Assembly: GCA_947455415.1 (NCBI GenBank)
Contig: CANGNX010000006.1
Location: forward strand, 1 to 33,331
Direction of reading: 5' to 3'
Source of the DNA: Opitutia bacterium
Lineage (GTDB): Bacteria > Verrucomicrobiota > Verrucomicrobiia > Opitutales > UBA953
DNA: 33,331 bases
In this document: positions 1-33,331 of the stretch, piece after piece
Layout: each line of letters starts with the position of its first letter
Numbering within the stretch: the first letter of the stretch is position 1
Made by a program: the position numbers and the translations under genes
The notes under the pieces: model-generated
Databases searched by the model: none
Seen by the model: only the letters and a program-made list of their open reading frames with translations
What the model was told of the DNA's origin: nothing

Positions 1-1850
1 GGTGCTTGTTCGGTAAAGTAATGAGAGCCCGCTATATTATAAGTATAATCTCGACTCACCGAGGTTTGATCCCGGTCGAGTACGGCGAAGCGGAGGTTCT
101 CGACATCCATATTGATGCCATATCCCATCACAAAAAGTAAAATCAATGAACCCACCAACGCCAACGTCGCCCGCACGGGATCACGAGTGAGCTCTAATGT
201 CTCGCGCCACACAAACGTACGCATCCGACTCAGGCTCTTCTCCCAGCTGGGCGTTGCACGCTCCGTGTTTACCGTATGAATACTCATCTGCGGTATGCTT
301 GCTTCGCTCAGACTAACATCCGCCTTGCTTAAACAGTCGATGAAAGCGCCTTCCAGTGTCGACTGCTGATGTCGCGCAATGATTTCCGCTGGGGCGCCGC
401 TATCCAGCACGCTGCCAGCATGCATGAGTGAGACGCGGTCGCAGCGCTCGGCTTCACTCATAATGTGCGTGGAAATAAAAATCGTGATGCGGTCTCTGCG
501 GGACAGATCGACCATTAAATCCCAAAAATGGTCGCGCGTAATGGGATCCACGCCCGAAGTGGGTTCATCGAGAATGAGTAACTCTGGGCGATGTACCATG
601 GCAACGGCCAGCGAGAGTCGCTGCCGCATGCCCAGTGGGAGTTGCGTAGGAAGTTCGTCGAGCGAGGCCTCAAGGCCGAAACGTTGGGCGGTTTCCCGTG
701 CCCGTGTTTGTAATTCATCTGGTGGTACCTGGAACAGTCGGGCGTGCAGTACCAAGTTTTGTCGCACCGTTAATTCGCTATAGAGCGAGAAGGTCTGCGA
801 CATGTAGCCGATTTTTTTGCGAGTAATTAAATCCTGTGCATTGACGGGTTTACCAAACAGAAACGCTTCGCCTTCGGTCAGCGGCAAAAGGCCAGTGAGC
901 ATTTTCATGGTTGTGGTCTTGCCGCAACCATTCGAACCCAAGAATCCAAAGATCTCGCCCCGACGGATCCGAAAATCCACATGGTTCACTGCAGTAAAGT
1001 CACCAAACCGTAGTGTTAGTCCCCGTGCCTCGATGGCGATGTCTTCATCGGAGAGCGATGATGAGCGCTCGGTCCCGTGCCAGGATTGATTTTTTTCGGA
1101 ATGGGGCAGTAGGGCAACGTAGGCAGACTCCAGTGTCGTGCAGTCGGTATGCTTGAGTAGTTCATCAGGCGTGCCACTGATGAGTAACTTACCGTGATCT
1201 AGCGCGGCCAAATAATCAAAGTTACGAGCCTCATCCATGTAGGCGGTCGTAACCAAGATGCTCATGTCGGGTCGACTTTCCCGGATGTGTTTTATTAGGT
1301 GCCAGAAATTTGCACGAGCCAGCGGATCAATGCCCGTGGTAGGTTCATCGAGAATGAGTAAGTCGGGGTCGTGAATGAGTGCACAGCATAGCCCGAGTTT
1401 TTGTCGCATGCCTCCCGAGAGTTTGCCAACGGGTCGTGATAGAAAGGAAAAGAGCCCAGTGATTTGAGTGAGCTCATCGATACGCCGTCGACGTTCATCG
1501 GCGGCGTGACCAAACAAGCGGGCAAAGAATTGCAAGTTCTCTTCGACGGACAGAGTGGGGTAGAGATTACGTCCGAGGCCCTGTGGCATGAACGCAATCC
1601 GTGGGCAGGTTTCCTGGCGGTGTCCGTGTTGCTGCATGTCGCCCCCAAGTACACGAATGCTGCCTTGTTGGATCTTCTTTGCTCCTGCGACCAATGCTAA
1701 GAGGCAGGACTTGCCCGCACCATCGGGTCCGATGAGCCCTACCATTTTTCCGGTGGGTACTTCCAGGGAAACATTGTCCAGCGCCACCGTGGCACCATAA
1801 GTGTGGCTCACGCCTTTAATGCTGACCGCAACTGGAGCTGACCCGGACAC
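1..1850 (-). CDS. RbbA/YhiH-like ABC protein with two ATPase domains and a permease (5' part; runs off the left edge)
   Basis: This is an open reading frame without a stop inside the window, read by translating the minus strand from a GTG at 1850-1848, one base after the stop of the HlyD gene; the frame is closed by TAA a few codons upstream, so GTG is the first usable start. About 616 residues are visible. The first ATPase domain has Walker A GPDGAGKS near residues 41-48, signature LSGGM and Walker [13 protein letters not shown]. The second has Walker A GSNGCGKT near 304-311, the degenerate signature LPLGM and [12 protein letters not shown]. From about residue 560 a hydrophobic segment opens the ABC-2 permease part, which is cut by the window edge. 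The ATPase-ATPase-permease order is that of E. coli YhiH/RbbA, which sits with an HlyD-type YhiI, as here. An exporter role is inferred; the ribosome-associated ATPase activity reported for RbbA is not claimed. Confidence 0.9.
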
Positions 1851-1851
1851 G

Positions 1852-2841
1852 TCAGGGGGTAGTTTTTACCGTGAGTTCTGGAGTCCAGGCCGCTTGGGGG
1901 TCGAGCTTCACCCACGCCACGCCAGGTAATCCAGTTTTAACTTGTTCGAGGTAGCGTTGCAGTAATTCGCGATTAATGGTGGCCTTGACGCGGAACATGA
2001 GCTTTTGACGTTCCACTGCGGTCTCCACGGTCTTCGGGGTGAATTGTGCGACGCTGGCCACGAATGTAATTTTTGCGGGAATCACAAAGTTCGGTGCGAC
2101 ATCCAGAAGTAATCGAACGTCGGTACCGATGGCGACTTTGCCTGCGACAGTTTCGGGCAGGAAGAAGGTCATGAAAACATCTGAGACATCAACCAAGTTG
2201 AGCACCTTGCCGCCGCTACCGAGTACTTCGCCGGGTTGAGCAATGAGGTATTGGATGCGACCATCACGCGGTGCCTTTAATTCGCAGTCTTTAAGTTCCG
2301 TATCAATGCGGGCAATGGTGGCAGTGATTGCTTTAATCACCGAGCGGGCACCGTTGACTTGTGCCTTCGCGGCCGCGACGGCGGCGGCGGTGCTTCGAGC
2401 GCGTGCCCGATCGTCGTCCACTTCCTGTGCCGAGGCGGCGCCTTCTTTACTGAGAATTTCAGAGCGGGCCACACGACGTTGGGCAGCGTCCTGTTCGCTT
2501 TCACGGTAGGCGACCTCGGCTTCCGCGACGTTTACGGACTGCGTGGCCTGCTCGAGTCGGGCGAGTGCTTCTTCGCGTTGAGCTTTGAGATTAAAGGTTT
2601 CCATTGTCGCCAACAATTGGCCGGCCTTCACGAAATCACCTTCGTTCACATAAATTTTCTCAACGCGACCTGGCGCAAGGGCAGCGATATCAATTTCGGT
2701 TGCCTCAATCCGACCATTGCCGCTCACGAACTGCCCGGCATTTTTATCGGTATTAAGAAACGTCCAGATTTTTTGAATGACAATAATAGCGATAATCAGG
2801 CCAATGATGACACGGAACTTATTTTGTAGTAAATATCTCAT
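1852..2841 (-). CDS. HlyD/YhiI-like periplasmic adaptor (membrane fusion) protein
   Basis: 329 residues. An N-terminal membrane anchor (about residues 8-30) is followed by the biotinyl-lipoyl half-motif ([20 protein letters not shown], near 50-70), then a long Ala/Glu/Arg-rich alpha-helical hairpin (about 80-180), the second lipoyl half ([12 protein letters not shown]) and a beta-barrel region. This is the standard architecture of HlyD/EmrA-type adaptors, which bridge an inner-membrane transporter and a TolC-type outer-membrane channel. The gene begins 5 bases after the outer-membrane channel gene and ends one base before the ABC gene, so the three form one operon. The N-terminal sequence resembles E. 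coli YhiI by eye. The exported substrate cannot be told from sequence. Confidence 0.92.
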
Positions 2842-2846
2842 GGGTA

Positions 2847-4352
2847 TTAATTTGAAGGGGTGGTATTGAGGAGGTCAGGAAGGCGATGGGCACCGCCGCC
2901 CAATGCGATGAAGAGGGCGATTTGATTGGTCAGAATCGCATGCCGGACTTTGACTGATTCTTGGCTGGCGGAGAGGAGGTCGCGTTCGGCATCGAGGACT
3001 TCGAGGTAGCGAGCAGCACCGCTGTCGTAACGGAGTTTGGCTTGTCGACTACGTTCCGCGAGTACGGACGTGGTTGCGTCGATTGAACGGGCTTGTTCGG
3101 TGAGCCATTGCTTGGTCGTGAGTGCGTCAGCCACGTCGCGGAAACTGGCTTGGATGACCTGTTCGTATTGTGCGACGGATTGTTCGCGGCGAATGGTGGC
3201 GACATCGAGAGCGGCTTGAAGGCGGCCGCCGTCAAAAATCGGCAATGAAATGCTGGGGGAGAAATTCCAAGCGCCACTGCCGTCCTTGAAGAGTCCGTTT
3301 AGTTCGGCGCTGGCGGTACCAGCAGTGGCGGTGAGTGCAATACGTGGAAAGAAGGCAGCCCGTGCCGCTTTTATATTTGCCTTAGCTGCCTTGAGGGCGT
3401 GCTCGGCGGCGCTGATGTCTGGGCGATTGATCAGTAGGGCAGAGGGCAGGCCGGTTTCGATTTCCGGGAAGATATTACGGTAGCTTAGTGGCGCAGTGAG
3501 TGGCACTAGGGTTACCGGCGCGCCCACCAGTAAATTGAGGGCGTGGCCTTCGATGGCACGGGCTTGTTGTAACTGCGATATCAGCGTTTCGGCCTGTAAT
3601 GACAAGAGCTCGACCTGGCTGAGCTCGAGTTTGGAAGTGGCGCCGAGTTCAACGCGACGGCGGAAAAGTTGCAGTGAAGCCTTGCGACTTTCGGCGGTTT
3701 GTTTGGCGAGGCCAATGCGTTCATCTAATTCACGTAGGTTCAAATACGTTTTAGAAATTTGTGAGATGAGACCGAGGGTGGCGGCACGGCGGTTATCTTC
3801 ACTTACCAGATAATTTTCGAGGGCGGCGTCGTTTAAATTACGAATGCGACCCCAGAAGTCTGCTTCCCAACTGCTGATGCCGACGGACAGCTGAAACTGA
3901 TTGCCCGTGATGGCGGTGCCGAAGCCGTTGAGGTCACCAGGGATGCGTGCGCGTATGCCAGAGGCCCCGGCATTGAGTGTTGGGGTTTGGTCGGCTTTGA
4001 TGATGCCGTAAGCGGCGCGTGCTTCTTCGACGCGCAAGGCGACCACTCGCAGACTACGGTTCTTTTCAAAAGCGCGACCGATCAAGCCGCATAACTCTGT
4101 ATCGTTAATATACTCCTTCCAATCAATGCTCGCGGCGGGCAGGCTTGTTGCGGTTGATTCGGTGCCATCAAAATTCTTTGAGATAATGGGTGGTGGGTTG
4201 TCGGGCTCAGGGTCCACCGTGCAACCGCTCAACAATAGTAAGGCAAGGCATGCAATGCCCTTAGCCATACCGAAATGTGCCAATCTATTGGTCACATCTC
4301 GGTAAAGAGTGTGTGTACTTTGGGGCACAGTTAAATTATCGCTATTAACCAC
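2847..4352 (-). CDS. NodT/TolC-family outer-membrane efflux lipoprotein
   Basis: The 501-residue frame opens with GTG at 4352. An internal ATG at 4268-4266 gives a more ordinary lipoprotein signal (MAKGIACLALLLLSGC, lipobox LSGC), so the true start may be 4268 (473 residues); neither start has a convincing Shine-Dalgarno sequence. The mature part shows the two-fold outer-membrane-factor repeats, with family landmarks such as SISLPIFDGGRLQAALDVA and a C-terminal SQESVKVRHAILTNQIALFIALGGG. It would form the trimeric outer-membrane channel of the tripartite exporter encoded with the HlyD and ABC genes. It is first in the operon and divergent from the repeat-protein gene, so a promoter is expected in 4353-4450, although I could not pick a clear one. 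Confidence 0.92.
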   Translation of the reverse strand: MVNSDNLTVPQSTHTLYRDVTNRLAHFGMAKGIACLALLLLSGCTVDPEPDNPPPIISKNFDGTESTATSLPAASIDWKEYINDTELCGLIGRAFEKNRSLRVVALRVEEARAAYGIIKADQTPTLNAGASGIRARIPGDLNGFGTAITGNQFQLSVGISSWEADFWGRIRNLNDAALENYLVSEDNRRAATLGLISQISKTYLNLRELDERIGLAKQTAESRKASLQLFRRRVELGATSKLELSQVELLSLQAETLISQLQQARAIEGHALNLLVGAPVTLVPLTAPLSYRNIFPEIETGLPSALLINRPDISAAEHALKAAKANIKAARAAFFPRIALTATAGTASAELNGLFKDGSGAWNFSPSISLPIFDGGRLQAALDVATIRREQSVAQYEQVIQASFRDVADALTTKQWLTEQARSIDATTSVLAERSRQAKLRYDSGAARYLEVLDAERDLLSASQESVKVRHAILTNQIALFIALGGGAHRLPDLLNTTPSN

Positions 4353-4480
4353 CTTTGGTCAACCCAGCAAAAGTGCGAAAAACTATTATTGAGGCTTAAC
4401 CTTGGGATTTGGGCGGCAGTTTGTGTGCTGTTTGGCTAAGGGCACATAGTTCGGGTCTCGCTACTTGAAGAAGATACATT

Positions 4481-4493
4481 GGTAACCGTTTCC
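4481..4493. promoter_or_regulatory. Candidate LacI-family-like operator (imperfect palindrome)
   Basis: The sequence GGTAACCGTTTCC is a near-symmetrical inverted repeat (arms GGTAAC and GTTTCC around a central C, one mismatch per arm) in the gap between the divergent export operon and the repeat-protein gene. AAC-GTT half sites are typical of LacI/GalR-family operators. No LacI-family gene is present in the window, so this is only a candidate site. Confidence 0.25.
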
Positions 4494-4513
4494 ATTGTCA
4501 CAATCGGGTATAA

Positions 4514-4541
4514 TTGCGTTGTATCTGGTTTTTGTTATGAT
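4514..4541 (+). promoter_or_regulatory. Candidate sigma-70 promoter for the 22-residue repeat protein
   Basis: TTGCGT (4514-4519) and TATGAT (4536-4541) are separated by 16 bases. A start site about 7 bases after the -10 would lie only some 4-6 bases before the ATG at 4553, and there is no Shine-Dalgarno sequence. If this promoter is real, the mRNA is leaderless or nearly so. A second TATAAT at 4509-4514 has no -35 box at a usable distance. Confidence 0.4.
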
Positions 4542-4552
4542 ACTTTAATTAC

Positions 4553-5050
4553 ATGAAAACACGATGGCCAGTTTGGGTGTTGGGATTATTTTTAGCCTCG
4601 GTGTTGTTAGCTGCGCCCGAACAAGCAGCTAATAAGAAAACGGGCACGACGACGGTGAATGGAACCATCGATGGTAAAAAGGTGGACACACGTACAACGA
4701 CCTTTGGTGGAATCACTACGACCACTGGTACGGTTGACGGTAAACCCATTCAGACTCGCACGAGTACCTTTGGCGGTATTACGACTACCACTGGCACGCT
4801 CGGCAATCAGCGCATTGACACGCGAACGTCGACCTTCGTCGGCATTACCTCCACGAGTGGAAAGATTGGTGATCAATCGGTGAGTACGCGGACTTCGACT
4901 TTTGGCGGTGTGACCTCCACAAATGGAAATATTGGGTCGGAGAATGTGTCGATGCGTACGACTACTTTCGGCGGGGTCACATCAACTACTGGAAATGTTG
5001 GGGACGACGCGGTTAATTTACGGGAGACGACCTTTGGGGGAGAAAAGTAG
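4553..5050 (+). CDS. Secreted Thr/Gly-rich protein of exact 22-residue repeats (unknown function)
   Basis: 165 residues. A signal peptide (MKTRWPVWVLGLFLASVLLA, cleavage near 20-26) is followed entirely by a tandem repeat. Phe recurs at 51, 73, 95, 117, 139 and 161, exactly 22 apart, each within T-F-(G/V)-G; Arg recurs at 47, 69, 91, 113, 135 and 157; Gly recurs at 37, 59, 81, 103, 125 and 147. Each unit has two Thr-x-Thr/Ser-type triplets (for example T48/T50 and T55/T57) in the same columns. Such strict periodicity with a conserved Gly/Asn turn suggests a beta-solenoid or another stacked beta structure, exported to periplasm or surface. I do not recognise the family. The gene stands alone: divergent from the export operon, and followed by palindromic repeats. 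Absence of indels in five full units indicates strong constraint on repeat length. Confidence 0.85.
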   Translation: MKTRWPVWVLGLFLASVLLAAPEQAANKKTGTTTVNGTIDGKKVDTRTTTFGGITTTTGTVDGKPIQTRTSTFGGITTTTGTLGNQRIDTRTSTFVGITSTSGKIGDQSVSTRTSTFGGVTSTNGNIGSENVSMRTTTFGGVTSTTGNVGDDAVNLRETTFGGEK

Positions 5051-5061
5051 TTTCATTCATA

Positions 5062-5098
5062 GGGGGTACGTGGGCAAGGTGACAACGTTGGCAAGGCG
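5062..5098. repeat. Dispersed GGCAAG-type intergenic repeat, copy 1 (partial)
   Basis: This segment contains TGGGCAAGGTGACAACG followed by TTGGCAAGG. It aligns closely with the left end of the complete 13432-13567 element (GGGGACACGTTAGCAAG, then GTGACATGTTGGCAAGG). It begins 12 bases after the stop of the repeat-protein gene. The right-hand part of the element is not seen here; instead a hairpin of the other repeat family follows directly. Confidence 0.6.
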
Positions 5099-5105
5099 AG
5101 ATGCG

Positions 5106-5170
5106 GCGGATGGTGCGGAGCGCCATCCCTACCCGAGGCAGGGCGCCATACCTATCCGAGGCAGGGCGTG
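5106..5170. repeat. GGATGG hairpin with CCCTACC tail, plus a degenerate repeated unit
   Basis: An inverted repeat, GGATGGTGC (5108-5116) and GCGCCATCC (5120-5128), encloses GGA and is followed by CTACCC. Next comes the unit CCGAGGCAGGGCG twice. The same hairpin-plus-CCCTACC arrangement occurs at 10537 and 11900. The rest of the gap up to the GH2 gene holds no gene that I can support. Confidence 0.6.
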
Positions 5171-5308
5171 GGGGAACAAATCTAAGAGATGAGGGTTTAA
5201 GCAGTACCCCTCTCAATTAACTGCCCCATGTCACCGATACCCGTGCCAACTCTCCCGCTGAATCGCAGGGGTTTACTTTTCCTAATTTTCAGTCAATTAG
5301 GGAGGTCT

Positions 5309-7762
5309 ATGCGCTCAATGCTCAAGGCCTCAATGATGGTTGTGGTAGCTTTGCTTGGTTCCGCCCAGGCAGCTGAATCGACCAGCCAACGTCTTTCGAC
5401 CGGTTGGGAATATTACCAAGGATCATTAGGTAGCACCTGGGAAGTCTGGCGCGGAGAAGCGGCGTCCGATAATGTGACCTGGAACGCGGTAACTTTGCCT
5501 CACTGCTTTAACGGTCGTGATTCGGTCGACCCTGATGTTCGTTATTACCAAGGCCCGGGTTGGTACCGCACGAAGTTGAAGATTAATAATCCGTATCCGA
5601 ATGGTCGGACGGTTTTGCATTTTGATGGTGCCGGTCAGAAATCGCAGGTGTTTGTATACACGCAAAAAGTAGGCGAGCATTTGGGTGGCTATGATCAGTG
5701 GGCAGTGGACATCACGGATGCAGCGGCGAAGGCGTTGGCGCGTAAGGGTGCGAACGGCGAAGTGCCGATTGCCGTGCAGTGTGATAATTCGCGTGAGGCC
5801 GAGAGTGTGCCTTCGGATTTAAGTGACTTTAACCGTTACGGCGGATTGTACCGCCACGTGTATTTAAAATACTTCCCAGCGGTGTCGCTGGAGCGGGTGC
5901 ATGCTTTGCCCGTGTTGGTGAACGGTCAGGCTAATGTGAAAGTTCGAGCGCGTTTGGGTAATCCAACAGGCTTGAAGGACGAAGTCGAATTGGCCTTGGA
6001 AGTCACTGATGCTACGGGCAAAGTTGTACTTTCGAAGACGAGTAAGCTGGCAGTGTGGGCTGGTGAGGTCGAAGTGGCGGCCTTTGACATCAGTCAACCC
6101 GTGTTGTGGTCTCCTAAGACTCCTAATCTTTATAAATTGAAGGCCGTGATTAAGTCGGTGCACGGCGAGCAGATCGTGAATGAACGTTTCGGGGTGCGTT
6201 CGACCGAGTGGGTGGCCAATGGGCCCTTTAAATTGAACGGAGAGCGTTTATTGCTGAAGGGTACGCATTACCATGAAGACCATGCGGGCGTCGCGGCAGC
6301 GGTGCCAGATGAAGAGGTTCGTAAGACCATGCAGATGATTAAAGACATGGGTGCGAATTTCGTTCGACTCGGTCACTATCAACAAGCCCCGCTGGTCTTG
6401 GAACTCTGTGACGAATTAGGCCTTTTGGCCTGGGAGGAAATTCCGTGGTGTCGCGGTGGTTTGGGTGGTGACCGTTACAAGCAGCAATGTTTGGACATGC
6501 AAAAGGCGATGGTTGATCAGCACATGAACCATCCATCGATTATCATGTGGGGTTTAGGTAATGAGAATGATTGGCCCGGTGATTTTGAAGTGCAGGACAA
6601 GGAAGCCATTAAGGCGTTTATGAAGGTGCTGAATAAGCAATCCCATGATTTGGATCCGTCGCGCGTGACGACGATTCGGCGCTGCGATTTCTGTAAGGAT
6701 ATTGTCGACGTGTATTCGCCGAGTATCTGGGCGGGCTGGTATTCCGGTCGTTACACGGAGTATAAAGACTCGACGGACAGTTGGATTAAGAAAGTGAAGC
6801 ACTTCTTCCACGCGGAGTGGGGTGGTGACAGTCACGCTCGTCGCTTTGCAGAGGACCCAGAGTCGATGGTTGAAAAGATTGAAGTCGGTCAGGGTACAGC
6901 CGAGAAGGGTAAGGCCTATAAAGCCTCCAGTGGTGGCAAGGTGCGGATGTCGAAGGACGGCGATTGGTCGGAGAGTTACATGGCAAACCTCTTTGACTGG
7001 CATTTGAAGGAGCAGGAAACCATGCCTAATTTAACCGGCAGTGCGCAGTGGATCTTTAAGGACTTTGCGACGCCGCTGCGTCCCGAGAATCCTGTGCCAC
7101 GTATGAATCAGAAGGGCGTGATTGAGCGTGATGGTACACCCAAGGAGTCATTTTATATTTTCCAGAGCTATTGGTCGGAAAAACCTATGGTGCGCTTGTT
7201 TGGTCATGAGTGGCAGACCCGCTGGGGTAAGGCGGGCGAGGCGAAAGAAATTCGCGTCTATTCAAACTGTGCACAGGTTGAATTGTTTGTGAATGGTAAG
7301 TCGGCTGGCGTGAAAAAACGTAACAGTCAGGATTACCCGGCAGCGGGCTTGCGCTGGAATATCGTACTCAATGAAGGGGCGAACCAATTGAAGGCGGTCG
7401 CTGTGGCTGAAAAGATTTCAGATGAAATCACAGTTGGCTATCAGAGCGCCGTCTGGGGTACACCGGCGAAATTGGTACTTAAAGAAGTCGCACAAAAGGA
7501 TGGCGTCGTGACGTTGGAAGCTCGCATTTACGATGCTGCAGGTGTGGCGTGTTTGGATGCCGCCACGTTGGTTCGCTTCGGCAATATTGGTGATGCAAAG
7601 TTATTAGATAATCTCGGCACCTCAACTGGTGCACGTGCCGTTCAATTGTACAACGGGCGTGCGATTATTCGTGCCGAGTTAACGGGTCCGAAGGCCTGCT
7701 TTAGCTTAGCATCGCAAGGTCTGGAGACGCAGTACCTCTTCGTTAACATCTCTAAGAAATAA
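5309..7762 (+). CDS. Secreted glycoside hydrolase family 2 (beta-galactosidase/glucuronidase-like)
   Basis: The frame is open from 5228, but the ATG at 5309 is preceded by a strong AGGGAGG (5299-5305) and starts a clean signal peptide (MRSMLKASMMVVVALLGSAQA), so 817 residues are preferred. Domain order fits GH2: jelly-roll sugar-binding domain (about 25-200, with FNRYGGLYRHVYL), immunoglobulin-like domain (about 205-310), and TIM barrel (GVRSTEWVANGPFKLNGER onward). The presumed acid/base is E419 in WGLGNEND and the presumed nucleophile is E503 in HAEWGGD. A C-terminal beta-sandwich region (about 630-817) resembles the extra domains of many Bacteroidetes/Verrucomicrobia GH2 enzymes. The signal peptide puts it in the periplasm or outside. 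It is the first gene of the lyase/sulfatase cluster, 7 bases before the first lyase. Exact sugar specificity (galactoside, glucuronide or other) cannot be read from sequence. Confidence 0.9.
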   Translation: MRSMLKASMMVVVALLGSAQAAESTSQRLSTGWEYYQGSLGSTWEVWRGEAASDNVTWNAVTLPHCFNGRDSVDPDVRYYQGPGWYRTKLKINNPYPNGRTVLHFDGAGQKSQVFVYTQKVGEHLGGYDQWAVDITDAAAKALARKGANGEVPIAVQCDNSREAESVPSDLSDFNRYGGLYRHVYLKYFPAVSLERVHALPVLVNGQANVKVRARLGNPTGLKDEVELALEVTDATGKVVLSKTSKLAVWAGEVEVAAFDISQPVLWSPKTPNLYKLKAVIKSVHGEQIVNERFGVRSTEWVANGPFKLNGERLLLKGTHYHEDHAGVAAAVPDEEVRKTMQMIKDMGANFVRLGHYQQAPLVLELCDELGLLAWEEIPWCRGGLGGDRYKQQCLDMQKAMVDQHMNHPSIIMWGLGNENDWPGDFEVQDKEAIKAFMKVLNKQSHDLDPSRVTTIRRCDFCKDIVDVYSPSIWAGWYSGRYTEYKDSTDSWIKKVKHFFHAEWGGDSHARRFAEDPESMVEKIEVGQGTAEKGKAYKASSGGKVRMSKDGDWSESYMANLFDWHLKEQETMPNLTGSAQWIFKDFATPLRPENPVPRMNQKGVIERDGTPKESFYIFQSYWSEKPMVRLFGHEWQTRWGKAGEAKEIRVYSNCAQVELFVNGKSAGVKKRNSQDYPAAGLRWNIVLNEGANQLKAVAVAEKISDEITVGYQSAVWGTPAKLVLKEVAQKDGVVTLEARIYDAAGVACLDAATLVRFGNIGDAKLLDNLGTSTGARAVQLYNGRAIIRAELTGPKACFSLASQGLETQYLFVNISKK

Positions 7763-7769
7763 TTTTATT

Positions 7770-8963
7770 ATGAAACAAATTACGAAAGTAATGGGTGCAG
7801 TTATGGCGGCCGCTGCTTTGGCGACGGTCGCATTGGTCACCTTGCCATTGAAGGCTGCGGCCGAGGTAATGGTCGATGTAGCGGCGCATGATAAGGAGCG
7901 CATTTTAAAGTTGGCGGACGCGGCATTGAAGCAGGTGCCTTTGACTATCACCTCGGACGTGGCCAAGTACACCACCGGTGGCCCTAATGATTTCTATTCG
8001 AATGGGGATTACTGGTGGCCGGACCCCAGCAAGCCAGATGGCGTGCCCTATGTGCAACGTGACGGCCAGACGAACCCAAATAATTTCGTGGCGCACCGAA
8101 TGGCCATGCGAAACACTAAGGACGCGGTCGCAGCCCTGGCGGCGGCCTACAAAGTCACTGGCGATGATAAGTATGTCGTGAAGGCATCGGAGCTATTGAA
8201 GGTTTTCTTTATTGATGAAAAGACACGGATGAATCCGCACCTTGCATTCACGCAGGCCATTCCCGGTCGAACGACTGGATCAAAGACTGGGGTAATCGAT
8301 GGGCTGCACTTAGTTGAAATTCCAGCGGCGATTAAGGCATTGGAGAAATCAAAGGCCTTTGATGTGGAACTAGCGAAGGCATTGCATGCCTGGTTTGCGG
8401 AGTTGAATCACTGGATGCTGACGCACAAGAACGGCATCGATGAAGGTGAGTCGCTTAATAATCACGCCGTGGCATACTTCTTACAAGTCGCGGTCTTTGC
8501 GGATTTTAACGGCGAAAAAGAAACGTTAGCGAAATGTCGCACGCGCTTTAAGGATGTCTTTGTGAATGTGCAAATGGCAGCGGATGGAAGTTTTCCGCGT
8601 GAGACGGCGCGCACGAAGCCCTATGCGTACTCGATTTTCCAGTTAGATAATATGGTGTTGTTGTGTAAGGTATTATCGACCCCTGAGGACAACCTTTGGA
8701 ATTACGAGGGACCAGAAGGTCGCACTATTAGGAAGGCTGTGGCCTGGCTGTACCCTTATTTAGCGGATAAATCTACCTGGCCTAAGAAGCCCGATGTGAT
8801 GGCTTGGGACGGTTGGCCGTCGCGTCAGCCAGCCTTATTGTTTGCAGGTCAGGCTTACAATGAGCCGAAGTACATTGAACTTTGGAAGAAGTTGCCGACT
8901 GATCCTACGGACTTAGAAGTCCGCCGGAATATTGCGATTACCCAGCCAGTGTTGTGGCTTTAA
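7770..8963 (+). CDS. Secreted alginate-lyase-superfamily polysaccharide lyase (PF05426-like), paralogue 1
   Basis: 397 residues with an N-terminal signal peptide (about 1-32, ending LPLKAAAEV). The body matches the alpha/alpha-toroid alginate lyase family. An early block, FYSNGDYWWPDPSKPDG, is followed by a helical repeat region, the N-N-H motif at N230/N231/H232, and ARTKPYAYSIFQLDN, whose Arg and Tyr are placed like the catalytic Arg/Tyr of PL5 A1-III. These residues suggest beta-elimination of a uronic-acid chain; placement in PL5, PL38 or a neighbouring family cannot be settled by eye. It lies 7 bases after the GH2 gene and is likely co-transcribed with it. A stem-loop begins at its stop codon. 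It shares the overall plan and active-site motifs with the lyase at 10652 but is clearly diverged from it. Confidence 0.85.
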   Translation: MKQITKVMGAVMAAAALATVALVTLPLKAAAEVMVDVAAHDKERILKLADAALKQVPLTITSDVAKYTTGGPNDFYSNGDYWWPDPSKPDGVPYVQRDGQTNPNNFVAHRMAMRNTKDAVAALAAAYKVTGDDKYVVKASELLKVFFIDEKTRMNPHLAFTQAIPGRTTGSKTGVIDGLHLVEIPAAIKALEKSKAFDVELAKALHAWFAELNHWMLTHKNGIDEGESLNNHAVAYFLQVAVFADFNGEKETLAKCRTRFKDVFVNVQMAADGSFPRETARTKPYAYSIFQLDNMVLLCKVLSTPEDNLWNYEGPEGRTIRKAVAWLYPYLADKSTWPKKPDVMAWDGWPSRQPALLFAGQAYNEPKYIELWKKLPTDPTDLEVRRNIAITQPVLWL

Positions 8964-8985
8964 GTGCACGAAGTGCAGCTTAAAG
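8958..8985 (+). terminator. Stem-loop overlapping the lyase stop codon
   Basis: CTTTAAG (8958-8964) pairs with CTTAAAG (8979-8985) and TGCAC pairs with GTGCA around a GAA loop, giving 12 base pairs with one bulged G. The TAA stop lies inside the left arm. No T-run follows, so it is not a standard intrinsic terminator; it could be an attenuator or an mRNA 3'-end stabiliser. The GAA loop resembles that of the hairpins inside the neighbouring dispersed repeats. Confidence 0.5.
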
Positions 8986-8987
8986 CT

Positions 8988-9121
8988 ACAGTGGGCACGG
9001 GTATCGTTGGCACGCGGGTAAGGGGAGTGGTCGAAGGCCACAGTGGGCATGGTGACACGGGGACAAGAGTAACTATATATGTATCGTCCCTAAACTCGTG
9101 CCAACTTGCCCACGTGTCCCC
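8988..9121. repeat. Dispersed GGCAAG-type intergenic repeat, copy 2 (about 134 bp, diverged)
   Basis: The right end, CTTGCCCACGTGTCCCC (9105-9121), matches the right end of the 13432-13567 element except for one base, and the preceding CTCGTGCCAA is identical. Internally it has GTGGTCGAAGGCCAC, a GAA-loop hairpin in the position of GTGAGCGAAGCTCAC in the other copy, and GTGGGCATGG in common. This fills most of the gap between the first lyase and the first sulfatase; no gene is seen there. Confidence 0.65.
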
Positions 9122-9171
9122 TGTGAATAATACACAGGGTTGAACTTTGGCTGGGTTGAGGGGTTAATGAG

Positions 9172-10500
9172 GTGATGCAATTAGTGGCTATAATATTTTT
9201 AAGCCTAATGTTTGGCGCTGAGGCTCGAGCGGCGGAGCCACGTCCAAATATTTTAGTTATTGTGGTGGACGATTTGGGTTGGGCGGGGGTGGGGTATCAC
9301 AATAAGGCGATGACCACACCGAATTTGGATAAATTGGCGAAAGAGTCGGTGGAACTGCAGCGCTTTTACGTTTATCCTGTGTGCAGTCCGACACGTGCGG
9401 CTTTATTAACGGGTCAGATGCCCCGTCGATTTGGAATTACCACGGCGTTAAATGGGAATGACCCAGGGATTCCTGCGGGGCTGTCGACGATTGCCGGCAC
9501 TTTGAAGTCGGTTGGCTATCATACGTCGCTCGTGGGCAAATGGCATTTAGGAAAAGCAACGGTGCCACAGGGCAATGGTTTTGAACATTTTTACGGATTC
9601 ATTTCAGCAGAGGTCGATTATTATAAACATACGGCGAAGAATGGGCGGGCTGATTGGCAACGGGATGGGAAGGCTGTGGAGGAGGAGGGCTATTCGACTT
9701 ATTTATTGGCGGATGATGTGGTGCGGCAGGTTAAGTCACGCGATAAGACTAAGCCCTTTTATATTCAGCTATGTTTGAATGCCCCGCACGATCCGTTGAG
9801 TGCGCCGGCGGAGTTGGTGCAGAAGCATAAGGCGAAGGGTGAGAAGTTGGGGCTGTATGCGGCAGTGGTGGAGGCGATGGACCAGGGAATTGGTCGCGTG
9901 CTCAATGTTTTAGAGTCCGAAAAAATCAAGGAGAACACCTTGGTAGTATTTTTCTCCGACAATGGAGCGTCGGGTCGGGAGGGTGGAGATAACACGCCGC
10001 TTAATTCGGGCAAGGGGTCGGTATATGAGGGTGGAATTCACACGCCGGCATTGGTGCGTTGGCCAGGACGGCTGGCGGCGGGTACGGGTTTGGCACAACC
10101 CGTTTGCGTGCAGGATTTATACCCGACCTTAGTGGCGGCGGCGGGGGCGACGATGCCAACGAAAGGCAAGGTGGATGGAGCTAATCAGTTAAACGCCTGG
10201 TTATCGGGTAAGGTGCAGCCACGTGATGCCTTTGTGGTTTCGGTGAGCGACACCGCGTTAATTGATGGCGATTGGAAATTGATTAAATTTTCGGACGGCA
10301 AAAAGGCGTTGTATAATTTAAAAGATGATCTTTCAGAGCGTAATAATTTAGTGACCAAGCAGGCGGATGTGGTCGCGAAGCTTTCGGTGAAGATGGATGA
10401 ATTAACGAAAGGCTTGCCTGAAGTTGAGACACCGAAGGCGGGACCTGGGTCGGGTGGTGGCGGTGGACAGGGCGCAGGGCAGGGGCCACGGAAGAGGTAG
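9172..10500 (+). CDS. Secreted formylglycine-dependent sulfatase, Cys-type, 1
   Basis: 442 residues. The start is either GTG at 9172 or the adjacent ATG at 9175; GAGGGG at 9158-9163 suits both. A signal peptide (about 1-20) is followed by the S1 sulfatase fold: metal ligands in VVDDLGWAG, the formylglycine motif C71-S-P-T-R followed by AALLTGQ, then GKWHLGK, NAPHDP and FFSDNGASG. The Cys form needs a separate formylglycine-generating enzyme or anSME maturase, neither of which is in the window. It would remove sulfate esters from a polysaccharide outside the cytoplasm. The C-terminus ends in a Gly-rich low-complexity tail (about 425-442). It sits between the two lyases, which suggests that sulfate removal and chain cleavage act on the same glycan. 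Substrate position is unknown. Confidence 0.92.
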   Translation: MMQLVAIIFLSLMFGAEARAAEPRPNILVIVVDDLGWAGVGYHNKAMTTPNLDKLAKESVELQRFYVYPVCSPTRAALLTGQMPRRFGITTALNGNDPGIPAGLSTIAGTLKSVGYHTSLVGKWHLGKATVPQGNGFEHFYGFISAEVDYYKHTAKNGRADWQRDGKAVEEEGYSTYLLADDVVRQVKSRDKTKPFYIQLCLNAPHDPLSAPAELVQKHKAKGEKLGLYAAVVEAMDQGIGRVLNVLESEKIKENTLVVFFSDNGASGREGGDNTPLNSGKGSVYEGGIHTPALVRWPGRLAAGTGLAQPVCVQDLYPTLVAAAGATMPTKGKVDGANQLNAWLSGKVQPRDAFVVSVSDTALIDGDWKLIKFSDGKKALYNLKDDLSERNNLVTKQADVVAKLSVKMDELTKGLPEVETPKAGPGSGGGGGQGAGQGPRKR

Positions 10501-10599
10501 GGGCGCGACTGCGTCGCGTCCGATACAAGATACAGAGGATGGCGACGGTTCGCCATCCCTACCCGAGCAATAGGGCATCACGCAGTGCTGCCCCTACCC
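10501..10599. repeat. Three successive short hairpins with CCTACC tails
   Basis: Directly after the sulfatase stop are GGGCGCGAC/GTCGCGTCC (10501-10521, loop TGC), GGATGGCGA/TCGCCATCC (10537-10558, perfect 9-bp stem, tail CCTACC) and GGGCATCAC/GTGCTGCCC (10573-10593, tail CCTACC). All belong to a GC-rich hairpin family also seen at 5106 and 11900. The remaining 10600-10651 shows nothing else. One of these hairpins could end transcription, but none has a T-run. Confidence 0.6.
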
Positions 10600-10651
10600 C
10601 CATCGGGAACAATTGCTGGTGGGGGGTGTTGGAATGTGATACGCAAAGACT

Positions 10652-11884
10652 ATGAAGTTATTATCCCTATCGTTAATGCTATCGGTTGGCTTGGTGGCTG
10701 CGGAGGTCGCTCCGCAGGTGGCTGCGCCCGCTGTGATGACATCGACCTACTATGGGGCACGTCCAGGTGTTTTGGAAAAGGCCAAGGCCTTAATGGCACA
10801 AGGTGATAAGGACGCTTTGTTGGTCTTAAAAAATTTAACAAAGGAAGCGGATAAAGTCTTGGATGATAAGCCGCTCACGGTGACAGATAAAAAATTATTA
10901 GCCCCCAGCGGGGATAAGCATGACTATGCGAGTCTGTCGCCTTACCGCTGGCCCAATCCGGCGACAGCTGATGGCCTTCCTTATATTTTGAAAGACGGAG
11001 AGGTAAATCCTGAGAGTAGAGATTTCGACAATAGTGATAGCGGACGAGGTCTGGCTTTGGCTAAGGCGATGAGACTGACCTGTTTGGCTTATTATTTTAC
11101 GGGTAAAGAGGTTTATGCAGATTGGGCAATCAATCAGGCCCGGGTTTGGTTTGTGGATGAGGCCACCCGAATGAATCCTGATTTAAAGTATGCCCAGCTT
11201 ATCCGTGGGGCGAAGAAGTTTGATAATAAGACCGGCATGCTGGAGGGCCGTCACTTGGCGCTGACGGTGGATGCCTTGGCGTTGGTCGCGAATGCGAAAG
11301 GTTGGAAGCCGGGTGAACGCGAAGCGATCGAAGCGTGGTCAGCTAAATTCTTTGATTGGATGGTTACCAATGAGCTGGGCAAGGCAGAGAGTGAGTCGAC
11401 GAATAATCATGGCACCTACTATGACGAGCAGGTGGTGCGCTGGGCGCTGCATTTAGGAAAAACGGATTTTGCAAAAACTGTTTTAGAAAACGCTAAGAAG
11501 AAGCGTATTGCCGCACAGATTGAGGTCGACGGAAAGCAGCCGCGTGAATTGGCACGCACCAATGCGTTGAGCTACTCACAATTCAGTCTACGCGGCATGT
11601 GTGGCTTGGCCATCATGGGTGAGTATGTCGGAGTAGATCTTTGGAATTATAAATCCGAGGACGGTCGGAGCATCGGACTAGCGATGGAGTACCTTTTACC
11701 CTACATCGATGCCCCGCGGAAGGAATGGCCCTATAAGCAGATTGTTGCGAAGAAAGTGGAAGTGCCTGAGCTTTTGCCTGAATTGCGCATGGCGGCGATT
11801 ACGATGAAGAAGCCCCAGTATGAAGCGCTCGTGCAGCGTAATAACGCTAAATTATCGTTGGAGTTATTTTTAGGGGGGCTCTAG
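10652..11884 (+). CDS. Secreted alginate-lyase-superfamily polysaccharide lyase (PF05426-like), paralogue 2
   Basis: 410 residues with a signal peptide (MKLLSLSLMLSVGLVAAEVA). It has the same plan as the lyase at 7770: SLSPYRWPNPATADGLPYI opposite the YWWPDP block of the first, WFVDEATRMNPDLKYAQ, then TNNHGTYYDEQ with the presumed catalytic N252/H253, then RELARTNALSYSQFSLRG with the Arg and Tyr. Overall match to characterised PF05426 alginate lyases looks closer than for paralogue 1. Beta-elimination on uronic-acid polymers is inferred. The two paralogues alternate with sulfatases and differ enough to suggest distinct substrates or cleavage positions rather than a recent duplication. No good Shine-Dalgarno precedes the ATG. 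Palindromic repeats lie on both sides. Confidence 0.87.
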   Translation: MKLLSLSLMLSVGLVAAEVAPQVAAPAVMTSTYYGARPGVLEKAKALMAQGDKDALLVLKNLTKEADKVLDDKPLTVTDKKLLAPSGDKHDYASLSPYRWPNPATADGLPYILKDGEVNPESRDFDNSDSGRGLALAKAMRLTCLAYYFTGKEVYADWAINQARVWFVDEATRMNPDLKYAQLIRGAKKFDNKTGMLEGRHLALTVDALALVANAKGWKPGEREAIEAWSAKFFDWMVTNELGKAESESTNNHGTYYDEQVVRWALHLGKTDFAKTVLENAKKKRIAAQIEVDGKQPRELARTNALSYSQFSLRGMCGLAIMGEYVGVDLWNYKSEDGRSIGLAMEYLLPYIDAPRKEWPYKQIVAKKVEVPELLPELRMAAITMKKPQYEALVQRNNAKLSLELFLGGL

Positions 11885-11899
11885 TTTAGGGGAGATGTA

Positions 11900-11970
11900 G
11901 CGGATGGGGCGGAGCGCCGTCCCTACCAAAGAGTTCAGGTGACAAGGGTTTAGTTGGCAAGGAGTGTGGG
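11900..11970. repeat. GGATGG hairpin followed by a fragment of the GGCAAG-type repeat
   Basis: GCGGATGGGGCGGAGCGCCG followed by TCCCTACC (11900-11927) is a diverged copy of the hairpin at 5106. It is followed by GGTGACAAGGG and TTGGCAAGGAG (about 11938-11964), which match the second block of the complete element. Thus both repeat families sit side by side here, as at 5062-5134. Confidence 0.55.
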
Positions 11971-11988
11971 ATGTGGTAGGTAGTACGG

Positions 11989-13452
11989 ATGAAGCGCCTA
12001 ATTATATTTTTATTATTAGCGACGGTGTGGTTGGGGGCGGCGGAAGCGGTGCCAGCCAAGAAGCTGAATGTTTTGTTCATCATCTCAGATGATATGAATA
12101 ATGACTTGGGTGTATATGGTCACCCGTTCGTGCGATCGCCGAATCTCGATAAGCTGGCGGCGAGGGGTGTGAGATTTGATCGGGCTTACTGTCAGTTTCC
12201 ATGGTGTGCCCCGAGTCGGGCGTCGTTCATGACGGGGCTACGTCCCGACACGACGAAGGTTATGGATTTAACTTATCATTTTAGAAAGGGTTTACCCGAT
12301 GTCGTGACGATGCCTCAGGCCTTTATGAAGGCGGGCTATTTTGCAGCGCGGGTGGGGAAGGTTTATCATTACGGAAACCCTGGTGATATTGGTACGAGCG
12401 GGGCGGATGACCCAGCTTCGTGGAATCAGGTGGTGAATCCGGCAGGCCGCGACAAGACGGCATTAGAGAATGATATCTTAATTTATCCGCCGACGACTGC
12501 CTTGGGGTCATCGATGTCATTACTCGCTGATCGCACGGGCAAAGATGAAGAGCACACGGACGGCAAGGTGGCGACAGAAGCGATTAAATTATTGGAGGAG
12601 CATAAAGATGGCCCCTTCTTCTTGGCGGTAGGATTTTATAAACCACACTGTCCATGGGTCGCTCCACAAAAGTGGTTTGATATGTATCCACTGGAGCAGG
12701 AAGTGTTGCCGCCGATTGCCCCTAATTGGAAATCAAGCGTGCCTGCGGCGGCCTATGATACGGGGGTGGAGTGGCCTTATCGTGGCGTAACGCCAGAGCA
12801 GGCGCGGGAATGTCGACGGGCTTACCATGCGACCATTTCTTATGTCGATTCACAGATTGGTCGGGTGGTCGATGCATTGGATCGATTGGGTTTAGCGGAT
12901 AACACGGTCATCGTTTTCATCAGTGACCACGGATACCATTTAGGTGAACACGGCTTGTGGATGAAGCAGACTTGCTTTGAGGAAGCGGCACGGATTCCGA
13001 TGATTGTCGTGGCACCGAAGGCGGCGGCAAATGGTAAGGCCTCGAAGCGTACCATTGAATTGGTGGATATTTACCCAACGTTGACTGATTTAGCGGGAGT
13101 GAAGGCGCCTGACGGATTGCAGGGTGTTAGTTTACGACCTTTGTTGGAGGATGCTGATGCCTCATGGAATCGAGCCGCGTACACGCAGACGGTGACCAAG
13201 GGAAAGGGCAAGATACAGGGATACAGTGTGCGTACTGAGCGTTGGAGATTTACCGAGTGGCAGTATGGAGAAAAAGGGATGGAGCTTTATGACCACGATA
13301 AGGATCCGCAGGAGTTAAATAATTTAGCGAATGATCCCGCGTATGCGTCGGTCGTCGCGGAATTGAAAGTGATGAATAAGAAGGCGCACCCGGTGATGGT
13401 GAAGCCGGGTGTGGCGAAGGAAAATAATTTAGGGGACACGTTAGCAAGGTGA
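11989..13452 (+). CDS. Secreted formylglycine-dependent sulfatase, Cys-type, 2 (iduronate-2-sulfatase-like)
   Basis: 487 residues. A signal peptide (MKRLIIFLLLATVWLGAAEA) precedes the S1 sulfatase domain: FIISDDMNNDLG with metal-binding Asp pair, modification motif C73-A-P-S-R, GKVYHYG, GFYKPHCPW, and SDHGYHLGEHGLWMKQTCFE. The last block is characteristic of the iduronate-2-sulfatase branch of S1 sulfatases. A role in desulfating a uronic-acid-containing polysaccharide would suit the neighbouring lyases, but specificity is inferred from branch similarity only. Its final codons (GDTLAR and the TGA) lie inside the left end of the dispersed repeat at 13432, so the natural C-terminus may once have been different. 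It is the last gene of the cluster. Confidence 0.92.
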   Translation: MKRLIIFLLLATVWLGAAEAVPAKKLNVLFIISDDMNNDLGVYGHPFVRSPNLDKLAARGVRFDRAYCQFPWCAPSRASFMTGLRPDTTKVMDLTYHFRKGLPDVVTMPQAFMKAGYFAARVGKVYHYGNPGDIGTSGADDPASWNQVVNPAGRDKTALENDILIYPPTTALGSSMSLLADRTGKDEEHTDGKVATEAIKLLEEHKDGPFFLAVGFYKPHCPWVAPQKWFDMYPLEQEVLPPIAPNWKSSVPAAAYDTGVEWPYRGVTPEQARECRRAYHATISYVDSQIGRVVDALDRLGLADNTVIVFISDHGYHLGEHGLWMKQTCFEEAARIPMIVVAPKAAANGKASKRTIELVDIYPTLTDLAGVKAPDGLQGVSLRPLLEDADASWNRAAYTQTVTKGKGKIQGYSVRTERWRFTEWQYGEKGMELYDHDKDPQELNNLANDPAYASVVAELKVMNKKAHPVMVKPGVAKENNLGDTLAR

Positions 13453-13567
13453 CATGTTGGCAAGGGGTGTGAGCGAAGCTCACAGGGGACGAGTGGGCAT
13501 GGGTTTCGTTGGCAAGGAGAGCTTGTTGTATCGCCCTGAACTCGTGCCAACTTGCCAACGTGTCCCC
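13432..13567. mobile_element. MITE-like repeat element with terminal inverted repeats (136 bp, most complete copy)
   Basis: The left end, GGGGACACGTTAGCAAG (13432-13448), is the reverse complement of the right end, CTTGCCAACGTGTCCCC (13551-13567), at 16 of 17 positions. Inside is a perfect GAA-loop hairpin, GTGAGCGAAGCTCAC (13469-13483). Partial or diverged copies occur at 5062, 8988, 11938 and 20951. There is no coding capacity for a transposase and no obvious target-site duplication. The left end overlaps the last seven codons of the second sulfatase, including the stop. Confidence 0.65.
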
Positions 13568-13576
13568 TGGACTACG

Positions 13577-13903
13577 TTACTCTTTCGGTAACGAAAGTTC
13601 CTTGAGGGTGAAGAGGCCTTTTTCGTTCGGGATGACAACGAAGAGTTTGGTGTTCTTGCTGAGGGCGAGGGCAATCATGATGTGCCATTGGGCTTGTGGG
13701 ACTCCGGCGATGACGAGCATGGGGTCGGAGCCAGGTTCTGTGCCATGGGGTTCTTCAATGGCGGTACCCTTGTGGGTGATATCAAAATTATGATCGAGCC
13801 AGCGACCAAGTTCTTTGGCGAGGCCACGAAGGTCGGACTTACCGATTTCAATTCTGGATTGATCGACGAGGGCCCAGAGTGGGATGGCGAAGTTGTGTTC
13901 CAT
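13577..13903 (-). CDS. Small protein of unknown function
   Basis: 108 residues, beginning MEHNFAIPLWALVDQ and ending LKELSLPKE. Chosen over the overlapping plus-strand frames because of its ordinary amino-acid make-up, with alternating charged and hydrophobic stretches and a plausible alpha/beta pattern (an LFVVIPNEKGLFTL strand-turn-strand near the C-terminus). No signal peptide or membrane segment is visible. I do not recognise the family. It is transcribed away from mgtE and ends 9 bases after the dispersed repeat. It could be a lineage-specific gene; moderate doubt remains that it is real. Confidence 0.6.
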   Translation of the reverse strand: MEHNFAIPLWALVDQSRIEIGKSDLRGLAKELGRWLDHNFDITHKGTAIEEPHGTEPGSDPMLVIAGVPQAQWHIMIALALSKNTKLFVVIPNEKGLFTLKELSLPKE

Positions 13904-13951
13904 AAAGGTGACGGTTAGGTGGCGGCTGGATTTAGGGTTTGCTCGGGTAAA

Positions 13952-13957
13952 TATAAT
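13952..13957 (+). promoter_or_regulatory. Candidate -10 box for mgtE
   Basis: A perfect TATAAT lies 17 bases before the mgtE ATG, in the gap between the divergent genes. No good -35 hexamer stands at 16-18 bases. The resulting leader would be about 10 bases, too short for an M-box or other magnesium riboswitch. Confidence 0.35.
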
Positions 13958-13974
13958 GACGAGACTTTTTTGCG

Positions 13975-15357
13975 ATGGCCGCCGACACCAAGCATATTGA
14001 GGAGATTCCTCTGCTGATTGAGAAGCGTGATTTTGCTTCGATTAGGCAGACCTTAATTGCCTTACCGCATGCGGATGCAGCCGATTTATTGGAGCATTTA
14101 TCGCCTGTGCAGATGGCGGTTAGTTTCCGTCTCTTGCCTAAGACCGCGGCCGCTGAGATTTTTGAGTACATTGATGCGGACCACCAAGAGGCCTTGATTC
14201 GGGCACTAGGCGAGAATGACGCCGCGGGGATTTTGAATGCAATGTCGGACGACGATCGCACCGCATTCCTGGAGGAATGTCCGGAGCATGCGGTGCGTTT
14301 ATTGGGTCTGCTTGATCCCGCGCAGCAACGAGTCGCCCTACAACTTTTAGGTTACCCCGAGAACAGTGTTGGGCGGATGATGACGACGAAGTTTGTCGCC
14401 ATCCAGCGCGACTGGACGATTCAGCAGGCGTTGGACCATGTACGCGACCGGGCAAAGGACGTTTACTATGTTCACGTCGTTTGTTCGGTGGATGAATCGG
14501 GTCGATTGCTCGGAGTTCACCGCATCCGTGATATTTTCTTGGCCGATGTTAAGACACATGTTTCGGACTTACCGATAGCGCCGCCGCTATATTTAAAGGT
14601 CACGGACACACAGGAAGAGGCCGTAAATACTTTCCGTCGTCACTCACGGACGATTATTCCCGTGGTGAATGCCGATATGAAGGTCTTGGGTATTGTAACG
14701 GTCGACGACGTGCTCGAAACCGCCGCAGAAGAAGCCGCTAAAGATATTGCGTTCTTGGGTGCAGTGGAAGTGCCCGAAGAGCCACTTTTGGAAACCCCGT
14801 TGATGCAGCTCATTCGTCAACGTGCGGGTTGGTTAGTGATTTTATTTATTGGTGAAATGTTTACGGCCACAGCGATGGGCTTTTTTGAAGGTGAGATTAA
14901 GCAAGCCGTCGTCTTGGCGTTATTTTTGCCGCTAATTATTTCTTCGGGCGGCAATTCTGGTTCGCAATCATCGGCCCTAGTCATTCGTGCGATGGCCTTG
15001 GCGGAAGTGAGTCTGCGCGATTGGTTCCGTGTCTTTAAGCGTGAGATTATTAGTGGCCTCGGCTTAGGCGTAATTTTAGGTTCGATTGGTTTCGCCCGGA
15101 TTGCGGTGTGGAATCAATTCTTCCCCAAGCTATACGGTGAGCATTGGATGTTAATTGGCTTCGTAATTTTCTTCTCCCTAATTGGCGTTGTTCTCTGGGG
15201 TAGTCTGGCCGGTGCAATGTTACCGTTCCTTTTACGTCGACTAGGGTTTGATCCCGCTAAAGCAGCCGCACCCTTCGTCGCGACGATTGTCGACGTCACG
15301 GGCTTGGTGATTTACTTCTTTGTCGCCGCCTTAATCTTGCGCGGCACCTTGCTGTAA
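13975..15357 (+). CDS. mgtE: MgtE-type magnesium channel/transporter
   Basis: 460 residues, the usual MgtE length. Order: the N-terminal superhelical domain (about 1-130, with ADLLEHLSPVQMAVSFRLLP), two CBS domains (about 135-265; VGRMMTTKFVAIQRDWTIQQ, then KVLGIVTVDDVLETAAEEAA), and a C-terminal five-helix membrane pore (about 280-460). The pore has the family signatures PLIISSGGNSGSQSSALVIR and DPAKAAAPFVATIVDVTGLV, the latter keeping the Asp of the magnesium-selective pore. In characterised MgtE proteins the cytoplasmic domains sense magnesium and close the pore, so regulation is likely post-translational. It converges with purA with only 3 bases between the stops. Confidence 0.96.
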   Translation: MAADTKHIEEIPLLIEKRDFASIRQTLIALPHADAADLLEHLSPVQMAVSFRLLPKTAAAEIFEYIDADHQEALIRALGENDAAGILNAMSDDDRTAFLEECPEHAVRLLGLLDPAQQRVALQLLGYPENSVGRMMTTKFVAIQRDWTIQQALDHVRDRAKDVYYVHVVCSVDESGRLLGVHRIRDIFLADVKTHVSDLPIAPPLYLKVTDTQEEAVNTFRRHSRTIIPVVNADMKVLGIVTVDDVLETAAEEAAKDIAFLGAVEVPEEPLLETPLMQLIRQRAGWLVILFIGEMFTATAMGFFEGEIKQAVVLALFLPLIISSGGNSGSQSSALVIRAMALAEVSLRDWFRVFKREIISGLGLGVILGSIGFARIAVWNQFFPKLYGEHWMLIGFVIFFSLIGVVLWGSLAGAMLPFLLRRLGFDPAKAAAPFVATIVDVTGLVIYFFVAALILRGTLL

Positions 15358-15360
15358 GCC

Positions 15361-16908
15361 TTAGGCTTGGCGAATCAGATCGGCCGTCGCTGGGACGTCG
15401 GAGATAATTTGATCGGGGTCAGGTCCGACGCCGATGTAGCGCAAGTTCGGTAACTCGTTCAGTGTGTGGCCACGTCCAGCCAGGCGCACGATTTCGGCCA
15501 TCGTGAAAGCGATGTACTTGCGAGCAGCAGCAGGGAGTTGGGCGTAGGAGCGAATCGATGAAATATTTTCGGTCCAGCCAGGCAGGGTAGCGTAGATGGG
15601 CTGGAGCGCACGGCGGACGGCATCATTGCGAGGTACGCTGGAGACGATTTTCCCGCTGGCGTCGCGGTAGCCCGTACAAAGTTTTAATTCACCGCCTTGC
15701 CACTCGCCGTGGGGCGAGAGGGCATCGAGTTTATTGATGACGATATCATCGTAGCCACCGTAGCGGAGGGCGTCGGCTTTTTCGACGAGGTCGGACCAAC
15801 CCACCATGCGTTGGCGGCCGGTGCTGGTGCCGAATTCCAGTTTAGCGAGGGCACGTTGTAAGGGGTGAGACTCTTCCATTTTTGTAAGGAAGACGTGGGT
15901 GCCCACTTTGGTGTCATAAGCCTTACAGCAACCCACGGTGTGGATGGCTTGGACGGGGATTCCGGCGGACTGGAAGAACTCTGGAGTGAAAGTGTGGGAG
16001 GCGGTGACGTTGGGGGCAAAGCCTGCGCGTTTGTCGAGCCAGTAGGCTTGGCCAAATTCGCCGATGATGCGGCGGGAGCTGGCCATGTCGGTCAGAATGC
16101 GTTCGCGGACATCGCCGACGGTGTGGGCGAGGGCGGAGCCAGCTTTCCAATAAGCGGCGAGGACGGCCTCGTGATTGAAGGTGAAAGGTGTCGAACCAGC
16201 GAAGCGCGTGAAGTCGAATTCGGCGGCGGTGAAGACGCCGGCTTCGATGGCAGTTTTGTTGGCGCGTACTTCGGCTTCAGTTAATTTGGTAAATAAGCCG
16301 GCCCATTTTTCGGGAGAAAGTTGGCAGACGTGTTGGACGGTGTGAGCGGCACGATTGAGTCGGGCGGATAGGCGCTTGGCGTAGTCAGCTTGGGTGCCGA
16401 GGAATTCAGAATAGTGAATCTGCATCTGGCTCACTTCGTCGACGTAGGCCGGCGTGATGCCGCGACCGGTGGAGCCGCGAGGTTCTTGGCCGAGGACATT
16501 GATGCGGTAGTCTTCCCAGGCTAGATCGAGGATGCGGTGGGAGACATCGCTCACCATGCAGCGCTCATCGATGAGGAGGCGCGAGAGGACGGGGTAACCT
16601 AGCTTCTCGAGAGGAAGGGCCTCCCAGAGGGCTTTACGGGGGTCGGCGACGACTCCTGAGCCAAGGGCGAGGCAGGCCACGTCGTGTTCGGCCACGCCGC
16701 CAGGGAGAAGGTTCAGTTTTAAGCCGGCGACGGTGTGACCGGAGTTGGCACCACCGTTGACTTTAAGAACGGTGCCGACGACATCGCGGCGTTTAGTGAT
16801 CGTTTGAAGTTCGCGTACGATTTCAGGAATCAGGCGGCCTTTGCCTTCATCGCCCATGCTGATGCCGACATCAGCGATGAGAAGGCTTTTGAAAGGAGTG
16901 AGCGCCAT
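15361..16908 (-). CDS. purA: Adenylosuccinate synthetase (divergent, long form)
   Basis: 515 residues, against about 430 in typical bacterial PurA. The core is clear: the phosphate loop SMGDEGKGR with catalytic D20 (usual form QWGDEGKGK), GGANSGHT with H58 (usual GGNNAGHT), [14 protein letters not shown] (usual TTxxGIGPAYxDK) and [16 protein letters not shown] (usual TTGRPRRCGWFD). D20 and H58 are kept, so the GTP-dependent conversion of IMP and aspartate to adenylosuccinate is expected. Several near-invariant residues are changed, and the extra length is spread through the middle of the protein. D20 is present, whereas the phage PurZ diaminopurine enzymes replace the equivalent Asp, so PurZ is not favoured. 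It starts 32 bases after the TPR gene in the same direction. Confidence 0.9.
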
Positions 16909-16940
16909 GAAGAGTAATCAGCGAATTTAAAAAAATCCAA

Positions 16941-18335
16941 TTAGGCGGTGGGGCCTTTTTGGCTATCGTAGAAGCGATTAATTTTCTGAGAAACGTCGCG
17001 ATAACCTGAATCGGCCATATAGATGATCTTGTATTCATCGATGGCTTCTTTGGTACGGCCCATTTTTTCAAAGGCGTTACCCAACTCGTAGATGATATCC
17101 TTTTTAAGGTCGTTCATCACTTGGACCTCGTTCTTGGCGAGGTTGAATTGTTCAACAGCGAGGTCGAACTTACCGCTGGCGACAAAAGCTTTGCCGATCG
17201 ACAGGATCGCTAATTGGCGGAACTTAGGATTACGCTGTGCGTATTGTAATTGTTGAACGGATTCGTCGAGGCGGTTGGCTTGCAGGAGCAGATTGCCGAA
17301 TTCGTAACGGAAAGAGTAGTCGTTCGGGTAACGTTCGACCAAGCTGGCGGTCGTTTGCAGGCGGTAGTCGCTGAGTTCTTTTTCGTTCTTCGCGAGGTCG
17401 GCGGCAGCGGTGGGGTTGGTTGCCAGTTGTTCGCGGAGTGTCGCGATGGTCTTTTCAAAGCGTTGTGTAATGAGGTCGATTTCTTGACGTTCGAGTGAGG
17501 AATCTTGGCGGCCGAGGGTGGTGAGGCGTCCGCGTTGGAGCCAAGCGATGGCGCTATCGAGATCGCCAGCGGAAATGAATTGGCGAACGATATCGCGATA
17601 GAGGTCGATGCTATCGGGCTGGCTTTGGATGCGTTGGGCAAGGGCGGCGGCCTGTTCGAGGGCGGTGCCGGCGTCGGTGACGGTACGGGCCGCTTGTTCG
17701 AGGCGGAGGGCTTCGTCCTTGTCTTTGAGTTTGGATTGGAAGTCGCCTTTGTCTTCCCACTTGCCGGTCTTCATCGTCTTGCTGACGGAAGCTTTACGGA
17801 CCACCTCTTGGAGGTCGCCGTTACCAGGGAATAATTTCAGGCCGGCGTCGGCGGCGTTCAATGCGTTATCATATTCAGTGGCAACGAGCCAGGTATTGGC
17901 GAGGTCGACGAAGTGTTGAACATTTTTCGGATCAACTTGGGACAGTTCTTCGTACGCGAAAGCGGTCAGTTCCGGAAAGCCGAGTTTAACACCTGCGGCG
18001 GCCAGGGTCTTGTTCGCATTGATATCGCCAGGTTTTTTAGCGAGAGTGGCTTCAGCTTCGAGAATCGCGGCGGAGGCGTCTTTCTCGACGGCTTTCGCGA
18101 TACCACTTGCGGTTAGCCCACCGATAAGCCCATCGAAGAGGCCAGCCTTTGTGCCGAGGACTGTTTTTTGGGCACGTCGGAGGAGGCGACGGACCTCGAT
18201 GCAACCAGGGTTACGAACCAAAATGCCTTGAAGGATTTCTATGGCGTACTGTGGGTTGGTCTTAAGTTGGGACTCGGCGGCAGAAACTTGTTTCTGGACG
18301 CGGGGGTCGAGTTCGGTGAGGGCGACTTTATTCAT
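16941..18335 (-). CDS. TPR-repeat protein of unknown function
   Basis: 464 residues with no signal peptide, so probably cytoplasmic. It is mostly helical tetratricopeptide-type repeats: AIEILQGILVRNPGCIEVRR (near 30-50), an Ala/Leu-rich set through 100-190, SAGDLDSAIAWLQRGR (near 260), and C-terminal units such as DLAVEQFNLAKNEVQVMNDL and KKDIIYELGNAFEKMGRTKE. A short Gly-rich hydrophobic stretch (TKAGLFDGLIGGLTASGIAK, about 62-81) interrupts the repeats and might touch membrane. The middle (about 200-340) is charged and may be coiled coil. Such proteins are usually scaffolds. It lies between the SET gene and purA, and its partner is unknown. Confidence 0.85.
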   Translation of the reverse strand: MNKVALTELDPRVQKQVSAAESQLKTNPQYAIEILQGILVRNPGCIEVRRLLRRAQKTVLGTKAGLFDGLIGGLTASGIAKAVEKDASAAILEAEATLAKKPGDINANKTLAAAGVKLGFPELTAFAYEELSQVDPKNVQHFVDLANTWLVATEYDNALNAADAGLKLFPGNGDLQEVVRKASVSKTMKTGKWEDKGDFQSKLKDKDEALRLEQAARTVTDAGTALEQAAALAQRIQSQPDSIDLYRDIVRQFISAGDLDSAIAWLQRGRLTTLGRQDSSLERQEIDLITQRFEKTIATLREQLATNPTAAADLAKNEKELSDYRLQTTASLVERYPNDYSFRYEFGNLLLQANRLDESVQQLQYAQRNPKFRQLAILSIGKAFVASGKFDLAVEQFNLAKNEVQVMNDLKKDIIYELGNAFEKMGRTKEAIDEYKIIYMADSGYRDVSQKINRFYDSQKGPTA

Positions 18336-18384
18336 GAATGGGAACTATTGGACCTGCCGAAAGTGACGGTCAGGGTGCTGGGGG

Positions 18385-18852
18385 TCAATCCCTTGAACGG
18401 GAAAAACGTAGGTGACGGCGTAGGGCTGGTCGTAGGGGGGCGGCGACGATGTGGCCGGCACAGTTGGTTTGCCTGCAGCAGCAGGGGTGAAAGAGTCCTT
18501 CGGCGATAGAAAACCCGTAATCAAAGGTGATTTCATCGTTGGCGGTAATGGCTTGTGAGGCGATTAACCAGGCCTCGTTGACGGTGTTGTCGTAGATTAA
18601 TTCGGCGTTGGGTGCGCAGCTATGGTTGGCGTGGCGAGCGGGATTTTCGGCAAACGAACCATCGAGCCAAAGTCCTGGTTTGATTTCTAGCCAGTAGGTA
18701 GCCGACTTCGCCGATGATGAAGGCGGATCGATTCGTTCGGTCGTATGGCCGAGGTAGGGAGCGATTTTTTGTCCGACGGAAAATGACTGCGTAGCGAAGA
18801 GACCGAGCCCTTCGATGGGTGAAGTTTTGGACTCCACGCCGTAAGGGCTCAT
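18385..18852 (-). CDS. Small SET-domain protein (putative lysine methyltransferase)
   Basis: 155 residues, almost only a SET domain. SPIEGLGLFATQSFSVGQKI gives the GxGLFA start; ARHANHSCAPNAEL is the NHSCxPN motif that forms part of the pseudoknot and the S-adenosylmethionine pocket; NDEITFDYGF supplies the catalytic-site Tyr; and CCCRQTNCAGHIV looks like a short Cys-rich post-SET zinc site. The ATG at 18852 overlaps the gpsA stop by 4 bases (ATGA), which fixes the start and couples it to gpsA. Bacterial SET proteins methylate lysines of cellular or host proteins; no target is evident here. The last 15-20 residues are Arg-rich and could bind nucleic acid. Confidence 0.87.
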   Translation of the reverse strand: MSPYGVESKTSPIEGLGLFATQSFSVGQKIAPYLGHTTERIDPPSSSAKSATYWLEIKPGLWLDGSFAENPARHANHSCAPNAELIYDNTVNEAWLIASQAITANDEITFDYGFSIAEGLFHPCCCRQTNCAGHIVAAPLRPALRRHLRFSRSRD

Positions 18853-19850
18853 GCCTCAGCTTTGAGGTCGCGCGTCATTAGGGTGGTTACACCTGTGCGA
18901 GCGTCGAGACCTTCAAACAGAATTTTCTGAAGGAGGAATAAAATCGGAGCGTCGAGCTTGTGGCTCTTGGCGAGTTGGCTGAGCGATTCGGTGGCGCGGT
19001 AACCTTCAACGGCGTCGCGACGGGTTTGTAGTCCCGCAAGTGTGGCGGCGGGATCTTGGGCGATAGCCTGCCCGAGTGTGCGATTGCGACTCCAAGAGCC
19101 GTGGGCGGTGGCCATGAGATCGCCAGTGCCACTGAGTCCAAGGAAGGTTTCACTTTTGCCACCGAGGGCGACACCGACACGAATCATTTCTTGGAGGGCA
19201 CGAGTGAGAAAGGCGGCTTTGGCGTTGTCGCCGAGCTTGAGTCCATCGCAGAGGCCAGCGCCGATGGCATAAACATTTTTGAGGGTGCCGCCGATTTCCA
19301 CACCGGCGACATCGTTCGACGTGTAGACGCGAAGAGTCGGGCCGCTGATAGCTGCTTGCACGGCGCGTAGGGTGGAATCGTCGGCGGTAGAAGCGAGAAC
19401 CATGGCGGTTGGATTTCCTTGGGCCACTTCATTGGCGTTGCTTGGTCCGCTTAAAGTAGCGGCCGGGATTTTACCAAGCGCTTTTTGAATGAGTTCCGTC
19501 GGACGTTGCAGGGTGTTTTGGTCGAGTCCCTTGCAGAGTGAGATGACGATTTTCGCGGAGGACTTTTGGAGGTCGGGTCCGATTTGTTTTAGCAGGTCGG
19601 TGAGGCCTTTGGAGGGGCAGGCCAGGAAAACAATATCGGCGTCCATCAAAGCGGGGGCGGGTTCGAGTCCGACTTGAATGGAATGTGCGAGTGAGTGTTT
19701 GGGCAGGTAGTCGTGATTGATGCGCTCGGTGGCCAATTTTAGGGCCTGTTCGAGTCGACGGGGTACGAGGGTGACCGTGTGACCGAGTCGATCCAAGTGA
19801 ATGGCGACGGCGGTGCCCCAGGCGCCTGCTCCAAAAATTACGCAGTTCAT
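18849..19850 (-). CDS. gpsA: NAD(P)H-dependent glycerol-3-phosphate dehydrogenase
   Basis: 333 residues, standard length. An N-terminal Rossmann fold has GAGAWGTA (residues 7-14), then FLACPSKGL, ISLCKGLD and LSGPSNANEVAQG. The C-terminal helical substrate domain carries the hallmark GGTLKNVYAIGAGLCDGLK with the catalytic Lys, and FLGLSGTGDLMATAHG with SRNR. It reduces dihydroxyacetone phosphate to sn-glycerol 3-phosphate for phospholipid synthesis in the cytoplasm. Its start overlaps the panB stop by 4 bases and its stop overlaps the SET start by 4, so the three genes are translationally coupled. Confidence 0.97.
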   Translation of the reverse strand: MNCVIFGAGAWGTAVAIHLDRLGHTVTLVPRRLEQALKLATERINHDYLPKHSLAHSIQVGLEPAPALMDADIVFLACPSKGLTDLLKQIGPDLQKSSAKIVISLCKGLDQNTLQRPTELIQKALGKIPAATLSGPSNANEVAQGNPTAMVLASTADDSTLRAVQAAISGPTLRVYTSNDVAGVEIGGTLKNVYAIGAGLCDGLKLGDNAKAAFLTRALQEMIRVGVALGGKSETFLGLSGTGDLMATAHGSWSRNRTLGQAIAQDPAATLAGLQTRRDAVEGYRATESLSQLAKSHKLDAPILFLLQKILFEGLDARTGVTTLMTRDLKAEA

Positions 19851-20614
19851 GAGTGTGACCCCTTTCGAATTTTAGTGGCCCAGCGCTTGACGGCGGCCAC
19901 GGCGTCGCGATGGAGGTTGGCTTCGGGTTTCACGAAGGGAGGCGGGGTGGAGGTGAGTCCAAGAAGGTCGTGGATGACAAGAATTTGTCCATCACAACCC
20001 ACGCCAGAGCCGATGCCGATGGTTGGAATGTTAATGGATGAAGTAATTTTTTGAGAAAGTTTTTCGTCAACGCATTCGATGACTACACTGAAGGCACCAG
20101 CGTCGGTGACCGCTTGGGCGTCGGCTAAGATTTTTTGTTGGTCGGCTGAGGTGAGGCCGCGGCGACGATAGCCGGTGGAGTGAACGCGTTGGGGGAGGAG
20201 GCCGATATGGGCCATGACGGGTATGCCAGCATCGACTAACTTTTCGATGGCGGGGGCGAGTGAAGTGCCGCCTTCGATTTTGACTCCGTGGGCGCCGCCT
20301 TTTTGGAGGAGGGCACGGCACGATTTGAGAAGGTTAGAAAAACTGTCGTGAGCGAGGGCGAAGGGTAGGTCGGCAATGACGAGGGCGGCCGGTTTGGCTC
20401 GGGCGACGGCGGCGGTGTGGTGAATCATCATTTCAAGGGTCACGCCGACGGTATCGTCCATCCCAAGGACGGTATTGCCGAGGGAGTCGCCCACCAGAAT
20501 GAGATCGGCCCCGCCTTGGTCAGCGATACGTGCCGTGATGGCATCGTAGGCGGTGAGGCAGACGATGGCGCGTTTGCCTTTGAGTGCTCGGATGGACCGG
20601 GTGGTAGCCTTCAC
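19847..20614 (-). CDS. panB: 3-methyl-2-oxobutanoate hydroxymethyltransferase (ketopantoate hydroxymethyltransferase)
   Basis: 255 residues from a GTG at 20614. The family motifs run in order: CLTAYDAITARIADQGGADL, LVGDSLGNTVLGMDDTVGVT (metal- and substrate-binding Asp), VIADLPFAL, KIEGG, PVMAHIGLLPQ, and IGIGSGVGCDGQILVIHDLL near the C-terminus. The enzyme adds a hydroxymethyl group from methylene-tetrahydrofolate to alpha-ketoisovalerate, the first step of pantothenate and coenzyme A synthesis. It is first in the panB-gpsA-SET unit and divergent from the small membrane protein gene. It is slightly shorter than E. coli PanB (264 residues), with no motif missing. No panC or panD is in the window. 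Confidence 0.96.
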   Translation of the reverse strand: MKATTRSIRALKGKRAIVCLTAYDAITARIADQGGADLILVGDSLGNTVLGMDDTVGVTLEMMIHHTAAVARAKPAALVIADLPFALAHDSFSNLLKSCRALLQKGGAHGVKIEGGTSLAPAIEKLVDAGIPVMAHIGLLPQRVHSTGYRRRGLTSADQQKILADAQAVTDAGAFSVVIECVDEKLSQKITSSINIPTIGIGSGVGCDGQILVIHDLLGLTSTPPPFVKPEANLHRDAVAAVKRWATKIRKGSHS

Positions 20615-20679
20615 GTCTTTGGGATTATCGCGTGAGCTGTCGCTTGTAAAGCGTGGGAGAGTCCTTTAGGGTGAGAAAG

Positions 20680-20943
20680 ATGTTAGCGAGACTACGCCGC
20701 CTCTTTAGACGTCCCGACTACCGTTTGCACGGTTATCGCCACTCGACCTTGGATACGGGGGCGGGTCGCCCGTGGTATGAACGGTTGAGGTTTTCGCGGC
20801 TGCCTTCGGGGTATTCGCACAATCCAGCGAAGGAGCCGATTGCGTGGGGACGTTACCGAAAAATTTTATATCTCGTTCTCGCACTCCTGCTTGGCTGGTG
20901 GCTTGCCGAAAGTATTTCAGCCTGGAATTTTTTCGATGGCTAA
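20680..20943 (+). CDS. Small single-span membrane protein of unknown function
   Basis: 87 residues from the ATG at 20680, which has AGGGTGAG just upstream; the frame is also open from a GTG at 20653. The N-terminal part is strongly basic and aromatic (MLARLRRLFRRPDYRLHGYR), and one membrane helix lies near the C-terminus (KILYLVLALLLGWWLAES, about 61-78). The topology would put the basic part in the cytoplasm and a short tail outside. The family is not recognised. It is divergent from panB, and a fragment of the dispersed repeat lies 8 bases after its stop. Confidence 0.65.
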   Translation: MLARLRRLFRRPDYRLHGYRHSTLDTGAGRPWYERLRFSRLPSGYSHNPAKEPIAWGRYRKILYLVLALLLGWWLAESISAWNFFDG

Positions 20944-20950
20944 GACTTCT

Positions 20951-21016
20951 AGGTGACAAGCGGGCCAGGCGACACGTTGGCAAGGGCGAGAGCAAAGCAC
21001 TCAGGCCGTGGCCAAA
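20951..21016. repeat. Dispersed GGCAAG-type intergenic repeat, copy 5 (partial)
   Basis: GGTGACAAGCGGGCCAGG, then CGACACGTTGGCAAGGG, match the left end of the complete element (15 of 16 over GCGACACGTTGGCAAG), followed by GAGAGCAAAGCACTC in the place of its GAA-loop hairpin. This is the only copy outside the polysaccharide cluster. It lies between the convergent ends of the small membrane protein gene and lpxI. Confidence 0.55.
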
Positions 21017-21027
21017 GATCATAACAA

Positions 21028-21876
21028 TTAAAAGCCGAGTAGGTCGATTTTTAGTTCGCGGGCGCGAGCGAGGACAGCGGGGCGATCGATGAGAATAACA
21101 CCGTCGGCTTGCAGTGCGGCTTTGCGAACGCCGCCTTGGGCCATGCTCTCGAGGGTTTGCAGTCCGAAGCAAGGTACATCGAAGCGAAAGTCTTGTTGAT
21201 GCTTTGAAGTTTTAGTGAGCAGCATTTCTTTGCCACCGATGTCGGCACAGCGCTGAAGCATTTTATCGGTTCCTTCAAACGCTTCGACGGCAAGGACGGT
21301 GCCCTTGGCGGTGACGATGGATTGACCGATGTCGAGGCGGGCCATTTCACGGGCCATTTGCGTGCTAAATTTCAATTCTTCGTCAGAGATGCCACAGGAC
21401 CAACCCGTGAGGCAGCCAGTGGTGGCGAGGTGTTGATCAAGGAAGATGCGGGCATCGAGCATTTTGATGCCAAGTTTTTCGATTTCCTGCGTGATGCCAC
21501 CGAAGATGGTTTCGGCGTTGCGTTCTTTAAGTGAGGCGAGGAGGGCGACCAATTTAAAATCGGGCACCATGCCAGAGAAAAGTTTACGCGGAGTGATTTG
21601 GCCTGCCATCACGGCGCCAGTTGCTTGGAGTTCTTGAAGGGAGTCCAGTAGTTGACCTAACTTTCCAACGGGGACGATACGACGGTCGGCGGGTTTAAAA
21701 CTATCGATGAAGGATGCTTCGGTTTCGTCTTCAAAAGCGATAAGCTTTATATTCGCATTATATTCGCGGGCACACTCGGCGAGAAGGGTGGGGTAGCGAC
21801 CTTTTCCAGCGATAATCACAATCGGCTTAGAGGCATCGAAGCCAGGGGGGAGGAAGCGAGTGGTGGCGGGTGCCAT
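21028..21876 (-). CDS. lpxI: UDP-2,3-diacylglucosamine diphosphatase LpxI
   Basis: 282 residues, matching the LpxI (formerly DUF1009) length. The N-terminal domain has VIIAGKGRYPTLLAECARE, and the next block TGAVMAGQITPRKLFSGMVPD. The C-terminal domain has VTAKGTVLAVEAFEGTDKML, GGKEMLLTKTSKHQQDFRFD and VPCFGLQTLESMAQGG, the family's catalytic half with its Asp. It splits UDP-2,3-diacylglucosamine to 2,3-diacylglucosamine 1-phosphate in lipid A synthesis, standing in for LpxH in Alphaproteobacteria and several other phyla. Its presence says the organism makes lipid A and has an outer membrane. It faces away from nadD, with about 80 bases between starts. Confidence 0.95.
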   Translation of the reverse strand: MAPATTRFLPPGFDASKPIVIIAGKGRYPTLLAECAREYNANIKLIAFEDETEASFIDSFKPADRRIVPVGKLGQLLDSLQELQATGAVMAGQITPRKLFSGMVPDFKLVALLASLKERNAETIFGGITQEIEKLGIKMLDARIFLDQHLATTGCLTGWSCGISDEELKFSTQMAREMARLDIGQSIVTAKGTVLAVEAFEGTDKMLQRCADIGGKEMLLTKTSKHQQDFRFDVPCFGLQTLESMAQGGVRKAALQADGVILIDRPAVLARARELKIDLLGF

Positions 21877-21958
21877 GAACTAATCGTTTAGGGGGAATCG
21901 CTTGGGCTCAAGCCTGCTTTAGGTTGCCAGAGGGATGGGTGGGAGTTGGAATGGGCGT

Positions 21959-22549
21959 ATGACGCGCGTGGTCGGCATTTTAGGTGGCACCTTTGACCCT
22001 CCGCATGCGGGTCATATTGCGGCGGCGACGGCGGCTTGGAAACAGATGAAGATGGATGAAGTGAGGGTTATACCTGCGGGCTTAGCGCCATTACGTGCAG
22101 CCTTGCCACTGGCGAGTGCGGCGGACCGCTTGGCGATGGTGAAATTGGCTTTTGAACCTTGTCCTTGGGCGGTGATTGATGACCGCGAGGTACGTCGCGA
22201 GGGCGTGTGTTGGTCGGTTGATACGGCACGCGAATTGGCACGAGATTTTCCGCAGGCCCGTCGAGTTTGGATTATTGGAGCCGATCAGTTGGCGAGGTTG
22301 GATCGCTGGAAGGATATTGCTGAATTGTCGACGCTCGTGGAATTTGCGGTGCTCGCGCGCGACGCCATTTCGGTGGTGCCGCCCGCCGCGATTGCGGCGA
22401 AGCTCAAGTTAACCGTTTTGAGGGCGCCCCCAGTCAAAGTCTCGTCAACGGCGTTGCGGTTGGCCTTGCAGGAGGGGAAGCCGTCGGGAAACGGCTTGCC
22501 CAAGTCGGTGCGTGACTTCATCGAAGAACGCTCCCTTTATAAGCAATAA
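21959..22549 (+). CDS. nadD: Nicotinate-nucleotide adenylyltransferase
   Basis: 196 residues from the ATG at 21959 (the frame is open from 21935). The later start puts GGTFDPPHAGH at residues 9-19, where NadD proteins have it, although neither start has a well-spaced Shine-Dalgarno. The HxGH nucleotidyl-transfer motif (HAGH), IIGADQLARLDRWKDI, and a late VSSTALR that stands for the usual ISSTxIR are all present. The enzyme transfers AMP from ATP to nicotinate mononucleotide, giving deamido-NAD. The gene is followed at one base by rsfS, a common bacterial pairing that supports both calls. Confidence 0.94.
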   Translation: MTRVVGILGGTFDPPHAGHIAAATAAWKQMKMDEVRVIPAGLAPLRAALPLASAADRLAMVKLAFEPCPWAVIDDREVRREGVCWSVDTARELARDFPQARRVWIIGADQLARLDRWKDIAELSTLVEFAVLARDAISVVPPAAIAAKLKLTVLRAPPVKVSSTALRLALQEGKPSGNGLPKSVRDFIEERSLYKQ

Positions 22550-22550
22550 T

Positions 22551-23057
22551 ATGTCCGCCTTAAAAAAGAAAAAAGCTAAAGTCATCGCTAAGAAAGCACG
22601 TGCCCCCTTGAAGCCGGTGCGTCGCGCAGCGGTGAAGCCAAAGGTCAGTAAGGCGAAGGCCCGCTCGGAGAATTTAAAGCCCGTGGTGGCACGGGTGGCA
22701 TCCAAAGTGCCCGTGCATGTCTTGGCGGTGGTCAAAGCCTTAGATGATAAGAAAGCTGAATCGATTCGCGTGTTGGAGTTGGGTCAGCTCTCCTCGGTTG
22801 CAGACTACATGATTATTGCGACTGGCACATCCGATCCGCATTTGCGTGCCTTGCGCATTGAAGTGGAGAGGGCGCTGGATGAAGCTGGTTCTTCGGCACG
22901 TGGTACCGAGTCGCAAAAGGAAAGCGGCTGGACGGTGGTGGATGGCTTTGACGTCGTGGTCCATGTCTTCCGTCCGGATGTACGCGAGAATTACAGCATG
23001 GAATCACTTTGGAAGGATGGCCTCGACCTGTCGGTTAAAGACCTGCTGAAGGCCTAA
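22551..23057 (+). CDS. rsfS: Ribosomal silencing factor RsfS with basic N-terminal extension
   Basis: 168 residues from the ATG at 22551, one base after the nadD stop; an upstream in-frame GTG at 22512 lies inside nadD and is less likely. The C-terminal 110 residues are a typical RsfS/Iojap domain: VVKALDDKKAESIRVLELGQ, SSVADYMIIATGTSDPHLRA, ESGWTVVDGFDVVVHVFRPD and NYSMESLWKDG. RsfS binds ribosomal protein uL14 and blocks subunit joining when nutrients are short. The first 50 or so residues are unusual, a Lys/Arg/Ala/Pro-rich extension (KKKKAKVIAKKARAPLKPVRR) like the disordered tails of RNA-binding proteins. No Shine-Dalgarno is seen, and coupling to nadD translation is likely. Confidence 0.93.
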   Translation: MSALKKKKAKVIAKKARAPLKPVRRAAVKPKVSKAKARSENLKPVVARVASKVPVHVLAVVKALDDKKAESIRVLELGQLSSVADYMIIATGTSDPHLRALRIEVERALDEAGSSARGTESQKESGWTVVDGFDVVVHVFRPDVRENYSMESLWKDGLDLSVKDLLKA

Positions 23058-23070
23058 GTAAAATTTCCGG

Positions 23071-23147
23071 TGGTGGTAGCGGGCAGAATTGAACTGCCGA
23101 CCTCAGGCTTATGAGTCCCGCGCTCTAACCATCTGAGCTACGCTACC
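23071..23147 (-). tRNA. tRNA with CAU anticodon (probably elongator Met)
   Basis: 77 bases with an encoded CCA. The acceptor stem GGTAGCG/CGCTACC is perfect; the D arm (GCTC/GAGC) and T arm (GGCAG/CTGCC with TTCAATT) are well formed. The anticodon loop is CTCATAA. The anticodon stem CGGGA/GCCTG has a G-T wobble and an A-G mismatch at positions 31-39. A 7-bp paired first position argues against the initiator. By eye the body resembles elongator tRNA-Met more than tRNA-Ile2 (lysidine-modified CAU), but the two cannot be separated with certainty. It converges with rsfS. Confidence 0.93.
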
Positions 23148-23254
23148 GTAACACCGTCTAGAGATGTCAGCGATTTGCCCGCGAAGCGTCAAGCGGATTG
23201 AAGTTTGGGGCGGGATTCGCTGTCCTCTGGCCAAAATTGGGCTGAAACTCAGCG

Positions 23255-23306
23255 TTGATATTGGGGTAAGAGTGATTCAATATAATTCATACCCCAACCC
23301 CTGGGT
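23255..23306 (+). promoter_or_regulatory. Candidate promoter with inverted repeat upstream of the ECF sigma factor
   Basis: TTGATA (23255-23260) and a perfect TATAAT (23281-23286) are 20 bases apart, longer than ideal. The TATAAT is bracketed by a perfect 8-base inverted repeat, TTGGGGTA (23261-23268) and TACCCCAA (23290-23297), which could be an operator. ACCCCTGGGT follows at 23297. The rest of 23148-23314 holds nothing else I can support. Confidence 0.35.
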
Positions 23307-23314
23307 GTACCCTA

Positions 23315-23905
23315 ATGGAAACCGAATCCGATCAGTTGGCCCTTGAGCGTGCCCGAAATGGTGACGCGGGTGCTTACAATGAATTGGTCTTAAAGTATCA
23401 GGGCCGAATTTTCTCTAAGGTTTTTTCGATGCTGCGTAATCGGCAGGATGCCGAGGAGATTACGCAGGACACTTTTATTCGGGCTTACCGTGTTTTATCG
23501 TCCTTCCGCGGTACCGCCAATTTTTCATCTTGGATTTACCAAATTGGGATTAACTTAGCTCACAACCGTTACTGGTATTGGCGGCGACGTAAGCGCAATG
23601 AGTCGATGTCGCTTGATGCGACCATTGGAGAAGATGCAGGAGCGACCTTGCATGATATTTTAGCCGATACGGCACAAGGGCCGGGGGGCGAAGTGGATCA
23701 AAATGAATTTGTCCGTAAAGTTGCGGAAAGTATGGAACAATTGAAGCCCGAGCATGCTCACATTCTTATGATGCGCAATGTGCAGAACCTTTCATACGAA
23801 GAGATCGCGGAGGAGCTTGGCCTCTCCATTGGCACGGTGAAGAGTCGCATTAACCGCGCGCGCGAAGCGTTGCGTGAACTCATGGGGGAGGACTTTGCAA
23901 AATGA
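23315..23905 (+). CDS. ECF-family (sigma-70 group 4) RNA polymerase sigma factor
   Basis: 196 residues. Region 2 (about 20-90) has YNELVLKYQGRIFSKVFSML, then RQDAEEITQDTFIRAYRVLS and FSSWIYQIGINLAHNRYWYW, the RpoE-like core-binding and -10 recognition helices. A linker (about 95-135) leads to region 4 with LSYEEIAEELGLSIGTVKSR, the -35-recognising helix-turn-helix, ending INRAREALRELM. Its stop overlaps the next ORF by 4 bases (ATGA), the usual arrangement of sigma with anti-sigma. The regulon and signal are unknown; autoregulation from the candidate promoter at 23255 is possible but not shown. Confidence 0.95.
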   Translation: METESDQLALERARNGDAGAYNELVLKYQGRIFSKVFSMLRNRQDAEEITQDTFIRAYRVLSSFRGTANFSSWIYQIGINLAHNRYWYWRRRKRNESMSLDATIGEDAGATLHDILADTAQGPGGEVDQNEFVRKVAESMEQLKPEHAHILMMRNVQNLSYEEIAEELGLSIGTVKSRINRAREALRELMGEDFAK

Positions 23906-24366
23906 GCCAAGCCGAATTTGAACGGCTGGTGGATAGTTACCTAGATCGCTCAGCCACGGCGGCCGAGGTGGCACGTCTCCGTGAACTCTTGGTGGCTTCA
24001 CCCGAGCTGACTCGTCGCTTTAAGCAGCGGGAGATGTTGCACCGGGCGCAATTGAAGTGCTTGGCTGATTTTCAACGGAAAGACTGGGCATGGGTGGGTT
24101 CGTGGCTCATGAGTTTTGCCCAGCGCTTTAATCGTTCGGCCACGTACCTGTGTTTATTGATGGTTGTTTTGGTCCAAACTCGGGTGACCATGGATACGGA
24201 CTACAAAGGACTGAACCTTTACGTCATGAGTAGTCTTTCGGGGCAAGAAAGTTTCGAGGCGTATGAGGGGGACGAGTCAGACAAGTGGATGGAGTCTACG
24301 GTGGGTGATTTACATGCGGTTGATGCCAGCTCGCTTGATGCGGCAGACGATGAAGACGAGGGGTAG
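23902..24366 (+). CDS. Probable anti-sigma partner of the ECF sigma factor
   Basis: 154 residues starting within the sigma gene's stop (ATGA overlap). The N-terminus (FERLVDSYLDRSATAAEVAR, then LRELLVASPELTRRFKQRE) has the short two-helix pattern of anti-sigma/FecR-like proteins in Verrucomicrobia and Planctomycetes. A weak hydrophobic stretch (SATYLCLLMVVLVQ, about 79-92) may be a membrane segment but is short. The last 60 residues are strongly acidic (ending DAADDEDEG). No zinc-binding HxxxCxxC motif is present, so it is not a ZAS-type anti-sigma. The role is inferred from position and N-terminus. Confidence 0.65.
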   Translation: MSQAEFERLVDSYLDRSATAAEVARLRELLVASPELTRRFKQREMLHRAQLKCLADFQRKDWAWVGSWLMSFAQRFNRSATYLCLLMVVLVQTRVTMDTDYKGLNLYVMSSLSGQESFEAYEGDESDKWMESTVGDLHAVDASSLDAADDEDEG

Positions 24367-24432
24367 GAGGAATTAAGGATTTAGCAGTTATTGCCCTTGC
24401 CTCTATTTTTTAGGCCAATCTTCTAACCTCCT

Positions 24433-26184
24433 ATGTCGGCCGATACTTCCAGGCCAGAAATTCGCCTTAAAGGCATCGCAGCCGCACCAGGCGTGGGGCA
24501 TGGGCCCGTCTACGTATTGTTGCAGGGCATGGGTATTGTGGCCTGTGAAAAAGCCAATGATCAAGAGGTTGAGATTCGACGCTTTGAGGAAGCGTTGCAC
24601 GCCACCCGTGTAGAAATTGCGAAGCTGCGTCAGGAAGTAGTGGAGCGATTAGGCGAGTCGGAAGCGGCAATTTTTGACGCCCACCTTTTAGTCTTAGAAG
24701 ACGTCGCACTGATTGACGACGTCGCGAAGGAAGTTCGGAAGACCGGTTTTAATATTGAATTTTGCTTTCAGGAAGTCGCGCAGCGCTACATTACAATTTT
24801 CGAAAATATCGAAGACGATTTCTTGCGTGAGCGCGCGGCCGATATTCGCGATGTGACCGGTCGGGTGATGGATAAATTACTCGGCACCAAGTCGGTAAGG
24901 CCCGTGGTGGCAGTGGAGAAGCAAATTGTCGTTGCTAAGGATTTAACACCCTCGGAGACCGCGAGTATGTCGGCCGATAGTGTCTTGGCATTTGTAACCG
25001 AAGAGGGTGGGCGTACTGGCCATTCAGCAATCATGGCGCGTGCCCTAGAAATACCGGCGGTGGTTGGCGTTCGGGGCTTATTAGATGCCGTCCAAGATGA
25101 TGATGTTTTGCTCGTGGATGGCGAAGCTGGCTTGGTTTTTGTGAACCCGTCGTCGGCGACACTGGATAGTTACCGTGACAAGCAAGTGGCGATTAAGACA
25201 CGTCGTAATCGCGTGATGGCGGAAGTCGCTTTGCCCGATGAAACGGTCGATGGTGCAGCCTATCATTTATTAGCCAATATTGGCGGTCCGGAAGACATGG
25301 AGGATGCCCATACCTATGTGGCGCATGGCGTGGGACTGTATCGTACGGAAAATTTATTTCTGCGGCTCGATGCCTGGCCAACAGAGGAGGAGCAATTTAA
25401 AGAATACGCCGAAGTCGTCCGCCAGGCGAAGGGTCGACTAGTGACTTTTCGGACGTTGGATTTGGGCGGAGATAAAAAGCTCGGTGATTTAACGGATGAA
25501 GCGAACCCCTTCATGGGCTATCGAGCCATCCGCCTATGTTTGGACCGACCTGACATTTTCGCTTCGCAGTTGCGGGCGATTTTAAGGGCCGCCGTTTACG
25601 GGCCGGTCGCCGTGATGTTCCCTATGATTTCAGGGGTCGAAGAACTACGACGCGCCAAAGAATTTTATCAAACCATTGCGATGCAAATGGCCAGCGAGGG
25701 CGTGTTGCCCAAGGCTCCGATTCGAGTAGGTGCGATGATTGAAATTCCTGCCGCGGCGGTGGTGATTGATGATTTGGTGGCAGAAGTTGATTTCATCAGT
25801 ATTGGCACGAATGATTTAGTGCAGTACCTTTTGGCGGTGGATCGCGGGAACCAGCGCATTGCGACCTTGTATGAACCAGCGAACCCAGCGGTGGTACGCA
25901 CCTTAGAGAGAATTTTCCGGTCAGCCGCCCAACGGGGTGTTACCGCTGCCGTTTGTGGTGAGTTGGCGGGCGATCCGCTGTGGGCTCCGTTGCTAATTGG
26001 TTTAGGTGCGAAGGAGTTAAGTATGTCTTCGCCCTCGATTCCAGAGGTCCGTTTCATTTTGCGACACTCTAGCGATGAAGAGTTAAAGGCGTTGGCCAAG
26101 GCCACAATGGGACAGACTGATTCGGTGAAGATTAAGAATTTGCTAGCGGACTTTGCCTTGAGCAAGGTGAAGCACCGCACATGA
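24433..26184 (+). CDS. ptsI: Phosphoenolpyruvate-protein phosphotransferase (PTS enzyme I)
   Basis: 583 residues, usual for enzyme I. The N-terminal HPr-binding and phospho-His domain carries TEEGGRTGHSAIMARALEIP, with phospho-acceptor H197. The C-terminal PEP-binding barrel carries FRTLDLGGDKKLGDL, NPFMGYRAIRLCL, GAMIEIPAAAVVIDD, SIGTNDLVQYLLAVDR and AAVCGELAGDP with the catalytic Cys. It moves phosphate from PEP to HPr. No HPr, enzyme II or HPr kinase gene is in the window, so sugar uptake versus a purely regulatory PTS cannot be decided. The start is preceded by CCTCCT rather than by a Shine-Dalgarno sequence. The stop overlaps hisC by 4 bases. Confidence 0.96.
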   Translation: MSADTSRPEIRLKGIAAAPGVGHGPVYVLLQGMGIVACEKANDQEVEIRRFEEALHATRVEIAKLRQEVVERLGESEAAIFDAHLLVLEDVALIDDVAKEVRKTGFNIEFCFQEVAQRYITIFENIEDDFLRERAADIRDVTGRVMDKLLGTKSVRPVVAVEKQIVVAKDLTPSETASMSADSVLAFVTEEGGRTGHSAIMARALEIPAVVGVRGLLDAVQDDDVLLVDGEAGLVFVNPSSATLDSYRDKQVAIKTRRNRVMAEVALPDETVDGAAYHLLANIGGPEDMEDAHTYVAHGVGLYRTENLFLRLDAWPTEEEQFKEYAEVVRQAKGRLVTFRTLDLGGDKKLGDLTDEANPFMGYRAIRLCLDRPDIFASQLRAILRAAVYGPVAVMFPMISGVEELRRAKEFYQTIAMQMASEGVLPKAPIRVGAMIEIPAAAVVIDDLVAEVDFISIGTNDLVQYLLAVDRGNQRIATLYEPANPAVVRTLERIFRSAAQRGVTAAVCGELAGDPLWAPLLIGLGAKELSMSSPSIPEVRFILRHSSDEELKALAKATMGQTDSVKIKNLLADFALSKVKHRT

Positions 26185-27275
26185 AGTCATTGGAGCCGAA
26201 AGCCAATCCGCACATTGAAGCCATGCAGGCGTATACGCCTGGGGAGCAACCGCAGGGTGGTGGCTGGGTAAAGTTGAATACCAATGAAAACCCTTATCCG
26301 CCGAGTCTGAAGGCGGTAGAGGCTGTACGCGCAGCCTTGGCGAACGACGGCTCGCTGTTGCGCCTTTATCCGTCGCCTGATTCCACGCCCCTGCGTGAAG
26401 CCGCGGCACAATTACACGGCTACGTCCCGGCGGCGATTGTGGCCGGCAATGGCTCGGATGATATTTTGAATTTACTGATAAGGTCCTACGCGGGGCCAGA
26501 CCGACCGATTGGAATGTTGGATCCCAGTTATTCGTTGTATCCAGTCTTAGCCGCGGCGCAAGGTGCGGCGGTGGTGAAGGTCCCAGTGAAAGCGGATTAT
26601 ACATTTGAAGTGGAAGCGGTGGCCAAGTGTGGTGCATCGATTTTCTTTTTAACGAACCCGAACGCTCCACTCGGTGTAGCGTTTACGGTCGAGCAAGTGA
26701 TGGCCTTGGCGAAAGCCTTCCCTGGGTTATTAATCGTGGATGAAGCGTACGCTGCTTTTGCGGGGCAGAACTGTGCGGATTTACCTAAGCAATTTCCCAA
26801 TGTCGTGGTCACACGAACCCTTTCAAAGGGGCATGCCTTAGCGGGCTTGCGGGCTGGGTATGCCATTTGTCCGCTGGGCGTGGCCGATATTTTACATCGA
26901 GTACGTGACAGTTATAATTTGGATCGATTGGCACAAGTCGCGGCGGCGGCGGCGCTGCAAGATGAGGGTTGGCTCCGGGTGACAGCCGCAAAGATTATTG
27001 CGACACGCCAACGAATGATTGCGGCCTTACGTGGGCTGGGTTGGAAGGTGAATAATTCTTCGGCAAATTTTGTGCTCGCTGAACCGGTGGCAAATGGTGG
27101 TGCTGCGTCGGTGGCAGCAGCGGAGTCCGCCTTCAATTTTTTACGTTCCCAAAAAATCTTAGTCCGTCGTTTCCCGCACCATCCATTGACCGAAAAAGCC
27201 TTGCGCATCACCGTGGGCACGGACGCAGAAATCGATGTCATGTTGGGTGCCGCGGCGGTTTGGACGAAAGGGTGA
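26181..27275 (+). CDS. hisC: Histidinol-phosphate aminotransferase
   Basis: 364 residues; class I/II PLP-dependent aminotransferase. VKLNTNENPYPPS is the HisC N-terminal signature; VAGNGSDDILNLL binds the cofactor phosphate; FLTNPNAPLG and LLIVDEAYAAFAG hold the PLP Asn and Asp-x-x-Tyr; and TRTLSKGHALAGLRAGYAI gives the Schiff-base K216. It converts imidazole-acetol phosphate and glutamate to histidinol phosphate and oxoglutarate. The position directly before hisB and hisH supports HisC over a tyrosine/phenylalanine aminotransferase. Its ATG overlaps the ptsI stop. Confidence 0.94.
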   Translation: MKSLEPKANPHIEAMQAYTPGEQPQGGGWVKLNTNENPYPPSLKAVEAVRAALANDGSLLRLYPSPDSTPLREAAAQLHGYVPAAIVAGNGSDDILNLLIRSYAGPDRPIGMLDPSYSLYPVLAAAQGAAVVKVPVKADYTFEVEAVAKCGASIFFLTNPNAPLGVAFTVEQVMALAKAFPGLLIVDEAYAAFAGQNCADLPKQFPNVVVTRTLSKGHALAGLRAGYAICPLGVADILHRVRDSYNLDRLAQVAAAAALQDEGWLRVTAAKIIATRQRMIAALRGLGWKVNNSSANFVLAEPVANGGAASVAAAESAFNFLRSQKILVRRFPHHPLTEKALRITVGTDAEIDVMLGAAAVWTKG

Positions 27276-27306
27276 GGTTGACATTTTAGCGGGGTGGGAC
27301 GATTGA

Positions 27307-27915
27307 ATGGGTATGAGTTCTGGAGCCCGCCAAGCCACCATTCGCCGCGACACGGCGGAAACAAAAATTAACTTAAGCGTTAATTTGGACGGCACGGGCT
27401 TAGCTGAAATCTCTACTGGCGTCGCTTTTTTTGACCACATGCTCACACTATTGAGTCGTCACTCGATGATTGACTTGAAGATTCAGGCCACGGGCGACAC
27501 GGATGTTGATTACCACCACACCGTGGAGGACGTGGGTATTGTTTTAGGTGTGGCGATTAAAGAAGCCTTAGGTGACAAGGCGGGTATTCGTCGTTACGGC
27601 TTTTTCATCTTACCCATGGATGAGACGCTGGCACGTTGCGTCGTAGATTTAAGTAACCGTCCGATGATGGTCTACCAAGTCGACGTCACCAATTACATGG
27701 TGAAGGACTTTAACATCGCGCTCGTTCGTGAATTTTTCCAAGGCTTGGCGAATGCGCTGGGTTGCAACCTGCACTTGAAGTTGGAGTACGGTGAAGAACC
27801 TCACCACGTTGCGGAAGCTTTGTTTAAAGCCTTTGCACGTGCCTTACGGGCTGCGGTTGAAAACGATCCCCGTCAGGGCGGACGTGTGCCGAGCACCAAG
27901 GGTTCACTCTCGTAA
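27307..27915 (+). CDS. hisB: Imidazoleglycerol-phosphate dehydratase
   Basis: 202 residues, the length of the stand-alone dehydratase (no N-terminal phosphatase domain as in E. coli HisB). The manganese-binding repeats are intact: [32 protein letters not shown] (usual DDHHTVEDTGI) and [18 protein letters not shown]. It dehydrates imidazole-glycerol phosphate to imidazole-acetol phosphate, one step before HisC. The start may be 27307 or the ATG two codons later (27313). A TTGACA at 27278 lies in the short gap after hisC, without a convincing -10 box. Confidence 0.96.
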
Positions 27916-27917
27916 TT

Positions 27918-28568
27918 TTGAACGTGAAGGCACCTGGCTCTGACGATCGTCCACGAGTTGCGGTGGTGGACTATGGTATGGGCAATTTACGTAGTGTCGC
28001 TCGTGCCCTGAGTGCGGCGGGGGCCGACCCATTTCTGGTGGACAATCCAGGCAAGGCTGAAAATGCGGATGCCGTGGTTTTTCCGGGGCAGGGTGCGATT
28101 GCCGATTGCATGGACTGTTTGAAGCGCACGGAGTTTGACCAATTTCTTAAGGAGTGGATTGCGGCCGACCGTCCTTTTCTTGGCGTGTGCCTAGGCTTAC
28201 AGGCTCTCTTTGAGCGTTCTGAAGAAGGTAATCGTGCCGGCCTAGGGATTTTCCCTGGAGTCATCGCTCGCTTTAAATCTGAGCCGGGTCTGCGCATTCC
28301 GCACATGGGGTGGAATGAGGCGGTTTTTAAGGAGGCAAGCCCATTGACTGCGGGTCTGCGAGTGGAGGGTGAGCCCTTCTACTTTGTGCATAGTTACCGA
28401 TTATCGGAAACAGATCCGCGGCTGGTATGGTGCGAGACGGACTATGCGGGACGCTTTGTGAGTGGGGTGCGTAAGGGGCGGGTGATGGCGACCCAGTTTC
28501 ACCCCGAGAAAAGTCAGGTCAAAGGCTTGCAAATCTACCGTAATTTCCTGACTTTAGTGGCCCGCTGA
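27918..28568 (+). CDS. hisH: Imidazole glycerol-phosphate synthase, glutamine amidotransferase subunit
   Basis: 216 residues from a TTG at 27918, two bases after the hisB stop; a GTG at 27924 is an alternative. The class I amidotransferase triad is visible: [19 protein letters not shown] with the nucleophile Cys, and the HPE of [14 protein letters not shown] with catalytic His and Glu. [16 protein letters not shown] is the HisH N-terminal signature, and FYFVHSYR is also diagnostic. It releases ammonia from glutamine for HisF. No hisF or hisA follows; a citrate synthase gene does, so the histidine genes are split in this genome. Confidence 0.96.
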
Positions 28569-28599
28569 GGGTTTTAACTTTGGCGGCCCCTCAACCGTC

Positions 28600-29901
28600 A
28601 TGACCTCTAAAAACGCTTTTCTAAAACTGGATGACAAAGAAGTTGTCCTACCCATTGTCGTCGGCACCGAAGGCGAGCGTGCGATTGACGTGCGTAAGTT
28701 ACGTGATGACACCTCGTACGTTACTTTTGACGACGGTTATGCGAATACCGGTGCATGTGAGTCGAAGGTCACTTTTATTGATGGCGAGAAAGGTGTGCTT
28801 CGTTACCGCGGGTATTCGATTGAAGAATTAGCCGAAAAATCGACCTTTATTGAGACCGCCTACCTTTTGATTTATGGCGAGCTGCCGACGGCTGCGCAGT
28901 TGACGACTTTCAAGACGCGTATTTTGGATAATTCGCAGGTGCACGAAGGTATGCGCATCTCGCTCAGCGGTTTTCCGGGAAATGCGCACCCCATGGCGGT
29001 ACTGTCGGCTACACTCAATACGCTCGGATGCTATTATCCTGACTTAGGCACCAATGAACGGGCGCATGACTTAGCCAAGTTTGATGAAACTGCCGCGGTA
29101 TTGATTTCAAAGGTGCGTACGCTGGCCGCCTTGGCCCACCGTTCAAAGGAAGGCGAGCCGCCCGTGTACCCTAAGCCAGGTTTTGATTATTGCTCGAACT
29201 TCCTTCACCTCCTGTTTTCGCAGCCCAATGCGGATTACGTGGTGCACCCTGAAATCGCACGGGCCTTGGATTTAATTTTAATTTTGCATGCCGACCACGA
29301 GCAGAACTGTTCGACCTCGACGGTGCGCATGGTGGCGTCGGGTGGAGCGAATCTCTTCCCGTCGGTTTCGGCGGGTGTATGTGCCCTGTGGGGTCCGTTG
29401 CACGGTGGTGCCAACCAAGCGGTGATTGAGATGTTGCAGGAGATTCACGACTCTGGTGACGATGGCTCGAAGTTTATTGCCGATGCGAAGGACAAGACCA
29501 AGCAGGTTCGTCTGATGGGCTTTGGTCACCGCGTTTACAAGAACTACGATCCTCGTGCGAAGATCATTAAGGCCCAGTGCGATAAGGTGCTCAAGGTGTT
29601 GGGCATTAACGATCCGCTTTTAGCCATTGCGATGCGTCTAGAAGATGCCGCCTTGACTGATCCCTATTTCAAGCAGCGGAACCTTTACCCCAATGTCGAT
29701 TTTTACAGCGGCATTATTCTGAAGGCGATTGGTATTCCTTCCGAAATGTTCACGGTGATTTTTGCGATTGGTCGCATGCCTGGTTGGATTTCGCACTGGA
29801 AGGAAATCGCCGAGAATCCGAAGCAAAAGATTCACCGTCCGCGCCAAATTTACATCGGTCACACCGAGCGTAAATACGTCGCAATGAATCAACGCGGGTA
29901 A
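28600..29901 (+). CDS. gltA: Citrate synthase (type II, GltA-like)
   Basis: 433 residues, matching hexameric GltA length. An N-terminal beta-rich part ([20 protein letters not shown], then [20 protein letters not shown]) is followed by the all-helical core. Catalytic residues are in [16 protein letters not shown] (His), [17 protein letters not shown] (His) and [17 protein letters not shown] with the preceding ALTDP (Asp/Arg region). [19 protein letters not shown] is the characteristic acetyl-CoA/citrate loop. It condenses oxaloacetate and acetyl-CoA. The extra N-terminal domain fits the NADH-regulated Gram-negative type, though allostery is not shown. It begins 31 bases after hisH with no Shine-Dalgarno. 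Confidence 0.97.
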
Positions 29902-29929
29902 GCTTAGGCCATTCCTCGATAAGCATCCT

Positions 29930-30607
29930 ATGACCATCGCTTCTACTGGCTCGCCGCGTGTCGCAGTGGTGATACCGGCGTATCGTGAGGCGTCGCATAT
30001 TGCGGAAGTGGTTCGTCGGGTTCGTCAATTTATTGATACGGTGATTGTGGTGGACGACTGTTCGCCTGACGCCACTTCAGCTGAGGCTCAAGCGGCGGGG
30101 GCGATTGTGATTCGTCATGATGTTAATCGCGGTAAGGGCGCAGCCTTGAAGACTGCCTTCGTTAAATTAAAAGAGCTGGGTTATACGCATGGTATTACAC
30201 TCGATGGCGATGGTCAGCACGACCCCGAGCAGTTGCCGGCCTTTCTCGAGGCGCTTCGCGAGCCTGAGGTTATGTTGGTGGTCGGTAATCGATTCTCTAA
30301 TCCACGCGGTATGCCCATCGTGCGACGCCTGGTGAATGCTTCGATGTCTTGGCTCATCAGCCGGATTTGTCGCTGTGCCATTCCTGATTCGCAATGTGGC
30401 TACCGCGGTGTGGCGGTGGCGAATGCCGCGGTGTTAGCGGCCCAGAGTGATCACTACGATTACGAGACGGAAGTTTTGATTTTAACTGCGCGGGCGAAAG
30501 GGTTGATTCGCAGCGTGCCGGTCCGTACGATTTATCGTGGCGAGACCAGTAAAATTAGACCGGTTCGCGACACGATTCGTTTCTTTAAGCTCCTTTGGAG
30601 GCTTTGA
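29930..30607 (+). CDS. Family 2 glycosyltransferase (polyprenyl-phosphate sugar transferase-like)
   Basis: 225 residues, a single GT-A domain with no membrane segments. VAVVIPAYREASHIAEVVRR, TVIVVDDCSPDATSAEAQAA, NRGKGAALKTAF and ITLDGDGQHDPEQLPAFLEA give the nucleotide-binding DD and the metal-binding DGD. The late DSQCGYRGVAV and YDYETEVLILTARAKG match the DPM1/polyprenol-phosphate mannosyl (glucosyl) transferase branch. It likely loads a sugar onto a lipid or a short acceptor at the inner face of the membrane. It is convergent with the GT39 gene, one base between the stops; such a pair could act together, with GT2 making the lipid-linked donor that GT39 uses. Confidence 0.9.
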   Translation: MTIASTGSPRVAVVIPAYREASHIAEVVRRVRQFIDTVIVVDDCSPDATSAEAQAAGAIVIRHDVNRGKGAALKTAFVKLKELGYTHGITLDGDGQHDPEQLPAFLEALREPEVMLVVGNRFSNPRGMPIVRRLVNASMSWLISRICRCAIPDSQCGYRGVAVANAAVLAAQSDHYDYETEVLILTARAKGLIRSVPVRTIYRGETSKIRPVRDTIRFFKLLWRL

Positions 30608-30608
30608 T

Positions 30609-32369
30609 TTACTTTGCAGGAGTGGGCTGCCAGCTTTTTTCGTGAATCCGAAAGACGGACCGACCAGGTTTATCGCCCGTGGTGGCAATGAGTTCGCAAC
30701 GACCTTTCACGGAAGAGTTATCGGACTCGTTGAGTGAATAGAAGTCACGTTTCTCGGCGATACAGAGGACGGAATGGTTTTTATCGACGAAGTTTCCTAA
30801 GTCTTTTTCCAAATCGATTTGGGGCAGGGCGTGATAGGAGTAGAATGGGTAGAATGGTCGAAAATTTTCTTTGGATTTACCTTCAAGGTTTTTGGGTGCG
30901 GTGACGAAAATGGCGGTCGGCTTTTCATGCATGTAGTAATTTGCTGCGCGCCCTAGGAAGCTGCTGGTCAGTATAATCTCGTTGGGCTGACGTGCCTCTT
31001 GGGCGATTTTAAAGACATTGCGACTGCCCACGGTGCCTTCCAGACGGTCTTCAATCCAGAAGAACGCCACAAAGATCAGGACGAGGCTGAAGAGGACGGA
31101 GAAAGAGACCCAGCCAAGGGTGGAGCGACGAAACGCTAAAATGCCTGCGATGGTGAGTGGTGCGCCGAGGGCGATGAGTTGGGCGAGGAAGGGGTGAGCG
31201 TTGGGGTGAAATTCGGGGACGTACCAGACCAAGAGCAGGCCCTCAAGGAGGGTGAAGCCGCCCACGAGCCAAAGCTCACGGCGACTAAAACCTTCGTTAA
31301 TCCAGCGCTCGAGGGTGTGGCCAGCGAGCAGGGCGAGCGGCGGGAAGAGGAAGAAGATGTAGCTGGGGATTTTAGTCTGAGCCACGTTCATGAAAATGTA
31401 AGACGGAACCAGCCAGCAGAGAATCAGGCAGATGCCGTTGTGTTGACGGAGGTAGTGGAAATTAAAAATTGATTTTCCGTTTTGCCAAAGCGCAGCGAGG
31501 GTCAACGGGATCCAGGGTAAGGTGCCGCCGATGAGAATTTCTAAATAGTAGTACCAGGTGTTGTTGCCCTGGTGTTCGGAATGCCAAAAACGATCCCAGT
31601 TTTCATGTACGAAGAAGGAGTTCCAATAATAAGACCAGCCCGTGCCAGGTGCCGTAGGGCCGGATTGGTGTAGGGTGAACATCGCTAGGTACCAGGGGGC
31701 GGCGATAAGTAGCCAGAGAGGGACACAGATGGCCAGTGAACGCAATGACCACGGTTGTTTGATATTTTGAATATAACCGTAGGTGAAGCCCGCCATGATG
31801 CTAAAGACGAGGCCTTGCGGGCCTTTGGTGAGCATGGAGAGGGCGGAGACGACTGTGAAGCCGAGGAGCCAGCGCAGGCTTTGCTTCTCGGGGGCGTGGA
31901 AGGCTTCCCAAAGGCAGTAGATGCCGGTGCTGATAAAGAGGGTGTGTGAGATGTCGGTCAGCATCAGTCGCGACATCACGACGAACATGGCACCCGTCGC
32001 GAGAACGAGCGCCGACAGGAAGCCCGCTAAGGGTGACAGGAGTTTTCGTCCAATGCCCCAAGTCAGGAAGACGAGGAGAGATGCAGCGAGGGCGCCGGGG
32101 ACGCGGGCAGCGAATTCATTGTCGCCGAAGACCGTTTGCGAGAGGCAGGTCTGCCAATAAAACAAAATGGGTTTTTCGAATTGTGGTTCGCCGAAGAGTC
32201 GGGGCGTAATCCAGTCGCCGCTTTGCACCATCTCGCGAGTGGTCTGAGCGTAGAATGGTTCATCGGGATCAATGAGTCCGAGACTTCCTAGGCGCCACCA
32301 GAACAAGAAAGTGACGACGGCGGTTAAGACGATGGCCTGGAATCGAGTCGAGTGAAGCAGTTTGGGCAT
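30609..32369 (-). CDS. GT39 (ArnT/PMT-family) membrane glycosyltransferase
   Basis: 586 residues with about 11-12 hydrophobic membrane segments and a soluble C-terminal part (about 430-586). The first external loop has LIDPDEPFYAQTTREMVQSG, the acidic motif of the ArnT/PMT fold, followed by WITPRLFGEPQFEKPILFYW, which is highly typical of bacterial ArnT-like proteins. GNNTWYYYLEILIGGTLPWI lies later. Such enzymes use polyprenyl-phosphate sugars on the periplasmic side to glycosylate lipid A, other lipids or proteins. The substrate is not known; ArnT itself moves aminoarabinose, but no arn genes are visible. Its ATG directly follows the stop of the deacetylase gene (TAAATG), so the two are one transcription unit. 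Confidence 0.9.
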   Translation of the reverse strand: MPKLLHSTRFQAIVLTAVVTFLFWWRLGSLGLIDPDEPFYAQTTREMVQSGDWITPRLFGEPQFEKPILFYWQTCLSQTVFGDNEFAARVPGALAASLLVFLTWGIGRKLLSPLAGFLSALVLATGAMFVVMSRLMLTDISHTLFISTGIYCLWEAFHAPEKQSLRWLLGFTVVSALSMLTKGPQGLVFSIMAGFTYGYIQNIKQPWSLRSLAICVPLWLLIAAPWYLAMFTLHQSGPTAPGTGWSYYWNSFFVHENWDRFWHSEHQGNNTWYYYLEILIGGTLPWIPLTLAALWQNGKSIFNFHYLRQHNGICLILCWLVPSYIFMNVAQTKIPSYIFFLFPPLALLAGHTLERWINEGFSRRELWLVGGFTLLEGLLLVWYVPEFHPNAHPFLAQLIALGAPLTIAGILAFRRSTLGWVSFSVLFSLVLIFVAFFWIEDRLEGTVGSRNVFKIAQEARQPNEIILTSSFLGRAANYYMHEKPTAIFVTAPKNLEGKSKENFRPFYPFYSYHALPQIDLEKDLGNFVDKNHSVLCIAEKRDFYSLNESDNSSVKGRCELIATTGDKPGRSVFRIHEKSWQPTPAK

Positions 32370-33083
32370 TTAGGTGTGGAAATTAAAGGGCTCGGTGGAC
32401 TTAGCAAACTTACAAAAACGTGAACGACTGAGGGCCATTTGGGTTTCGTGGCACTGAATCGCTTGCAATTTTTTCTGTTGTTGGGATGCGGTGAGTGAAA
32501 GCAGTAAGTCAGGCTTGGGGCTGTTGAGAATTTTCATACCCCAAGGGCGATGGATGAGGTAGGTCAATCGGTCGCAATCGTGTTGGGCAACTTTAAGGGC
32601 ATCGATCGCATACGCTTGAGTGGCTCGGTGGTCGGAATGGCGGTCGAATTCGCAGGGGGTGACGATTAGGTCGGGCTTTAGTTTAGAAACTTGGCCGGCG
32701 ATAATTTGGCTGAGGTTTCGGTCGCCCGACTGCCACAGTTTTAAAATACCCGCATCGGGTAGCTCTAGGAAGTCGCTAGTCACTTTACCGTCGCCGAGGA
32801 CATGAAGTGATCTCTGAGCTTCGAGTTTACGGCGTTGGCCCCATTGATGACGTTCGCGGGGACCAATGGACCAGCGGCGGTCGACGTAGCGTTGGGGCCA
32901 GGGATTATTATCCCCGTTCGTGATGAAGGTGACGTGAACTTTACCGTCCGCTTGGAGGACGTGTTGAATCAGCCCGCCAGTACCTAGGCATTCGTCGTCA
33001 GGGTGAGGGGCTAAAATCATGACACTGGCACCGCGCGAAATAATTTCGGTCAGTCGAGCAGACGGGGTGGAGGCGGTCACCAT
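32370..33083 (-). CDS. PIG-L/LmbE-family deacetylase
   Basis: 237 residues. The zinc motif PHPDDECLGTGG near the N-terminus and the second ligand region DRHSDHRATQAYAIDAL (near 165) define the PIG-L/LmbE fold, which removes N-acetyl groups from GlcNAc-type sugars. No signal peptide is seen, so a cytoplasmic substrate is likely. Located directly before the GT39 gene, it may make a deacetylated amino sugar that is later transferred, but that is inference. Alternative roles for this family (bacillithiol or mycothiol synthesis, antibiotic maturation) cannot be ruled out. The gap 33084-33140 is AT-rich and may hold its promoter. Confidence 0.93.
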   Translation of the reverse strand: MVTASTPSARLTEIISRGASVMILAPHPDDECLGTGGLIQHVLQADGKVHVTFITNGDNNPWPQRYVDRRWSIGPRERHQWGQRRKLEAQRSLHVLGDGKVTSDFLELPDAGILKLWQSGDRNLSQIIAGQVSKLKPDLIVTPCEFDRHSDHRATQAYAIDALKVAQHDCDRLTYLIHRPWGMKILNSPKPDLLLSLTASQQQKKLQAIQCHETQMALSRSRFCKFAKSTEPFNFHT

Positions 33084-33143
33084 GGGCTAGATTGGATGAC
33101 GAGATGGAGTTTTTAATCAACCCGTTATCGATTGTATAAAATA

Positions 33144-33181
33144 TAAAAGGGGAAGGGCCGATCGTTTCCGATCGGCCCTTC
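33144..33181 (-). terminator. Intrinsic terminator of the RNase P RNA gene
   Basis: A perfect 13-base inverted repeat, GAAGGGCCGATCG (33152-33164) and its complement (33169-33181), encloses a 4-base loop, GAAA when read on the minus strand (a GNRA tetraloop). On the minus strand it is followed by CCCTTTTATATTTTAT. It ends the rnpB transcript and separates it from the deacetylase gene downstream. Confidence 0.85.
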
Positions 33182-33184
33182 GTC

Positions 33185-33331
33185 TGTGGAGTCATACATT
33201 GTAAGCCGGATTCTGTCTGGGGTGGTACTCACCACTCCCTGCGCATTCATTTCTCTGACCTTGCGGTCTCGCCTTGCGGCGATGCGACAACCCGAGACCT
33301 TGGCGGGCGACCTCGTAGCGGTCTCTGTTTA
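33185..33331 (-). ncRNA. rnpB: RNase P RNA (3' part; 5' end beyond the window)
   Basis: Read on the minus strand, the stretch near the 3' end, GACAGAATCCGGCTTACA (33200-33217), is the conserved 3' P4 strand of bacterial RNase P RNA (usual GACAGAAYCCGGCTTAY). Upstream, AGAGAAATGAATGC and GCCGCAAGGC/ACCGCAAGGT hairpins fit the type A specificity and J-region elements. About 147 bases are present; the 5' half lies beyond the right edge. The ribozyme matures tRNA 5' ends. The exact 3' end is not certain within a few bases, just before the terminator stem. Confidence 0.88.

Follow-up and report, generated by a model that had tools for sequence, protein, structure and literature searches.

A predicted secreted hairpin-repeat protein with a threonine-rich conserved face in an Opitutia bacterium

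Results

The window, meaning the whole 33,331-nucleotide stretch of Opitutia DNA analysed here, carries a gene for a small repeat protein on its forward strand at 4553-5050. The open frame begins with ATG and spans 165 codons plus stop, with the coordinates that the preliminary description had given. Upstream of it, at 1852-4352 on the reverse strand, are the genes for an HlyD-type membrane-fusion protein and an outer-membrane efflux protein. A relative that is 95% identical in the repeat protein (L022, an Opitutae MAG) has different DNA in place of 1852-4352, and the conserved block therefore starts near the repeat gene. Directly downstream, at 5120-5168, a 23-base GC-rich element (GCGCCATACCTACCCGAGGCAGG) occurs in 2.1 tandem copies; at the corresponding position L022 has only one copy, and no further copy lies elsewhere in the examined part of the genome. 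A polysaccharide-degradation cluster follows at 5228-13452, all on the forward strand, encoding a GH2 protein, two alginate-lyase-family proteins (PF05426) and two sulfatases, and the repeat gene lies directly upstream of these GH2, alginate-lyase-family and sulfatase genes in both the window and L022. An Rfam scan of window positions 4300-5300 gave no match.

The repeat gene is real and under purifying selection, because the dN/dS of its repeats is about 0.12 between the window protein and L022, and because a comparison with a 64% identical relative (L003) gives a dN of about 0.25 at saturated synonymous sites; seven other genomes of the genus hold relatives. The opposite strand of 4553-5050 contains an open frame of 89 amino acids (4607-4876) and one of 66 amino acids that begins within the gene, both of which we take to be shadows of the repetitive gene.

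Residues 1-21 (4553-4615, forward strand, as are all features below) look like a Sec signal peptide, as judged from residue features alone: an n-region that has two or three basic residues and a net charge of +2, a hydrophobic stretch that begins at residue 9, and small residues around A20-A21, ahead of A21/P22. The structure model makes this segment a helix of low confidence. All relatives inspected share the layout, several with Ala-x-Ala-like sites, which agrees with the earlier proposal of secretion, and we predict that the protein is secreted through a Sec-type signal peptide. A linker, PEQAANKKT (4616-4642), is predicted to be disordered (pLDDT < 50 in the models) and leads into an N-terminal half unit (4643-4681) with a strand at residues 31-39 and a turn at D40-G41, as assigned by DSSP on the models; TTTVNGTIDGKK (residues 32-43) stands ahead of the first full repeat. 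Five repeats follow: VDTRTTTFGGITTTTGTVDGKP (residues 44-65, 4682-4747), IQTRTSTFGGITTTTGTLGNQR (66-87, 4748-4813), IDTRTSTFVGITSTSGKIGDQS (88-109, 4814-4879), VSTRTSTFGGVTSTNGNIGSEN (110-131, 4880-4945) and VSMRTTTFGGVTSTTGNVGDDA (132-153, 4946-5011). The third has Val at the turn Gly position, where L022 has Gly. A C-terminal half unit, VNLRETTFGGEK (154-165, 5012-5047), closes the protein. The mature part is 28% Thr and 17% Gly, with a GRAVY of -0.53 and a pI of about 9.6.

From residue 44 onwards the sequence keeps a period of 22 residues, uninterrupted by indels. At a lag of 22 the mature part has a self-identity of 0.58 (58%), against a mean of 0.13 and a maximum of 0.25 in 20,000 composition-preserving shuffles (z = 16). 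The columns described earlier are all present: Phe at 51/73/95/117/139/161, Arg at 47/69/91/113/135/157 and, in five units each, the two Thr pairs running from T48/50 to T136/138 and from T55/57 to T143/145. In four units T46, T68, T90 and T112 extend the first motif to T-x-T-x-T. The repeat had been called perfect, which is true of its spacing but not of its units, which have 11-15 of 22 residues in common. Between any two units, 7-10 of the identical residues are encoded by different codons, and Tandem Repeats Finder reports no DNA repeat within the gene. Because units and codons differ and no DNA repeat is left, the repeat is old and held by selection on the protein, and is not the product of fresh slippage.

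As had been suggested, the repeat was sought in other Verrucomicrobiota with a profile, here built from seven sequences. Within the genus it found the family in 8 of 55 genomes; outside the genus, the sampled genomes of the class gave no match and those of the phylum gave one (protein P0008, locus L039, E 1e-4). Members within the genus are of three types: the window type, to which the window, L002/L022 and L003 belong; a longer one, seen in L004 and L005, that has additional units and a C-terminal tail; and one built of TIGNQTYTNGRIGD units, seen in L006. L007 is short, and L008 is a remnant. The longer relatives, at 1438-2106 of L004 and 1240-1899 of L005, share a conserved terminal tail (…GLGGxxxxGLLIPLE), which is missing from the window protein. 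At 6473-7704 of L028 (genome G054) lies a remnant of the L005 type, two units and the C-terminal tail, beside an IS200-like (Y1_Tnp) transposase gene. Weak matches in the genus and order (L009-L020, weaker than about E 0.01) were set aside; those inspected, a part of them, looked unrelated. As a control for similarity that arises from composition and period, we permuted the unit columns of the target 500 times: none of the 500 permutations was as good as the real match of the window protein to L003, L004 or L006, and by this sequence criterion the genus family is solid. Gene neighbours differ among the relatives, so this is a stand-alone gene.

Scans of the window protein against Pfam, NCBIfam and PHROGs, and of its relatives against Pfam, returned nothing usable, and among PDB sequences neither the protein nor the alignment profile obtained more than chance matches. 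This agrees with the preliminary description, in which the family was not recognised. The DUF3494 ice-binding family (PF11999) did not match the window protein in a Pfam scan up to E 10. A match to LRR_5 (BspA leucine-rich repeat) was discarded, having appeared in the L006 relative only, at 22.5 bits against a cut-off of 27.7, and not in the window protein. This is a real, conserved and apparently undescribed hairpin-repeat family that no curated family covers.

We modelled the protein twice with AlphaFold2, once from a two-row alignment of the window sequence and one relative (pLDDT 75.9) and once from the mature sequence alone (pLDDT 85.1, pTM 0.65); the alignment behind the former is shallow. 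Both models have the same 12 beta strands, alternately of 10 and 8 residues, broken by two residues at 52-53 and 62-63 and then every 22 residues. The turns are of Gly-Gly type at 52-53 and D/G-G/N/D at 62-63, and such two-residue Gly/Asn/Asp turns fit tight hairpins. An up-and-down antiparallel meander with two strands per repeat is thus the predicted fold, and we consider it likely to be right. The preliminary description had instead proposed a solenoid in which each 22-residue unit is one coil and the T-x-T columns form two faces; with structure prediction now run, both models give the hairpin meander. Nor would a solenoid of this unit length have been novel, because curlin repeats already form a beta-arch solenoid of 22-23 residues (PMC10192328).

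Structural comparison points to the same arrangement. VIA-align places 127-137 residues of both models on the walls of porins, VDAC and Tom40, for most at Z of about 9-10 and an rmsd of about 2.5-3.2; these walls are sequential antiparallel hairpins, and the high scores may perhaps reflect no more than that common arrangement. Foldseek gave no match that reaches E 0.001, its listing including OspA mutants (E 0.04-0.2) and beta barrels. What the matches to the models have in common is that antiparallel hairpins follow one another within a single curved sheet.

Among described architectures the MORN repeat (23 residues) comes closest; our protein resembles it in outline without being a member. 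MORN repeats likewise place one beta-hairpin in each unit of 22-23 residues and build an elongated antiparallel sheet, as predicted here, with a conserved Gly within a strand and conserved residues on one face, and MORN1 structures show self-association (PMC7725318). However, the YEGEW, GxG and LxY motifs are absent from the window protein, Pfam finds no MORN match, and the strands have 10 and 8 residues with turns of 2, compared with strands of 6 and 6 and turns of 5-6 in MORN (PMC7725318). The single-layer sheet of OspA, mutants of which are among the Foldseek matches, also consists of consecutive hairpins in one layer, but there is no sequence similarity, the scores are weak and OspA has globular end domains, whereas here the sheet would be the whole mature protein.

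Turns of two residues imply that residue i pairs with residue 105-i within the first hairpin, and with 125-i across the turn after it. In this model register T48 lies opposite T57, T50 opposite T55 and T46 beside G59. One face then carries Val/Ile at 44 and 61, Thr at 46, 48, 50, 55 and 57 and Gly59, and the other R47, the Phe51/Ile54 pair and Ser/Thr at 49, 56 and 58. The two T-x-T columns, earlier assigned to two faces, are thus predicted to be neighbours on a single face, in a T-x-T-x-T / T-x-T lattice: over a run of four or five hairpins T46/T48/T50 and, on the next strand, T55/T57 share that face, and Thr makes up 54% of its residues in the window clade. Threonines so placed would be about 7 angstrom apart along a strand and about 4.7 angstrom between strands, distances that all beta sheets have and that are similar to those on the known T-x-T faces of ice-binding proteins. 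Hydrophobic residues account for 23-24% on each face in the window clade.

The Thr face is also the more conserved. Across the three genus types, identity averages 0.48 for positions on the Thr face and 0.14 for those on the opposite face (permutation p = 0.0013), in a test that takes its register from the model and its rows from repeats that are not independent, and that a beta arch whose strands began and ended at those residues would equally satisfy. By column, G59 is invariant among the relatives, followed by T57 (98%), T55 (77%), T48 (73%), T50 (61%) and T46 (60%). L003 retains all Thr ranks; in L004 and L005, T50 is replaced by Arg and T46 by Leu or Val while the rest of the repeat is retained.

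Beyond the genus, the protein resembles a wider class of small repeat proteins that we call GNTTY-type. The units of P0008 are 22 residues long and follow the pattern VSGSSRKVGNTTYHNVTVDGKR. P0008 in turn matches 26 of 387 genomes sampled from the phylum (about 7%), and similar small proteins with a signal-peptide-like start, annotated as hypothetical, occur on plasmids of Alteromonas, Phaeobacter and Cereibacter. Proteins of this type (P0008, Alteromonas AGP79955.1 and Phaeobacter WP_199536933.1) share with ours the signal-peptide-like start, a short tandem unit, a turn of the form aliphatic/aromatic-G-N/G, alternating Thr/Ser/Tyr and a Gly in the second turn. They differ in a second strand that is rich in Tyr, where that of the window protein is rich in Thr, and in their varied periods (15, 19, 20, 22 and 23 across the class). 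In the column-permutation control, no permutation of 500 equalled the match between the window protein and AGP79955.1, a link we therefore regard as good at the level of sequence. Against P0008, 181 of 500 permutations were as good for the window protein, and none of 500 for the L006 protein. The link from the window to the class hence appears to run via the L006 protein, and convergence might account for it. Klebsiella plasmid matches of the L006 protein were rejected as a different repeat (DYGKQVNFADGR). Plasmid searches with the window and L004 proteins found none, searches of viral and phage collections found no relatives, and a literature search with GNTTY motifs as strings returned no paper.

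Discussion

We tentatively favour, at a probability of roughly 45%, the reading that the protein is secreted, forms a sheet that associates with itself, and serves structure or adhesion in the envelope or the extracellular matrix. The mature part would be one continuous 12-strand antiparallel meander, two strands to each 22-residue repeat, with a lattice of conserved Val/Ile, Thr and invariant Gly on one face. Because such a single layer would have no hydrophobic core and two open edge strands, its working form is probably self-associated, through contacts between edges and/or between conserved faces. The same three features, together with predicted secretion and the lack of partner genes, argue for a role in the envelope or matrix, in structure or in adhesion. 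The conserved face may serve for packing or for binding; its invariant Gly rank and Val/Ile end ranks would suit sheet packing better than a flat ice-binding plane.

The neighbourhood suggests another role, that of an accessory glycan-binding surface protein of the adjacent polysaccharide-degradation cluster. The repeat gene shares the strand of the cluster and lies 177 bases before the GH2 gene, an order that the 95% identical relative keeps. A sulfatase gene (G054) and glycoside hydrolase genes (G034) lie near other copies, but such genes are common in these genomes, and in further ones the neighbours are carotenoid genes with a gamma-glutamyltransferase (G019), a PriA-like helicase gene (G049) or the gene for a DUF4955 protein (G006). 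No carbohydrate-binding family matches the protein, and we consider this role unlikely.

A curli-type functional amyloid would arrange the 22-residue units as strand-arc-strand in a two-sheet parallel solenoid that polymerises on the cell surface. CsgA and CsgB are likewise secreted proteins of about 150 residues with five to six 22-residue units of two strands each, and curlin repeats average 23 +/- 5 residues (PMC10192328); the window protein matches them in unit length, small size, secretion signal and a Gly-rich turn after the first strand. However, the N-x-psi-x-psi-x-Q core is missing and Pfam finds no curlin match in the protein. The curlin repeat (PF07012) occurs in 0 of 55 genus genomes, with a positive E. 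coli control, as does the CsgG channel, for which 4 of 14 controls were positive and the window's own genome is 67% complete. The models also give two-residue turns and an antiparallel meander, whereas curlins reportedly come out of AlphaFold2 as solenoids (PMC10192328). Because curlin repeat and CsgG are absent from the 55 genomes and curlins are reportedly predicted as solenoids, we regard this reading as decidedly unlikely.

Ice binding, which together with mineral binding the earlier note had offered as speculation from the Thr pattern, would have the Thr lattice of one face order water, in an antifreeze or recrystallisation-inhibiting protein. In-register Thr ranks on one sheet face are what the window protein shares with the T-x-T beta-solenoid ice-binding and ice-nucleation proteins, and the run of Thr over four or five hairpins, its 54% share, its spacing and the retention of every rank at 64% identity all fit, the spacing as it would in any beta sheet. 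The known bacterial T-x-T proteins, however, are parallel solenoids, while the fold predicted here is antiparallel. Two of the Thr ranks vary within the family, with Arg for T50 and Leu or Val for T46 in relatives, an invariant Gly rank occupies the same face, and there is no match to a Pfam ice-binding family. Neither the sporadic occurrence of the family (8 of 55 genus genomes) nor the range of unrelated bacteria that carry proteins of the wider class fits a testable cold pattern. We hold ice binding to be highly unlikely; if true, it would reveal a new design for an ice-binding face. There is only a faint prospect that the protein is a flat, non-solenoid counterpart of the T-x-T proteins whose two-dimensional Thr lattice binds ice, mineral or crystalline glycan. 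An outer-membrane beta barrel, or a subunit of an oligomeric one, receives scarcely any weight from us: the 12 sequential antiparallel strands and the best structural overlaps, with porin and VDAC walls, would suit it, but there is no hydrophobic face (hydrophobic residues make up 23-24% of either one in the window clade), the strands have only 8-10 residues with two-residue turns on both sides, and there is no aromatic girdle.

Found in about 7% of the sampled phylum genomes (26 of 387) and on Proteobacterial plasmids, the wider class is without a Pfam or NCBIfam name. The six near-identical hairpins of the window protein also make it an attractive subject for studying how single-layer sheets fold and associate. 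Within the phylum, GNTTY-type proteins without a family name, of which that at 1435-1878 of L039 is one, are scattered over other families at loci L041-L049, with periods of 19-23.
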